Assembly (NCBI RefSeq): GCF_003814705.1
Contig: NZ_RKRA01000001.1
Coordinates: forward strand, 2,666,001-2,730,000
From: Georgenia muralis
GTDB taxonomy: Bacteria > Actinomycetota > Actinomycetes > Actinomycetales > Actinomycetaceae
Reading direction: 5' to 3'
DNA: 64,000 nucleotides
Shown: positions 1 through 64,000 of the stretch, one piece after another
Layout of the letters: the number at the start of each line of letters is the position of its first letter
Numbering within the stretch: the stretch's first letter is position 1
Notes under the pieces: generated by a model
What the model saw: the letters and a program-made list of their open reading frames with translations, nothing else
The model's database searches: none
Told to the model about the DNA's origin: nothing
Made by a program: the position numbers and the translations under genes

Positions 1-352
1 TCAGCCGGCGCGTCAGGGCGATGATCTCGCCCACGGCCAGCTCGACCACCGAGCGGGTGTTGGAGAACGGGGCGTTGAACACCGCGATGCCGCGGCGCGC
101 TGCGGCGCGCAGGTCGATCTGGTTGGTCCCGATGCAGAAGGCGCCGACGGCGAGCAGGTCCGGCCGGGCGGCGAGCACGCGCTCGGTGACCTGCGTGCGC
201 GAGCGGATGCCCAGCAGGCTCACGCCGTCGAGGGCGGCGATGAGCTCGTCCTCCTCGAGCGCGCCGGGGTGGCGCACGACCTCGTACCCGGCGGCGGCCA
301 GGATCGGGTCGGCGTCGGGGTGCGGGTTCTCGAGGAGCAGTGCCTTGGCCAC
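1..352 (-). CDS. serA: D-3-phosphoglycerate dehydrogenase, N-terminal part (cut by window edge)
   Basis: Catalyses the first step of serine synthesis, NAD-dependent oxidation of 3-phosphoglycerate. About 117 residues are present; the rest lies left of base 1. The piece begins VAKALLLENPHPDADPILAA and carries the family signature GAFCIGTNQIDL followed by GIAVFNAPFSNTRSVVELA, typical of the SerA substrate-binding half. I place the start at GTG 352 because no in-frame ATG or GTG lies just upstream and known SerA proteins begin at this point. The NAD-binding and ACT domains cannot be judged. The identity call is firm; the start codon is likely but not proven. Confidence 0.88.
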   Translation of the reverse strand, partial: MAKALLLENPHPDADPILAAAGYEVVRHPGALEEDELIAALDGVSLLGIRSRTQVTERVLAARPDLLAVGAFCIGTNQIDLRAAARRGIAVFNAPFSNTRSVVELAVGEIIALTRRL

Positions 353-443
353 GGCGTCATCGTCCGCCCGTCTCGCGATCCGGAGCAAGTCCGTCCACTC
401 CGTGGGCCAGCACCGCCGCGCCCGCGCCGAGCCCGGCGCGAGC

Positions 444-2726
444 TCAGCGCAGCCCGGCCGGCAGGTCCCCGGCGTGGACGACGTGGAGCCGGCGCGTCGG
501 GCGCGTCATGGCGACGTACAGGTCGCCGTGGCCGCCCGCGCCGATCCGGGCCGGCTCCACGAGGACGACGACGTCGAACTCCAGGCCCTTGGCCGCCACC
601 GCGTCGACCACCACCACGCGGGCGTCGAGCGGGTCCCCGTCCGGTCCGCGCAGCGCCGCCGCCAGCGCGGGGTCCGCGGCGAGCGCCCGGACCACCAGCG
701 CCTCCTCGCCGCGGGGCGCCAGCACCGCCAGCCGGCCGCGGCCGGGGCCGTCGGCGCGGTCCAGCGCCGCGAGCTCCTCGCGCACGACGTCGGCCGCCGT
801 GCCGGCGAGGTCGCCCGCCCGGGTGACCACCAGCGAGCCGGGCAGGTCCCGCGCCGCGCGGACCGGGTACGCCGGGGCCGCCCCGGCGGCGGTCATCACC
901 GCCGTGGCCGCATCCATCACCGTGGCCGGCGTCCGGTAGCTGATGGTGAGGACCGACTCACGCACGTGCTCGCTCCCCGCGCCGCCGAGCACGTCCGCCC
1001 AGGACCGGGCGGGCCGGTGCCCGCTGCGCTGGGCGAGGTCGCCGACGACGGTCATCGAGCGCGAGGGGCATCGGCGCAGCAGCGAGCGCCACGCCATGGG
1101 GCTGAGCTCCTGCGCCTCGTCGACGACGATGTGGCCGTAGGTCCAGGACCGTTCGGCCGAGGCGCGCTCGGCCGTCGTCAGGCGGGGCCCCGTCGCCGCG
1201 AAGCGCTCGGCGAGCATCTCCGCGCTGACCATCCCCATCCCCAGCTCCTGCGAGCTGATCGCCTCCTGCGCGTAGCGCAGCTCCTCGGCCGCCTGCTGCC
1301 GCGCCTCGGACCGGGCGCGGGAGGCCTCGGCCTGCTGGTGGGGGCCGAGGAGCTCGGCGAGCTCGTCGAGGAGCGGCACGTCGGCCACCGTCCAGGCGGA
1401 TCCCCGCTCGCGCGCCAGGAGGGCGCGGTCGGCGGCGCCCAGCCGGGGGGCGTGGCGGGCCAGCAGGTCCGGCCGGTCGTAGAGGCGCTCGAGCAGCCCG
1501 TGCGCCGTCGTCGGCATCCAGCACAGGTTGATCGCGACGCGCACGTCCCGCGCGCTACGCACGTCCTCGAAGAGGTAGGGCCGCTCCTCCGGGTCGTCCG
1601 CCCCGCGCGCCGCGGCGTACTGGCGGACGAGGACGTCGAGCATCGCCAGGGCGAAGGTGTCGCGCGCCTGGTTGTGGGGCAGCCCGGAGCGCCGGGCCCG
1701 GCCCATCGCGGTGCGCACGTCGGCGGGGTCGAGGCGCAGCCGCACGCCCTCCACGTCGAGCTCCTGGACCTGCTCGGGCACCCGCTGCAGGCCGCGCACG
1801 GCGCGGGCGAGGACGTCGGCCATGACGAGCCGGCCCTTGACGGCCGCGACCTCCTCGTCCTCGGGGGCGTCCGCCGTCGTGCCGGGCAGGAGGTCCGCCA
1901 TCGTGGTGGCGACGACGTCGCTCTCGCCCAGGGAGGGCAGCACCTGGTCGATGTAGCGCAGGAACACCCGGGACGGCCCCACGAGGAGGACGCCCGACCG
2001 CTCGAGCCGCTGGCGGTGGGCGTAGAGGAGGTAGGCGGTGCGGTGGAGCGCCACCGCGGTCTTGCCCGTGCCCGGCCCGCCCTGGACGACGAGGACGCCG
2101 TCGAGGGGGGAGCGGATCACGGCGTCCTGCTCGGCCTGGATCGTCGCGACGATGTCGCTCATGTGGCCCTCGCGGGCGGCGGACATCGCGGCGAAGAGCG
2201 CCCCCTCGCCGGTGAGACCGTCGGCGACGTCGGCGTCGAGGTGGGCGTGGTCGAGCAGCTCGTCCTCGACCCCGACCACCGTGCGGGCGCGGGTCATGAG
2301 GTGCCGGCGCCGCACGACGTCGCCCGGGTGGGCCGCCGTGGCCTGGTAGAACGGCTGGGCCGAGGGGGCGCGCCAGTCCACGAGGAGCTGGTCGTGCTCG
2401 GCGTCGGACATGCCGATGCGTCCGACGTAGCGGGGCTCCTCGCCCGCCCGCAGGTCCAGCCGGCCGAAGACCAGCCGGTTCTCGACGTGGTCGAGCCGGG
2501 CCACGGCGTCGGAGTAGTGGGCCGCGAACGCGTCGCGCTCAGAGCGGTTCTGCGGCGACCCCGAGGGGCCCTCGCGGCGGACCTCCGCCAGCCGGGACCC
2601 GTAGGAGGCGCGCAGCTCGTCGAGGCGGGTGTACACGCGGTCGACGTAGGTCTGCTCCTCGCCGACGGCGGCCGCCACCGTGTCCTGGGCGGGGCCGGCC
2701 GGGTCGGGCGTGGGGGCCTGCTGCAC
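444..2726 (-). CDS. helD: HelD-family RNA polymerase-associated ATPase (UvrD/Rep-like)
   Basis: A 760-residue protein of the HelD family, motor ATPases related to UvrD/Rep helicases that bind RNA polymerase and release it from DNA or stalled complexes (family knowledge). The N-terminal ~150 residues look helical and charged, as in the arm that enters the polymerase channel. Walker A is GGPGTGKTAVALHR near residue 215, the DEAQ box is VVDEAQELSPMAW near residue 537, and KGLEFDVVVLVEPARI near the C-terminus is a UvrD-type motif. GTG 2726 is chosen because GAAGGAG stands just upstream; an ATG at 2786 is in frame but gives an unconserved arginine-rich leader. Some relatives (HelR) give rifamycin tolerance; no rifamycin-associated element was found here, so a drug link is not claimed. 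Confidence 0.85.
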   Translation of the reverse strand: MQQAPTPDPAGPAQDTVAAAVGEEQTYVDRVYTRLDELRASYGSRLAEVRREGPSGSPQNRSERDAFAAHYSDAVARLDHVENRLVFGRLDLRAGEEPRYVGRIGMSDAEHDQLLVDWRAPSAQPFYQATAAHPGDVVRRRHLMTRARTVVGVEDELLDHAHLDADVADGLTGEGALFAAMSAAREGHMSDIVATIQAEQDAVIRSPLDGVLVVQGGPGTGKTAVALHRTAYLLYAHRQRLERSGVLLVGPSRVFLRYIDQVLPSLGESDVVATTMADLLPGTTADAPEDEEVAAVKGRLVMADVLARAVRGLQRVPEQVQELDVEGVRLRLDPADVRTAMGRARRSGLPHNQARDTFALAMLDVLVRQYAAARGADDPEERPYLFEDVRSARDVRVAINLCWMPTTAHGLLERLYDRPDLLARHAPRLGAADRALLARERGSAWTVADVPLLDELAELLGPHQQAEASRARSEARQQAAEELRYAQEAISSQELGMGMVSAEMLAERFAATGPRLTTAERASAERSWTYGHIVVDEAQELSPMAWRSLLRRCPSRSMTVVGDLAQRSGHRPARSWADVLGGAGSEHVRESVLTISYRTPATVMDAATAVMTAAGAAPAYPVRAARDLPGSLVVTRAGDLAGTAADVVREELAALDRADGPGRGRLAVLAPRGEEALVVRALAADPALAAALRGPDGDPLDARVVVVDAVAAKGLEFDVVVLVEPARIGAGGHGDLYVAMTRPTRRLHVVHAGDLPAGLR

Positions 2727-2788
2727 GCGTGCTCCTTCTCCTCGTGCGCACCGGCGGTGCGCCTGACGTGCCGTCGGCACGGCCATCC

Positions 2789-2794
2789 ATTATC
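2789..2794 (-). promoter_or_regulatory. possible -10 box of helD
   Basis: On the minus strand this reads GATAAT, an unusually AT-rich hexamer for this DNA, 62 bases before the GTG of helD. Between it and the start lie two small hairpins, one with 7-bp arms (GCGCACC/GGTGCGC, 2746-2762). No good -35 hexamer is seen. Confidence 0.35.
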
Positions 2795-2957
2795 CGTCCT
2801 CAGGGCGGTCCGTGCAGGCATGTCCGGGCCGGACGTCCCGCGGACCGGCTCGACCGGCCGCGCGCGAGGCCGGACCGGTCCGCTCGCGGAATGCCGGGCG
2901 GCACCGCAGTGTTGGCAGAGGTAGACCTCGACCCACCAGAACGAGAGGAGTCGGCCG

Positions 2958-3887
2958 ATGCGCGACCCCCATGAGCTCTACACGCTGGCTGCCCGGCCGC
3001 AGGAGTCCACCCCCGTGCTCGTGCACGCCATGCGGGGCTCCCTCGACGCCGGGCAGGCCGGTGCGCTGGTCTCGCGGCACCTCCTCGGCTCCCTCCAGGT
3101 CGAGCGGGTCGCCACCTTCGAGCCCGACGAGCTGGTCGACTACCGCTCGCGGCGCCCGGCGATGACCTTCGAGGACTGGCGGTTCACCGAGTACGACGAG
3201 CCGGTCATCGCGCTGGACCTCCTTCGCGACGACGAGGGCACCGCCCTGCTGCTCCTCCACGGCCCCGAGCCGGACCTGCAGTGGGACCGCTTCACCGCCG
3301 CGGTCGTCGGACTCGTCGAGGACCTCGGGGTCGAGCGGACGATCGGTGTGCACGGCATCCCCATGGCGGTCCCGCACACCCGGCCGACGACGGTGACGTC
3401 GCACGCCAGCCGGAGCGGTCTCGTGGACACCCAGCGTCACTTCATGGGCACCGTCCAGGTGCCCGGCAACGTCGCGGCCCTGCTGGAGCTCCGGCTCGGC
3501 CGGGCCGGGCACGACGCGCTGGGCTTCGCCGCGCACGTCCCGCACTACCTCGCCCAGGCCGAGTACCCGCTCGCGGCCGCCGAGCTGGTCCGCCAGATCG
3601 CGGCGCACGCCGGTCTCGCGCTGCCGGTGGGTGAGCTGGAGGCCGCGGCGGCCGAGACGGCCGCGCAGATCGAGGCGCAGGTCTCGGCGTCGGCCGAGGT
3701 CGGTGCCGTCGTCCACGCGCTCGAGCAGCAGTACGACGCCTTCATGGAGGCCGCGGCCCAGCCGAACCAGAAGACCCTCCTCGCCGACCACGGGGACATG
3801 CCCACGGCCGAGCAGATCGGCGCCGAGCTGGAGGCGTTCCTCGCCGAGCACGCCGGCGAGCGTCCCGAGGACGACCCCGAGGCCTGA
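2958..3887 (+). CDS. PAC2-family protein (proteasome assembly chaperone-like)
   Basis: A 309-residue PAC2-family protein. The N-terminal domain holds the family pattern of an opening helix and strand (VLVHAMRGSLDAGQAGALV), TFEDWRFTEYDEP and IGVHGIPMAVPHTRP. The C-terminal ~80 residues are acidic and helical. Actinobacteria with a 20S proteasome usually encode such proteins, but their exact bacterial role is not settled, so I give no reaction. The start ATG 2958 has GAGAGGAG eight bases upstream. It is divergent from helD and stands alone. The family call is firm, the function open. Confidence 0.82.
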   Translation: MRDPHELYTLAARPQESTPVLVHAMRGSLDAGQAGALVSRHLLGSLQVERVATFEPDELVDYRSRRPAMTFEDWRFTEYDEPVIALDLLRDDEGTALLLLHGPEPDLQWDRFTAAVVGLVEDLGVERTIGVHGIPMAVPHTRPTTVTSHASRSGLVDTQRHFMGTVQVPGNVAALLELRLGRAGHDALGFAAHVPHYLAQAEYPLAAAELVRQIAAHAGLALPVGELEAAAAETAAQIEAQVSASAEVGAVVHALEQQYDAFMEAAAQPNQKTLLADHGDMPTAEQIGAELEAFLAEHAGERPEDDPEA

Positions 3888-3953
3888 GAGCGGCGCCGTC
3901 CTGCGGCCCGGGCGGCGCGCCGGCACCCGCCTCGGGCGGGGGACAATGACCAC

Positions 3954-5318
3954 GTGCCGTCCCTCACCGCCCCCGCGCCCGCCCGCGCGGCCTACCTCGT
4001 GTGGGCGGCGGCCCTGGCGGTGTACGTCGTCGCCGTCACGGGCCGGACGTCCCTGGGCGTCGCCGGGCTGCAGGCCGCCGAGCGGTTCGACATCTCGGCC
4101 ACCACGCTCTCGCTCTTCTCGGTCGTCCAGCTCGCGGTCTACGCCGCCGCGCAGGTGCCCGTCGGGGTCCTGCTCGACCGGATCGGCAGCCGGACCGTGC
4201 TCGCGGCCGGGGCCCTCCTGCTCGCCGCCGGCCAGGTGATGCTCGCGGTCGTGGACACCCTGCCCCTCGCGCTCGCGGCACGCGTGCTCGTCGGAGCCGG
4301 CGACGCGACCGCGTTCGTCTCGGTCCTGCGGCTGGTGCCGGCGTGGTTCCCCGCCCGCCGGGTGCCCCTGCTCAACCAGGTCACCGGCCTCGTCGGCGCC
4401 ACCGGGCAGATCCTCTCGGCCGTGCCCTTCATGGCGCTCCTCCTCGCTGCGGGCTGGACCACCGCGTTCACCTCGCTCGCCGCCCTCGGCGTCCTCCTCG
4501 GCACCCTGGCCGCGGTCGTCGTGCGCGACCGTCCCGCTCGCGAGCGGGACTCGGTCCAGCCCGTCGGCACGGGCCCCGAGGTGCCGCCCGCTGCGGTGGC
4601 CGTCCCGCCGCGGACCAGGGTCCCGATGCGTGCCGTGCTGCGCGAGCCGGGGACCTGGCTGGGGTTCTTCACCCACTTCGTCGGGCTGTTCCCCGCCAAC
4701 ACGTTCACGCTGCTGTGGGGCGTGCCGTTCCTCACGGCCGGGCAGGGCCTGACCCCGGTCGCCGCGAGCACCCTGCTCACCGTCGCCGCCCTGTCGGGGA
4801 TCGTCGTCGGACCGGTCACCGGGGAGCTGACCGCGCGCCACCCCCTGCGCCGCTCCTGGCTCGTGGCCGGGGCGGTCGCGGCGACGATCCTGGGCTGGGC
4901 CTCGGTGCTGGCGGCGAGCACGCCCCGCCCGGTCTGGCAGCTCGCCCTGCTCGTGGTCCTCCTCACCGTCTCCGCCACCGCGTCCAACGTGGGCTTCGAC
5001 TTCGCGCGCACCTTCGTCCCGCCCGCGCGGCTGGGCACCGCGACGGGCCTGGTCAACGTCGGGGGGTTCGTCGCGTCCCTGATCTCGATCTACCTCGTCG
5101 GGCTCGTCCTCGACCTCGTCCGGCCCGACGGCGACTACGTGCTCGACGACTTCCGCCTCGCGCTGAGCACCCAGGCCCTGGTGTGGGCGGTCGGCCTCAC
5201 CGGGTTCGTCCTGGCGCGGCGCGCCACCCGCCGTCGCATGGCCGCGCGCGGCGTGGTCGTGCCGCCGGTGCGCGACGTCGTCGCCCGGATCCTCGCCGAA
5301 CGGCGCGACCGGTCCTGA
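3954..5318 (+). CDS. MFS transporter
   Basis: A 454-residue major facilitator superfamily permease of the inner membrane, with about twelve hydrophobic segments in two halves joined by a charged loop near residues 185-220. The motif-A region GVLLDRIGSRTVLAAG follows the second segment, as in the nitrate/sugar-phosphate/drug branches. The substrate cannot be told. GTG 3954 is chosen as start: GACAAT lies six bases before it (3942-3947), the same geometry as the leaderless starts in this window, and no clear ribosome site is present. It converges with the next gene. Confidence 0.85.
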   Translation: MPSLTAPAPARAAYLVWAAALAVYVVAVTGRTSLGVAGLQAAERFDISATTLSLFSVVQLAVYAAAQVPVGVLLDRIGSRTVLAAGALLLAAGQVMLAVVDTLPLALAARVLVGAGDATAFVSVLRLVPAWFPARRVPLLNQVTGLVGATGQILSAVPFMALLLAAGWTTAFTSLAALGVLLGTLAAVVVRDRPARERDSVQPVGTGPEVPPAAVAVPPRTRVPMRAVLREPGTWLGFFTHFVGLFPANTFTLLWGVPFLTAGQGLTPVAASTLLTVAALSGIVVGPVTGELTARHPLRRSWLVAGAVAATILGWASVLAASTPRPVWQLALLVVLLTVSATASNVGFDFARTFVPPARLGTATGLVNVGGFVASLISIYLVGLVLDLVRPDGDYVLDDFRLALSTQALVWAVGLTGFVLARRATRRRMAARGVVVPPVRDVVARILAERRDRS

Positions 5319-5346
5319 CCCGGACGTGCCCGCGGCCGTCGCACCG

Positions 5347-6213
5347 TCAGCCGGCGGGCGCCGGCTGCGGACCTGCGGGCCCGTCGTGCGCGGCCGGGAC
5401 GCTGCCGCGGAAGTCGCGCAGCGCGCTGCCCTCGACCAGGCGCACGGGCAGGGGCAGACGGCGCAGCGCGCGGTCGAGCGCGGCCACCGGCAGCGGCGCC
5501 GCGCTCGCCGCGAGCAGGACGTTGCCGTACCGGCGTCCTCGCAGGATGGCCGGGTCGGCGACGAGCAGCACGTGGGCGAAGGTGTCCTGGAGCGCCGCCA
5601 CCTCCGCGCGGGCCCGGTGCAGGGGCGGGTGGTCCGTGAGGTTGACGAGGTAGAGCCCGTCCGCCGTCAGCACCCGGTGGGCGGACCGGGCCGCCTCGAC
5701 GGTGCGGACGTGGCGCGGGACCTCGCCGCGGGCGAACACGTCCCGCACGACCACGTCCCACGAGCGGTCCGGCAGCGAGTCGAGGACTGCGCGGGCGTCG
5801 CCGGTGCGGATGCGCAGGCGGGGGGAGCGGGGCAGGTCGAACCACTCGCGGACGAGGCGGGCGAGCACCTCGTCGATCTCGACGGCGACCTGGGTGGAGC
5901 CGGGCCGGCGCGCCTCGAGCGCCCGCGGCAGGGCGCACCCCGCGGCCCCCAGGTGCAGGGCGCGCAGCGGCCCCGTCGGGCGGGCCGCCTCGACGACGAG
6001 CGCCATCTGCTCCATGTACTCGAACTCCAGGTGGGCCGGGGCGGCCAGGTCGAGGCACGAGCTCTCGGCGCCGTCGAGGACGAGCGTGACCAGCGTCGGT
6101 GCCCCGGGCTCCCGGCGCAGCGTGGCCGTGGCCATGGAGGTGGTGACCGGCTCGGTGGGAAGCTCGGCGGCCGGGGTGCGCGGCGCGGGGCGGCGTCGGG
6201 GGCGGTCGGGCAC
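5347..6213 (-). CDS. spermidine-synthase-like methyltransferase-fold protein
   Basis: Up to 288 residues with a Rossmann methyltransferase fold like that of spermidine synthases. Seen: HLGAAGCALPRALEARRPGS (glycine loop), VAVEIDEVL (acidic end of strand 2), TGDARAVLDSLPDRSWDVVV (motif II/III) and YLVNLTDHPP. The first ~27 residues are proline/arginine-rich, so the true start may be an internal GTG or ATG such as MATATLRREPG. Actinobacterial members of this group are common and mostly uncharacterised; whether this one transfers an aminopropyl group is unknown. It is divergent from dinB. Confidence 0.7.
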   Translation of the reverse strand: MPDRPRRRPAPRTPAAELPTEPVTTSMATATLRREPGAPTLVTLVLDGAESSCLDLAAPAHLEFEYMEQMALVVEAARPTGPLRALHLGAAGCALPRALEARRPGSTQVAVEIDEVLARLVREWFDLPRSPRLRIRTGDARAVLDSLPDRSWDVVVRDVFARGEVPRHVRTVEAARSAHRVLTADGLYLVNLTDHPPLHRARAEVAALQDTFAHVLLVADPAILRGRRYGNVLLAASAAPLPVAALDRALRRLPLPVRLVEGSALRDFRGSVPAAHDGPAGPQPAPAG

Positions 6214-6261
6214 CGACCCACGTTAGCCTGGGCCCTGTCGGCCGAGGCGGAGGTGGTGGGC

Positions 6262-7497
6262 GTGAGCCGGGCTCCGCGCAGTGAGCGGGCCGGACGGTCC
6301 TGGGGCGACGACGACACCGGGTGCACCGTCCTGCACGTGGACATGGACGCGTTCTTCGCCGCCGTGGAGGTCCTCGACCACCCCGAGCTGCGCGGGCTGC
6401 CCGTCGTCGTGGGCGGTGAGCACCGGGGGGTGGTGACCTCGGCGACGTACGAGGCCCGTGCCTTCGGCGTGCATTCGGCCATGCCCGTGGCCCGCGCGCG
6501 GGCCCTGTGCCCGCAGGCGGTCTTCCTGCCCACCCGCCACGGGCGCTACTCCGAGGTCTCGCGCCAGGTGATGGCCGTCCTGGCGGAGGTCACGCCGGTG
6601 ATGGAGCAGGTGAGCATCGACGAGGCCTTCCTCGACGTCTCGGGCGCCCTGCGGCGCATGGGCCCGCCGGTGACGATCGCCGGGTGGGTCCGCCGCGAGG
6701 TGCGGGCGCGCACCGGGGTGACGGCCTCGGTCGGCGTGGCGGCGACGAAGCACGTGGCCAAGCTCGCCTCGACCCACGCCAAGCCCGACGGGCTCCTCCT
6801 CGTCCCCGCCGCGGCCACCGTCCCCTTCCTCCACTCGCTCCCCGTCGGGGCGCTGTGGGGCGTGGGGGAGAAGACCCGACAGGTGCTCGAGCGGCGCGGC
6901 TGGGACACGGTCGCCGAGCTCGCCGCCACACCGCTGCCCGTGCTCCACCGCACGCTTGGCGTCGCCGCGGGTCAGCGCCTGCACGACCTCGCGTGGGGCG
7001 TCGACCCGCGGCCGGTGACGCCGGGGCGGGTGGAGAAGTCCGTGGGCACGGAGACGACCTTCGCCGAGGACGTCACCGACCGGCAGCTCCTCGACCGGGT
7101 CCTGCTCGACCAGTCCCACCAGTGCGCCGCCCGCCTCCGGGCCGACGGCATGCTCTGCTCGACCGTCTCGGTCAAGGTCCGGATGGCCGACTTCACCACG
7201 CTGACCAGGTCCCGCACGCTCCCGGCCCCCACCGACCTCGCCCGCGACCTCGCAGCCGCCGCGCGCGACCTCCTCGCCGGGGTGACGGTGCCGGCCGCCG
7301 GGGTCCGACTCCTCGGGGTCCGTGCCGAGCGGCTGGTGAGCGCATCGGCCGGGGTCCAGTCGATGCTCGACGACGACCCGCAGCAGGCGCGCGCCGAACG
7401 GGCGATGGACGGCGTCCGTGCGCGGTTCGGGCCGGCCGTGCTCCGGCCGGCGTCGCTGCTCGGCGGGCGGCCGGGCGGGCGTCCCGAGACCCGCTGA
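6262..7497 (+). CDS. dinB: DNA polymerase IV (Y family)
   Basis: A 411-residue translesion DNA polymerase. The catalytic carboxylates are visible in VLHVDMDAFFAAVE near residue 20 and SIDEAFLDVSG near residue 118. The little-finger region follows GRVEKSVGTETTF, including the usual ARLRADGMLCSTVSVKVR. GTG 6262 is chosen because GGAGG stands eight bases upstream; GTG 6253 is an alternative. A TAGCCT hexamer at about 6224 is a likely -10. No LexA box was recognised upstream, so SOS control is not claimed. The C-terminal GGRPGGRPETR tail is low complexity. Confidence 0.92.
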   Translation: MSRAPRSERAGRSWGDDDTGCTVLHVDMDAFFAAVEVLDHPELRGLPVVVGGEHRGVVTSATYEARAFGVHSAMPVARARALCPQAVFLPTRHGRYSEVSRQVMAVLAEVTPVMEQVSIDEAFLDVSGALRRMGPPVTIAGWVRREVRARTGVTASVGVAATKHVAKLASTHAKPDGLLLVPAAATVPFLHSLPVGALWGVGEKTRQVLERRGWDTVAELAATPLPVLHRTLGVAAGQRLHDLAWGVDPRPVTPGRVEKSVGTETTFAEDVTDRQLLDRVLLDQSHQCAARLRADGMLCSTVSVKVRMADFTTLTRSRTLPAPTDLARDLAAAARDLLAGVTVPAAGVRLLGVRAERLVSASAGVQSMLDDDPQQARAERAMDGVRARFGPAVLRPASLLGGRPGGRPETR

Positions 7498-7562
7498 CGG
7501 GCCGACGAGCCGGTCCCGGCGCACACGGGTCCGTTCCCGCTTTCGCGCGCGGCTCCGGCGAC

Positions 7563-7568
7563 CTATCC
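7563..7568 (+). promoter_or_regulatory. likely -10 box for DUF3040 gene
   Basis: TATCCT, a TAnnnT hexamer, lies 60 bases before the ATG at 7629. No clear -35 partner. Confidence 0.4.
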
Positions 7569-7628
7569 TGGACCCAACACCGTCGTCCACACCCCAGCGA
7601 CGGGACGGCGGGACGACTGGAGGGTCTC

Positions 7629-8009
7629 ATGCCTCTCTCCGAGTACGAGCAGCGCATGCTCCAGCAGATGGAGCAGCAGCTTCGCTCCGACGACCCCAAG
7701 CTCGCGAACACGCTCGCCGACCGTCAGCGCCCGGACGTGCGCCGCCTGAGCCTGGGCGCGCTGCTCTTCCTCCTGGGGCTCGGCGGGCTGGTCGGCGGCG
7801 TGGCGACCGGGTGGGTCTGGCTGGGCATCCTCGGCTTCCTCGCCATGCTGGGCGGCGTCCTTCTCGCGATCTCCGGCCCGCGCGGCGGAGCGGGCCCCAC
7901 CGTCAAGGGCGGCCGCCGCCCCGCGGGCTCGGGCTCGTCCTCGGCGGGGTTCATGCAGCGCCAGGAGGACCGGTGGAACCGGCGCAACGAGGAGCGGGGC
8001 AACCGCTAG
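7629..8009 (+). CDS. DUF3040 membrane protein
   Basis: A 126-residue protein of the actinobacterial DUF3040 family. The opening MPLSEYEQRMLQQMEQQL is the family hallmark. Two hydrophobic segments follow at about residues 38-57 and 62-80, then a glycine/arginine/asparagine-rich cytoplasmic tail ending RWNRRNEERGNR. TGGAGGG precedes the ATG. Function is unknown; the gene is commonly found just upstream of mraZ in actinobacteria, so a link to envelope growth is only suggested by position. A strong hairpin follows and separates it from mraZ. Confidence 0.85.
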   Translation: MPLSEYEQRMLQQMEQQLRSDDPKLANTLADRQRPDVRRLSLGALLFLLGLGGLVGGVATGWVWLGILGFLAMLGGVLLAISGPRGGAGPTVKGGRRPAGSGSSSAGFMQRQEDRWNRRNEERGNR

Positions 8010-8021
8010 CCCCTCCCTGTC

Positions 8022-8059
8022 CGACGAAGCCCGCGGCCTGATGGCCGCGGGCTTCGTCG
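8022..8059 (+). terminator. strong terminator hairpin after DUF3040 gene
   Basis: A perfect 17-bp inverted repeat: left arm 8022-8038, loop TGAT, right arm 8043-8059. There is no T-tract, which is usual for terminators in high-GC actinobacteria. It starts 12 bases after the stop codon. Confidence 0.85.
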
Positions 8060-8109
8060 TGCCGGCGCCCACCACGTCCGCCGCCGCCCCGTGAGGCCCG
8101 GCGTCCTCG

Positions 8110-8227
8110 CTCCACCTCCGCCCGCACGGACCGCGCCCGGGTCCTCCACCTGGCTCCACCTCCACCTGCACGGACCGGGGCACGCCGGGGCGTCCCCACT
8201 TCTCTCCACCGGCACCCGCACGGACCG
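8110..8227 (+). repeat. three-copy 24-base degenerate repeat upstream of mraZ
   Basis: Three copies of a unit of form CTCCACC-N10-GCACGGACCG, allowing one or two changes in the middle, start at 8110, 8154 and 8204 (spacings 44 and 50). They lie in the 474-base gap between the DUF3040 gene and mraZ (8010-8483). No convincing reading frame is present. The rest of the gap holds the upstream terminator and the mraZ promoter. Confidence 0.6.
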
Positions 8228-8413
8228 GGCCCGTCGGCGTCCGGTGCTGCCACGGTGCCGACGTTTCCGCCGTTCGTCCGGCCGAGCCTTGCGCGGACCC
8301 CCCGACGGCCCGTGTGACCCGGGCACCATCCGGACGGAAGTCCTCCACTCCGCACCACCCGGGCTGACCTGCGCAGTCATGGGGACCTTGGTACACATCG
8401 GAGCAGTTTGTCG

Positions 8414-8441
8414 TTGACGGGGGAGGGAAGTGGAGTAATGT
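8414..8441 (+). promoter_or_regulatory. mraZ promoter (housekeeping sigma type)
   Basis: TTGACG at 8414-8419 and TAATGT at 8436-8441, separated by 16 bases, form the best consensus promoter in the window. Transcription should begin near 8448, giving a leader of about 36 bases to the GTG of mraZ. It would drive the dcw cluster. Confidence 0.7.
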
Positions 8442-8456
8442 GGGGGCAACGGGTGG
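8430..8456 (+). promoter_or_regulatory. possible MraZ operator (TGGNG repeats)
   Basis: TGGAG at 8431, TGGGG at 8441 and GGTGG at 8452 are spaced 10-11 bases apart, one helical turn. MraZ is known in other bacteria to bind TGGG-type repeats with this period at its own promoter. Here they overlap the -10 box and start site, which would fit autorepression. The third repeat is imperfect. Confidence 0.45.
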
Positions 8457-8483
8457 TGCTCCGACCGGGAAGGGGGTGCTGGT

Positions 8484-8915
8484 GTGTTCCTGGGAACCCA
8501 TGCACCTCGTCTCGACGACAAGGGTCGGCTGATCCTGCCCGCGAAGTTCCGTGACCAGCTCGCCACCGGTGTCGTCCTGACCAAGGGCCAGGAGCGGTGC
8601 CTGTACGCCTTCCCCACCCGCGACTTCGAGGAGATGCACCAGCGCCTGCGCCAGGCCCCCCTGGCGAGCAAGCAGGCCCGCGACTACCTGAGGGTCTTCC
8701 TCTCCGGTGCGACCGACGACCTCCCCGACAAGCAGGGCCGGATCACGATCCCGCCCCCGCTGCGCCGCTACGCCGGGCTCGAGCGCGACCTCGCCGTCAT
8801 CGGCGCTGGCTCCCGCATCGAGATCTGGGACGCCGGTGCCTGGGAGGCCTACCTGGCCGAGCAGGAGCAGGCCTTCGCCGAGACCGCCGAGGAGGTCATC
8901 CCCGGCCTCTTCTGA
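8484..8915 (+). CDS. mraZ: MraZ, transcriptional regulator of the dcw cluster
   Basis: A 143-residue DNA-binding protein with two SpoVT-AbrB-like swapped-hairpin halves, each with its key motif: [15 protein letters not shown] near residue 10 and [19 protein letters not shown] near residue 80. It is known in other bacteria to repress its own division and cell-wall operon. The GTG start at 8484 opens [11 protein letters not shown], the typical N-terminus, with AAGGGGG seven bases upstream. First gene of the dcw cluster; followed by a 181-base structured gap rather than tight coupling to rsmH. Confidence 0.95.
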
Positions 8916-9096
8916 CGAACCGCCCCGACCGACCGACACGACGACGCACCACCCCAGCCCCCGCACGACGAGGTCTCTCACCGCACCTCTGGCGCACTTC
9001 CCCGGCGCCAGAGCAGCGGAGGGAGTCCTGGTCGGGCGGTGGAGGGCCCCCGACCAGCAACGCACCCGCCGCGACGCGGCAACCTGAGGAGATGGC
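8916..9096 (+). ncRNA. structured RNA before rsmH, candidate mraW RNA motif
   Basis: The mraZ-rsmH gap can fold into two clean hairpins. The first has 9-bp arms, CTCTGGCGC at 8987-8995 and GCGCCAGAG at 9005-9013, around the loop ACTTCCCCG. The second has 9-bp arms at 9028-9036 and 9049-9057. A conserved structured RNA called the mraW motif is known from actinobacteria in exactly this position, upstream of mraW (rsmH). Position and compact hairpins fit; I could not compare with the Rfam model, so assignment is provisional. Confidence 0.6.
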
Positions 9097-10104
9097 ATGA
9101 GTGAGGCCGACGCAGCGGCGCTGCACGTCCCGGTGCTCGCCGAGCGCTGCCTCGACCTCCTCGCGCCCGCGGTCGACGCGCCCGGCGCCGTGCTCGTCGA
9201 CGCGACCCTGGGGATGGGTGGGCACGCCGAGGCCGCGCTGCGACGCTTCCCCGCGCTGAGGGTCGTCGGCATCGACCGGGACCCCCAGGCCATCGCCCTC
9301 GCCTCGGCGCGGCTGGCGCCCTTCGCCGACCGGTTCACCGCCGTGCACACCACCTACGACCACGTCGACGACGTCGCCGCCGAGCACGGCCGCGCCGGGA
9401 CGGTCCAGGGCGTGCTCATGGACCTGGGCGTCTCCTCCCTCCAGCTCGACGCCGCCGACCGCGGCTTCGCCTACGCCCGGGACGCCCCGCTGGACATGCG
9501 GATGGACCAGAGCACGGGCATCTCGGCCGCCGAGCTCCTCGCCACCGCCGACCAGGCCGAGCTGCGGCGCATCCTCCGGGTGTACGGCGAGGAGAAGTTC
9601 GCCGGCCGGATCGCCGCGGCCATCGTGCGGCGCCGCGAGAGCCGTCCGCTGGCCCGGACGGGCGAGCTCGTGGAGATCGTCCGCGCGAACATCCCCCAGG
9701 CGGCGCGCCGGACGGGTGGGAACCCGGCCAAGCGCACCTTCCAGGCGCTGCGGATCGCGGTCAACGGCGAGCTCGAGGTGCTCGAGCGGGCCCTGCCGCG
9801 CGCGGTCGAGGCCCTCGCCGTCGGCGGGCGGATCGTCGTGGAGTCGTACCACTCCCTGGAGGACCGGGCCGTCAAGACCGTCCTCGCGCGCGGCGCCACG
9901 TCGTCGGCGCCGCCGGACATGCCGGTCGAGCCCGAGTCGCACCGCCCCTACCTGCGCCTGCTGACCCGCGGCGCGGAGGAGGCCGACGAGGCCGAACGGG
10001 CCCGCAACCCTCGCGCCACCTCGGTCCGCCTGCGCGCCGCGGAACGCCTCCGCCCCACCCCCGACCACCTGCTCCCGGCCACCCGAAGGAGGAACGACGC
10101 ATGA
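9097..10104 (+). CDS. rsmH: 16S rRNA (cytosine-1402 N4)-methyltransferase
   Basis: A 335-residue SAM-dependent enzyme that methylates N4 of C1402 in 16S rRNA. Motifs: [13 protein letters not shown] at the start, [18 protein letters not shown] (SAM loop), [11 protein letters not shown], and [12 protein letters not shown], then [15 protein letters not shown] typical of RsmH. ATG 9097 has GAGGAG eight bases upstream. It overlaps ftsL by four bases (ATGA), so the two are translationally coupled. Confidence 0.96.
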
Positions 10105-10493
10105 GCGCCGTCCCGGTCCGCGCGCAGACCGCGCCCCGCCCGCAGCACAGCTGGCGCCCGCGGCTGGAGGTCGTGGCCAGCCCCGTCCCGGCGCGCAGCG
10201 TCGTGCCCTTCCTCCTCCTGTGCGCGGCGGTCCTCGGGGCGGCGCTGCTCGGCGCCCTCCTGCTCAACACCCAGATGGCCGCCACGGCCTACGAGATCCA
10301 CGACCAGCAGGTGGCGCTGAACCGCCTCGACGAGGCGGAGGCCTCGCTCCGGGCCCAGGTCGAGCAGGCCGGCTCGCCCGCCGAGCTGCAGCGCCGCGCG
10401 GACGGCCTCGGCATGGTCCCGGCGGAGGGGATGCGCTTCGTCCAGCTCGCCGACGGCCGGCTCCTCGGTCTCCCGGAGGAGGGTGCGCCGTGA
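10101..10493 (+). CDS. ftsL: FtsL-like division protein
   Basis: A 130-residue bitopic membrane protein: basic, proline-rich cytoplasmic N-terminus (~30 residues), one membrane segment at about residues 34-58 ([20 protein letters not shown]), then a short heptad-like stretch ([20 protein letters not shown]). This is the FtsL/septum-initiator layout, the partner of FtsQ and FtsI/FtsW in the divisome. Sequence similarity in this family is low, so the call rests on size, topology and position between rsmH and ftsI. Overlaps ftsI by four bases (GTGA). Confidence 0.85.
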
Positions 10494-12265
10494 GCGCCGG
10501 CGCCGTGCGCACCCGCACCCACGTGCGGCGGCAGGCCGCGCTCGTCGCGGTGCTGACGGTGCTGCTCGTCTTCTCCGGCCGCCTCGTCTACGTCCAGGCC
10601 TTCCAGGGGCCCGAGCTGGCCGAGCAGGCCAAGGACGACCGCACCCGGACCTCGGCGATCCGGGCCCCGCGCGGTGACATCCTCGACGCTGACGGCGAGG
10701 TGCTGGCCACCTCCGTCGAGCGTTTCAACGTCGGCGTCAACCAGCGGCTCATCAGGAACTACGTGGTCAAGGACGAGGACGGCGAGGTCGTCGGCGGCGG
10801 CGCGGCCGCGGCGGCCGAGGCCCTCGCGCCGCTGCTGGGCCGGGACAAGGCCGAGCTCGGCGCCCAGCTCGTGGGCGACTCCACGTTCGTCTACCTCGCC
10901 AAGGGCCTGACCCCGGAGCAGTGGCGCGAGATCGACGCGCTGCGGATCCCGGGCATCGAGCCGGAGGAGACGACGGAGCGCATCTACCCCAACGGCACCA
11001 CCGCCGGGAACGTCCTGGGCTTCGTCGGCGCGGACGGCCAGGGCCTCGCGGGGCTCGAGCTCACCTACGACGACGCCCTCACGGGCACCGACGGCTCGCT
11101 CACGGTGGAGATCGGCGGCACGGGCCAGGTCATCCCCACCGGCCACCGCGAGGAGGTGCCCGCGGCCCCCGGACAGACGGTGCACACCACCATCGACCGG
11201 GACCTGCAGTACTTCGCCCAGCGCAGCATCGACGAGGCCGTGGCCACCCACGGTGGTGCGTGGGGCGCCGTCGTCGTGGAGGAGGTCGGCACCGGGCGCA
11301 TCCTCGCGCTGGCCGACTCCGGCACCGTCGACCCCAACGACTTCCAGTCCTGGGATGCGCAGGACCGCGGCTCCCGGGCGGTCCAGAGCCCCTACGAGCC
11401 GGGCTCGACGGGCAAGCTGCCCACGTTCGCCATCGCGCTCGAGCAGGGCCTCGTCACCCCGGACACCGTCTTCACCGTCCCGGACACGCTCACCATGCCC
11501 AACGGCCAGACCTTCCGCGACAACAGCCCCCACGCCACCGAGACCCTCACCACCACCGGCGTGCTCCAGATGTCGTCGAACACCGGGACGGTCCAGATCG
11601 GCGACCTGGTCGACGACCGCGAGCGCTTCGAGCTCCTGCGCGCCTTCGGCTTCGGGGAGCGGACCGGGATCGAGCTGCCCGGCGAGAGCGCCGGCATCGT
11701 GCGCGACCCGGACACGTGGGACCGGCGCACCCGCTACACGACGATGTTCGGCCAGGGCATGTCGGTGACCCTGCTGCAGAACACCTCCATGGTGGCCACC
11801 CTCGGCAACGACGGCGTCCGGATGGCCCCGCACGTCGTGGACGGCACCACCGACGGTGACGGCGTCTTCACCCCCACCGAGGTCGCCGACGGCGAGGAGG
11901 TCCTCAGCCCTGCCACCGCCGAGACCATGCTGGCGATGATGGAGACGGTGGTCGCCGACGGCGGCACCGGCCCGCAGGGGGCGGTGCCCGGCTACCGGGT
12001 GGCCGCCAAGACCGGCACCGCCGAGATCCTCGACGCCGCGGGCGGACTGAGCAACCGGCTCGGGTCCTTCGTCGGCGTCGCGCCGGCGGAGGACCCGCGC
12101 GTCGCGGTCGGCGTGGTCGTCTACCGAGGCGCGGGCACCTCCTACGGCGGCACCGTCGCCGCTCCCACGTTCCGTGAGGTGACGGCGTTCGCCCTGCGCG
12201 AGATGGGCGTCGCGCCCAGCACCGAGCCCCCGCCCACGCTGGCCCTGACCCCGGAGCAGGGGTGA
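10490..12265 (+). CDS. ftsI: penicillin-binding protein, septal transpeptidase FtsI/PbpB
   Basis: A 591-residue class B penicillin-binding protein that cross-links septal peptidoglycan. One N-terminal membrane anchor (ALVAVLTVLLVFSGRLVYVQ), a dimerisation domain beginning IRAPRGDILDADGEVLA, and a transpeptidase domain with all three active motifs: PGSTGK (SxxK, catalytic serine), SSN, and KTGT. No PASTA domains follow. The GTG at 10490 overlaps the ftsL stop. Confidence 0.95.
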   Translation: MSAGAVRTRTHVRRQAALVAVLTVLLVFSGRLVYVQAFQGPELAEQAKDDRTRTSAIRAPRGDILDADGEVLATSVERFNVGVNQRLIRNYVVKDEDGEVVGGGAAAAAEALAPLLGRDKAELGAQLVGDSTFVYLAKGLTPEQWREIDALRIPGIEPEETTERIYPNGTTAGNVLGFVGADGQGLAGLELTYDDALTGTDGSLTVEIGGTGQVIPTGHREEVPAAPGQTVHTTIDRDLQYFAQRSIDEAVATHGGAWGAVVVEEVGTGRILALADSGTVDPNDFQSWDAQDRGSRAVQSPYEPGSTGKLPTFAIALEQGLVTPDTVFTVPDTLTMPNGQTFRDNSPHATETLTTTGVLQMSSNTGTVQIGDLVDDRERFELLRAFGFGERTGIELPGESAGIVRDPDTWDRRTRYTTMFGQGMSVTLLQNTSMVATLGNDGVRMAPHVVDGTTDGDGVFTPTEVADGEEVLSPATAETMLAMMETVVADGGTGPQGAVPGYRVAAKTGTAEILDAAGGLSNRLGSFVGVAPAEDPRVAVGVVVYRGAGTSYGGTVAAPTFREVTAFALREMGVAPSTEPPPTLALTPEQG

Positions 12266-12303
12266 GCCGGGCCCTCCCGGATGGCCGTCGCCGCGCGGGG
12301 GGG

Positions 12304-12318
12304 AACAATGGGGCGGTG
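12304..12318 (+). promoter_or_regulatory. possible internal leaderless promoter for murE
   Basis: AACAAT at 12304-12309 is followed by six bases and then GTG 12316. This is the same -10 to start-codon spacing seen at dnaE, hisD, hisC and argC in this window, so transcription could begin at the GTG itself. The -35 region is unclear. Confidence 0.4.
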
Positions 12319-13854
12319 ACCGCCAGCCCCGATGACCCCCTGCGCCCGGCCGCGCCCGCACCCCGGCGCCTCGGCGACCTCGCCGGGGCGTTCGCCCTGT
12401 CACCCGCCGGTCCCGGCGAGGGGTGGGCGTGCGTCGAGGTCACCGGCGTGAGCGCGGACAACCGCCTCGTGCGCGGCGGTGAGCTGTTCGCCGCCCACGC
12501 CGGCGCCCACGTCCACGGCGCCCGCTTCGTCCCCGCGGCGGTCGCCGCCGGCGCCCGGGCCGTCCTGACCGACCCCGCGGGCGCGGAGCTGCTCGCGGCG
12601 GCGGACCCCGGCGTCCCGGTCCTGGTGACCCCCGACGTCCCGGCCCTGCTCGGACGGCTCGCCGCCGACCTCTACGGCCACCCGGGCCGGGCGCTGGGGA
12701 CCTTTGCCGTCACCGGCACGAACGGCAAGACGACGACGGCGTTCATGGTCGACCACGCCCTGCGGTCGCTGGGGCGCCGGACGGGGCTCATCGGCACCGT
12801 GGAGGTCCGTGTCGGTGACCGCGCGGTCCCCGCCACCCTCACCACCCCGCAGCCCGCCGACCTCCAGGCCCTGCTCGCGGCGATGGTCGCCGACGGCGTC
12901 GACGACCTCGTCATGGAGGTCTCCTCCCACGCCCTGGCGCTCGGCCGGGTCGACCCGCTCGTCTACGACGTCGCCGGGTTCACCAACCTCACCGCCGACC
13001 ACCTCGACTTCCACGGCGACCTCGAGGGCTACTACGCCGCCAAGGCCTCCCTGTTCGACATCTCACGCACGGGCGTGGTGGTCGCGGACGACCGGTGGGG
13101 GCGACGCCTCGCGGCCGAGACCGGCGACGCCGTCGCGGCCCTGACGACCGGGCCCGGCGGGGACTGGACCGTCACCGGCGTCGAGGCCGACGCCACCGGC
13201 TCGGCGTTCACCCTCGCCCACCGCGACGGACGGAGCCTGCGCACCCGGACGGACCTGCCGGGGGCGTTCAACGTGGCGAACGCCGCTCTCGCCGCCGCCA
13301 TGGTCCTCACCTCCGGGGTGGCCCCGGCCGAGCTCGAGGACGCCCTCGCGGGCGCCGGCGGGCTGAGCCCGCAGGTGCCCGGACGCATGGAGCAGCTCGG
13401 CGACCGCCCCCGCGTGGTCGTCGACTTCGCGCACAACACCGACGCCCTCGTCCAGGCCCTCGCGGCCCTGCGCCCGACGACCACCGGCCGCCTCCACGTC
13501 GTGATCGGCGCGGCCGGCGACCGCGACCGTGCGAAGCGGCCCGAGATGGGCCGGGCCGCCGTCGACGGCGCCGACACGGTCATCGTCACCGACGACGACC
13601 CCCACGACGAGCCCGCGGCACAGATCCGCGCCGAGGTCCTCGCCGGCACCACGGGCGCAGCGGTGCGCGAGATCGCCGACCGGGCCGAGGCCATCCGCAC
13701 GGCGGTCCTCGAGGCCGCCGACGACGACACCGTGCTCGTGGCCGGCCGCGGCCACGAGACGGTCCAGGAGGTCGCCGGGGTGGACCACCACCTCGACGAC
13801 CGCGAGGAGGTGCGCGCCGCCCTGGCGCTGCGCGCGGGAGGACAGCACGCATGA
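12316..13854 (+). CDS. murE: UDP-MurNAc-L-Ala-D-Glu ligase MurE (probably Lys/Orn-specific)
   Basis: A 512-residue Mur ligase that adds the third stem-peptide residue. Seen: [17 protein letters not shown] (N-domain), [18 protein letters not shown] (ATP loop), and [12 protein letters not shown]. The position that selects the amino acid reads TDDDPHDEP, not the TDDNPRxE of meso-diaminopimelate enzymes; loss of that Asn and Arg implies L-lysine or L-ornithine. A GTG at 12262 overlapping ftsI is in frame, but the 18 added residues are unconserved and GTG 12316 has a promoter-like box, so I prefer 12316. Overlaps murF by four bases. Confidence 0.93.
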
Positions 13855-15320
13855 TCACGATGACCCTGCGCGAGGTCGCCGCCGTCACCGGCGGCCGGCT
13901 CGCGGCGGACGGGCCGGAGGTGGTCGTCGACGGCGAGGTCGTCATCGACTCGCGCCAGGCCGGCCCCGGCACGCTCGTCGCGGCGTTCGTCGGCTCCACG
14001 GCCGACGGCCACGAGCACGTCCCCGGGGCCCTGGCCGCCGGTGCGGCCGGCGCCCTGGTCAGCCGTCCGGACGTGGCCGAGGCCGCCGGCGCGGACCCCG
14101 CCCGCCTGGTCGTCGTCGACGACGTCGCCGCCGCCCTGGGCCGGCTCGCCCGGCACGTCCTGGCGAGCCTGCGCGGCGACGGCGACGGACCGCGGGTCGT
14201 GGCGGTGACCGGCTCGGTCGGCAAGACCACGACCAAGGACCTCCTCGCCCACCTCCTCGCCCCGCTCGGGGACCTCATCGCCCCGCCGGGCTCGTTCAAC
14301 AACGAGATCGGCCTGCCGCTGACCGTGCTGCGCGCGCGGCCCTCCACCGCCACCCTCGTCCTGGAGATGGGCGCGGACCACGTGGGCAACCTCGAGTACC
14401 TCACCTCGGTCGCGCCGCCGGACGTCGCGGTCGTCCTGGCGGTCGGCCGGGCCCACCTCGGGGAGTTCGGCGGCATCGAGAACGTCGCCAGGGCCAAGTC
14501 CGAGCTCGTCGCCGGCCTGCGGCCCACCGGCACGGCCGTGCTCAACGCCGACGACCGTCGCGTGGCGGCCATGGCGCCCCTGGCTCCCGGGCCGGTGCGC
14601 ACCTTCGGCCGCGGCGACGCCGACGTCGTGGCCACCGACGTCGTCCTGGACGACGCCGGCCGCGCCTCCTTCACGCTCACCTCGCCGGCCGGCGCGGCGC
14701 GCGTGCGCCTGGCGCTGGTGGGGGAGCACCACGTCCACAACGCCCTCGCCGCCGCCGCGGTCGCCCTCGAGCTCGGCCTGACCCCGGCGCAGGTGGCCGA
14801 CCTGCTCGCCGCCGCGCCGGCGGCCAGCCCGCACCGCATGGCCGTGACCGACCGGGCCGACGGCGTGCGGGTGGTCGACGACTCCTACAACGCCAACCCC
14901 GACTCGGTGCGCGCGGGCCTGCGGGCGCTGGCCACCCTCGGTGCGGGCCGGCGCAGGGTCGCGGTGCTGGGGGAGATGCTCGAGCTCGGCGCGGACTCCG
15001 CCGCCGAGCACGACGCCGCCGGGGCGGACGCCGTCGCCCTCGGGGCCGACGTCGTCCTCGCCGTCGGCGCGGGGACCGCGCCGCTCGCCGCCGGGGCACG
15101 CCGTGCCGCGGGCGCCGGGACCACCGGCTCGGCCGGGTCCGACAGGCCCGCCGTGGAGGTCGTCGAGGTGCCCGACGTCGACGCCGCCGAGGCGGACCTG
15201 CGCGACCGGCTCCGCCCGGGCGACGTCGTGCTCCTCAAGGGCTCCAACGGCTCGGGGATCTGGCGGCTCGCGGACGCCCTGCTCACCGGCACCGACACCC
15301 GCGGGAGGATGCCCTCATGA
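13851..15320 (+). CDS. murF: UDP-MurNAc-tripeptide D-alanyl-D-alanine ligase
   Basis: A 489-residue Mur ligase that attaches D-Ala-D-Ala to complete the stem pentapeptide. ATP loop [17 protein letters not shown] near residue 120; [14 protein letters not shown] and [14 protein letters not shown] are MurF-specific; [18 protein letters not shown] is the C-terminal signature. ATG 13851 is preceded by GGGAGGAC and overlaps the murE stop. Its own end overlaps mraY. Confidence 0.95.
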
Positions 15321-16402
15321 TGGCCGTGCTCATCGCCGGCGCGGTCGCGCTCGTGCTCTCGATGGGCGGCACACCGCTGTTCATCCGCCTCCTCGTGGCC
15401 AAGAACTACGGCCAGTTCATCCGCCAGGACGGCCCGACGGCCCACTTCACCAAGCGCGGCACGCCGACCATGGGCGGGGTCGTCATCATCGCGGCCACCG
15501 TGCTGGGCTACGCCGCGGCGAACCTCGCCACCGGCCGCCTGCCCAACGCCTCCGGCCTGCTCCTGCTGCTGCTCATGGTCGGCATGGGCTTCATCGGCTT
15601 CCTCGACGACTACATCAAGATCTCCCGGCAGCGCTCCCTGGGCCTGGACGAGCGCGGCAAGATCATCGGGCAGGCCGTCATCGGCGTCGGCTGGGCCGTG
15701 CTGGCGCTGCAGTTCCCCAACGAGAACTTCCGCACCCCGGCCTCCACGGAGATCTCGCTCATCCGGGACACCGGCATCGACCTGGCGTGGGCCGGGGCCG
15801 GGCTCGGGCTCGTCCTGTTCGTCCTGTGGGCGAACTTCCTCATCACCGCCTGGTCCAACGCCGTCAACCTCACCGACGGCCTCGACGGCCTCGCGACGGG
15901 CACCTCGATGCTGGTCTTCGGGGCGTACACCGTCATCACGATCTGGCAGTCCAACCAGTCCTGCCAGTTCCTCACCGAGCCGGGCCAGGGCTGCTACGAG
16001 GTCCGCGACCCCCGCGACCTCGCCATCGTCACCGCCGCCATCGTCGGTGCCAGCTTCGGGTTCCTGTGGTGGAACACCTCGCCCGCGCAGATCTTCATGG
16101 GTGACACCGGGTCCCTCGCGCTCGGCGGGGCGCTGGCGGGCCTGTCGATCCTCACGCGCACCGAGATCCTCGGTGCCGTCATCGGCGGGCTCTTCGTCAT
16201 CATCGTCATGTCCGACGTCATCCAGATCGGCTTCTTCAAGGCGACCGGGAAGCGGGTGTTCCGCATGGCGCCCCTGCACCACCACTTCGAGCTCAAGGGC
16301 TGGGGCGAGGTGACGATCGTCGTGCGGTTCTGGATCATCGCCGCGCTGTTCGCCTCCGCAGGGCTCGGCCTCTTCTACGCCGAGTGGGTGTCGGTCGCGT
16401 GA
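15317..16402 (+). CDS. mraY: phospho-MurNAc-pentapeptide transferase
   Basis: A 361-residue integral membrane enzyme that transfers phospho-MurNAc-pentapeptide to undecaprenyl phosphate, giving lipid I. About ten membrane segments. Diagnostic motifs: [21 protein letters not shown] (catalytic Asp pair), [26 protein letters not shown] and the cytoplasmic [14 protein letters not shown] 15317 overlaps murF by four bases; a second ATG follows at 15320. Confidence 0.97.
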
Positions 16403-17880
16403 GCGGGCTCAGCGGGGCGCGGGTCGCCGTCGTCGGTCTGGGCACCTCGGGCAGGGCCGCGATCGAGGCGCTCGCCGCGGCGGGTGCGACGCCGGCCGGC
16501 CACGACGTCAGCGAGGCCGCGCTCGAGGCCGCCCGGACCGGCGCGGAGGTGCCCGCCGGGACGGCGCTGCACCACGCGGCCGGACCGGACGCCCTGGCGG
16601 CGGCGGTGATCGACTCCCGCCCCGACGTCGTCGTCGTCTCCCCGGGCGTCCCGGCCGTCTCCCCGCTGCACACCGGGGCGGCCGCCGCCGGCCTGACGGT
16701 GTGGAGCGAGGTGGAGCTGGCGTGGCGGCTGCGCGCCCCGCGGCCGGACGGCACCTTCGCCCCCTGGCTCACCCTCACCGGCACCAACGGCAAGACGACG
16801 ACGGTGGGGATGCTCGAGTCGATCCTCACCGCCGCGGGTGAGCGGGCCGAGGCCGTGGGCAACGTCGGCACCCCCATCGTGCGGGTCGCGACCCGGCGGG
16901 GGCCCGACGCCCCGGACGTCCTGGCGGTGGAGCTGTCCAGCTTCCAGCTGCACTCCACCCTCAGCGTCAGCCCCCAGGCCGCCGCGTGCCTGAACATCGC
17001 CCCCGACCACATCGACTGGCACGGCTCGTACGAGGCCTACGCCGCAGACAAGGCGAAGGTGTACGAGCGCACCCAGGTCGCGTGCGTCTACAACGAGGCC
17101 GACCCCGCCACCCGCGCCATGGTCGAGGAGGCCGACGTCGTCGAGGGCGCCCGGGCCGTCGGCTTCACCCGCGGCACCCCCGGTCTCGGGCAGCTCGGCC
17201 TCGTCGAGGACTACCTCGTCGACCGGGCCTTCGGCGCCGAGCGCCGGCACAGCGCCGCCGAGCTCGCCACCCTGGCGGACCTGGCCCACCTCGCCCCGCA
17301 GGGCACGGAGGTCCCGGCCCACGTCGTCGCCAACGCCCTGGCGGCGGCCGCCCTCGCCCGGGCCCACGGGGTCGCCCCGGAGCACGTGCGCGACGGTCTG
17401 CGCGCCTACGCCGGCGGCGGGCACCGCATCGAGCTCGTCGCCCGGGCCGGCGGGGTCAGCTTCGTCGACGACTCCAAGGCGACCAACGCCCACGCCGCCG
17501 CCGCCTCCCTCGGCGCCCAGCCCGCCGGCACGGTGGTGTGGGTGGCCGGCGGGCTCGCGAAGGGCGCCCGGTTCGACGACCTCGTCCGCGCCCACGCCGA
17601 CCGGCTGCGCGCCGTCGTCCTCATCGGCACCGACCGCGAGCCGCTGCGCTCGGCCCTGGCACGACACGCGGCCGACGTCCCGGTGATCGAGGTGGTCCCC
17701 GGCGAGGATGGCAGCGTGATGCCGTGCGCCGTCACCGAGGCGGCCCGGCTCGCCCGGCCCGGTGACACGGTGCTGCTGGCCCCGGCGTGCGCGTCGATGG
17801 ACCAGTTCGCCGGCTACGCCGCGCGGGGTGAGGCGTTCACCCGCGCGGCGCGGGAGCTCGAGGGGAGGATCGGCCGATGA
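16399..17880 (+). CDS. murD: UDP-MurNAc-L-alanine:D-glutamate ligase
   Basis: A 493-residue Mur ligase adding D-glutamate to UDP-MurNAc-L-Ala. N-terminal nucleotide loop [20 protein letters not shown] loop [46 protein letters not shown] and [19 protein letters not shown] at the C-terminus, all typical. GTG 16399 overlaps the mraY stop (GTGA); upstream in-frame GTGs would run into mraY. Confidence 0.95.
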
Positions 17881-19136
17881 CGACCCTCGACGGCACGCGC
17901 CGCGTCCGCACCGGCCGGACCACCACCGCCCGGGCGACCGCCCGGGAGGGAGGGCGCACCGAGATCGCGGCGCTGAGCTACTACCTCGTCGGCGGGGCGT
18001 CCCTGCTCCTGCTGGCCATCGGGGTGGTCATGGTCCTCTCCGCCTCGACCATCGACTCCATCCGGACCACCGGCAGCCCCTACGACGGGTTCCTCGGCCA
18101 GATGACGTTCGTCCTGCTCGGCCTGCCCCTGGCGGTCGTCGCCTCCCGCATCCCCGTGCGCTGGTACCGCCGCCTGGCCTGGCCGGCGCTCCTCGGCGCC
18201 CTGGGGATGCAGATGCTCATCTTCACCCCCCTCGGGGTGGAGGTGAACGGCAACACCAACTGGATCGAGATCCCCGGCACCGGTCAGAGCGTCCAGCCCT
18301 CGGAGTTCGTCAAGCTCGGGCTCGCGCTGTGGCTCGGGCTGGTCCTGTCCCGCAAGGGCCGCCTCCTCGAGCAGTGGCGCCACGTCCTGGTCCCCGGGGG
18401 ACTGGGGGCCGGCGCCGGCCTGGGCCTCGTCCTCGCCGGGCACGACATGGGCACCGGCCTCGTCATCGTCGCGCTCATCGGCGGGGCGTTCTTCGTCGCG
18501 GGCCTGCCGCTGCGCTGGTTCGCCGGCGCCGCCGTCGCCGGGGCGGGGGCCGCGGCCTTCCTCGTCGCCCTCAAGCCCTCCCGCATGAACCGCGTCATGA
18601 GCTTCCTCGGGCTCTCCGAGGCCGACCCGTCCGGGGTGGGCTTCCAGACCCAGCACGGGCTGTGGGGGCTGGGCACCGGCGGCATCTCCGGCGTCGGCCT
18701 GGGCGCGTCGCGCGAGAAGTGGTCCTACCTGCCCGAGGCGCAGAACGACTTCATCTTCGCGATCGTCGGCGAGGAGCTGGGCCTGCTCGGCACCCTCCTC
18801 GTCCTCGGGCTCCTCGGCGCGCTGGCCGTGGGGATGTTCCGGGTCGTCCGGCGCCACCGCGACCCCTTCGTCCAGATCACCACCGGTGCCGTCGCCACGT
18901 GGATCCTCGCCCAGTCGCTCATCAACATCGGCGTGGTCATCGGGCTCCTGCCCGTCATCGGGATCCCGCTGCCCCTGGTCTCCGCGGGCGGCTCCGCGAT
19001 GATCTCCACGCTGCTGGCCATCGGCGTCGTGCTGGCCTTCGCACGGTCGGAGCCGGGTGCCGCGCAGGCCCTGGCCACCCGTGGCGGCGTGGTGCGCCGA
19101 TCCCTCGCGGTGGTGGGGAGGGGCCGACGTGGCTGA
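17877..19136 (+). CDS. ftsW: lipid II polymerase FtsW (SEDS)
   Basis: A 419-residue SEDS-family membrane protein, the septal peptidoglycan polymerase that works with FtsI. About ten membrane segments after a basic cytoplasmic N-terminus of ~35 residues. Family motifs: VQPSEFVKLGLALWLG, AGHDMGTGLVI (with the functional Asp), REKWSYLPEAQNDFIFAIVG and PVIGIPLPLVSAGGSAMIS. ATG 17877 overlaps murD by four bases. Its end overlaps murG by eight bases. Confidence 0.95.
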   Translation: MTTLDGTRRVRTGRTTTARATAREGGRTEIAALSYYLVGGASLLLLAIGVVMVLSASTIDSIRTTGSPYDGFLGQMTFVLLGLPLAVVASRIPVRWYRRLAWPALLGALGMQMLIFTPLGVEVNGNTNWIEIPGTGQSVQPSEFVKLGLALWLGLVLSRKGRLLEQWRHVLVPGGLGAGAGLGLVLAGHDMGTGLVIVALIGGAFFVAGLPLRWFAGAAVAGAGAAAFLVALKPSRMNRVMSFLGLSEADPSGVGFQTQHGLWGLGTGGISGVGLGASREKWSYLPEAQNDFIFAIVGEELGLLGTLLVLGLLGALAVGMFRVVRRHRDPFVQITTGAVATWILAQSLINIGVVIGLLPVIGIPLPLVSAGGSAMISTLLAIGVVLAFARSEPGAAQALATRGGVVRRSLAVVGRGRRG

Positions 19137-20286
19137 GCCCCTGCGCGCCCTCCTGGCCGGCGGCGGGACCGCCGGGCACGTCAACCCCCTCCTGGCCACG
19201 GCCGCCGAGCTGGCCGAGCGCCCCGGCGGTGCCCGCATCACCGTGCTCGGCACCGCTTCCGGCCTGGAGCACACCCTCGTCCCCGACGCCGGGCTGCCGT
19301 TGCGGATCGTCCCGCGCGTCCCGCTGCCGCGGCGCCCCTCCACCGACCTCCTGCGCCTGCCGGCCCGCCTGACGGCCGCCGTGCGGGCCGCGGCCGCGGC
19401 CATCGCCGAGACCGACGCCGAGGTGGTGGTCGGCTTCGGCGGGTACGTCGCCACTCCCGCCTACATCGCCGCGCGGCGGGCGGGGGTCCCGGTCGTCGTC
19501 CACGAGCAGAACGCCCGGCCCGGTCTGGCCAACCGCCTCGGCGCCCGGTGGGCCGCGGCCGTCGCACTGACCTTCGCCTCGACGCCGCTGCGCGCGGCCC
19601 AGGGCCGCACGGAGGTCACCGGGCTCCCGCTGCGCCCCGCCGTCGCCGCGCTCGTCGAGGACCGCGCCACCGACGACGGCGCCGCCGACCGGCGCCGCCT
19701 CGCCGCGGCGGAGCTCGGCCTCGACCCGGACCGCCCGACCCTCGTCGTCACCGGCGGCTCGCTCGGCGCGCAGCGGCTCAACGAGGCCTTCGCCCCCGAG
19801 GCGTCCGCGCTCGTCGCGGCCGGTGCGCAGGTGCTGCACCTGACCGGCCGCGGCAAGGACGCCGACGTCCGCGGTGCCGTGACCGCGCAGGGACCGGGCG
19901 TGGCCGCCCACTACCAGGTCCGGGACTACCTGGGCCGCATGGAGCTCGCCTACGCCGTCGCCGACCTCGTCGTGTGCCGTTCCGGCGCCGGCAGCGTCAG
20001 TGAGCTCGCCGCCCTGGGCCTGCCGGCCGTCTACGTGCCCCTGCCCGTGGGCAACGGCGAGCAGCGGCTCAACGCCGTCGACGTCGTCGCCGCCGGTGGC
20101 GGGACGGTGGTCGAGGACGGCGACCTCGACCGGGCGTGGGTGCGAGCACACGTCCCGGCCCTCCTGGCCGACCGCGACCGGCTCGCCGCCATGGGCCGCG
20201 CCGCGGCCGAGGCGGGCCCGCGCGACGGTGCCGCCCGCCTGGCCGATCTCGTCCTGGCCGTCGCCCGCGGGGGCGGGCATGGCTGA
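19129..20286 (+). CDS. murG: lipid I GlcNAc transferase
   Basis: A 385-residue GT-B glycosyltransferase that adds GlcNAc to lipid I, forming lipid II at the inner face of the membrane. Motifs: LLAGGGTAGHVNPLLATA at the N-terminus, HEQNARPGLANRL, VTGGSLGAQRLNEAF and CRSGAGSVSELAALGLPAVY (donor-binding loop). GTG 19129 is chosen because GGGGAGG lies eight bases before it, inside the ftsW end. Confidence 0.95.
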   Translation: MAEPLRALLAGGGTAGHVNPLLATAAELAERPGGARITVLGTASGLEHTLVPDAGLPLRIVPRVPLPRRPSTDLLRLPARLTAAVRAAAAAIAETDAEVVVGFGGYVATPAYIAARRAGVPVVVHEQNARPGLANRLGARWAAAVALTFASTPLRAAQGRTEVTGLPLRPAVAALVEDRATDDGAADRRRLAAAELGLDPDRPTLVVTGGSLGAQRLNEAFAPEASALVAAGAQVLHLTGRGKDADVRGAVTAQGPGVAAHYQVRDYLGRMELAYAVADLVVCRSGAGSVSELAALGLPAVYVPLPVGNGEQRLNAVDVVAAGGGTVVEDGDLDRAWVRAHVPALLADRDRLAAMGRAAAEAGPRDGAARLADLVLAVARGGGHG

Positions 20287-21667
20287 GCGGTTCCACCTCG
20301 TCGGGGTCGGCGGCGCCGGCATGTCCGCGGTCGCCGAGCTCCTCCTGGCCGCCGGCCACGACGTCTCCGGCTCGGACCAGCACGACTCGGCGACCCTGGA
20401 GCGGCTGCGCCGCCTCGGGGTTCGCACCTACCTCGGCCACGACGCCGCCCACGTCCCGGCCGCCGGGTCGCTCGTGGTCTCCACCGCGGTGCGCGAGACC
20501 AACCCCGAGCTCCGCCGAGCCCGCGAGCTGGGGCTGCCCGTCCTGCACCGCTCCCAGGCCCTGGCCCGGGCGGCCGAGGGACGCGACTTCGTCGCCGTCG
20601 CCGGTGCGCACGGCAAGACCTCCACCTCGGCCATGCTCGCCGTGGCGCTGCGCGCGGCCGGGCAGGACCCCTCCTACGCCATCGGCGGCACCGTCCTGGC
20701 GCTCGGCACCGGTGCCCACCTGGGCGGGGGGCGGGCCTTCGTCGCCGAGGCCGACGAGTCCGACGGCTCCTTCCTCAACTACACCCCCCGCCTGGCCCTG
20801 GTGACCAACATCGAGCCCGACCACCTCGACCACCACGGCTCCGAGGCCGCCTTCCGCCGCGCCTTCGAGGAGTTCGCCGGGCGGATCGTGCCGGGTGGCG
20901 TGCTCGTGGCCTGCGCCGACGACGACGGCGCGCTCGCCCTGGCCCGCGCGGCCGCCGGGCGGGGCGTCCGGGTCCTGACCTACGGCACCGGGCCCGCGCC
21001 GCTCGCCGCGCACGTGCGGCTCACCGACGTCGAGCTCACGGCCACCGGGTCCACCGCGACCCTGCTGGCCGAGCACGCCGCGGTGCCGCTGCGCCTGGCG
21101 GTGGGGGGCGCCCACATGCTCCTCAACGCCGCCGGCGCCTGGTGCGCCGGGGTCGAGCTCGGCGTCGACGGCCCGGCGATGGCCACGGCGCTGGGCGCGT
21201 TCACCGGGACCGGGCGCCGGTTCGAGGACCGCGGCACCGCCGGCGGCGTGCGTGTCGTCGACGACTACGCCCACCACCCCACCGAGGTGGCCGCCACCCT
21301 GCGCACGGCCCGGCTGGCCGCCGGGACCGGCCGGGTCCTCGTGCTGTTCCAGCCCCACCTGTTCTCCCGCACCCGCACCTTCGCCGCGGAGTTCGCCGCG
21401 GCCCTCGCGGCGGCGGACGAGGTCGTCGTCACCGGGGTGTACGCGGCCCGCGAGGACCGTGCCGACCACCCCGGCGTCGAGGGCTCGGTCATCGCCGACG
21501 CCATGGGGCGCGCCGGCCACCCCGCCCGGTTCGTCGCCGACCGGCTCGAGGCCGCGTCCGCCGTCGCGCGGCTCGCCCGGCCCGGCGACCTCGTCCTGAC
21601 GGTCGGGGCGGGGGACGTCACCGAGCTCGGCCCGGTGATCCTCGAGCGGCTCGGGGCCGGCGCATGA
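20279..21667 (+). CDS. murC: UDP-N-acetylmuramate:L-alanine ligase
   Basis: A 462-residue Mur ligase adding the first stem residue, L-Ala. N-terminal LVGVGGAGMSAVAELLLAAG; ATP loop VAGAHGKTSTSAMLAVAL; EADESDGSFLNY; DDYAHHPTEVAATL and QPHLFSRT, all MurC markers. ATG 20279 overlaps murG by eight bases with GGGCGGG upstream. In this cluster order murC stands between murG and ftsQ, the normal actinobacterial arrangement. Confidence 0.95.
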   Translation: MAERFHLVGVGGAGMSAVAELLLAAGHDVSGSDQHDSATLERLRRLGVRTYLGHDAAHVPAAGSLVVSTAVRETNPELRRARELGLPVLHRSQALARAAEGRDFVAVAGAHGKTSTSAMLAVALRAAGQDPSYAIGGTVLALGTGAHLGGGRAFVAEADESDGSFLNYTPRLALVTNIEPDHLDHHGSEAAFRRAFEEFAGRIVPGGVLVACADDDGALALARAAAGRGVRVLTYGTGPAPLAAHVRLTDVELTATGSTATLLAEHAAVPLRLAVGGAHMLLNAAGAWCAGVELGVDGPAMATALGAFTGTGRRFEDRGTAGGVRVVDDYAHHPTEVAATLRTARLAAGTGRVLVLFQPHLFSRTRTFAAEFAAALAAADEVVVTGVYAAREDRADHPGVEGSVIADAMGRAGHPARFVADRLEAASAVARLARPGDLVLTVGAGDVTELGPVILERLGAGA

Positions 21668-22674
21668 GGCCGCCCGCGCCGCCCCGGCAGCCGCGCCGTG
21701 AGCCGCCCCGCCAGCCGCGCCGTGAGCCGCCCGGGGCGGCCCCGACGCGCGAGCCCGCCGCCCGGCCCGCCCGGTCGGGCGGGGCCGGCCCGAGGACGCC
21801 GGCGGGACCGTCCACGGCCGTGGCCACCCGAGGGACCGCGCCCGCACGGGGACGCGAGGTCACGGCGGATCCCGCGCCGGCCCCGTCCGCGGCGCTGCCG
21901 CGCGTGATCATCCCGCGGGGGAGCGGCCCGCATACACCGGTCGTGAGCACCGGTCTCGCCGCCCGGATGGCCGAGCGCGCCCGGGCCTCGCGCCACCTCC
22001 TGCGGCGTCGCGTGCTCGTCGCCGCGGGGGCGCTGGTCGCGCTGCTGGCCCTGGGCTGGCTGCTGCTCGTCTCCCCGGTGCTCGCCCTCGACGGGGAGAG
22101 GATCGAGGTCGTCGGTGCGAGCGGCACCGTCGACCCGGCGGCCGTCACCGACCTCGTCGAGCCGGAGGTCGGCACACCGCTGCTGCGGGTGGACACCGGC
22201 GCGGTCGCGGACCGGGTCGGGGCCCTGACCACCGTCAAGGAGGCCCTGGTCGCCCGGTCCTGGCCGGACGGCCTCGTCGTCACCGTCGTCCCCCGCGTCC
22301 CCGTCGCCGCCGCGTCGACGCCGGACGGATGGGTCCTCGTCGACGCCGACGGCGTGCAGGTCGGGTCCGCCGACGAGGTTCCTCCGGGCATCCCGCGGGT
22401 CACCGTCCCGCTCGGCGAGAGCGACGAGACGGCGCCGGCGGTCGAGGCGGTCCTGGCGGTGCTGGGCACGCTCCCGCCGGACCTGCTGACGCAGGTGGCC
22501 GAGGCCGGCGCCGCCTCCCGCGAGCAGGTGACGCTCACCCTGGTCGACGGCGCGCAGGTGCGCTGGGGGAGCGCGGACGAGAGCGAGCTCAAGGCGGCTG
22601 TCCTGGCGGTGCTGCGCCAGCAGCCCGCGGGGGTCTACGACGTCTCCGTCCCGCGCGCCCCGACCACGTCCTGA
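21664..22674 (+). CDS. ftsQ: division protein FtsQ (POTRA domain)
   Basis: A 336-residue bitopic divisome protein. The long cytoplasmic N-terminus (~115 residues) is Pro/Arg-rich and holds a short tandem repeat, PRQPRREPPRQPRREPP. One membrane segment follows (VLVAAGALVALLALGWLLLV), then the POTRA domain (IEVVGASGTVDPAAVTDLV ... SWPDGLVVTVVPRVPVA) and the FtsQ beta domain. The family usually has such disordered tails in actinobacteria. ATG 21664 overlaps murC by four bases. FtsQ recruits FtsL/FtsI/FtsW. Confidence 0.9.
   Translation: MRPPAPPRQPRREPPRQPRREPPGAAPTREPAARPARSGGAGPRTPAGPSTAVATRGTAPARGREVTADPAPAPSAALPRVIIPRGSGPHTPVVSTGLAARMAERARASRHLLRRRVLVAAGALVALLALGWLLLVSPVLALDGERIEVVGASGTVDPAAVTDLVEPEVGTPLLRVDTGAVADRVGALTTVKEALVARSWPDGLVVTVVPRVPVAAASTPDGWVLVDADGVQVGSADEVPPGIPRVTVPLGESDETAPAVEAVLAVLGTLPPDLLTQVAEAGAASREQVTLTLVDGAQVRWGSADESELKAAVLAVLRQQPAGVYDVSVPRAPTTS
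21683..21730 (+). repeat. tandem direct repeat in ftsQ 5' end
   Basis: Two in-frame 24-base copies built around CAGCCGCGCCGTGAGCCG, encoding the repeated QPRREPPR in the disordered tail of FtsQ. Probably a replication-slippage product; a size-variable site between strains is likely. Confidence 0.6.
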
Positions 22675-22726
22675 CGTCTGCGCCGCACCGGCGGGTCCGA
22701 CGCGCGCGACACACCCGCGGCGGTCG

Positions 22727-22755
22727 TTGCCCGGAGGGGGTCGTGGACCTAGCGT
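22727..22755 (+). promoter_or_regulatory. ftsZ promoter
   Basis: TTGCCC at 22727-22732 and TAGCGT at 22750-22755 with exactly 17 bases between them. Transcription should begin near 22762, giving a leader of about 75 bases that includes an AT-rich stretch (22771-22800). The same TAGCGT hexamer occurs before sepF and before the VOC gene. Confidence 0.55.
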
Positions 22756-22837
22756 CACGGGTGGCAGAAGATGACATAAGTCTAACTCTGAAGTAGAGGT
22801 TCAGGGTTGGCTCGGCAGGACGACGAGAGGGACCGAC

Positions 22838-24091
22838 GTGGCGGCACCGCAGAACTACCTGGCAGTGATCAAGGTGGTGGGCATCGGCGGCGGCGGCGTG
22901 AACGCCGTGAACCGCATGATCGAGGTCGGGTTGAAGGGCGTGGAGTTCATCGCCGTCAACACCGACGCTCAGGCCCTCCTCATGAGCGACGCCGACGTCA
23001 AGCTGGACGTCGGCCGCGAGCTCACCCGCGGCCTGGGCGCCGGGGCGGACCCCGAGGTCGGCAAGAAGGCGGCCGAGGACCACGCGGAGGAGATCGAGGA
23101 GGTCCTGCGCGGGGCCGACATGGTCTTCGTCACCGCCGGCGAGGGGGGCGGGACCGGTACCGGGGGCGCGCCCGTCGTCGCCCGGATCGCACGTTCGCTC
23201 GGCGCCCTGACGATCGGTGTCGTCACCCGCCCCTTCACGTTCGAGGGCCGCCGCCGCGGCGTGCAGGCGGAGTCGGGCATCGAGGCGCTGCGCGCCGAGG
23301 TCGACACCCTCATCGTCATCCCCAACGACCGGCTGCTCTCGATCAGCGACCGCGGCGTCTCCGTCCTGGACGCGTTCAAGTCCGCCGACCAGGTGCTGCT
23401 CTCCGGTGTCCAGGGGATCACCGACCTCATCACGACGCCGGGCCTGATCAACCTCGACTTCGCCGACGTCAAGTCGGTCATGCAGGGCGCCGGCAGCGCC
23501 CTCATGGGCATCGGCTCCGCGCGCGGGGAGGACCGTGCGGTCCAGGCCTCGGAGCTCGCCATCTCCTCGCCGCTGCTCGAGGCGAGCATCGACGGCGCGC
23601 ACGGGGTCCTGCTGTCCATCCAGGGCGGCTCCGACCTGGGGCTGTTCGAGATCCATGAGGCCGCTCGCCTCGTGCAGGAGGCCGCGCACCCCGAGGCGAA
23701 CATCATCTTCGGCGCCGTCATCGACGACGCCCTGGGCGACGAGGTCCGCGTGACCGTCATCGCCGCGGGGTTCGACGAGGGCAGCGGACCCAGCGGGTCC
23801 ACCGCGAAGATCACCGGGCGCCAGGTCGGCCAGGTGGCGCCGCGCGCCGCGGCCGAGCCCGCCCCGGCGGCCGCACCCGCCGACGCCGCCGCGCACCGGG
23901 CCGAGCTGCCCACCCCCGGCGCGCCCGCCGCCCCGGCCCCCGAGCCCGCCCCCGAGCGGGTCCCGGCCTTCATCGGCGAGTCCGCGGGCGGTCAGCAGTC
24001 CCGCGGGCTGGAGGTGCCCCGGGTCTTCGACGAGGAGCCGGCCCGCTCGCGCCGCGACGAGGACCTCGACATCCCCGACTTCCTCAAGTGA
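22838..24091 (+). CDS. ftsZ: cell division protein FtsZ
   Basis: A 417-residue tubulin-like GTPase that forms the Z ring. GTP loop [18 protein letters not shown] near residue 105; [18 protein letters not shown] and [13 protein letters not shown] near the N-terminus; T7 loop [12 protein letters not shown] variable Ala/Pro/Glu-rich linker of ~85 residues ends in the conserved C-terminal peptide DLDIPDFLK, which binds SepF and other partners. GTG 22838 has GAGAGGGA upstream. It has its own promoter; its stop overlaps pgeF. Confidence 0.98.
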
Positions 24092-24864
24092 GCCCGGCAG
24101 GAGTGCTCCCGCTCCTGCCCGCGAGTCTTGGCCCCGGCGCGCGTGGTGCTTTCACCACGCGCGCCGGTGGCGTCTCCACCGGGCCCTTCGGCGCCGCCGG
24201 CGGGGCCGGCGGTCTCGACCTGGCCGTGCACGTCGGTGATGACCCCCACCGGGTGGCCCGCAACCGGGAGCGGCTCGCCGCGAGCCTGGGGGTGGCGGTG
24301 TCGTGGATGGACCAGGTCCACGGCACCGACGTCGCCGTCGTGGAGACGCCCGGGGGCGCGGACCTCGGCCGGTGCGACGGCGCCGTGGCCGTGCGTCACG
24401 ACCGCGCCCTGGCCGTGGGCGTCCTCGTGGCCGACTGCGTGCCCGTCCTGCTCGCGGCCCGCTCCGGCGACGTCGTGGCCGCGGTGCACGTGGGCCGCCG
24501 CGGTCTCGTGGCGGGCGTCCTCGAGGCCACCCTGACGGCCGTGGCGGCGCGAGGCGTCGACACCGCGGACCTGTTCGCCGCCGTCGGCCCCGCGGTGTGC
24601 GGGCGCTGCTACGAGGTGCCTGCGCCCATGCGCGAGGAGGTGGCCGACGTCGTCCCCGGCACCGCCTCCACCACCTCGTGGGGGACCCCGGCGCTCGACG
24701 TCCCGGCGGGCGTGCGGGGCCGGCTGGTCGCCGCCGGGGTGCGTGCCGTGGACCACGTCGACGCGTGCACGCTCGAGGACGAGCGGTTCTACTCCTACCG
24801 CCGGGCGGGCCGCGACGGCACGACCGTCACCGGCCGGTTCGCGGGAGTGGTCCGCACCCGCTGA
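24088..24864 (+). CDS. pgeF: peptidoglycan editing factor PgeF (laccase-domain/DUF152)
   Basis: A 258-residue protein of the PgeF/YlmD family, once annotated as multicopper polyphenol oxidase; in other bacteria PgeF is linked to keeping wrong residues (L-Ser) out of peptidoglycan precursors. Family residues visible: QVHGTDV (His), [12 protein letters not shown] (Cys), [14 protein letters not shown] (His) and [13 protein letters not shown]. The usual HAGWRG reads HVGRRG here, a change seen in actinobacteria. GTG 24088 overlaps the ftsZ stop. A YggS-type gene often found next is missing. Confidence 0.88.
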
Positions 24865-24915
24865 CCCGCGGCGACACGCCGCGGTGACGTGCCGGGACGC
24901 GCCACGGCGCTGGTC

Positions 24916-24921
24916 TAGCGT
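24916..24921 (+). promoter_or_regulatory. likely -10 box for sepF
   Basis: TAGCGT in the context TCTAGCGTCGG, 49 bases before the sepF ATG. It repeats the -10 hexamer of the ftsZ promoter. No -35 consensus is visible at the right distance. Confidence 0.4.
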
Positions 24922-24970
24922 CGGGGCAGGGCGCGGCGCCGCGCCGCGGGATGAGCAACGAGGAGCACCG

Positions 24971-25468
24971 ATGGCCGGAACGATGCGCAAGATGATGGAG
25001 TACCTGTCCCTGGCGGAGCCGGAGGACGAGTTCTACGACGAGGTCCCCGAGGGTGAGCACCGCCGCGAGGAGGAGCCGGAGCAGCACGATCGCGCCGAGC
25101 GGACCGAGCGGACCGAGCGGCACGCCGAGGTCACCCCCATCTCGCGGGCCGCGGCCCTGCACGTCGAGGAGGCTCCCGTGGTGGAGGACCTGCGCCGGAT
25201 CGTCACCGTGCACCCGTCGAGCTACAACGAGGCCCGCGTCATCGGTGAGGCCTTCCGCGAGGGCACCCCGGTCATCATGAACCTCACCGGCATGAGCGAG
25301 GCCGACGCCAAGCGCATGGTCGACTTCTCCGCGGGCCTGGTGTTCGGACTGCGCGGCGCCATCGAGCGGGTGACGAACCGGGTCTTCCTGCTCTCCCCCG
25401 CCACGGTCGAGGTAGAGTCCGACAACGACGGCGTGGACCGGCCGGGCCGCTTCTTCAACCAGAGCTGA
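24971..25468 (+). CDS. sepF: SepF, FtsZ membrane anchor
   Basis: A 165-residue division protein that binds the FtsZ C-terminal peptide and the membrane, standing in for FtsA, which is absent here as in other actinobacteria. N-terminal amphipathic start [20 protein letters not shown]; acidic linker with a small repeat ([10 protein letters not shown]); C-terminal domain with [39 protein letters not shown] and [29 protein letters not shown] precedes the ATG. Directly downstream of pgeF. Confidence 0.95.
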
Positions 25469-25471
25469 GCA

Positions 25472-25771
25472 TTGTCACTTTTCTTCGGGATCCTCGATCT
25501 CCTGCTCGTCCTGTACATCCTCGTCCTGCTCGTGCGCCTCGTGCTCGACTGGGTCCAGCTGTTCGCGCGCTCGTGGCGCCCGACCGGCCTCGTCCTGGTC
25601 GTCGCCAACGGTGCGTACGCGCTCACCGACCCGCCCCTGCGGTTCCTGCGGCGCCTCATCCCGCCGCTGCGGCTCGGGCAGGTCCAGCTCGACCTCGGCT
25701 TCATCATCCTGTTCATCGGGGTGCAGATCCTCCGGGCCGTGGTCGCGACCCTGGCCCGCAGCATCGGCTGA
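25472..25771 (+). CDS. YggT-family membrane protein
   Basis: A 99-residue protein with two hydrophobic segments (residues ~5-27 and ~68-92) around TDPPLRFLRRLIPPLRLGQVQLDLGF, the YggT signature. It starts at TTG 25472, four bases after the sepF stop; no ATG or GTG fits the conserved N-terminus LFFGILDLLLVLYILVLLVR. Actinobacterial homologues sit at this site between sepF and divIVA; function unknown, presumed in envelope or division-site membrane organisation. Confidence 0.88.
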   Translation: MSLFFGILDLLLVLYILVLLVRLVLDWVQLFARSWRPTGLVLVVANGAYALTDPPLRFLRRLIPPLRLGQVQLDLGFIILFIGVQILRAVVATLARSIG

Positions 25772-25927
25772 GGCCCCGGCGCCGCGCCGGGCACGTGCAC
25801 GCCCGCCGCGCCGTTGCCCAATAGGGTCATCAGCAGGCACATCCCGCGGCCGGTCCGCTACGGTTGCTCCGTGAGCAGCAGGACCGAGAGCTCATGACCG
25901 AACGACACGACACCGAGGTGACGACAC

Positions 25928-26587
25928 ATGGCGCTGCTCACGGCAGACGACGTCCTCAACAAGAAGTTCCAGCCCACCAAGTTCCGGGAGGGCTACGACC
26001 AGGACGAGGTCGACGACTTCCTTGACGAGGTCGTCAACACGCTCCGCGTGGTGCAGGGCGAGAACGAGGAGCTCAAGGCCAAGCTCGCGGCCTGCGAGCG
26101 CCGCGTCGGCGAGCTCTCCCGCGGGGAGGGTGAGCGCCCCACCGAGGAGGCCCCCGTCGAGGAGCCCGAGGAGGAGCAGCCGGCGCCCGCGCCGCAGCCC
26201 GCCCCCGTCGCTCAGGCGGCCCCCGCCGCGCCGGTCGCCGCCGTCCCGGCCGCGGCCGCCGTCACGAGCGGCGGTGGCGAGCCGGAGTCGGCCACGGGGA
26301 TGCTCGCCCTGGCCCAGCGCCTGCACGACGAGTACGTGCGCAACGGCAAGGAGGAGGGCGACCGCATCGTCTCCGAGGCCAAGGCCGAGGGCGCCCGCAT
26401 CGTCAAGGAGGCCGAGGACCAGCACAACCGGACCCTCACCCAGCTCGAGCAGGAGCGCTCGCTCCTCGAGCGCAAGATCGACGAGCTGCGCACGTTCGAG
26501 CGGGACTACCGCACCCGCCTGAAGAGCTACCTCGAGTCGCTCCTGAGCAACGTCGAGGCCGGTCGGCCCCAGGCCGAGGGCCTCTAG
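25928..26587 (+). CDS. divIVA: DivIVA/Wag31 polar growth protein
   Basis: A 219-residue coiled-coil scaffold that marks curved membrane and organises polar or septal wall growth in actinobacteria. The N-terminal lipid-binding domain MALLTADDVLNKKFQPTKFR followed by GYDQDEVDDFLDEVVNTL is nearly invariant. A Pro/Ala/Glu-rich linker (~residues 60-120) separates it from a C-terminal coiled coil (LALAQRLHDEYVRNGKEEGD ... LEQERSLLERKIDELRTFER). It ends the dcw region, with a strong terminator 14 bases after its stop. Its 156-base upstream gap (25772-25927) has a possible TACGGT -10 near 25858. Confidence 0.95.
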   Translation: MALLTADDVLNKKFQPTKFREGYDQDEVDDFLDEVVNTLRVVQGENEELKAKLAACERRVGELSRGEGERPTEEAPVEEPEEEQPAPAPQPAPVAQAAPAAPVAAVPAAAAVTSGGGEPESATGMLALAQRLHDEYVRNGKEEGDRIVSEAKAEGARIVKEAEDQHNRTLTQLEQERSLLERKIDELRTFERDYRTRLKSYLESLLSNVEAGRPQAEGL

Positions 26588-26601
26588 GACCTCACGCGCA
26601 C

Positions 26602-26635
26602 GACGGACGGCGGCGAGCACTCGCCGCCGTCCGTC
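26602..26635 (+). terminator. strong terminator of the dcw/divIVA operon
   Basis: Perfect 16-base arms at 26602-26617 and 26620-26635 (GACGGACGGCGGCGAG and its complement), followed by CTCGTTTGTG just downstream of the right arm. The best Rho-independent terminator in the window. Confidence 0.92.
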
Positions 26636-26663
26636 TCGTTTGTGCGTGGGAGACTCTTCCCCG

Positions 26664-27290
26664 ATGGACACCCAGCCCGACGCGCCGAGCGCCGCCCTGC
26701 CCCTCGTCGCGCCCGCCCGACGCCGGCGCCTGCTGACCCTCCTGCTCGCGCTGACCGCCGTCGTCGCCGTCGTCGACCAGGTCACCAAGTACCTGGCCGA
26801 GGCCGGGCTGACCCCGGGCGAGCTGGTCCCCGTGCTCGGCACGGTGCTGGGCCTGCAGCTCGTCTACAACCCCGGTGCCGCGTTCTCCTTCGCCACGGGG
26901 ATGACGTGGGTCTTCACCCTCGTCTCCGTGGCCGTCGTGGTGGTCATCGCGCGGACCTCGCGCCGGCTCGGCTCGACCGGGTGGGCGGTCGCCCTGGGGC
27001 TGCTCCTCGGTGGCTCGCTGGGCAACCTGGTCGACCGGCTCTTCCGCGAGCCCGCCTTCGCGCGCGGTCACGTCGTGGACTTCATCAGCTACAACGGCTG
27101 GTTCGTCGGCAACGTCGCGGACATCGCCATCGTTGCCGCCGCCGTCCTCATCGCTGTGCTGGCGCTGCTGGGTCGCGAGGTCGACGGCTCGCGGGCCGAC
27201 GACGCCGGCGCGGCCGCCCGCACGAGCCGGCGGAGCGACACCGGCGGCGGGCGCAACGCGCCCGGGACGAGCGGGACCGACCATGTCTGA
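26664..27290 (+). CDS. lspA: signal peptidase II (lipoprotein signal peptidase)
   Basis: A 208-residue membrane aspartyl protease that removes the signal peptide from prolipoproteins after lipidation. Four hydrophobic segments; motifs [35 protein letters not shown] (first catalytic Asp) and [16 protein letters not shown] (second catalytic Asp). A hydrophilic C-terminal tail of ~35 residues is extra. ATG 26664 lies just after a GAGACT hexamer, so the transcript may be nearly leaderless. Overlaps rluD by eight bases. Confidence 0.95.
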
Positions 27291-28209
27291 GACGCGCTCC
27301 CTGCCCGTGCCGGAGGGGCTGGCCGGCGAGCGGGTCGACGCCGCCCTCGCCCGGCTCCTCGGCTTGTCGCGCACCCGCGCCGCCGAGCTCGCGGCGGGCG
27401 GCCACGTGCTCCTCGACGGCCGGGCCGTGGGCAAGTCGGACCGGCTCACCGCGGACGGCTGGCTCGAGGTCACCCTGCCCGCGGCGCCGGCGCCCGTGGC
27501 CCCGGTGGTCGTCGCCGGCATGCGGGTCGTCCTCGAGGACGACGACGTCGTCGTCGTCGACAAGCCGGTGGGCGTCGCCGCGCACGCCAGCCCCGGGTGG
27601 GACGGCCCGACCGTCGTCGGCGCCCTCGCCGCCGCCGGGCACCGGGTCGCGACGTCCGGCCCGGCCGAGCGCCAGGGGGTCGTGCACCGCCTGGACGTCG
27701 GCACCTCGGGGCTCATGGTCGTGGCGAAGTCCGAGCTCGCCTACTCGGTCCTCAAGCGCGCCTTCAAGGAACGCACGGTCGAGAAGGTCTACCACGCCCT
27801 CGTCCAGGGCCACCCCGACCCCTCGACCGGGACCATCGAGGCGCCGATCGGCCGGCACCCGAGCCAGTCCTACAAGATGGCGGTGGTCGCCGGCGGCAAG
27901 GAGTCCGTCACGCACTACGAGACGATCGAGGCGATGCCGGGCGCCTCGCTGCTGGAGATCCACCTCGAGACCGGCCGGACGCACCAGATCCGCGTCCACA
28001 CCGCTGCCGTGCGTCACCCGTGCGTGGGTGACGTCACCTACGGCGCCGACCCGCGGCTGGCCGAGCGCCTGGGCCTGGGACGTCAGTGGCTCCACGCCGT
28101 GCGGCTCGGCTTCGAGCACCCGGCGACGCGGCGCCGGGTCGAGGTGACCAGCGAGTACCCCCAGGACCTGCGCCACGCGCTCGAGCTGATGCGCGAGGGC
28201 GTGCGGTGA
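27283..28209 (+). CDS. rluD: RluA/RluD-family 23S rRNA pseudouridine synthase
   Basis: A 308-residue pseudouridine synthase. N-terminal S4 RNA-binding domain ([20 protein letters not shown]), then the catalytic domain with [16 protein letters not shown] and the active-site motif [17 protein letters not shown] (catalytic Asp), and [19 protein letters not shown]. The lspA-rluD pair is common in bacteria. Target uridines are inferred from family only. ATG 27283 overlaps the lspA end; the end overlaps the GNAT gene. Confidence 0.92.
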
Positions 28210-28691
28210 GCGGGGTCGACGTCGTCCGGGTCACCCGCCGCGACCAGCTCGAGGACGCCTGGACGGTACGGATGGAGGTCTTCGTCGGCGAGCAGGGCGT
28301 GCCCGCGGAGGAGGAGGTCGACGACCTCGACACCGCGCCCACCACCACCCACGTCCTGGCGGTGGACCGGGCGAGCGGCGCGCCCCTGGGCACCGGCCGG
28401 CTGCTGGCCGACCCCGCGCACCCCGGCGAGGTCCACCTCGGCCGGCTGGCGGTGCGCGCCGCCGCCCGCGGCACGGGCCTGGGCGCCCGCCTGGTCGTCG
28501 CCATCGAGGCCATCGCGCTCGCCGAGCACGCCGTCGGCAACGACGGCCCGCTCGCCGTCACCGTGGTCCTCTCCGCCCAGGAGTCCGCCATGGGCTTCTA
28601 CCGGCGGCTGGGGTACGAGGTCCGCACGGGCGAGCGCTACCTCGACGCCGGCATCTGGCACCAGGACATGGCCCGGACCGTCACGGCGTGA
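28206..28691 (+). CDS. GNAT-family N-acetyltransferase
   Basis: A 161-residue ElaA/YjcF-like acetyltransferase. The opening [20 protein letters not shown] is the group signature; the acetyl-CoA loop is [20 protein letters not shown], and [17 protein letters not shown] is the C-terminal GNAT motif B region. The substrate is unknown. GTG 28206 overlaps rluD by four bases, so it ends the lspA-rluD operon. Confidence 0.88.
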
Positions 28692-28771
28692 CGCGCCGGG
28701 CGACACGCCGGTCCGGGGCGGCGCGCCGGGGCGACCCGCCCGGCCTCGCCGGAGGTGTCGGCGCACCGAAT

Positions 28772-28787
28772 TACACTGGTGCGCATG
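28772..28787 (+). promoter_or_regulatory. leaderless-type promoter of dnaE
   Basis: TACACT at 28772-28777, seven bases, then ATG 28785. With the usual start site 6-8 bases after the -10, the transcript would begin at the AUG. This also decides the dnaE start over GTG 28755, which is in frame but lies before the -10. Confidence 0.6.
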
Positions 28788-31700
28788 GCTGCCGGGGGAA
28801 CTGAAGACTTCGTCCACCTCCACGTCCACACCGAGTACTCGATGCTCGACGGCGCCGCCAAGCTCGACCCGCTGTTCGCCGAGGTCGGCCGGCTCGGCCA
28901 GAAGGCCGTCGCCATGACGGACCACGGCTACATGTTCGGCGCGTACGACTTCTGGAACAAGGCGCGCGGCGCCGGGATCAAGCCGATCATCGGCGTCGAG
29001 GCCTACCTCACCCCCGGCACGGCCCGGGCGGACAAGACCCGCGTGCGCTGGGGGGACGACTCCCAGAGCGACGACGACGTCTCCGCCCGCGGCTCCTACA
29101 CCCACATGACCTTGCTGGCGGCGACGACGGAGGGGATGCACAACCTCTTCCGGATGGACTCCCTGGCGTCCCTCGACGGCCAGATGGGCAAGGCGCCGCG
29201 GATGGACCGCGAGCTGCTCACCACCTACGGCAAGGGCCTGATCGCCACGACCGGGTGCCCCTCCGGCGAGGTCCAGACGCGCATCCGGCTCGGCCAGTAC
29301 GACGAGGCGGTCCGCGCCGCGGCCGAGTTCCAGGACATCTTCGGCAGGGAGAACTACTACGTCGAGCTGATGGACCACGGCCTCGACCTGGAGAAGCGGG
29401 TCATCGCCGACCTGCTGCGCCTGGCCCGGGACATCGGCGCCCCGCTCCTGGCCACGAACGACTCCCACTACGTCACCGCCCAGGACCAGCCCACCCACGA
29501 CGCGCTGCTGTGCATCAACTCCGGCTCGACCCTGGCCGACCCGGACCGGTTCGCCTTCACCGGTGACACCTACTACATCCGTTCCGCGGCGGAGATGCGC
29601 CGGCAGTGGAGCGAGCTGCCCAAGGCCTGCGACAACACCCTCGTCGTCGCCGAGCAGTGCGACGTCGACTTCCGCACCGCGGCCCAGGGCGCGAACTACA
29701 TGCCCCGCTTCGAGGTGCCGGCCGGGGAGGACGAGCACTCCTGGTTCGTCAAGGAGGTCGAGCGCGGCCTGCGCTACCGCTTCCCCGGCGGGATCCCCGA
29801 CGACGTACGCCGCCAGGCCGAGTACGAGGTCGGCATCATCACCCAGATGGGCTTCCCCGGGTACTTCCTCGTGGTCGCCGACTTCATCAACTGGGCGAAG
29901 TCGCGCGGCATCCGCGTCGGCCCCGGGCGGGGCTCCGGCGCCGGGTCGATGGTCGCCTACGCCATGCGCATCACCGACCTCAACCCCCTGCACCACGGCC
30001 TGATCTTCGAGCGGTTCCTCAACCCCGACCGTGTCTCGATGCCCGACTTCGACGTCGACTTCGACGAGCGCCGGCGCGGGGAGGTCATCGACTACGTCAC
30101 GCGCAAGTACGGCGACGACCGGGTCGCCCAGGTCGTCACCTACGGCACGATCAAGGCCAAGCAGGCCCTCAAGGACTCCTCACGGGTGCTCGGCTACCCC
30201 TACGCGATGGGGGAGAAGCTCACCAAGGCCATGCCGCCGTCGGTCATGGGCAAGGACATCACGCTCTCGGGCATCTTCGACCCCACGGACAAGCGCTACG
30301 CCGAGGCCGAGGAGTTCCGCCAGGTCCACGCCGCCGACCCGGAGGCGCAGAAGATCGTCGCCACCGCCCAGGGCCTGGAGGGCATCAAGCGCCAGTGGGG
30401 CGTCCACGCCTGCGCCGTCATCATGTCCTCGGACCCGCTGATCGACATCATCCCGATCATGCGGCGCCCCCAGGACGGGGCGATCATCACCCAGTTCGAC
30501 TACCCGACGTGCGAGACCCTCGGCCTGCTCAAGATGGACTTCCTGGGCCTGCGCAACCTCACCGTCCTGGACGACGCCCTGCGCAACATGGCCCGCAACG
30601 GCAAGGAGCCGGTGGACCTGGAGACGCTCGGCCTGGACGACCCCGCGGCCTACGAGCTCCTCTCCCGCGGCGACACCCTCGGCGTCTTCCAGCTCGACGG
30701 CGGCGGCATGCGCACCCTCCTGCGGCTCATGCGCCCGGACAACTTCGAGGACATCTCCGCCGTCGGCGCCCTGTACCGCCCCGGCCCGATGGGCGCGAAC
30801 TCCCACACCAACTACGCGCTGCGCAAGAACGGCCAGCAGCGGATCGACCCGATCCACCCCGAGCTGGAGGAGCCCCTCAAGGACATCCTCGGCACCACCT
30901 ACGGCCTGATCGTCTACCAGGAGCAGGTCATGGCCATCGCGCAGAAGGTCGCCGGGTTCACCCTCGGCCAGGCCGACCTGCTGCGCCGGGCCATGGGCAA
31001 GAAGAAGAAGGCCGAGCTCGACAAGCAGTACGCCGGGTTCGAGGCCGGCATGCTCGAGCGCGGGTACTCCGCCGCGGCCGTGAAGACCCTGTGGGACATC
31101 CTCCTGCCGTTCTCCGACTACGCCTTCAACAAGGCGCACTCGGCCGCCTACGGGGTGGTGTCGTACTGGACGGCCTACCTCAAGGCCAACCACCCCACCG
31201 AGTACATGGCCGCCCTGCTCACCTCCACGCAGGACAACAAGGACCGGCTGGGGCTCTACCTCGGCGAGTGCCGGCACATGGGCATCACCGTGCTCCCGCC
31301 GGACGTCAACACCTCCGCGGCGGACTTCACGCCCGTGGGGTCCGACATCCGCTTCGGGCTGGCGGCCATCCGCAACGTCGGCGCGAACGTGGTCCAGGCG
31401 ATCGTCGACGCCCGGACCGAGAAGGGGGACTTCACCTCCTTCCAGGACTTCCTCGACAAGGTCCCCGCGGTGGTGTGCAACAAGCGCACGGTGGAGTCCC
31501 TCGTCAAGGCCGGGGCGTTCGACTCCCTCGGGCACACCCGCCGGGCCCTGGTGGCCAGGCACGAGGAGGCCATCGACGCGGTCGTCGACGTCAAGCGCAA
31601 CGAGGCCGTCGGCCAGTTCGACCTCTTCGCCGGTCTCGGCGGCGAGGCGGCACCGGGCTCCGGCTTCAGCGTCGAGATCCCGGACCTGCCCGAGTGGGAC

Positions 31701-32333
31701 AAGAAGCAGAAGCTCGCGTTCGAGCGGCAGATGCTCGGGCTCTACGTCTCCGACCACCCGCTGGCCGGCCTCGAGCACGTGCTCCAGCGCGCGGCCGACA
31801 CCCAGATCTCCGCCCTCCTCGAGGACGAGGCGCGCCCCGACGGCTCGAGCGTCCACATCGCGGGGCTGGTGACGTCGCTGCAGCGCAAGATGACCAAGAA
31901 CGGCAACCCCTGGGCCATCGCCACCGTGGAGGACCTGGCCGGGTCGATCGAGGTCCTGTTCTTCCCGCAGACGTTCGCCACCGTCTCCACCGCGCTGGCC
32001 GAGGACACCATCGTCACGGTGCGGGGCCGTCTCAACCGCCGCGACGACATCCCCACCGTCTACGCCCAGGAGCTCACCCTCCCGGACGTCTCCGACGCCC
32101 AGAACGGGCCGGTGAGCCTGACGATGGTCGAGTCGCGCTGCACGGGCCCGGTGGTGGAGCAGCTCCGGGTGGTCCTGGGCAACCACCCGGGCACCGCCGA
32201 GGTCCGCCTGCGCCTCACGCGTGGGAACAAGGCGCAGGTCGTCCAGCTCGCCGACCGGTTCCGGGTCGACCCCAGCCCCGCGCTCTTCGGCGACCTCAAG
32301 GCCCTCCTCGGGCCGAGCTGCCTCACCCACTGA
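28785..32333 (+). CDS. dnaE: DNA polymerase III alpha subunit
   Basis: The 1182-residue replicative polymerase. PHP domain at the N-terminus (HLHVHTEYSMLDGAAKLDPL ... ATNDSHYVTAQD). Catalytic palm with GRGSGAGSMVAYAM and the aspartates of MPDFDVDFDERRRGEVIDY; VRVTYGTI-like region reads VVTYGTIKAKQALKD. QVMAIAQKVAGFTLGQADLL and SYWTAYLKANHPTEYMAAL are family blocks; the OB-fold domain starts near VHIAGLVTSLQRKMTKNG. Length is normal for DnaE1. Monocistronic, followed by hairpins. Confidence 0.97.
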   Translation: MAAGGTEDFVHLHVHTEYSMLDGAAKLDPLFAEVGRLGQKAVAMTDHGYMFGAYDFWNKARGAGIKPIIGVEAYLTPGTARADKTRVRWGDDSQSDDDVSARGSYTHMTLLAATTEGMHNLFRMDSLASLDGQMGKAPRMDRELLTTYGKGLIATTGCPSGEVQTRIRLGQYDEAVRAAAEFQDIFGRENYYVELMDHGLDLEKRVIADLLRLARDIGAPLLATNDSHYVTAQDQPTHDALLCINSGSTLADPDRFAFTGDTYYIRSAAEMRRQWSELPKACDNTLVVAEQCDVDFRTAAQGANYMPRFEVPAGEDEHSWFVKEVERGLRYRFPGGIPDDVRRQAEYEVGIITQMGFPGYFLVVADFINWAKSRGIRVGPGRGSGAGSMVAYAMRITDLNPLHHGLIFERFLNPDRVSMPDFDVDFDERRRGEVIDYVTRKYGDDRVAQVVTYGTIKAKQALKDSSRVLGYPYAMGEKLTKAMPPSVMGKDITLSGIFDPTDKRYAEAEEFRQVHAADPEAQKIVATAQGLEGIKRQWGVHACAVIMSSDPLIDIIPIMRRPQDGAIITQFDYPTCETLGLLKMDFLGLRNLTVLDDALRNMARNGKEPVDLETLGLDDPAAYELLSRGDTLGVFQLDGGGMRTLLRLMRPDNFEDISAVGALYRPGPMGANSHTNYALRKNGQQRIDPIHPELEEPLKDILGTTYGLIVYQEQVMAIAQKVAGFTLGQADLLRRAMGKKKKAELDKQYAGFEAGMLERGYSAAAVKTLWDILLPFSDYAFNKAHSAAYGVVSYWTAYLKANHPTEYMAALLTSTQDNKDRLGLYLGECRHMGITVLPPDVNTSAADFTPVGSDIRFGLAAIRNVGANVVQAIVDARTEKGDFTSFQDFLDKVPAVVCNKRTVESLVKAGAFDSLGHTRRALVARHEEAIDAVVDVKRNEAVGQFDLFAGLGGEAAPGSGFSVEIPDLPEWDKKQKLAFERQMLGLYVSDHPLAGLEHVLQRAADTQISALLEDEARPDGSSVHIAGLVTSLQRKMTKNGNPWAIATVEDLAGSIEVLFFPQTFATVSTALAEDTIVTVRGRLNRRDDIPTVYAQELTLPDVSDAQNGPVSLTMVESRCTGPVVEQLRVVLGNHPGTAEVRLRLTRGNKAQVVQLADRFRVDPSPALFGDLKALLGPSCLTH

Positions 32334-32345
32334 CGGCCGCGGGCG

Positions 32346-32393
32346 GCCCGGCCCCGGGCCGGGCTGACGGCCGCGGGCGGCCCAGGCCGCCCG
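32346..32393. terminator. double hairpin between convergent dnaE and S4 gene
   Basis: Two GC-rich hairpins: one centred at 32355 (GCCCGGC/GCCGGGC arms) and one at 32375-32392 with arms GGGCGGC/GCCGCCC. They can stop transcripts from both sides. The 19-base sequence TGACGGCCGCGGGCGGCCC, which includes the dnaE stop, occurs twice (32331 and 32365). Confidence 0.6.
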
Positions 32394-32436
32394 GCCCGGG
32401 CACCCGGCCGGTGGGGCGCCCGCCACCTGGCCGTCC

Positions 32437-32664
32437 TCAGCCGACGCGGGCGGCCCGGGTCCCGGTCGGCACCGCGACCTCGACGAGGTCACCCGTGGCG
32501 AGCTGGCGGCCGCGGCGGGTCTCGACCTCGCCGTCGACGCAGACCTCCCCCTCCGCGATCAGCTCGCGGGCCTGGGCGCCGGAGTCGGCGAGGCCGGCCA
32601 GCTTGAGGAACTGGCCCAGGCGGATGGTGCCGCTGGCGGGGACGGTGGGAACGGGCTCGGTCAT
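32437..32664 (-). CDS. small S4-domain RNA-binding protein
   Basis: A 75-residue protein that is almost only an S4 RNA-binding domain: [51 protein letters not shown]. It resembles the YaaA/RqcP-type stand-alone S4 proteins; those bind structured RNA or the ribosome, but the role here is not known. ATG 32664 is the only good start. Convergent with dnaE and divergent from hisD. Confidence 0.85.
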
Positions 32665-32750
32665 GCCCCGATCCTGCCAGGTGGGCACGGCGACGGGGCG
32701 GCGGGGCCGGCCGGCCGCGGGCAGGCCCGGGACCGGTGGGGCCGCACCAC

Positions 32751-32766
32751 TAGGATCGAGGTCATG
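32751..32766 (+). promoter_or_regulatory. leaderless-type promoter of hisD
   Basis: TAGGAT at 32751-32756, seven bases, then ATG 32764. No ribosome binding site lies between. Same geometry as dnaE. Confidence 0.6.
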
Positions 32767-34119
32767 CTCAAGCGCATCGACCTGCGAGGCCAGAGACTCA
32801 CCGCCGCGGAGCTCGCCGCGGTCCTGCCGCGGGCGGCGCTGGACGTCGAGCGGGCCATGGAGCAGATCCGGCCGGTGATCGACGACGTCCGGGCGCGGGG
32901 GGCCGCGGCGCTGCGCGAGCTCGCCGAGCGCTTCGACGGGGTCCGGCCCGAGCACCTGCGGGTGCCTCGCCAGGCCCTGACGGACGCCCTGGCCGGGCTC
33001 GACCCGGAGGTCCGCGAGGCGCTGGAGATCTCCATCGCCAACAACCGCGCCGGCCACGCCGCGCAGCTCCCGCGCGAGACGAGCACCGAGATCACCCCGG
33101 GCGGGTTCGTCCGCCAGCGGTGGGTGCCGGTGCGCCGGGTGGGCCTCTACGTCCCCGGCGGGCTGGCCGTGTACCCCTCGAGCGTGGTGATGAACGCCGT
33201 CGCGGCCCAGGTGGCCGGTGTGGCCGAGCTCGCGGTGGCGAGCCCCCCGCAGCGCGGGTTCGGCGGTCTGCCGCACCCGGTCATCCTGGCCGCGTGCGAG
33301 CTCCTGGGCGTGCACGAGGTCTACGCGGCCGGAGGCGCCCAGGCGGTGGCCATGTTCGCGTACGGGGCCGCGGCCGAGGACGAGACGGACCGGGCGGACC
33401 TCGCGGCGGCCGGGCTCGAGGGCCACCTGCTGTGCGAGCCCGTGGACGTCGTGACGGGTCCGGGCAACGTCTACGTCGCGGCGGCCAAGCGGGCCGTCAT
33501 GGGCACCGTGGGCATCGACGCGGAGGCCGGCACCACCGAGATCGCCGTCCTGGCCGACTCCACCGCGAACCCTGCCCACGTGGCGGTGGACCTCATGTCC
33601 CAGGCGGAGCACGACCCCGCGGCGGCATCGGTGCTCATCACCGACTCGGTCGACCTCGCCGACGCCGTCGACGCCGAGATCGCCGCGCGGGTCCCCGCGG
33701 CCCGTCACGCCGAGCGGATGCGCACCGCGCTCGGTGGTCTGCAGTCCGGTACCGTCCTGGTCGCCGACCTCGACCAGGCCGTCGCGGTGGCCGACGCCTA
33801 CGGCGCCGAGCACCTGGAGGTCCAGACCACTGACGCCGCGGGGGTTGCGGCCCGGATCCGCAACGCGGGCGCCATCTTCGTCGGGCCGTTCTCCCCGGTG
33901 CCGCTCGGCGACTACATCGCAGGGTCCAACCACGTCCTGCCCACGGGCGGGACCGCCCGGTTCGCCTCGGGCCTGAACGTCATGGCGTTCATCCGGTCCG
34001 TGCAGGTCATCGAGTACGACGAGCGGGCCCTCAAGGGGCTCGCCGCGCCCCTGACGGCCCTCGCCGGGTCCGAGGACCTGCCCGGGCACGCCGAGGCGGT
34101 CAACGCGCGGTTCGTCTAG
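32764..34119 (+). CDS. hisD: histidinol dehydrogenase
   Basis: A 451-residue NAD- and zinc-dependent enzyme for the last two steps of histidine synthesis (histidinol to histidine). Motifs: [76 protein letters not shown] (zinc-site residues) and [17 protein letters not shown]. Length is normal. It is cut off from hisC by 4.3 kb of unrelated genes on both strands, so it has its own promoter and terminator. Confidence 0.96.
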
Positions 34120-34131
34120 TGCGCCGGCTCC

Positions 34132-34149
34132 CGCGGGCCCTCGCCCGCG
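34132..34149 (+). terminator. hairpin after hisD
   Basis: Perfect 7-bp arms CGCGGGC (34132-34138) and GCCCGCG (34143-34149) with a CCTC tetraloop, 12 bases after the hisD stop. No T-tract. A second weak hairpin (GCTGAG/CTCAGC, 34216-34233) may serve the opposite gene. Confidence 0.5.
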
Positions 34150-34228
34150 CCCAGGTGCCGCTTCTCCGCGTCGGCCTCGGCTCGCTCCCGGGCGGCACCC
34201 TGGTGCGGCCGGTCGGCTGAGCCGCCGC

Positions 34229-35011
34229 TCAGCGGTCGAGCCAGGCCGGGAGGTCGGCGATCGAGTCGAGGACGACGTCGGCCTCGCCGTGGGCGGAGGT
34301 CTCCGCGCCCGGCAGGTACTTGCCGGTGCGCACGAGGACGCCGGTCAGTCCGCACGCCTGGGCGGCGAGCACGTCGGCGTCGACGTCGTCGCCGACCATG
34401 ACCGCGTCGCCCGGTGCCGCCCCGAGCACGGCGAGGGCGGTGGTGAAGAACGCCCGAGCGGGTTTGCCCACGACCACGGCCTCGACGCCGGCGGCCCGCT
34501 CGAGCCCGGCGAGGAAGGCACCGGTGTCGAGCTGGAGGCCGGCGTCGGTGCGCCAGAACAGGTTGCGGTGCATCGCCACGAGGACGGCACCGGCCCGGAG
34601 TGCGCGGAAGGCCCGGTCGAGGGCCTCGTAGGAGAGCTCCGGCCCGGCGCCGCCGAGCAGCACCACGTCGGCGTGCGCGTCGGGGTCGGTGACGAGGTCG
34701 ATGCCGGGGAGGTCCTCGGTGATGTCGCCGCTGCTCAGCAGGAGGCACCGGGCGCCGGGGTGGTGCTCGGCGAGGTAGGCGGCGGTGAGGACGGGGGCGG
34801 TGAGCACCTCCGGGGCGGTGACGTCGAAGCCCGCGGTCCGCAGCGCGGCGACGACGGCGGCGCGCGGGCGCGAGGTGGTGTTGGTGACGAGGAGCACGTC
34901 CAGGTCGCGCTCGCGCAGGGCGGCGAGAGCCTCCACCGCGCCGGGCAGCGGTTGCCACGAGACCGTGAGCACGCCGTCGACGTCGAGCAGGACGGCACGT
35001 CTGGCGTCCAT
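34229..35011 (-). CDS. HAD-IIA family phosphatase (NagD-like)
   Basis: A 260-residue haloacid-dehalogenase phosphatase. Motif I LLDVDGVLTVSWQPLPG (Asp nucleophile and acid), motif II VTNTTS, a C2A-type cap in the middle, motif III VVGKPARAFFTTAL, motif IV VMVGDDVDADVLAAQACGL. The DVDGVL with CGLTGVLVRTGKY ending points to the NagD/LHPP-like branch. Substrate unknown. A TAGGGT hexamer six bases before ATG 35011 (minus strand) suggests its own leaderless start although recQ ends only 15 bases upstream. Confidence 0.85.
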   Translation of the reverse strand: MDARRAVLLDVDGVLTVSWQPLPGAVEALAALRERDLDVLLVTNTTSRPRAAVVAALRTAGFDVTAPEVLTAPVLTAAYLAEHHPGARCLLLSSGDITEDLPGIDLVTDPDAHADVVLLGGAGPELSYEALDRAFRALRAGAVLVAMHRNLFWRTDAGLQLDTGAFLAGLERAAGVEAVVVGKPARAFFTTALAVLGAAPGDAVMVGDDVDADVLAAQACGLTGVLVRTGKYLPGAETSAHGEADVVLDSIADLPAWLDR

Positions 35012-35023
35012 GGACAGACCCTA
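35012..35023 (-). promoter_or_regulatory. leaderless-type -10 of the HAD gene
   Basis: On the minus strand TAGGGT (35023-35018) is followed by six bases and the ATG at 35011. It lies in the 15-base gap after the recQ stop, so the HAD gene may be transcribed apart from recQ. Confidence 0.45.
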
Positions 35024-35026
35024 GCC

Positions 35027-37318
35027 TCAGCGCACGCCGAGGACGAAGGGGTGGACGGCGCCCGCGCCCGCGCGACGCAGCAGCCGGGCCGCGACGGTGA
35101 GGGTCCACCCCGAGTCGGTGAGGTCGTCCACCAGGACGACGGTGCGGCCGGGCAGCCCGGCCAGGGCGGCCTCGCTGAGGTCGAGGCGCAGCCGGCGCTC
35201 GACGGCCGCCAGGCGCTGCGCCGAGTTGACGTCGTGGCGGCCCGGCGGCTGCTGCGGGTCCGGTGAGACGGCGCCCACCACCGGGACCCCGAGGATCTTG
35301 GCGACGCCGGCCGCGAGGTGCGCCACCAGCCGCGGCCGGGTGGCCGAGCCGACCACCACCACCCCGTCCACGCCGGGGGAGCCGTCACCGCGCGTCAGCG
35401 CCGGGGCCCACTCGCGCAGCACCGTCTCGACCGGCCGGCGCAGGGCGGCGGGGAGCATCCCGTCCGCTCCGTGCGCGGCCTCCTGGGCGCCGGAGCCGGG
35501 GGCGCCGGAGGTCTCGTGGTCCGCGGCCGTCCCGGCCGGACTCGGCGGAGCCGCCCCGCCCGAGGTGTCCCCCCGGGCGGGCTCGAAGAGGTCGCGCAGC
35601 GGGCCCGACCAGCCCAGCCCGTCCAGACGGGCGAGCGCCCTGCCGTCCTCGGCCCGCTCCTCGACGGAGATCCTGCCCCGCACCGAGATGCCGAGCGTCT
35701 CCATGCCCGAGGGCCACTGCCGCCTGGGGGCCACCCCGATCCCGGGACGGTCCATGGCCGCACGGGCGTCGCGCAGGGCGCCGTCGTCGACCTCGGCGAC
35801 GAGGTCCAGCCCGCCGCACAGGTCGCACCGGCCGCAGCGCCACCCGGGCTCGAGGTCCGGGTCGTCGAGCTGGTCGCGCAGGTAGGCCATCCGGCACTCA
35901 CCGGCGCCGAGGCGCTGGTAGGCCACCATGGCGTCCTGCTCGGCCCGGCGGGTCGCGCTCACCCGCGCGTACCGCTCGGTGTCATAGGTCCACGGCGCCC
36001 CGGTGGTCTCCCAGCCACCGCGCACCCGGCGCACCGCACCGTCCACGTCGAGGACCTTGAGCATCGTCTCGAGCCGGTTGCGGCGCAGGTCGACCATCGG
36101 CTCGAGCGCCGCCGTCGACATCGTCCCGCCGTCGGCGAGGGTCGCCAGGGTGGCCCGCACGGCAGGCTCCGGCGGGAAGGCGAGGGAGCCGAAGTACGCC
36201 CAGATGTCCTGGTCCTCACGGCCGGGGAGCAGGACGACGTCGGCCCGGTCGACGCCGCGTCCGGCACGACCGACCTGCTGGTAGTAGGCGACCGGGGAGG
36301 ACGGGGCGCCGAGGTGGACGACGAAGGCGAGGTCGGGCTTGTCGAAGCCCATCCCGAGCGCCGAGGTCGCCACGAGGGCCTTGACGCGGTTCTCCTTGAG
36401 ATCGGCCTCGAGCTGCTCGCGCTCGGCGGTGTCGGTCTGACCGGTGTAGGCACGCACCTCGTGGCCGGCCAGCCGCAGCTGCTCGGCCACCTGCTGCGCC
36501 GACGAGACCGTCATCGCGTAGACGATGCCCGAGCCGGACCACCGGCCCAGCTGGCCGGCGAGCCACGCCACCCGGGCCGCCTGGTCGGCCAGCTCCAGCA
36601 CGCCGAGGTGGAGGGAGGGCCGGTCGAGACCGCCGCGCAGGACCAGGACGCCGTCCTCGTCGTGGCCCACGCCCAGCTGCTCGGCGACGTCGGCGCTCAC
36701 CCGCGCGTTGGCGGTGGCAGTGGTGGCCAGCACCGGGATGCCGGTCGGCAGGTCCTCGAGCAGGGTGCGGATACGCCGGTAGTCGGGCCGGAAGTCGTGC
36801 CCCCAGTCGGAGATGCAGTGCGCCTCGTCGACGACCACCAGACCGGCGCTCGCGGCGAGCCGGGGGAGGACCTCGTCCCGGAAGCCGGGGTTGTTCAGCC
36901 GCTCCGGCGAGCACAGCAGCACGTCCACCTCGCCGGCGGCGATCGCCGCGTGGACGGCCTCCCACTCGGTGACGTTCGCCGAGTTGATGGTCACCGCGCG
37001 GATGCCCGCCCGGGCCGCCGCCGCGATCTGGTCGCGCATGAGGGCGAGCAGCGGCGAGACGATGACGGTCGGGCCGGCCGGCGGTCCGTCCCCGGTACTG
37101 GCACGGAGCAGCGCCGTCGCGACGAAGTACACCGCCGACTTCCCCCAGCCGGTCGCCTCGACCACCAGCGCCCTGCGCCGGTGCGCCACGAGGGCCTCGA
37201 CAGCGCTCCACTGGTCCTCGCGCAGCCGCGCGTCGGGACGGCCCACGAGGGCGCGCAGCGCCTCCTCGGCCCGGTCCCGCAGGTCGCTCGGTGCCCTCGT
37301 CGTCTCCACGTCGCCCAC
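35027..37318 (-). CDS. RecQ-family DNA helicase fused to a phosphoribosyltransferase-like domain
   Basis: A 763-residue protein. Residues ~30-350 are a RecQ motor: VEATGWGKSAVYF (Walker A), VVVDEAHCISDWGHDFRPDY (DEAH box) and MGFDKPDLAFVVHLG with YYQQVGRAGRG. A RecQ zinc cluster follows (Cys at GECRMAYLRDQ and CGRCDLCGG, ~475-500). No HRDC domain is seen. After an Ala/Pro/Gly-rich linker the last ~140 residues look like a phosphoribosyltransferase: VVVVGSATRPRLVAHLAAGV and the PRPP loop VVLVDDLTDSGWTL near 722. GTG 37318 is the likely start. Role of the second domain unknown; it may be a sensor or a nucleotide-handling unit. Confidence 0.85.
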   Translation of the reverse strand: MGDVETTRAPSDLRDRAEEALRALVGRPDARLREDQWSAVEALVAHRRRALVVEATGWGKSAVYFVATALLRASTGDGPPAGPTVIVSPLLALMRDQIAAAARAGIRAVTINSANVTEWEAVHAAIAAGEVDVLLCSPERLNNPGFRDEVLPRLAASAGLVVVDEAHCISDWGHDFRPDYRRIRTLLEDLPTGIPVLATTATANARVSADVAEQLGVGHDEDGVLVLRGGLDRPSLHLGVLELADQAARVAWLAGQLGRWSGSGIVYAMTVSSAQQVAEQLRLAGHEVRAYTGQTDTAEREQLEADLKENRVKALVATSALGMGFDKPDLAFVVHLGAPSSPVAYYQQVGRAGRGVDRADVVLLPGREDQDIWAYFGSLAFPPEPAVRATLATLADGGTMSTAALEPMVDLRRNRLETMLKVLDVDGAVRRVRGGWETTGAPWTYDTERYARVSATRRAEQDAMVAYQRLGAGECRMAYLRDQLDDPDLEPGWRCGRCDLCGGLDLVAEVDDGALRDARAAMDRPGIGVAPRRQWPSGMETLGISVRGRISVEERAEDGRALARLDGLGWSGPLRDLFEPARGDTSGGAAPPSPAGTAADHETSGAPGSGAQEAAHGADGMLPAALRRPVETVLREWAPALTRGDGSPGVDGVVVVGSATRPRLVAHLAAGVAKILGVPVVGAVSPDPQQPPGRHDVNSAQRLAAVERRLRLDLSEAALAGLPGRTVVLVDDLTDSGWTLTVAARLLRRAGAGAVHPFVLGVR

Positions 37319-37363
37319 GCTCTCACACCCCACCGACGCGCCGGCGCCCGGGTGTGGACGACG

Positions 37364-37377
37364 GGGACATTCGTCAC
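37364..37377 (+). promoter_or_regulatory. DosR/DevR-like box before the universal stress gene
   Basis: GGGACATTCGTCAC, within GGGGACATTCGTCACCC, matches the core GGGAC-N4-GTCCC of the DosR dormancy regulator with one change. It lies 77 bases before the ATG and 22 bases before CCACGCTGGGG (37400-37410), the same element and distance as at the flavodoxin gene. Confidence 0.5.
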
Positions 37378-37453
37378 CCGCGAGGCCCCGGGAGCCGTGC
37401 CACGCTGGGGGCGCGGCGTGGTCCCGCGACCGCACGGCACGGAGGAGGACCCC

Positions 37454-38323
37454 ATGTCCACCACCACGGCACCGGTCGGCAGCGTGGTCGTCGGGACCGA
37501 CGGCTCCGCCCACGCCGAGGTCGCGCTCGACTGGGCGGCCGCGGAGGCCACCCGGCGCGGGACCGGCCTGCACGTCCTCTACGCCTACCCCTGGCTCGCC
37601 CGGGCGCGGGCCTGGGAGTTCGCCCCCGACCTCGCCGAGCTCACCCACGGCGACGACGTCGCCGCCGCCGCGGCCGCGCGCGCCCGGTCCGCCCGCCCGG
37701 GCCTGGCGGTGACCACCGAGGTCGTGGTCGACGACCCGTCGGTGGCCATCACCCTCGCATCGTGCGACGCCGCCGTGGTCGTGGTGGGCGCGCGTGGGCT
37801 GGGCGCGGTGGCCGAGGTCCTCGGCTCGGTGTCCCTGCGGGTGGCCGAGCACGCGTACGCCCCGGTCGTCGTCGTCCGCGCCGACGGGTTCGCCGACGAC
37901 ACCCGGCGCGTGGCCGTGGGCCTGGATCCCCACGACGACGATGGCAAGACCCTGCGCTACGCCCTCGACGACGCCCGCCGTCGCCATGTGGGCCTCCTCG
38001 CCGTCCAGGGGGTGCAGCTCAGCGCCGAGCACCCCGACGACGTCTACGTCCGGCGGCTGACCGAGGCCGTCGAGGCGGGGGAGGGACGCGTCCGGGACCG
38101 GCTCGACGCCTGGCGGGAGCGGTACCCCGACGTGCCCGTCGAGCTGCGCCAGGTGCGCGAGCACCCGGTCGACGCGCTCGCCGAGGCGGCCGCCGAGTGC
38201 GCCGTCGTGGTGGTGGGCAGCCGCGGGCACGGCGGACTGGCCGGGCTCCTGCTCGGGTCCGTCAGTCGTGCCCTGCTGCACCGCGCCCCGGTCGTCGCGG
38301 TGGTGCGGCACGTGCGCGAGTGA
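37454..38323 (+). CDS. universal stress protein with two Usp domains
   Basis: A 289-residue protein with two UspA domains in tandem. Domain 1: VVVGTDGSAHAEVALDWAA ... VVVGARGLGAVAEVLGSVS; domain 2: RVAVGLDPHDDDGKTLRYAL ... VVVGSRGHGGLAGLLLGSVS. Both carry the GxxG-x9-G(S) ATP-binding loop, intact in each. Tandem Usp proteins are typical hypoxia/dormancy genes in actinobacteria, where DosR controls several; the box upstream supports such control here. ATG 37454 has GGAGGAGGA upstream. It is divergent from recQ and stands alone inside the split his cluster. Confidence 0.92.
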   Translation: MSTTTAPVGSVVVGTDGSAHAEVALDWAAAEATRRGTGLHVLYAYPWLARARAWEFAPDLAELTHGDDVAAAAAARARSARPGLAVTTEVVVDDPSVAITLASCDAAVVVVGARGLGAVAEVLGSVSLRVAEHAYAPVVVVRADGFADDTRRVAVGLDPHDDDGKTLRYALDDARRRHVGLLAVQGVQLSAEHPDDVYVRRLTEAVEAGEGRVRDRLDAWRERYPDVPVELRQVREHPVDALAEAAAECAVVVVGSRGHGGLAGLLLGSVSRALLHRAPVVAVVRHVRE

Positions 38324-38411
38324 GCCACCGGCGCCCACCTCCGCGCACGTCGGTGGTCCGTCCCGTCCGCGGCCGTCCGGACGCCGGACGCCCCCGGTGG
38401 ACCGCGCGGCC

Positions 38412-38426
38412 TAGAATCCTGGGGTG
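38412..38426 (+). promoter_or_regulatory. leaderless-type promoter of hisC
   Basis: TAGAAT at 38412-38417, six bases, then GTG 38424. No ribosome site lies between. It would drive hisC-hisB-unknown-hisH-hisA. Confidence 0.6.
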
Positions 38427-39566
38427 ACCACACCGCCCGACAACGCCGTGCGCCTGCCCCTGCGCCCCGGCCTGGAGGGGCTGACCCCGTACGGCGCCCC
38501 CCAGCTCGCCGTGCCGGTCCTCCTCAACGTCAACGAGAACCCCTACCCGCCGTCGGCCGGCGTCGTCGCGGACATCGCCGCGGCCGTCGCCGAGGCGGCC
38601 GGCGGGCTCAACCGCTACCCCGACCGGGACTTCCCCCGGCTGCGCGAGGAGCTCGCCGCCTACCTCGCGGCGGAGTCCGGCGTCGAGCTCGACCCCGGGC
38701 AGGTGTGGGCGGCCAACGGGTCCAACGAGGTCATGCTCCACCTCCTCCAGGCCTTCGGCGGGCCGGGGCGCACGGTCCTGTCCTTCGCGCCCACCTACTC
38801 GATGTACCCCGAGTACGCCCGGGACACCCTCACGGGCTGGGTCGCGGGCCGCCGGGAGGAGGACTTCTCGCTCGACGTCGGCCACGTCCGTGCGCTCATC
38901 GACGAGGTCCGTCCCGCCGTGGTGCTCCTCGCCAGCCCGAACAACCCGACCGGCACCGCGCTGGACCTGGCCACCGTCGAGGCCGTGTGCGAGGCCACCC
39001 TCGCCTCCGGACCGGCCGGTCCCGACGGCGCACCGACGGCGAGCGTCGTCGTCGTCGACGAGGCCTACGGGGAGTTCCGCCGCGCGGGGACCCCGTCCGC
39101 GCTGACCCTCCTCGCCCGGTACCGCCACCTGGCTGTCTCGCGGACGATGTCCAAGGCGTTCGGGATGGCCGGCCTGCGGCTGGGCTACCTCGCCGCGGCG
39201 CCGGAGCTGGTGGAACACCTGCGGGTCGTCCGCCTGCCGTACCACCTCTCCGCGCTCACCCAGGCCGCGGCCCTGGCGGCGCTGCGCCACCGCGAGGAGC
39301 TCATGGGCCAGGTCGCGTCCCTGCGCGCCGAGCGCGACGCCCTCGTGGTGTGGCTGCGCGGCCAGGGGCTGGAGGTCGCCGACTCCGACGCGAACTTCGT
39401 CCTGTTCGGGCGCTTCGACGACCGCAGCGCCGTGTGGCAGGGTCTGCTGGAGCGGGGCGTCCTCATCCGTGAGGTCGGACCCGACGGTTGGCTCCGGGTG
39501 TCGGTCGGCACCCCGGAGGAGACGGCCGCCTTCCGGGCGGCCCTGGTGGAGGTGCTGGGTCGATGA
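38424..39566 (+). CDS. hisC: histidinol-phosphate aminotransferase
   Basis: A 380-residue PLP enzyme of fold type I that makes histidinol phosphate from imidazole acetol phosphate. Seen: [54 protein letters not shown], and the PLP lysine in [21 protein letters not shown]-terminal Arg in [10 protein letters not shown]. First gene of the second his block; its stop overlaps hisB by four bases (ATGA). Confidence 0.95.
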
Positions 39567-40174
39567 GCGAGCTGACGGGCCGGACGGCGCGGATCGAGCG
39601 GAAGACCTCGGAGTCCGACGTCCTCGTCGAGCTCGACCTCGACGGGAGCGGCCGGACGGACATCTCCACCTCCGTGCCGTTCTACGACCACATGCTCACC
39701 GCCCTGGGCAAGCACTCCCTCGTCGACCTCACCGTGCGGGCCACGGGTGACACCGACATCGACGTCCACCACACCGTGGAGGACGTCGCGATCTGCCTCG
39801 GCCAGGCGCTGCGGCAGGCGCTGGGCGACAAGCGCGGCATCTCCCGCTTCGGCGACGCGCTCGTCCCGCTGGACGAGGCCCTCGCCCAGGCCGTCGTCGA
39901 CGTCTCCGGGCGCCCCTACCTCGTCCACGAGGGTGAGCCCGCCGGGCAGGAGTACCACCTCATCGGCGGGCACTTCACCGGCTCGCTCACCCGGCACGTG
40001 CTCGAGTCGATCGCCCACCACGCCGGGATCTGCCTGCACGTGCGGGTCCTGGCCGGCCGCGACCCCCACCACATCGTCGAGGCCCAGTTCAAGGCCCTCG
40101 CCCGCGCCCTGCGCGCGGCCGTCGAGCCCGACCCGCGCGTCGAGGGCGTGCCGTCCACCAAGGGAGCGCTGTGA
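39563..40174 (+). CDS. hisB: imidazoleglycerol-phosphate dehydratase
   Basis: A 203-residue monofunctional HisB, without the phosphatase half found in enterobacteria. Metal-binding repeats are clear: [33 protein letters not shown], and [18 protein letters not shown] with [11 protein letters not shown]. It dehydrates imidazoleglycerol phosphate. Coupled to hisC (ATGA) and to the next gene (GTGA). Confidence 0.96.
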
Positions 40175-40935
40175 GCACCACCGGGCCGGAGCACGGCGAC
40201 GACGAGCCCCTCACCGAGGCCGACATCGAGCGCATGCTCCGTGCGCTCGGCCCGGACGCGAGCGACGGCCCCGACGGGACCGGCGGCCCTGACGGGACCG
40301 GCGGCCCTGCGAGCGACGGCACCGGCGAGCCGGAGCCCGACCGGGCCGCCGGCCCGGGTCCGGCCTCCGGCGACGGCCCGGCCAGGCCCGGCGCGACCAC
40401 GCAACAGACGCCCGCCCGGCTGGCCCTGGTCCTGACCCCCGTGGCGTCCGCGCCGGCCCTCGCGGGCCTGTGCGCGATGGCCGGGATCGACGTCGACGTC
40501 GTGCCGTCGGCCTCGGGCGCCGTCGCGGTGCTCGAGGTGCCCGCCAAGGAGGCTCCGGCCGACTGGGACATCACTGAGCTGCTCGGCGGCGGCGAGATGC
40601 CCGGCGCCTTCCCGCCCGAGGCGGAGGAGGTCGCCGGCGCCCTCTCCCGGCTCGCCCGCACCGGGGTGGTCCTGCTCACCGCCGACCTCGCGACCGACGT
40701 CGGCATCGAGCCGGGGCTGTCCGGGCACGTCAGCGCCCGCCGCTACGTCGGCGGCACCGCCGAGGGCGACATGCCCGCCGGGCTCGTCCTGGCCGGCGCG
40801 GACCAGGTGGTCGAGGACCTCGTCCTGGGCCGGGTCCGGGCCGGGGAGGTCCCCGGCCACCAGCGCTCGGGCAACCTGCCGCGGTGGAAGGCCACCCGCA
40901 TGTTCACCCGCGGACTGCGCAGGAAGAAGCCGTGA
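40171..40935 (+). CDS. conserved unknown protein inside the his operon
   Basis: A 254-residue protein that I do not recognise. The N-terminal ~80 residues are acidic and low complexity, with a [13 protein letters not shown] repeat. The rest looks like a compact domain: [60 protein letters not shown], and [20 protein letters not shown]. It ends in a basic tail. It starts at GTG overlapping hisB and ends overlapping hisH by four bases, so it is translated with both. Its place suggests a histidine-linked job, but no catalytic motif is visible. Confidence 0.75.
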
Positions 40936-41582
40936 GCGCCGGCCGGCGGGTCGTCGTCCTGGACTACGGCTCGGGCAACGTCCGCTCCGCGGTGCGCGCC
41001 CTCGAGCGCGTCGGCGCGGACGTCGAGCTCACCGCGGACCCTGACGCCGCGGCCGCCGCGCACGGCCTGGTCGTCCCCGGCGTGGGGGCCTTCGCCGCCG
41101 TGATGGACCAGCTGCGCTCGGTCGACGGCGCCCGCATCATCGAGCGCCGCCTCGCCGGCGGCCGCCCCGTGCTGGGCATCTGCGTGGGGATGCAGGTGAT
41201 GTTCACCGCGGGGGAGGAGCACGGGGTCACCACCCCCGGCCTCGACCAGTGGCCCGGCACCGTGGACCGGCTCCACGCCCCCGTCGTCCCCCACATGGGC
41301 TGGTCGACCGTCGAGGCCCCCCAGGGCAGCGTCCTGTTCGAGGGCGTCGGCGACGAGCGGTTCTACTTCGTCCACTCCTACGCCGCCCAGTCCGACCCCG
41401 CCGCGGCCCTCGACGGCGGCGAGGACAGCCCGTTCCCGCGCCCGCTCGTCACCTGGTCCGAGCACGGCGGACGGTTCGTCGCCGCGGTCGAGAACGGAGC
41501 GCTGTCCGCCACCCAGTTCCACCCCGAGAAGTCCGGCGACGCCGGCGCCCAGCTGCTCCGCAACTGGGTCACCAGCCTGTAG
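40932..41582 (+). CDS. hisH: imidazole glycerol phosphate synthase, glutaminase subunit
   Basis: A 216-residue class I glutamine amidotransferase that feeds ammonia to HisF. Catalytic Cys in [12 protein letters not shown], His and Glu in [34 protein letters not shown] at the N-terminus. hisF does not follow in this window, so it must lie elsewhere. GTG 40932 overlaps the preceding stop. Confidence 0.95.
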
Positions 41583-41590
41583 GAGACCCG

Positions 41591-42328
41591 ATGACCTCCA
41601 CCCCCCGCCTCGAGCTGCTGCCGGCCGTCGACGTCGTCGCGGGCCAGGCCGTGCGCCTCTTCCAGGGCGCCGCGGGCTCCGAGACCACCTACGGCGACCC
41701 GGGCGAGGCGGCCGCCGCCTTCGTCGCCGAGGGGGCGGAGTGGATCCACCTCGTCGACCTCGACGCGGCCTTCGGCCGCGGCTCCAACCACGAGCTCCTC
41801 GCCCGGATCGTCGGAGAGCTCGACGTCAAGGTCGAGCTCTCCGGCGGCATCCGCGACGACGAGTCCCTCGCCCGGGCGCTCGGCTCGGGCGCCACCCGGG
41901 TCAACCTCGGCACCGCCGCCCTGGAGGACCCCGAGTGGACCGCGCGGGTCATCGCCCGTCACGGCGAGCAGATCGCCGTCGGGCTCGACGTGCGCGGCAC
42001 CACGCTGGCCGCGCGCGGGTGGACCCGGGAGGGCGGCGACCTGTGGGAGGTCCTCGAGCGCCTCGACGCCGACGGCTGCGCCCGCTACGTCCTCACGGAC
42101 GTCACCAAGGACGGCACCCTGCGCGGGCCCAACGTCGAGCTGCTCCAGGAGGTGTGCGAGCGCACCTCCGCCCCCGTGGTCGCCTCCGGCGGGGTCGCGA
42201 ACCTCCACGACATCGAGGCCCTGCGGGAGCTGACCGGCATCGGCGTCGAGGGCGCCATCGTCGGCAAGGCCCTGTACTCCGGGGCCTTCACGCTCGGCCA
42301 GGCGCTCGACGTCGCGGGCCGCCCGTGA
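41591..42328 (+). CDS. priA: phosphoribosyl isomerase HisA/PriA
   Basis: A 245-residue beta/alpha barrel isomerase converting ProFAR to PRFAR in histidine synthesis. Starts [37 protein letters not shown] and [16 protein letters not shown] are the two phosphate sites; [16 protein letters not shown] contains the catalytic Asp. In many actinobacteria the same enzyme (PriA) also does the TrpF step; whether it does so here depends on absence of trpF, which cannot be seen. TAGGAGACC precedes the ATG. Confidence 0.94.
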
Positions 42329-43227
42329 CCGGCACGCCGACCGGCCCGCGGCACGACGAGGACGCCCGTCCCGCCGTGGTCCACCCCCACCACTCCGGAC
42401 GCCCCGGCCCCGGCGGGCGTGCGCCGCTGCGCATCGCCGAGGGGCTCACCGACGCCGCCCTGGCCGACTCCGCCGGGCAGGCGTGGGCCGGGCGCACGCT
42501 CCGGCCCAACCCCTTCGCCGGCGACGACGGCAAGGTCCAGCCCGGCATGGCCGCGGCCCTGGCGCTGACCGACCCGGGCGAGCGGGTCGTCGCGGTCGTG
42601 GCGGAGCTGCGCACCGGACGTGTCGTGGTCCCCGTGGTCGCGCACGAGCACCCCGGCACCGACGACGACGGGCACGTCCGCGCCCACGACGCCGACCGGT
42701 TCCGCACCGGTGACCGCGGCGGCGACGCCATGGCCTCGGCGGCGATGGTCTCGGTCCGGACCGCTGACGGGCGCTCCGCCCTGCCCGTCTTCTCCTCGGT
42801 CGAGGCGCTCCTGCGCTGGGACCCGGCCGCCCGGCCCGTCCCGGTCGAGGCCGCCCGGGCGGCCCTGTCGGCGGTGGGGGAGTCGGACTCCCTGCTCGTC
42901 CTCGACCCCGGTGCGCCGACGACCGTCCTCGTGCCCCGGCCGGCGGTCTGGGCCGTCGCCCAGCAGCGCCCCTGGGTGCCCTCCTGGGCCGACCCCGAGC
43001 TGCCGGGACTCGTCGCGGCGGCCCTGCGCGGCATCACCGAGCTCGTCGGCGTGCGGCTCGAACGCGGTGAGCGCGCCGAGCTGCGGGTGGTCCTGGCCGT
43101 GCGGGCCGGTCTCGACGCCGAGACGGTCCGCGCGGCCGTGACCCGGGCGAGCGAGGCCCTCGGCGCCGAGCACGCGCTGCGCGAGCGGGTGGACTCCCTC
43201 GAGCTCGCCCCCACCGTCGTCGCCTGA
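42325..43227 (+). CDS. SseB-family protein
   Basis: A 300-residue protein of the actinobacterial SseB family. The N-terminal part holds [20 protein letters not shown] and the SseB N-domain; the middle [20 protein letters not shown] and the C-terminal [20 protein letters not shown] fit the family. The exact function is unknown. GTG 42325 overlaps the priA stop by four bases, so it belongs to the his transcript. Same-site homologues in related genomes would support a link with the operon. Confidence 0.8.
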
Positions 43228-43247
43228 CACCACCCGCGGCTGACGCC

Positions 43248-43268
43248 CCCGCGACGGCTCGGCGCGGG
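43248..43268. terminator. weak hairpin between convergent sseB-like gene and ligase
   Basis: Arms CCCGCG (43248-43253) and CGCGGG (43263-43268) with a nine-base loop, in the 44-base convergent gap. Confidence 0.35.
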
Positions 43269-43271
43269 CGG

Positions 43272-44801
43272 TCAGAGCCCGGCGAGCACCCGCACCGCCT
43301 CGAGGGTGTCGGCCTCCGCCGCCGGCTTGTCCTCGCGGTAGCGCAGCACCCGCGCGAACCGCAGCGCGACCCCGCCGGGGTAGCGGGGAGAGCGCTGGAC
43401 GCCGTCGAAGGCGATCTCGACCACCTGCTCGGGCCGCACGTGCACCACGTGGCCCTCGCGGTGGGTCTCCAGCGCGAGGAACCGTTCGGTCTGCCAGGCG
43501 AGCATCTCGTCCGTCATGCCCTTGAACGTCTTCCCGAGCATGACGAACCCGCCCGCACCGTCCGCGGCACCGAGGTGGATGTTCGACAGCGTGCCGCTCC
43601 GGCGGCCCGAGCCCCACTCGACGGCCAGCACGACGAGGTCCAGGGTGTGCCGCGGCTTGACCTTGACCCAGGCGGCACCGCGCCGCCCGGCCTCGTAGGG
43701 CGCGTCGAGGCTCTTGACGACGACGCCCTCGTGCCCGCCCGCGAGGGTCCGGGCGTAGAAGTCCGCGGCAGCGCCGGGGTCCTCCGTGAGGAGCCTGGGC
43801 ACGACCAGGTCACCGGGCGCCACCTCCCCGAGCGCGGCGAACCGGGTCCCGGCGGGCGTGTCGAGCAGGTCCTGGCCCGCGACGTGCAGGACGTCGAAGA
43901 AGACCGTCGTGACCGGCACCTGCTCACGCAGGGCCGTGACGTCGGCGCTGCTCATCGTCCGCGCCGCCGTCTCCTGGAAGGGGCGAGGCCGACCGTCGGC
44001 GAGCAGGGCGATCGCCTCGCCGTCGAGGACGAGGTCACCGCCGCCCAGCCCCCGGGTGGCCTCGACCACCTCGGGCAGCCGCGCGGTGATGTCGTCCAGG
44101 GACCTGGTGAACACGACGACCTCCCGCCCGCGTCTGTGCACCTGGATGCGGATGCCGTCGAGCTTGGCGTCCACCGCGACCTCCCCGCCGAGACGCTCGA
44201 GCGCCCCGGCCAGGTCGGGCGCGGCCGAGGCGAGCATGGGCCGCACCGGGGTGCCCACCGCGAGGGTGAACGCCGCGAGGGCGGCCTCCGCGCCGGTGAG
44301 GGCGGCGACGGCGACCGGTCCCGTCTCGCCGGAGAACATCGCCGCCCGGCGCACCGCCGCGAGCGGGACCGAGGCCGCCTCGGCGACGGCGTCGAGCATG
44401 AGCGAGTCCAGCGCGCCCTGGCGCAGCTCACCGAGGACGAGCAGCCGCAGGAACCGCTGCTCGGCGGGGGTCGCCCGGCCGAAGAGGTCGGCGACGGCCG
44501 CGGTCCGCCGGGCCTGGGACCCGCTGCCGGACAGCGCCGCGAGGGACTCCAGGGCGGCGTCGACCTCCGCGACCGTCAGGGTGGGGGCGTCCGCCGGTGC
44601 CGGCAGCGTCTCGAGCGAGTGCCACCCCAGCCCCGTGCGACGCTGGCGCACCGTCCCGGAGAGGTAGCCTGCGACGAGCGCCGCCTCGGGGCCGGCCTGG
44701 CGCAGCGCGTCGGCGAGGGCGTGGCGCTTGGCCAGGCGGGAACGTGTGGCGGCCACGGCCTGGGAGGCTGCGACCAGGTCGGCGAGGAGCATGGCGACCA
44801 T
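43272..44801 (-). CDS. ATP-dependent DNA ligase (LigB type)
   Basis: A 509-residue ATP-dependent DNA ligase. The adenylated lysine lies in VDAKLDGIRIQVHRRG near residue 205 (KxDGxR motif I); LDGEAIALLADGRPRPFQET, HEGVVVKSLDAPYEAGRRGA and WVKVKPRHTLDLV are motifs III-V. The N-terminal ~195 residues form the helical DNA-binding domain. These enzymes act in repair next to the NAD-dependent LigA. ATG 44801 is preferred (M at 44792 possible). Divergent from infC. Confidence 0.92.
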   Translation of the reverse strand: MVAMLLADLVAASQAVAATRSRLAKRHALADALRQAGPEAALVAGYLSGTVRQRRTGLGWHSLETLPAPADAPTLTVAEVDAALESLAALSGSGSQARRTAAVADLFGRATPAEQRFLRLLVLGELRQGALDSLMLDAVAEAASVPLAAVRRAAMFSGETGPVAVAALTGAEAALAAFTLAVGTPVRPMLASAAPDLAGALERLGGEVAVDAKLDGIRIQVHRRGREVVVFTRSLDDITARLPEVVEATRGLGGGDLVLDGEAIALLADGRPRPFQETAARTMSSADVTALREQVPVTTVFFDVLHVAGQDLLDTPAGTRFAALGEVAPGDLVVPRLLTEDPGAAADFYARTLAGGHEGVVVKSLDAPYEAGRRGAAWVKVKPRHTLDLVVLAVEWGSGRRSGTLSNIHLGAADGAGGFVMLGKTFKGMTDEMLAWQTERFLALETHREGHVVHVRPEQVVEIAFDGVQRSPRYPGGVALRFARVLRYREDKPAAEADTLEAVRVLAGL

Positions 44802-44860
44802 GGTCCTGCCGTGTGGCCCGGGCCACCACCGGGCGGCGGTGCCCGACGGGGCGTGCGTGC

Positions 44861-44866
44861 TAGTCT
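44861..44866 (+). promoter_or_regulatory. -10 box of infC operon
   Basis: TAGTCT, fitting TAnnnT. Transcription should begin near 44873, giving a leader of about 236 bases. The -35 region (around 44838) is weak. Confidence 0.5.
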
Positions 44867-44872
44867 TGTCCA

Positions 44873-45108
44873 CTGACCGACCAGGGCCTGTCCCTGGTGC
44901 GCAAGTGGAGATCCTCCCACCTGGGTGACGTCGGCCGCCGAGAGGCGGCCGCAGTGACCGGGTTCAGGTCGACGGGGCTGGTCCCCGTGTACCCGTGCGG
45001 CCCAGCGCTGCGGGGGTGACGACCTCTGTGGGCCTCCGCGTGCGCGAGCACGACGGAGGCCTTCTTCGTCTCGCGACGGTCACCGCGAACGAGGTAGAGG
45101 AGCACAGC
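44873..45108 (+). promoter_or_regulatory. structured infC leader with terminator-like hairpin
   Basis: The leader can form hairpins at 44881-44897 (CCAGGG/CCCTGG), 44932-44951 (CGGCCGCC/GGCGGCCG around a GAGA loop) and 45031-45061. The last has a 13-bp stem with one bulged A and a GCGA loop, followed by TTCTTC, and so looks like an intrinsic terminator 48 bases before infC. Transcript attenuation of IF3-L35-L20 operons is known in Bacillus (L20 control); here the mechanism is inferred from structure only. Confidence 0.6.
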
Positions 45109-45786
45109 ATCAGCGAGCCCCGCATCAACGAGCGGATCCGCGTGCCCGAGGTCCGGCTGGTCGGCCCCGGCGGCGAGCAGGTCGGTGTCGTCCGCGTCGA
45201 GGACGCCCTGCGGCTGGCCCAGGAGGCCGACCTCGACCTGGTCGAGGTCGCGCCCGACGCGCGCCCGCCCGTGGCCAAGCTCATGGACTACGGGAAGTTC
45301 AAGTACGAGTCCGCCATGAAGGCCCGTGACGCCCGCCGCAACCAGGCGAACACGGTCCTCAAGGAGATCCGGTTCCGCCTCAAGATCGACGCGCACGACT
45401 ACGCGACCAAGAAGGGTCACGTCGAGCGCTTCCTCACGGGCGGCGACAAGGTCAAGGTCATGATCATGTTCCGCGGCCGTGAGCAGTCCCGCCCCGAGAT
45501 GGGCATGCGGCTGCTCCAGCGGCTGGCCGAGGACGTCGCCGAGCTCGGCTCGGTCGAGTCCTCCCCGCGGCTGGACGGGCGCAACATGACCATGGTGATC
45601 GGCCCGCACAAGAAGAAGGCCGAGGCCAAGAGCGAGCAGCGCCGCAAGCGCGAGCAGGAGCAGGCGGCCAAGGACGCCGCCCCTGCGACCGCTGCGCCGG
45701 CCGCCCCCGAAGCGGCCGCCGAGCCGGCAGCCCCGACCGCCCCCGCGGCGGACGCGCCCGCCGACAGCGCCGCGGACGCCAGCTAG
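45109..45786 (+). CDS. infC: translation initiation factor IF-3
   Basis: A 225-residue IF-3. N-domain begins [20 protein letters not shown]; the linker and C-domain include [36 protein letters not shown] and [20 protein letters not shown]. An Ala/Pro-rich tail of ~40 residues follows. The best ribosome site is AGGAG at 45098-45102, six bases before ATC 45109, and homology begins exactly there. I therefore place the start at ATC, as IF-3 genes in other bacteria use AUU/AUC to sense IF-3 level. A GTG at 44995 is in frame but would place the terminator hairpin inside the gene. Confidence 0.9.
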
Positions 45787-45876
45787 CCCACATACCTGCA
45801 AAGACGTCCTGGCCCACCACCCGGGCCCAGGGCAGGACAGATCTGTGCCACCGGCGCAGTCGACCGAGGGACGAAC

Positions 45877-46071
45877 ATGCCGAAGAACAAGACGCACTCC
45901 GGTGCCAAGAAGCGCTTCCGGGTCACCGGCAGCGGGAAGCTCATGCGCGAGCAGGCCAACAAGCGCCACCTGCTCGAGCACAAGTCCTCCAAGCGCACCC
46001 GACGTCTCGCCCAGGACCAGGTGGTCTCCAGCGCCGACGTGAAGAAGATCAAGAAGCTGCTCGGCAAGTAA
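45877..46071 (+). CDS. rpmI: 50S ribosomal protein L35
   Basis: A 64-residue basic ribosomal protein. [20 protein letters not shown] and [17 protein letters not shown] are diagnostic. GAGGGACGAAC precedes the ATG. Second gene of infC-rpmI-rplT; the 90-base gap after infC holds a GTCCTG/CAGGAC inverted repeat that may be a processing site. Confidence 0.98.
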
Positions 46072-46096
46072 GCCGCCCCGAACGAAGGAGACTGAC

Positions 46097-46477
46097 GTGG
46101 CACGCGTCAAGCGGGCGGTCAACGCCCAGAAGAAGCGCCGCACGACCCTCGAGCGCGCCGCCGGTTACCGCGGCCAGCGCTCGCGGCTGTACCGCAAGGC
46201 CAAGGAGCAGGTCACCCACTCGATGACCTACGCCTACCGCGACCGGCGCGCCCGCAAGGGTGACTTCCGCCGGCTGTGGATCCAGCGCATCAACGCCGCG
46301 GTGCGCGCCGAGGGCATGACCTACAACCGCTTCGTCCAGGGCCTCAAGGCCGCGGGCGTCGAGGTCGACCGCCGCATGCTGGCCGAGCTGGCCGTGACCG
46401 ACATCGCCGCGTTCAACGCGCTCGTCGCCACCGCCCGCGCCGCCCTGCCCGCGGACGTCAACGCCCCGGCCGCCTGA
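46097..46477 (+). CDS. rplT: 50S ribosomal protein L20
   Basis: A 126-residue large-subunit protein that binds 23S rRNA early in assembly. [38 protein letters not shown] and [20 protein letters not shown] are typical. GAAGGAGA precedes the GTG... the start is GTG 46097 in GTGGCACGCGTC. L20 represses its own operon in other bacteria, which fits the structured leader before infC. Confidence 0.98.
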
Positions 46478-46507
46478 GCCGAGCGCACCCCGCACCGCGG
46501 GAGCGAC

Positions 46508-47398
46508 ATGACCGGACGCCCGGACACCCTGACCAACCCACGCGCTGAGCGCGTGCGAACGGTCAGGGCACTGTCCGGGCGTCCGGCGCGTCTGCGGTAC
46601 GGCCAGTTCCTCGTCGAGGGCCCCCAGGGCGTGCGCGAGCTCGTCCGGCACCGTCGCGACCAGGTGCGCGACCTCTACCTCACCGAGGACGCCGCAGGGC
46701 GCCACCCCGAGATCGTCGACGACGCCGCCGGCCTCCACCTGCACCTGGCCACGGCCGAGGTGCTCACCGCGATGAGCCCGGACGCCCAGGGCGTCCTCGC
46801 TGTCGCCCGCGCCCTCGACCCCGCGCCCACCGTCGACGACCTGCTGACCGGCGCGCCGCCCCGCCTCGTCGCGCTCCTCGTCCGGGCCGCGGACCCCGGC
46901 AACGCCGGCACCGTCGTCCGGGCCGCGGACGCCGCCGGCGCCGACGCCGTCCTGCTCGGCACCGGCAGCGTCGAGGTGCACAACCCCAAGGTCGTCCGCG
47001 CCACGGCCGGCTCGCTCTTCCACCTGCCGGTCGTCCCCGGCTCGGACGTCGAGGCGGCCGTGGCCGCCCTCCGCGGTGCCGGGCTGCAGGTGCTCGCCGC
47101 CGACGGCGCGGGGGAGTGGGACCTCGACGAGCTGGCCGACCGGGCCGCCGCCGAGGCCTACGGCTGCTCCCCGTGGGAGGCCGACGAGCTGAGCGCGACC
47201 GGGCTCGTCGCCCCCGACCTGGCCGCCCCGACCGTCTGGCTGCTGGGCAACGAGGCCCACGGCCTCACGGCTGCCGAGCGCGAGCTGTGCGACGCCGGCG
47301 TGCGCGTGCCCATCCACGGCCGTGCGGAGTCCCTCAACGTCGCCACCGCCGCGACGGTGTGCCTGTACGCCTCGGCCCGCGCGCAGCGCCGCGCCTGA
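46508..47398 (+). CDS. TrmH/SpoU-family rRNA 2'-O-methyltransferase
   Basis: A 296-residue SPOUT methyltransferase. N-terminal substrate-binding domain (GQFLVEGPQGVRELVRHRRD), then the knotted SAM domain: LLVRAADPGNAGTVVRAADA, GSVEVHNPKVVRATAGSLFH, TVWLLGNEAHGLTAAE and RVPIHGRAESLNVATAATVC. Related enzymes methylate 23S rRNA (TsnR type). ATG 46508 has GGGAG upstream. Oddity: codons 2-27 form a very large hairpin (46512-46586). Common neighbour of rplT in actinobacteria. Confidence 0.92.
   Translation: MTGRPDTLTNPRAERVRTVRALSGRPARLRYGQFLVEGPQGVRELVRHRRDQVRDLYLTEDAAGRHPEIVDDAAGLHLHLATAEVLTAMSPDAQGVLAVARALDPAPTVDDLLTGAPPRLVALLVRAADPGNAGTVVRAADAAGADAVLLGTGSVEVHNPKVVRATAGSLFHLPVVPGSDVEAAVAALRGAGLQVLAADGAGEWDLDELADRAAAEAYGCSPWEADELSATGLVAPDLAAPTVWLLGNEAHGLTAAERELCDAGVRVPIHGRAESLNVATAATVCLYASARAQRRA
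46512..46586 (+). repeat. 75-base hairpin in the 5' end of the rRNA methyltransferase gene
   Basis: Outer arms: CCGGACGCCCGGACA (46512-46526) pairs perfectly with 46572-46586; next CCCTGACC (46527-46534) pairs with GGTCAGGG (46561-46568) after a three-base bulge; inside, CACGCGC (46539-46545) pairs with GCGCGTG (46549-46555). Thirty base pairs in all, starting one base after the start codon. It could end rplT transcripts, hide the start codon region, or be a processing site. Confidence 0.75.
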
Positions 47399-47472
47399 GT
47401 GCCCCACGCCTGCCCGGCCGAGGTGTGCGCACCGACGGCCCGACCAGCCTTCCGCCGCCGGGAGCGCGGGAC

Positions 47473-47503
47473 TAGCGTGACCCGCCGGAGGGGTTCTCCG
47501 GCG
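47473..47503 (+). promoter_or_regulatory. promoter and 5'-UTR hairpin of VOC gene
   Basis: TAGCGT at 47473-47478 is a likely -10. The start of the transcript then folds into CGCCGGAG-GGGTT-CTCCGGCG (47483-47503), directly before the ribosome site GGGAGGAAT. Confidence 0.5.
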
Positions 47504-47516
47504 AACGGGAGGAATC

Positions 47517-47903
47517 ATGAGCGGCCGCGTCGTGCACTTCGAGATGCCCTACGACGACAAGGACCGGGCCACGGCCTTCTACCGTGGGGCCTTCGGCTGG
47601 CGGGTCGAGGAGATGCCGGGCTTCGACTACAGCTTCGTCACCACCGGACCGGCCGGGAGCGACGGCGCCGCGTCCGAGCCGGGGTACATCGGCGGGGGGA
47701 TGACCCCCCGCGAGGATCCCGTCACCGGCCCCGTCATCACCATCGACACCGACGACGTCACCGCCGCGCTCGAGCGGGTGGTGGAGCTCGGCGGGTCGGT
47801 GGTCCAGGAGCGCACCCCGGTGGGGGACATGGGCTTCACCGGGTACTTCCGCGACACCGAGGGCACCGTGGTCGGGCTGTGGGAGAGCGCCCCGCCCGCC
47901 TGA
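47517..47903 (+). CDS. VOC-superfamily protein (glyoxalase/bleomycin-resistance fold)
   Basis: A 128-residue vicinal-oxygen-chelate protein. VVHFEMPYDDKDRATAFYRG and AFGWRVEEMPGFDYSFV start the first half; YFRDTEGTVVGLWES ends the second with the metal-ligand Glu region. Looks like the CFP32/27-kDa antigen-like single-domain group. Substrate unknown. GGGAGGAATC stands before the ATG. Convergent with the CBS gene, 20 bases apart. Confidence 0.85.
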   Translation: MSGRVVHFEMPYDDKDRATAFYRGAFGWRVEEMPGFDYSFVTTGPAGSDGAASEPGYIGGGMTPREDPVTGPVITIDTDDVTAALERVVELGGSVVQERTPVGDMGFTGYFRDTEGTVVGLWESAPPA

Positions 47904-47923
47904 CCTCAGCGGTGGGGTGGTGC

Positions 47924-48358
47924 TCAGCCGCCACCCTGGACGTAGTCGACGAGGCTGTCACGCTCGTCCTGGAGCTCGCCCAGCCGCTGCTTGACGACGT
48001 CGCCGATGCTCACGATCCCCACCAGGCGGCCGTCCGCGACCACCGGCAGGTGGCGCACCCGCCGCTCGGTCATCGTCCGCGCCAGCGTCTCGAGGTCGTC
48101 GTCGAGGCGACAGGTGGCGACCTCGGTGGTCATGATCGTCCCGACCGGCACGGCCGGGAGGGGCTCGGTCGACCCGCGCAGGTGCCGCACGACGTCCCGC
48201 TCGGAGACGATGCCGTCGACCGTCCCGTCGGCGTCGGAGACGACCACCGCCCCGATGCCGCGGTCGGCGAGCAGGTCGAGCAGCTCCGCCACGGAGGCGT
48301 CGCTGCGGATGGTGACGACGTCGTCGCCCTTGCGCCTGAGCACGTCGGAGATGCGCAT
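47924..48358 (-). CDS. CBS-domain pair protein
   Basis: A 144-residue protein made of two CBS motifs: MRISDVLRRKGDDVVTIRSD ... IVSERDVVRHLRG, then VGTIMTTEVATCRLDDDLET ... LVGIVSIGDVVKQRLGEL. Stand-alone CBS pairs bind adenine nucleotides such as AMP, ATP or NAD and act as energy sensors (family knowledge). The partner is unknown. Divergent from the following small gene. Confidence 0.88.
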   Translation of the reverse strand: MRISDVLRRKGDDVVTIRSDASVAELLDLLADRGIGAVVVSDADGTVDGIVSERDVVRHLRGSTEPLPAVPVGTIMTTEVATCRLDDDLETLARTMTERRVRHLPVVADGRLVGIVSIGDVVKQRLGELQDERDSLVDYVQGGG

Positions 48359-48464
48359 GCTCGACCGTACTGCCGGCAGCGGCCCCCGGGCCAGGTTCCC
48401 GCCCGCGGGTGTGCGGGCTCTTGACCGGGCGCCGGGCCGGGCACATGCTCAGGAGGTGACCGTG

Positions 48465-48713
48465 GTGCCGATGCCGCCCCGCTCGCGCTGGTTCGCCGAC
48501 CCGCGCGGCCACGGGCGCGGGCTGCGGGTCACCGCGCACCCCGAGACCGGGATGGTCGTGCTCAGCCTGTGGCGGGCGGACGAGTGCGTCGCCACCGTGC
48601 GGCTCACCCCCGCGGAGGCCGCCGGTCTCGTCGGCGCCCTCGGCGCCGGCTTGGCGGACCTCGCCGGGACCGGCGCGGCGGAGGTGACGACCGACCGCGC
48701 CGCCGGCGGATGA
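48465..48713 (+). CDS. small conserved actinobacterial protein
   Basis: An 82-residue protein, family not named. The core WFADPRGHGRGLRVTAHPET followed by GMVVLSLWRADECVATVRLT looks like a small beta-rich domain found widely in actinobacteria as a hypothetical protein. A perfect AGGAGG at 48451-48456 precedes clustered GTGs at 48462 and 48465; 48465 gives the best spacing. Its stop overlaps thpR (ATGA), so the two are co-translated. Confidence 0.7.
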   Translation: MPMPPRSRWFADPRGHGRGLRVTAHPETGMVVLSLWRADECVATVRLTPAEAAGLVGALGAGLADLAGTGAAEVTTDRAAGG

Positions 48714-49312
48714 GGCTCTTCGTCGCCCTCGCGCTGCCGCCGCAGGTGCAGGAGCACCTGGACCTCGCCGTCGCCGCGGTCGGCGACGACGAGCCGGCCG
48801 GCCGGGGCGCGCCCACCCTGCGCTGGGTGGCGCCGGGCCTGCGGCACATCACCCTGGCCTTCTACGGCGAGGTGCCCGGCGGCGCCGTTCCCGACCTCAC
48901 CGCCGACCTCGCCGCCGTCGCGGCCGCCCACGGGCCCCTGCGGCTCCAGGTGCGCGGCGCCGGCGTCTTCGCCGGACGGACGCTGTGGGCGGGCGTGCGG
49001 GAGGTGGACCCCCCCGGGGGGGCCCTGGTGCGGCTCATGACCGACTGCGAGGACCTGCTCCACCCCGACGCCGCCCGACGCGAGCGCCACCGCGCGCACG
49101 TCACCCTCGCCCGGGCGCGCCGCCCCGACGCGGCCGGGCTGGACCGGCGCGCGCAGGTCCTGTCCGTCTACTCCGGGCCGACCTGGCTCGCCGAGGACGT
49201 GGAGCTGCTCGCCTCCGAGCTGGGCGCCGGCAAGGGCGGGGCGCCGGTGCACGAGGTCCTCGCCCGGCTCCCGCTCGGCGGACCCGCCCCTGCCGCCGGC
49301 TTTCCGGACCAC

Positions 49313-49315
<3 letters not shown>
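48710..49315 (+). CDS. thpR: RNA 2',3'-cyclic phosphodiesterase (2'-5' RNA ligase family)
   Basis: A 201-residue 2H phosphoesterase. Both catalytic HxTx motifs are present: RHITLAFYGEV near residue 43 and RAHVTLARARR near residue 127. These enzymes open 2',3'-cyclic phosphates and can join tRNA halves in vitro. ATG 48710 overlaps the preceding small gene by four bases. A TAGACT promoter for pheS begins just at its end. Confidence 0.9.
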
Positions 49316-50467
<1,152 letters not shown>

Positions 50468-50468
50468 G

Positions 50469-53087
50469 ATGCCGTACGTCCCGCTGACCTGGCTCGCCGA
50501 CCACACCGAGGTTCCCGCCGGCACCACCGCCGCGGCCCTGGCCGCCGCCCTCGTGCGCGTCGGTCTCGAGGAGGAGGCCATCAAGCCCCCCGCCGTCACC
50601 GGCCCGCTCGTCGTCGGCCGGGTCCTCTCGGTGGTCAGGGAGGAGCAGAAGAACGGCAAGACGATCAGCTACTGCCGGGTCGACGTCGGCCCGGCGCACA
50701 ACGACGCCCCCGGCGAGGGCGCGGAGCCGGCCGACGTCGCGTCCCGCGGCATCATCTGCGGCGCGCACAACTTCGACGCCGGCGACGACGTCGTCGTCGC
50801 GCTGCCCGGCGCCGTGCTGCCCGGGCCGTTCCCCATCGCCGCCCGCAAGACCTACGGGCACGTCTCCGACGGGATGATCTGCTCCGCCCGCGAGCTCGGC
50901 CTCGGGCAGGACCACAGCGGCATCATCGTCCTCGGTCAGCTCCTCGGTGCCGACGCCGTCCCCGCACCGGGCGCGGACGCCGTCGCCCTGCTGGGGCTGG
51001 GTGAGGAGGTCCTCGAGATCAACGTCACCCCGGACCGCGGCTACTGCTTCGCCATGCGCGGGGTGGCCCGGGAGTACTCCCACTCCACCGGCGCCGCCTT
51101 CACCGACCACGGCCTGGCCGAGAACCTCCCCGGCGGGGCGGTCCCCGCCCCGACCGATGACGGCTTCGCCGTCGAGGTCGATGACGCCGGGCTCGACGGC
51201 GCCGCCGGCTGCGACCGGTTCGTCACCCGGATCGTCCGCGGCATCGACCCGGCCGCCCCCAGTCCCGCGTGGATGACCGAGCGGCTGACCCAGGCCGGCA
51301 TGCGGCCCATCTCCCTCGCCGTCGACGTGACCAACTACGTCATGCTCGACCTCGGCCAGCCCCTGCACGCCTACGACCTCGCCACCGTGCACGCCCCGAT
51401 CGTCGTCCGCCGGGCGACGGCCGGCGAGCGGCTGACCACCCTCGACGACGTCGAGCGGCGCCTCGACCCCGAGGACCTCCTCATCACGGACTCCCCCCGC
51501 GGGCGCGCCTCCCGCGTGCTCGGCCTCGCCGGGGTCATGGGTGGCGCGGAGACCGAGGTCTCGCCCACCACGACCGACGTGCTCGTCGAGGCCGCCCACT
51601 TCGACCCCGTCTCGGTGGCCCGGAGCGCCCGCCGGCACAAGCTGCCCTCGGAGGCGGCCAAGCGGTTCGAGCGCGGGGTGGACACCGCCCTGCAGGCCGT
51701 GGCCGCCCAGCGGGTCGTCGACCTGCTCGTCGAGCACGGCGGCGGCACCGCCGACCCGGCCGTGAGCGACCTCGACACCACCACGCCGCCGGCGCCGATC
51801 GTCCTCGACCCGACCCTGCCCGCCCGGCTCGTCGGGGTGGACTACCCCCGCGAGCAGGTGCTGGGGATCCTCGAGCGGATCGGCTGCACCGTCCGGCCGA
51901 CCGCCGCCGGGCCCACCACGGCCGAGGACGACGGGGCCGACGACGCGGTGGGCACCGTCGTCGTCACCCCGCCCACCTGGCGCCCGGACCTCACCGTCCC
52001 GGCGGACCTCGTCGAGGAGGTTGCGCGCCTGTCGGGCTACGACGCCATCCCCTCGGTGCTGCCGCCCGCGCCCGCCGGCCGCGGCCTCACCCCGGACCAG
52101 CGCCGCCGCCGCGACGTCGCCCGGGCGCTGGCCGAGCACGGCCTCGTCCAGGTCCTGTCCTACCCGTTCGTCGGCGACGTCCACGACCGCCTCGGCCTGC
52201 CCGCCGACGACGAGCGGCGCCGGGTCCTGCGTCTGGTCAACCCCCTCGCCGAGGACGCCCCGGCGCTGCGGACGTCCCTGCTCGACAGCCTCCTCGACGT
52301 CGCCCGGCGCAACGTCGGGCGCGGCGCCGGCGAGCTCGGCGTGTTCGAGATCGGCCTCGTCACCCGCCCGGCCGGGGTCCGCTCGGGCCCGGTCCCCGGG
52401 GTGGACCGCCGACCGGATGCCGACGCCCTGGCCGCCCTCGACGCAGCGGTGCCGCACCAGCCACGCCACCTCGCCGCGGTCCTGGCCGGCCCGCTCCTGC
52501 CCGACGGCGTCTGGGGCGGCAACCGCCCCGTGGACTGGGCCGACGCCGTCGAGACGGCCCGGGTCGCCGCGCGCACGGTCGGCGTGGAGCTGGCCGTGCG
52601 CCAGGGCGAGACCGCGCCCTGGCACCCCGGCCGCTGCGCCGAGCTCGTCGTCGGCGGCGAGGTGCTCGGCCATGCCGGCGAGCTGCACCCCCACGTCACC
52701 GCCGCGCTCGAGCTGCCCGCCCGGACGGTCGCCGTTGAGCTCGACCTCGACGCGCTGCTCGCCGCCGTCCCCGGCGAGCCGGTGCAGGTCACCCCGGTCT
52801 CCACCTTCCCCCTGGCGAAGGAGGACGTGGCCCTCGTCGTCGACGCGGCGGTCCCGGCCGAGGAGGTCCGCGCCGCCGTCGTGGCGGGCGCCGGCGAGCT
52901 CGCCGAGGAGGTGCGCCTCTTCGACGTCTACACCGGCGACCAGCTGGGTGCGGGCCGCAGGTCCCTGGCGTTCGCGCTGCGCCTGCGGGCCCCGGACCGC
53001 ACGCTCACCGCGGAGGAGACCGCTGCCGTGCGCGAGCGGATCGTCGCCGTGGCGGGTGAGCGGGTGGGCGCCGTGCTACGCACCTGA
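50469..53087 (+). CDS. pheT: phenylalanyl-tRNA synthetase beta subunit
   Basis: An 872-residue beta subunit. Domains in order: N-terminal SYLT-like LTWLADHTEVPAGT, EMAP/tRNA-binding OB fold (ISYCRVDVGPAHND ... VALPGAVLPG), B3/B4 editing domain (RFVTRIVRGIDPAAPSPAWM), B5 (PTWRPDLTVPADLVEEVARL), synthetase-like core (RNVGRGAGELGVFEIGLV), and C-terminal anticodon domain (STFPLAKEDVALVVD). Length is typical. Spaced one base after pheS, with AAGGGGTAACTGAG as ribosome site. Confidence 0.97.
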   Translation: MPYVPLTWLADHTEVPAGTTAAALAAALVRVGLEEEAIKPPAVTGPLVVGRVLSVVREEQKNGKTISYCRVDVGPAHNDAPGEGAEPADVASRGIICGAHNFDAGDDVVVALPGAVLPGPFPIAARKTYGHVSDGMICSARELGLGQDHSGIIVLGQLLGADAVPAPGADAVALLGLGEEVLEINVTPDRGYCFAMRGVAREYSHSTGAAFTDHGLAENLPGGAVPAPTDDGFAVEVDDAGLDGAAGCDRFVTRIVRGIDPAAPSPAWMTERLTQAGMRPISLAVDVTNYVMLDLGQPLHAYDLATVHAPIVVRRATAGERLTTLDDVERRLDPEDLLITDSPRGRASRVLGLAGVMGGAETEVSPTTTDVLVEAAHFDPVSVARSARRHKLPSEAAKRFERGVDTALQAVAAQRVVDLLVEHGGGTADPAVSDLDTTTPPAPIVLDPTLPARLVGVDYPREQVLGILERIGCTVRPTAAGPTTAEDDGADDAVGTVVVTPPTWRPDLTVPADLVEEVARLSGYDAIPSVLPPAPAGRGLTPDQRRRRDVARALAEHGLVQVLSYPFVGDVHDRLGLPADDERRRVLRLVNPLAEDAPALRTSLLDSLLDVARRNVGRGAGELGVFEIGLVTRPAGVRSGPVPGVDRRPDADALAALDAAVPHQPRHLAAVLAGPLLPDGVWGGNRPVDWADAVETARVAARTVGVELAVRQGETAPWHPGRCAELVVGGEVLGHAGELHPHVTAALELPARTVAVELDLDALLAAVPGEPVQVTPVSTFPLAKEDVALVVDAAVPAEEVRAAVVAGAGELAEEVRLFDVYTGDQLGAGRRSLAFALRLRAPDRTLTAEETAAVRERIVAVAGERVGAVLRT

Positions 53088-53133
53088 GTCCCGGGTCGCG
53101 CGGAGCTTCTCGCCGCGCCGTAACCGGACGTTG

Positions 53134-53147
53134 GGGACATAAGTCCC
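53134..53147 (+). promoter_or_regulatory. DosR/DevR-like box before the flavodoxin gene
   Basis: GGGACATAAGTCCC, a perfect GGGAC-N4-GTCCC palindrome. In context TTGGGGACATAAGTCCCAGC it matches 16-17 of 20 positions of the mycobacterial DosR consensus. CCACGCTGGGG follows 23 bases later (53171-53181), just before ATG 53184. Confidence 0.6.
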
Positions 53148-53183
53148 AGCAAGGCCGCAGCAGTCGTGGGCCACGCTGGGGTC

Positions 53184-53708
53184 ATGAAGATCCTCGTCGT
53201 CGTCGCCTCGAAGCACCACGCCACCGAAGAGATCGGTGACGTCATCGTCGAGGAGCTCCGCGCCGCCGGACACGGCGCGCGGCGGGTCGCCCCCGCCGAG
53301 GTCCGCTCGTTCGAGGGGGTCGGCGCGGTCGTCCTCGGCTCGGCCGTGTACATGACGCAGTGGATGGAGCCGATGCGCGACCTCGTCGCCCGCCGGGCCG
53401 AGGAGCTGCGGCACCTGCCGGTGTGGGCGTTCTCCGTCGGCCTGGCCGGCGTGCCCGGCGGTGAGGTCCAGGAGCCGGCCCGCGCCGCCGCCGTCGTGCG
53501 CCAGGTGGACCCGCTGGGGCACGTGACGTTCAAGGGCCGGCTCGACCCCGCGGTCCTGGGCCTGCGGGAGCGCTCGGTCACCCGGCTGGGCAGCGCCCCC
53601 GAGGGCGACTACCGCGAGTGGGACACGATCCGGGCGTGGGCGCGCGGCGTCGCGGCCGAGCTCGACGAGCACGTCACCCGTACCGAGGGGCTCGCCCACA
53701 CCGGCTGA
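53184..53708 (+). CDS. flavodoxin-domain protein (HemG-like)
   Basis: A 174-residue protein with a flavodoxin fold: KILVVVASKHHATEEIGDVI is the FMN phosphate loop region and VVLGSAVYMTQWMEPMRDLV a second FMN site. HemG-type protoporphyrinogen oxidases and flavodoxin domain proteins share this pattern, so the exact activity is open. ATG 53184 follows the DosR-like box and a CACGCT -10-like element by only a few bases, so the transcript may be leaderless. Convergent with the quinone oxidoreductase gene. Confidence 0.82.
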   Translation: MKILVVVASKHHATEEIGDVIVEELRAAGHGARRVAPAEVRSFEGVGAVVLGSAVYMTQWMEPMRDLVARRAEELRHLPVWAFSVGLAGVPGGEVQEPARAAAVVRQVDPLGHVTFKGRLDPAVLGLRERSVTRLGSAPEGDYREWDTIRAWARGVAAELDEHVTRTEGLAHTG

Positions 53709-53785
53709 GCTCACGGGAAGGGCCCTCCGTCCCCGTCGACCCGCGCCCTGCCGTGACCTCGCGACGGCACTGCGGGCTCCGTCTG

Positions 53786-54769
53786 TCAGGGCACCAGCAG
53801 CACCTTCCCCGTGGTGGCCCGCCCCTCGAGCGCCTCGTGGGCGGCGCGCGCCTCGGTGAGGGGGAACCGCTCGCCGATCCGCACGTCCAGCCCGCCGGTG
53901 CGCACGGCCTCGAAGAGCTCGCCCGCGCGCCAGGTCAGCTCGTCGCGGGTGACGACGTGGTCGGCCAGCTTGGGCCGGGTCACGAACAGCGAGCCCGCCC
54001 GGTTGAGCCGCTGGAGGTCGAACGGCGGCACCTGGCCGCTGGCGCCGCCGAAGAGGACGAGCGAGCCGCGGCGACGGACGCAGGCCAGGGTGGCGTCGAA
54101 CGTGTCCTTGCCGACGCCGTCGTAGGCCACGTCGACACCGACGCCCCCGGTGAGCCCACGCACCAGGGCCGGCAGCTCGGTCGCCAGGTCCGTCATCTCG
54201 GTGTACCGCACGACGTCGGCCGCGTCCGCCGCGCGGGCCAGCGACTCCTTCTCCGCCGACCCCACCAGGCCGATGACCCGGGCGCCGCGCGCCACCGCGA
54301 GCTGGGTGAGCAGGAGCCCGACCCCGCCGGCGGCCGCGGTCACGAGGACCGTCTGGCCGGCCTGGACCGGGAACGTCGACGCCACGAGGTAGTGCGCGGT
54401 CATGCCCTGCAGGGGGAGGGCGGCCGCGACGTCCATGCTCACGCCGTCGGGCACCGGGACCGCCCTGCCGGCCTCGACGACGACCCTCTCGGCGTAGGAG
54501 CCGGGCGCGTCGGCCCAGGCGACGGCGTCGCCGGCGGAGACACCGGTGACCCCGTCACCGACCGCGACCACGGTTCCGGCTCCCTCGGCGCCCGGGACGT
54601 GTGGGAACGGCATGGGGTAGACGCCGCCGCGCTGGTAGGTGTCGATGAAGTTCACGCCGGCGGCGGCCACCTCGACGACGAGCTGCCCGGGACCTGGCTC
54701 GGGGTCCGGCAGGTCGACGACGGTCAGGACCTCGGGTCCACCGGGCTCGGTGGCGTGGATCGCGCGCAT
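53786..54769 (-). CDS. NADPH:quinone oxidoreductase family protein
   Basis: A 327-residue medium-chain dehydrogenase/reductase without the structural zinc site. AAGVNFIDTYQRGGVYPMPF, PHVPGAEGAGTVVAVGDGV, and VLVTAAAGGVGLLLTQLAVA (NADPH loop) are typical of QOR1-like enzymes. It probably reduces quinones or enones with NADPH. Ordinary length. It is divergent from argC; the 132-base gap holds an operator-like inverted repeat. Confidence 0.88.
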   Translation of the reverse strand: MRAIHATEPGGPEVLTVVDLPDPEPGPGQLVVEVAAAGVNFIDTYQRGGVYPMPFPHVPGAEGAGTVVAVGDGVTGVSAGDAVAWADAPGSYAERVVVEAGRAVPVPDGVSMDVAAALPLQGMTAHYLVASTFPVQAGQTVLVTAAAGGVGLLLTQLAVARGARVIGLVGSAEKESLARAADAADVVRYTEMTDLATELPALVRGLTGGVGVDVAYDGVGKDTFDATLACVRRRGSLVLFGGASGQVPPFDLQRLNRAGSLFVTRPKLADHVVTRDELTWRAGELFEAVRTGGLDVRIGERFPLTEARAAHEALEGRATTGKVLLVP

Positions 54770-54819
54770 GGCTCCAGCATGCCCGCCCTGGTCCGACCGC
54801 GCGGCGCGACAACCAGTTC

Positions 54820-57155
<2,336 letters not shown>

Positions 57156-57159
<4 letters not shown>

Positions 57160-58180
57160 GCGAGGCAGACGTGAGCTCGACGACCGAGGAGTTCTACTTC
57201 GACACCGAGCGCGACCTCTTCCCGCACCAGAAGGCCGAGGTCCTCGTCCAGGCGCTGCCGTGGCTCCAGCGGTTCTCCGGTGCACGGGTGGTCATCAAGT
57301 ACGGCGGCAACGCCATGGTGGCCGAGAACCTCAAGCGCACCTTCGCCCAGGACATCCTCTTCCTCCACCAGGTCGGCCTGCGGCCCGTCGTCGTCCACGG
57401 CGGTGGACCCCAGATCTCGACCATGCTCGAGCGGGTGGGCCTCGAGAGCGAGTTCCGCGGCGGCCTGCGCGTGACGACGCCGGAGGTCATGGACGTCGTG
57501 CGGATGGTCCTGACCGGTCAGGTCCAGCGTGAGCTGGTCGGCCTGCTCAACGCCGACGTCGCCCACGCCGTCGGGCTCTCGGGGGAGGACGGGCGACTCC
57601 TGCGCGCCCGCCGCCGGCCGGCCACCGTCGGTGGCGAGAGCGTCGACGTCGGCCTGGTCGGCGACGTCGTCGAGGTCGACCCCCAGGCGGTCGAGGACCT
57701 CCTCGCCGCCGGGCGGATCCCCGTGGTCTCCACCGTCGCGCTCGACGTCGACGAGCCCGGCCAGGTCCTCAACGTCAACGCCGACACCGCCGCCGCGGCG
57801 CTCGCCGTCGCCCTCGGCGCCACCAAGCTCGTCATCCTCACCGACGTCGAGGGTCTCTACGCCCGGTGGCCGGACACCGCCTCCCTCATCAGCCGCCTCG
57901 CCGCTGCCGAGCTGGAGGAGATGCTGCCGTCGCTGCAGTCCGGGATGGTGCCGAAGATGGAGGCCTGCCTGCGCGCCGTGCACGGCGGGGTGCCGCAGGC
58001 CCACGTCATCGACGGCCGGCAGGAGCACTCGATGCTCCTGGAGATCTTCACCGACGCCGGTGTGGGCACCCTCGTCGAGCCCGACGGCGCGGCCGCCGAC
58101 GGCCCCGCGGCCGCCGACGGCCTGGCGCCCGAGCACCCGGCGCCGGCCCACACCAGCGAGCCCACCGACCTGGAGCAGCC

Positions 58181-58184
<4 letters not shown>
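57156..58184 (+). CDS. argB: acetylglutamate kinase
   Basis: A 342-residue amino-acid kinase, second step of arginine synthesis. [38 protein letters not shown] and [17 protein letters not shown] are the ATP and substrate sites; the [20 protein letters not shown] helix follows. The N-terminal helix ([20 protein letters not shown]) is of the type that makes arginine-sensitive hexamers. The Ala/Pro-rich tail after residue 305 is extra. Overlaps argJ and argD by four bases each. Confidence 0.96.
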
Positions 58185-59452
<1,268 letters not shown>

Positions 59453-59471
59453 ACACGCGGGAGGTGGCGGC

Positions 59472-60107
59472 GTGAGCGACGTCGGCGTCGCCGCCACCAA
59501 GGCGGGGCGGCACGCCGTCATCGAGCACATCCTCACCTCGGCGCCGGTGCGCTCGCAGACCGAGCTCGGTGAGGCGCTGACCGCCCGGGGCATCCGCGTG
59601 ACCCAGGCCACCTTGTCCCGGGACCTCGACGAGCTGCGTGCGATCAAGGTCCGCGGACCGGACGGGCAGGCCGTCTACGCCCTGCCGGGCGAGGGGGCCG
59701 GCGGCGTCGCCCGGTCGGGTCAGGGCGGCGAGGACCAGATCGCCGCGAGGCTCCAGCGCTGGTGCGCCGAGGTCCTCCTCACCGCGGACAGCACCGCCAA
59801 CCAGGTGGTGCTGCGCACCCCGCCCGGGGCGGCGCAGCTGCTCGCCTCGGCGATCGACCACTCCGTCTTCCCGCAGGTCCTCGGCTGCATCGCCGGGGAC
59901 GACACCGTCCTCGTCGTCGCGCGGGACCGCGCCGGCGCCGAGGCGCTGACCCGGCGGCTCCTCGAGCTCGCCGGGGGCAGACCCCGCCCGTCCACCGATC
60001 AGACCGACCCGGTCGGAGGCAGACCCCGCCCGACCACCGATCAGACCGACCCCGCCGGCGCCGGCCGAGCGGGCACGAACGACCCAGGAGAGACCCCCGA
60101 TGAGTGA
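59472..60107 (+). CDS. argR: arginine repressor with repetitive C-terminal tail
   Basis: A 211-residue ArgR. N-terminal winged helix: [20 protein letters not shown] and [19 protein letters not shown]-terminal oligomer/arginine domain: [36 protein letters not shown]. ArgR normally ends near residue 165; here ~40 residues follow with a 14-residue tandem repeat ([28 protein letters not shown]). GTG 59472 has GGGAGGTGG upstream. Overlaps argG by eight bases. Confidence 0.94.
59976..60052 (+). repeat. 35-base direct repeat at period 42 in argR 3' end
   Basis: Copies at 59976-60010 and 60018-60052 differ at one base. The period of 42 keeps frame, so ArgR gains a 14-residue repeat. Confidence 0.8.
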
Positions 60108-61356
60108 GAGCACGAGCAAGAAGGAGCGGGTCGTCCTGGCCTACTCCGGCGGCCTGGACACCTCCGTCGCGATCGGCTGGATCGCCGAGCGCACCGGCGC
60201 CGAGGTCATCGCGATGGCGGTCGACGTCGGTCAGGGCGGGGAGGACCTCGAGGTCATCCGCCAGCGCGCGCTGGACTGCGGCGCGGTCGAGGCCTACGTC
60301 GCCGACGCTCGCGAGGAGTTCGCGACCGAGTACTGCATGCCGGCCCTCAAGGCCAACGCGATGTACATGGACGCCTACCCGCTGGTCTCCGCCCTGTCCC
60401 GGCCGGTCATCGTCAAGCACCTCGTGCGGGCCGCTCGCCAGTTCGGCGCCACCACCGTCTCGCACGGCTCCACGGGCAAGGGCAACGACCAGGTCCGCTT
60501 CGAGGTCGGCATCACCTCCATCGCTCCTGACCTGCGGTGCATCGCCCCGGTGCGCGACCTCGCGCTGACCCGCGACGTCGCCATCGACTACGCGAACAAG
60601 CACGACCTGCCCATCGCCACGACCAAGAACAACCCGTTCTCGATCGACCAGAACGTGTGGGGCCGGGCCATCGAGACGGGCTTCCTCGAGGACATCTGGA
60701 ACGAGCCCACCAAGGACGTCTACAGCTACACCGACGACCCCACGTACCCGCCCCTGCCCGACGAGGTGACCATCACCTTCCGCGAGGGCGTCCCGGTGGC
60801 GATCGACGGCCAGGCCGTGACCCCGCTCCAGGCCATCCAGGAGATGAACCGCCGCGCCGGCGCCCAGGGCGTGGGCCGGATCGACATCGTCGAGGACCGG
60901 CTCGTGGGCATCAAGTCCCGCGAGGTGTACGAGGCCCCCGGTGCCATGGCGCTCATCGCCGCGCACCGCGAGCTGGAGAACGTCACGGTCGAGCGCGAGC
61001 AGGCCCGGTTCAAGAAGGGCGTGGGCCAGCGGTGGACCGAGCTGGTCTACGACGGCCAGTGGTTCTCGCCGCTGAAGAACTCCCTCGACGTCTTCATCGA
61101 CGACACCCAGCGCTACGTCTCGGGTGACATCCGGATGGTCATGCACGGTGGGCGGGCCACGGTCACCGGGCGGCGCTCGGAGTCGTCCCTGTACGACTTC
61201 AACCTCGCCACCTACGACACCGGCGACGCCTTCGACCAGTCCCACGCCAAGGGCTTCATCGAGATCTACGGCATGACGTCGAAGCTCTCCGCCGCCCGCG
61301 ACGTCTCCTTCGGCAACGGTGTCGACCTGTCCACCGTGCCGACGATCAAGGCCTGA
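60100..61356 (+). CDS. argG: argininosuccinate synthase
   Basis: A 418-residue ATP-dependent ligase joining citrulline and aspartate. P-loop [76 protein letters not shown]. Length and motifs resemble the shorter ArgG family. CAGGAGAG lies before ATG 60100. argH does not follow; the next genes are on the other strand, so argH must be elsewhere. A hairpin ends the operon. Confidence 0.96.
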
Positions 61357-61366
61357 GCGGCTGGGC

Positions 61367-61400
61367 GCACCGCGCGGTGGGGCGACCTGCCGCGCGGTGC
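61367..61400. terminator. shared terminator hairpin between convergent argG and arcB
   Basis: Perfect 11-bp arms GCACCGCGCGG (61367-61377) and CCGCGCGGTGC (61390-61400), 12-base loop, in the 72-base convergent gap. Confidence 0.7.
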
Positions 61401-61428
61401 TCGTCCGTCGGGCGAGGGCGCACCGCCC

Positions 61429-62439
61429 TCAGCCCAGTGTCGCGACGAGGACCGCCTTGATCGTGTGCATGCGGTTCTCCGCCTGGTCGAACACCACCGA
61501 CGCGGGCGACTCGAACACCTCGTCCGTCACCTCCAGGGACTCGAGCCCGGTGCGGGCGTGCACCTCCCGGCCCACGGCGGTGCCGAGGTCGTGGAACGCC
61601 GGCAGGCAGTGCAGGAGCTTGACGTCCGGGTTGCCCGTCGCGGCCATGAGCTCGGCGTCGACCCGGTAGGGGCTCAGCAGCGCGATGCGCTCGTCCCAGA
61701 CCTCCTTGGGCTCGCCCATCGAGACCCAGACGTCGGTGTAGACGAAGTCCGCCCCCGCCACGCCCGACCGGACGTCGTCGGTGACGAGGAGGCGCGCCCC
61801 GGTGCGCCCGGCGAGCTCCTCCGCAAGGGCGACCACCTCGGGCGCGGGCTGCAGCGCCGCCGGGGCGACGAGCCGCACGTCCATGCCGAGCAGCGCACCC
61901 GAGACGAGGAGCGAGTGGGCGGTGTTGTTGCGCGCGTCGCCGGTGTAGGCCAGCACGAGCTCGCCGTCGGCCTTGCGCCGCCCGTCGACGACCGGCGCGT
62001 GCTCGCGCATGGTGAGATGGTCGGCGAGCATCTGGGTGGGGTGCCACTCGTCGGTGAGCCCGTTGTAGACGGGCACCCCGGCGAACGCGGCGAGGGTCTC
62101 GACGTCGGCCTGGCGGGCGCCGCGGTACTCGATGGCGTCGAACATCCGGCCCAGGACGCGAGCGGTGTCCTTGACGGACTCCTTGTGCCCGACCTGCGAC
62201 CCGCTGGGGTCGAGGTAGGTGACGTGGGCGCCCTGGTCGTGGGCGGCGACCTCGAACGCGGCCCGCGTGCGGGTGGAGGTCTTCTCGAAGATCAGCGCGA
62301 TGTTCCTCCCGATGAGGCGGCGCTCCTCGGTGCCCGCGCGCTTGGCCGCCTTGAGGTCGGCGGCGAGGTCGAGCAGCGAGCGCCACTCCTCCGTGGTGAG
62401 GTCCAGCTCCTTGAGGAAGCTGCGTCCGCGCAGGTTCAC
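61429..62439 (-). CDS. arcB: ornithine carbamoyltransferase, catabolic (ArcB-like)
   Basis: A 336-residue carbamoyltransferase. Carbamoyl-phosphate site [20 protein letters not shown]; ornithine-site region [79 protein letters not shown]. These blocks match Pseudomonas-type ArcB and E. coli ArgF/ArgI, rather than the shorter anabolic ArgF usual in actinobacteria. GTG 62439 has AAGGGA upstream. With arcA 72 bases upstream on the same strand it makes an ADI-pathway pair. It may also serve biosynthesis, as argF is missing from the arg operon. Confidence 0.88.
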
Positions 62440-62511
62440 GCCCGGTCCCTTCTCGTCGTCGGCGTCACGACCGCGCGTGCGCCCTGCCTGCGCGTGCCCG
62501 GCCGGCACGCG

Positions 62512-63780
62512 TCACAGGCCCTCGCGGATCGTAGGACAGCTCATGCAGCGCGGGCCGCCGCGTCCGCGGCCGAGCTCGGAGCCGGGGACCTCGAGGACCT
62601 CGATGCCGCTCTCGCGCAGGTAGGAGTTGGACGTGACGTTCCGGTCGTAGGTGACGACGACGCCGGGGGCGAGCGCGAGGGAGTTGCACCCGTCGTCCCA
62701 CTGCTCGCGGGCCGCGGCGTGCACGTCCTGCTCCGCGGCGAGGATGCGCAGCCCGGTCACGCCCATGGCGTCGGCGAGCGCGTCGTGCATCCGCTCGGGC
62801 TCGTGGTCGGTGATGTTCAGGCCGCCGGGCCCGGGGCCCGGGGTGACGGTGTAGGACGGCAGCATCCCCAGGCCGGCGTACTTGATGAAGCTGCGCTCGT
62901 CGACCATGGTCATCACGGTGTCCAGGTGCATGAACGAGCGCGCCCTGGGCAGCTCGACGGCGACGATCCGGTCCGCGACGCCGGCGTCGAACAGGCGGGT
63001 CGCGAGCCGCTCGACGCCCTGGGCCGTGGTGCGCTCGCTCATCCCGACCAGGACGGCGCCGTCGCCGAGGACGAGGACGTCCCCACCCTCGACCGAGGCC
63101 TCGCCGGCGATGCCGGCGGACCAGTGGTGGAACGTCGTCGGCGCGAAACGGGGGTGCCAGCGGTAGATCGCCTCGTAGTTGACCGTCTCGCGCGCCCGGG
63201 CAGCCATCCGCATGGCGTTGACGGCGACGCCGTCGTACACCCAGCACGAGGTGTCACGGGTGAAGAGGTGGTTCGGCAGGGGCGCCAGCACGAGGGAGTC
63301 CGCGCCCGAGCCGTGCAGGACGAGGGAGGACGGCTCGTCGGTGCGCTCGCCCAGCTCGCGCCGGGTCAGGCCACCGACGAGGAGCTCGGCGAGCTCCTCG
63401 TCGCCCATCGCGGCGGCGAGGTCGCGCAGGACCGGGGCGGCGACCGGGCCCTGGACACGGTCGTCGAAGGTCTGCTCGACGATCCACGTGCGGGCCTGCG
63501 GGACAGCCAGGGTCTCGCGCAGGAGGTCGGTGAGCTCGAGGACCTTCACGCCGGCGCCGGCGAGGACCTCGCTGAAGACGTCGTGCTCCTCCTGGGCGCG
63601 GCGGACCCACAGGAGGTCGTCGAAGAGCAGCTCGGCCATGTTCTCCGGGGTCAGGCGCAGCAGCTCGAGCCCGGGCCGGTGGACGATGACCTCCCGCAGG
63701 CGCCCGACCTCGGAGCCGACGAAGGGCGGCTCGGCCGGGAGCGGGCGCGGGTCAGCGGTGGTGGTGTCCGTCGTCGCCAT
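62512..63780 (-). CDS. arcA: arginine deiminase
   Basis: A 422-residue enzyme that hydrolyses arginine to citrulline and ammonia, the first step of the ADI pathway. GSEVGRLREVIVHRPGLELL, ENMAELLFDDLLWVRRAQEE, FTRDTSCWV, EGGDVLVLGDGAVLVGMSER, FMHLDTVMTMVDERSFIKY and the nucleophilic Cys near RGGPRCMSCPTI are all in place. ATG 63780 has AGGAGG at good distance; an upstream ATG in frame gives an unconserved leader. No arcC (carbamate kinase) or arcD (antiporter) lies within the window on the downstream side; they could lie past base 64000. Confidence 0.95.
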   Translation of the reverse strand: MATTDTTTADPRPLPAEPPFVGSEVGRLREVIVHRPGLELLRLTPENMAELLFDDLLWVRRAQEEHDVFSEVLAGAGVKVLELTDLLRETLAVPQARTWIVEQTFDDRVQGPVAAPVLRDLAAAMGDEELAELLVGGLTRRELGERTDEPSSLVLHGSGADSLVLAPLPNHLFTRDTSCWVYDGVAVNAMRMAARARETVNYEAIYRWHPRFAPTTFHHWSAGIAGEASVEGGDVLVLGDGAVLVGMSERTTAQGVERLATRLFDAGVADRIVAVELPRARSFMHLDTVMTMVDERSFIKYAGLGMLPSYTVTPGPGPGGLNITDHEPERMHDALADAMGVTGLRILAAEQDVHAAAREQWDDGCNSLALAPGVVVTYDRNVTSNSYLRESGIEVLEVPGSELGRGRGGPRCMSCPTIREGL

Positions 63781-63898
63781 CGGGGCCTCCTGGGCTCGGT
63801 GCGGACACCGTCTCACAGGGGAGCGGTGGACCACACGTCCCGCCGCGTCCGGCCGCTCGGTCGCGATGGACGACGGGACCCCCGCGGGCGGACACGGA

Positions 63899-63932
63899 CG
63901 ACCGGCGGCGGCCATGAGGCCACCGCCGGTCG
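63899..63932 (-). terminator. hairpin upstream of arcA
   Basis: Arms 63899-63913 and 63918-63932 (15 positions, one G-U pair in the minus-strand RNA, ATGA loop). Read on the minus strand it probably ends a gene lying right of base 64000. The rest of 63781-64000 holds the presumed arcA promoter, but no clear -10 was found. Confidence 0.6.
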
Positions 63933-64000
63933 CTTCACGCCGCCGGCAGGTGCGGCGCGGCTGGTGAAGGGGTCTGCGGCGAACGTCTCGCCGTCCTGCC

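Follow-up and report, generated by a model that had tools for sequence, protein, structure and literature searches.

The first codons of a 2'-O-methyltransferase gene that follows infC-rpmI-rplT form a long hairpin which is a conserved structured RNA: among relatives, its pairing is kept by compensating changes beyond those seen in shuffled and slid controls. The presence of the hairpin within the gene is strongly associated with close linkage to rplT. We read it as an operon-junction attenuator, a conserved sense-strand hairpin at the rplT/methyltransferase junction, and give this reading a probability of roughly 0.54.

A long hairpin in the first codons of the methyltransferase gene

The window is the whole stretch of DNA that was analyzed, 64 kb in length. 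In it, infC (which we take to be this gene from its sequence and position), rpmI and rplT are followed on the same strand, 30 nt past the rplT stop codon, by the methyltransferase gene. The closest named relatives were Georgenia species, with 65 to 66% identity in the best segment. The features of the junction are as follows.

45877..46071, + strand: rpmI (L35; PF01632/TIGR00001)
46097..46477, + strand: rplT (L20; PF00453/TIGR01032); 34 nt from its stop codon to the stem
46499..46510, + strand: putative ribosome-binding site and ATG start, immediately 5' of the stem (from sequence and open reading frame)
46508..47398, + strand: SpoU/TrmH 2'-O-methyltransferase gene of the RlmP/RlmR type (PF00588), with its ATG at 46508
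46512..46526, + strand: 5' arm of the outer stem, perfect over 15 bp, within codons T-G-R-P-D-T (residues 2 to 7); pairing conserved with covariation
46527..46534, + strand: 5' arm of the middle 8-bp stem, CCCTGACC (from the fold)
46538..46557, + strand: apical 8-bp hairpin (from the fold), mostly within the conserved coding motif NPRAERV
46561..46568, + strand: 3' arm of the middle stem, GGTCAGGG (from the fold); 46569 to 46571 are bulged
46572..46586, + strand: 3' arm of the outer stem, within codons L-S-G-R-P-A; paired codon choices in relatives
46589..46591, + strand: Arg codon CGT just 3' of the conserved stem; this choice accompanies the hairpin in relatives

Upstream, infC has no ATG or GTG beside its N-terminal motif (45098 to 45111), and an ATC at 45109, after AGGAG, resembles a start codon; non-AUG starts (AUU/AUC) of infC occur in E. 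coli. The infC leader (45030 to 45068) contains a hairpin, GGGCCTCCGCG...CGGAGGCC, followed by TTCTTCGT (z = −4.57), a candidate leader attenuator for which Rfam gave no match. Downstream, positions 47517 to 49388 lie between the methyltransferase gene and a pheS-like gene and hold what we take, from the appearance of the sequence, to be a glyoxalase-like gene and a minus-strand CBS-like gene.

Profile searches of the methyltransferase yielded PF00588 (E = 3e-32) and PF08032 (above its cutoff), as well as a match to PF22435 that had an E value of 2e-5 but fell below its cutoff (25.3 versus 27 bits). The protein combines a SpoU methylase domain with an MRM3-like/L30-like substrate-binding domain, the combination that defines RlmP-type SPOUT enzymes. 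Compared by sequence similarity, its best solved relatives were B. subtilis RlmP (7qiu; E = 5.6e-24) and, with an almost equal score, RlmR (9h1k/4x3l). According to PMC12123411, RlmP (YsgA) and RlmR are A-loop 2'-O-methyltransferases acting at Gm2553 and Um2552, respectively; the A-loop of 23S rRNA is a plausible target of the enzyme encoded here.

The two arms of the outer stem (46512 to 46526 and 46572 to 46586) are complementary at 15 of 15 positions and are separated by 45 nt; the stem begins one base past the ATG, and the hairpin as a whole spans nt 5 to 79 of the coding region. Folded alone, positions 46511 to 46587 formed 31 pairs (15 + 8 + 8) at −62.5 kcal/mol, close to the thirty base pairs that a sequence-only reading of this DNA had described, along with a perfect 15-bp outer stem one base after the ATG. 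Dinucleotide shuffles of the same positions reached −31.5 ± 3.4 kcal/mol (z = −9.07; 0 of 200 as good), and in its 141-nt context the hairpin had a z score of −6.73. Perfect stems of at least 15 bp with a loop of at most 60 nt are rare in this genome, with 3 in the window, this hairpin included, and 6 in a further sample of 400 kb; by the same criterion, five Markov-shuffled windows contained 1, 0, 0, 0 and 0. The other two such stems in the window lie at 8022 to 8059 and 24134 to 24167, the former resembling an ordinary U-poor terminator (GGGCTTCGTCGT). No mobile palindrome or second copy was found when the genome itself was searched with the DNA of the 141-nt stretch, the other match being the palindrome against its own complement.

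Synonymous codons are chosen for folding

Synonymous-codon shuffling, which fixes both the protein and the codon usage, asks whether the codons in use fold more stably than they have to. With 60 shuffles, the gene of this genome (L003) had z = −4.4, and other settings gave −5.1 and −4.6. Since shuffles with the protein fixed still yield −4.4, the hairpin is not a coding coincidence.

For relatives, 183 loci with a methyltransferase match were taken, of which 13 lacked the anchor motif, so that 170 were scored (130 close to rplT and 40 not). A z score below −2 was found for 91 of these 170 orthologous gene starts. Scored at the end, 11 of the 13 dropped loci comprised 3 close ones (z from −1.1 to +0.2) and 8 that were not close, L069 and L073 among them; no score was obtainable for L208 and L218. 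Four close loci were identical duplicates, leaving 126 unique ones, and the duplicate genomes L033, L035 and L043 are part of the 170-locus count but not of the tree pairs or of the either/or count given below. The sample was drawn up without 17 distant relatives (L044 to L060), matches to other methyltransferase genes (L012 to L032) and some matches without a locus.

A core set of 70 sequences was picked by the amino acid motifs [EG]R[PL] upstream and [GR]R[SP] downstream, a few of its upstream calls being probably wrong, as the distances to the rplT stop codon include a value below zero. Among the 62 core loci that scored z < −2, the in-stem Arg was encoded by CGT 33 times and by CGC 28 times, CGT making up 8% elsewhere in the same genes. 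The Gly codon before it was GGG in 65 of 65 hairpin loci and in most of the few controls (3 of 3 and 1 of 2); the Ser codon after it was TCN in 60 of 60 hairpin loci versus 11 of 16 displaced loci.

Pairing is maintained by compensating changes, including amino acid changes

The diagnostic pair joins the second base of an upstream E/G codon to the first base of a downstream S/P codon. In the 62 sequences, from 12 families, with E/G-R-P on the upstream side and a motif on the downstream side, this pair was A-U in 30, G-C in 17, G-U in 15 and A-C in none (Fisher p = 9e-7); the wider 70-sequence set contained one A-C. At the protein level, upstream ERP was accompanied in the 62 sequences by downstream GRS and never by GRP, and upstream GRP was accompanied by GRP or, via G-U, by GRS. 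That G-U is tolerated and A-C avoided indicates an RNA of the sense strand.

Core-set members with equal arm spacing could be aligned without gaps and comprised 35 sequences, 34 of them distinct, that represent ten families. In this alignment, 92.2% of 476 cells paired, versus 30 to 50% when the partner was slid by 1 to 3 columns; 8 of the 14 pairs changed on both sides and 4 never varied, and the covariation score was 0.356 versus 0.156 after shuffling (0 of 500 as high), all of these covariation counts, like the others reported here, being inflated by relatedness among the sequences. For the 70 sequences, 91.9% of 980 cells paired, versus 32 to 48% with the partner slid. RNAalifold on its own recovered the 11 pairs at the base, with double changes in 6, and did not find the inner stems; the conservation is therefore that of the basal stem. 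Compensating changes, for which the sequence-only reading had proposed to search an alignment of relatives, were found at synonymous and nonsynonymous sites alike.

An alignment-free test with 126 genomes gave a mean of −62.9 kcal/mol for a genome's own arms versus −53.6 kcal/mol for arms taken from different genomes. Depending on the arm, the own partner ranked among the best 10% in 75 and 67 of the 126 genomes and came first in 14 and 15. A tree of 166 rows implied at least 17 changes on one side of the diagnostic pair and at least 10 on the other; independent tree pairs on supported branches pointed in the same direction, in numbers too small for significance. Across the class, in a sample biased toward better matches, representatives from outside the order were mixed with respect to the hairpin.

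The in-gene hairpin depends on gene order

Loci were called close if the rplT stop codon lay 90 to 215 nt before the anchor codon, the 215-nt cut having been chosen when distances and first scores were known. By this definition, z was below −2 in 91 of 130 close loci (split into two bins by distance, these had medians of −3.1 and −2.6) and in 0 of 40 loci with a larger distance or with no rplT found upstream (medians of 0.5 to 1.1; Mann-Whitney p = 1.3e-16). With the 11 rescued loci, the totals were 91 of 133 close loci versus 2 of 48 others (Fisher p = 9e-16).

Two loci from one genus, L069 and L073, have an in-gene hairpin (z = −2.2 and −4.4) with no rplT found upstream. It is compact (20 bp) and occupies the same place with another sequence, at ∼47% G+C there, and is possibly convergent. 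The methyltransferase start overlaps the end of the upstream gene, which in L073 encodes dTDP-4-dehydrorhamnose 3,5-epimerase. Since the hairpin stands behind a gene other than rplT in both loci, the element is not strictly rplT's, and the hairpin may go with tight coupling to whatever gene lies upstream, not with rplT as such.

Within one family (f8), three loci close to rplT carried the hairpin (L097, L100 and L103; z = −3.3, −5.0 and −6.5), and two at ∼1 kb from rplT were without it (L101 and L102; z = +3.9 and +1.9). Two further close members, L094 and L095, reached only −1.5 and −0.3, although L095 has a larger hairpin that extends past the stretch scored. When either position was considered, the in-gene hairpin was present in 87 of 126 close loci versus 0 of 24 displaced loci with rplT in view, and a strong intergenic hairpin no more than 130 nt from rplT in 22 of 24 displaced versus 20 of 126 close loci, a contrast somewhat favored by the shorter intergenic stretch tested in close loci. 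Neither hairpin reached z < −2 in 30 of 126 close loci (32 of 150 overall). On supported independent branches of the tree, from which L069 and L073 are absent, 6 pairs gave on average 2.4 with the linkage, 0 against it and 3.6 without a difference, which is not significant.

Terminator features and a proposed role at the operon junction

The hairpin shares the GC-rich stem-loop of canonical intrinsic terminators. It does not have their U-tract, with 3 T in the 12 nt past the stem in the window, and is therefore not filed as a canonical terminator. The mean number of T in these 12 nt was 1.9 in the 70 relatives and 2.5 for displaced intergenic hairpins, the latter measured more crudely. A terminator scan of the + strand called none, although its loop limit of 3 to 8 may hide the hairpin. 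A scan of 44800 to 47600 for sigma-70-like promoters found 0 and says little, because 0.0 were expected; and none of the 4227 families of Rfam release 15 matched 44500 to 47600 at E values up to 1. The suggestion of the sequence-only reading that the terminator of infC-rpmI-rplT had been placed inside the next gene fits a hairpin that is in-gene when the genes are close and mostly intergenic when they are not; it fits less well with L069 and L073, where the hairpin follows another gene, and with the lack of a canonical U-tract.

For the junction attenuator, we infer that the methyltransferase gene is probably cotranscribed with rplT, that termination or processing takes place at the hairpin and that the enzyme level is lowered. 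The hairpin would form in the infC-rpmI-rplT transcript shortly after departure of the last rplT ribosome, and many transcripts would end or be shortened there, either by partial termination or by trimming or processing up to the stem. The rplT message would gain a protected 3' end, which the hairpin may define. Read-through RNA would be translated less, because the stem would cover the landing zone of the next ribosome. One transcript could thereby serve abundant L35/L20 and a scarce modifying enzyme, and wherever the methyltransferase gene is pressed against the upstream gene, a hairpin in its first codons would lower its output.

In clostridia, according to PMC9045158, the ratios between genes are set by internal terminators whose stems are long and GC-rich and which have fewer U. 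The ABC transporter operons of cellulolytic clostridia treated there resemble the present junction in having a long GC-rich stem with low U between a gene of high need and one of rare need (the rare need for the methyltransferase being our supposition); those terminators are described as intergenic, whereas here the stem consists of the first codons of the downstream gene, the coding sequence covaries, and termination is a prediction. In E. coli, a terminator can be efficient even when it lies within the first 100 bp of a coding region, according to PMC4824070. The likeness is a hairpin early in the coding region; the difference is that tR2, studied there, is Rho-independent, whereas the present hairpin is without a U-tract.

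Alternative explanations

Alternatively, the hairpin might be a purely translational brake: the transcript would continue, the stem over the start would block ribosomes, the enzyme would be rare wherever its gene is tightly coupled to an upstream one, and a gene moved behind its own promoter would not need the brake. The stem does abut or cover the start region: when the nearest ATG/GTG/TTG at or before codon −29 was taken as the start, a crude rule, it preceded the upstream arm in 32 of 66 relatives and fell within or past that arm in 34 of 66. In a longer fold, bases near the putative ribosome-binding site are paired as well, and the hairpin of L069 and L073 behind a different, overlapping gene fits the brake at least as well. 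However, a brake on its own accounts neither for the strong hairpin that 22 of 24 displaced loci retain behind rplT, though ordinary terminators would be expected there, nor for the conserved CGU past the stem, and we regard it as rather unlikely.

This CGU lies 3 to 5 nt past the stem. CGT was the Arg codon there in 71 of 87 loci with the hairpin, in 3 of 20 close loci that lack it and in 4 of 40 displaced loci. By eye, no conserved partner for it was seen in the base table; in the 141-nt fold of this genome, its U pairs upstream. A more far-reaching version of our account, which we hold with little confidence, would make the CGU a recognition or cleavage site of a regulated junction switch. 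The pairing element would then be order-wide and undescribed, base pairing would dictate the N-terminal residues (ERPD/GRSAR versus GRPD/GRPAR), and enzyme output would be tied to the flow of L20/L35 mRNA.

Improbable, in our estimate, is a regulated switch in which a bound protein (the methyltransferase, L20 or another) adjusts read-through or translation. The CGU frequency, far beyond codon usage (8% CGT among background Arg codons), speaks for it, as does autogenous L20 control of infC operons, known in B. subtilis. Against it stand the lack of an Rfam match at E values up to 1, the rarity of the element under other gene orders, and loop codons that vary mostly like ordinary ones. Sequence-specific recognition of the loop was rejected on this last account, the only preference there being for CGG and GTG. 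The idea, put forward in the sequence-only reading, of a switch sensing rRNA or L20 levels found no support, given the missing Rfam match and the dependence on gene order. The L20 leader of infC-rpmI-rplT (Rfam L20_leader) belongs to Firmicutes; it concerns the same operon and is likewise a structured RNA, but the present hairpin is on the 3' side and has no Rfam match.

A DNA-level element, such as a cruciform or a site for a DNA-binding protein, would suit the perfectly palindromic arms, but is very improbable, since G-U (15) and A-C (0 of 62) would be equivalent for a double-stranded DNA palindrome. Just as improbable is that conserved peptides are self-complementary by accident in a GC-rich genome: one arm does lie within a conserved peptide (GRxAR), and GC-rich codons pair readily, but the synonymous shuffles in this gene and in the close loci, the extension of covariation to amino acid changes and the CGT excess within the stem all argue against it.

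An RNA structure that shaped a protein

No earlier description of the hairpin was found in the titles and abstract openings of the literature searched. Attenuator hairpins within operons are known, but to our knowledge one spelled by the opening codons of the following gene, with order-wide amino acid covariation, is a new variant. Residues of the enzyme covary across the order because their codons pair, so that this is a clear case, in a housekeeping enzyme, of an RNA structure having written part of a protein. Protein-based tools would take the recurrent N-terminal TERPD/TGRPD for a peptide motif. By this evidence, actinobacteria with GC-rich genomes may place the punctuation of their operons inside coding sequence, where annotation misses it.
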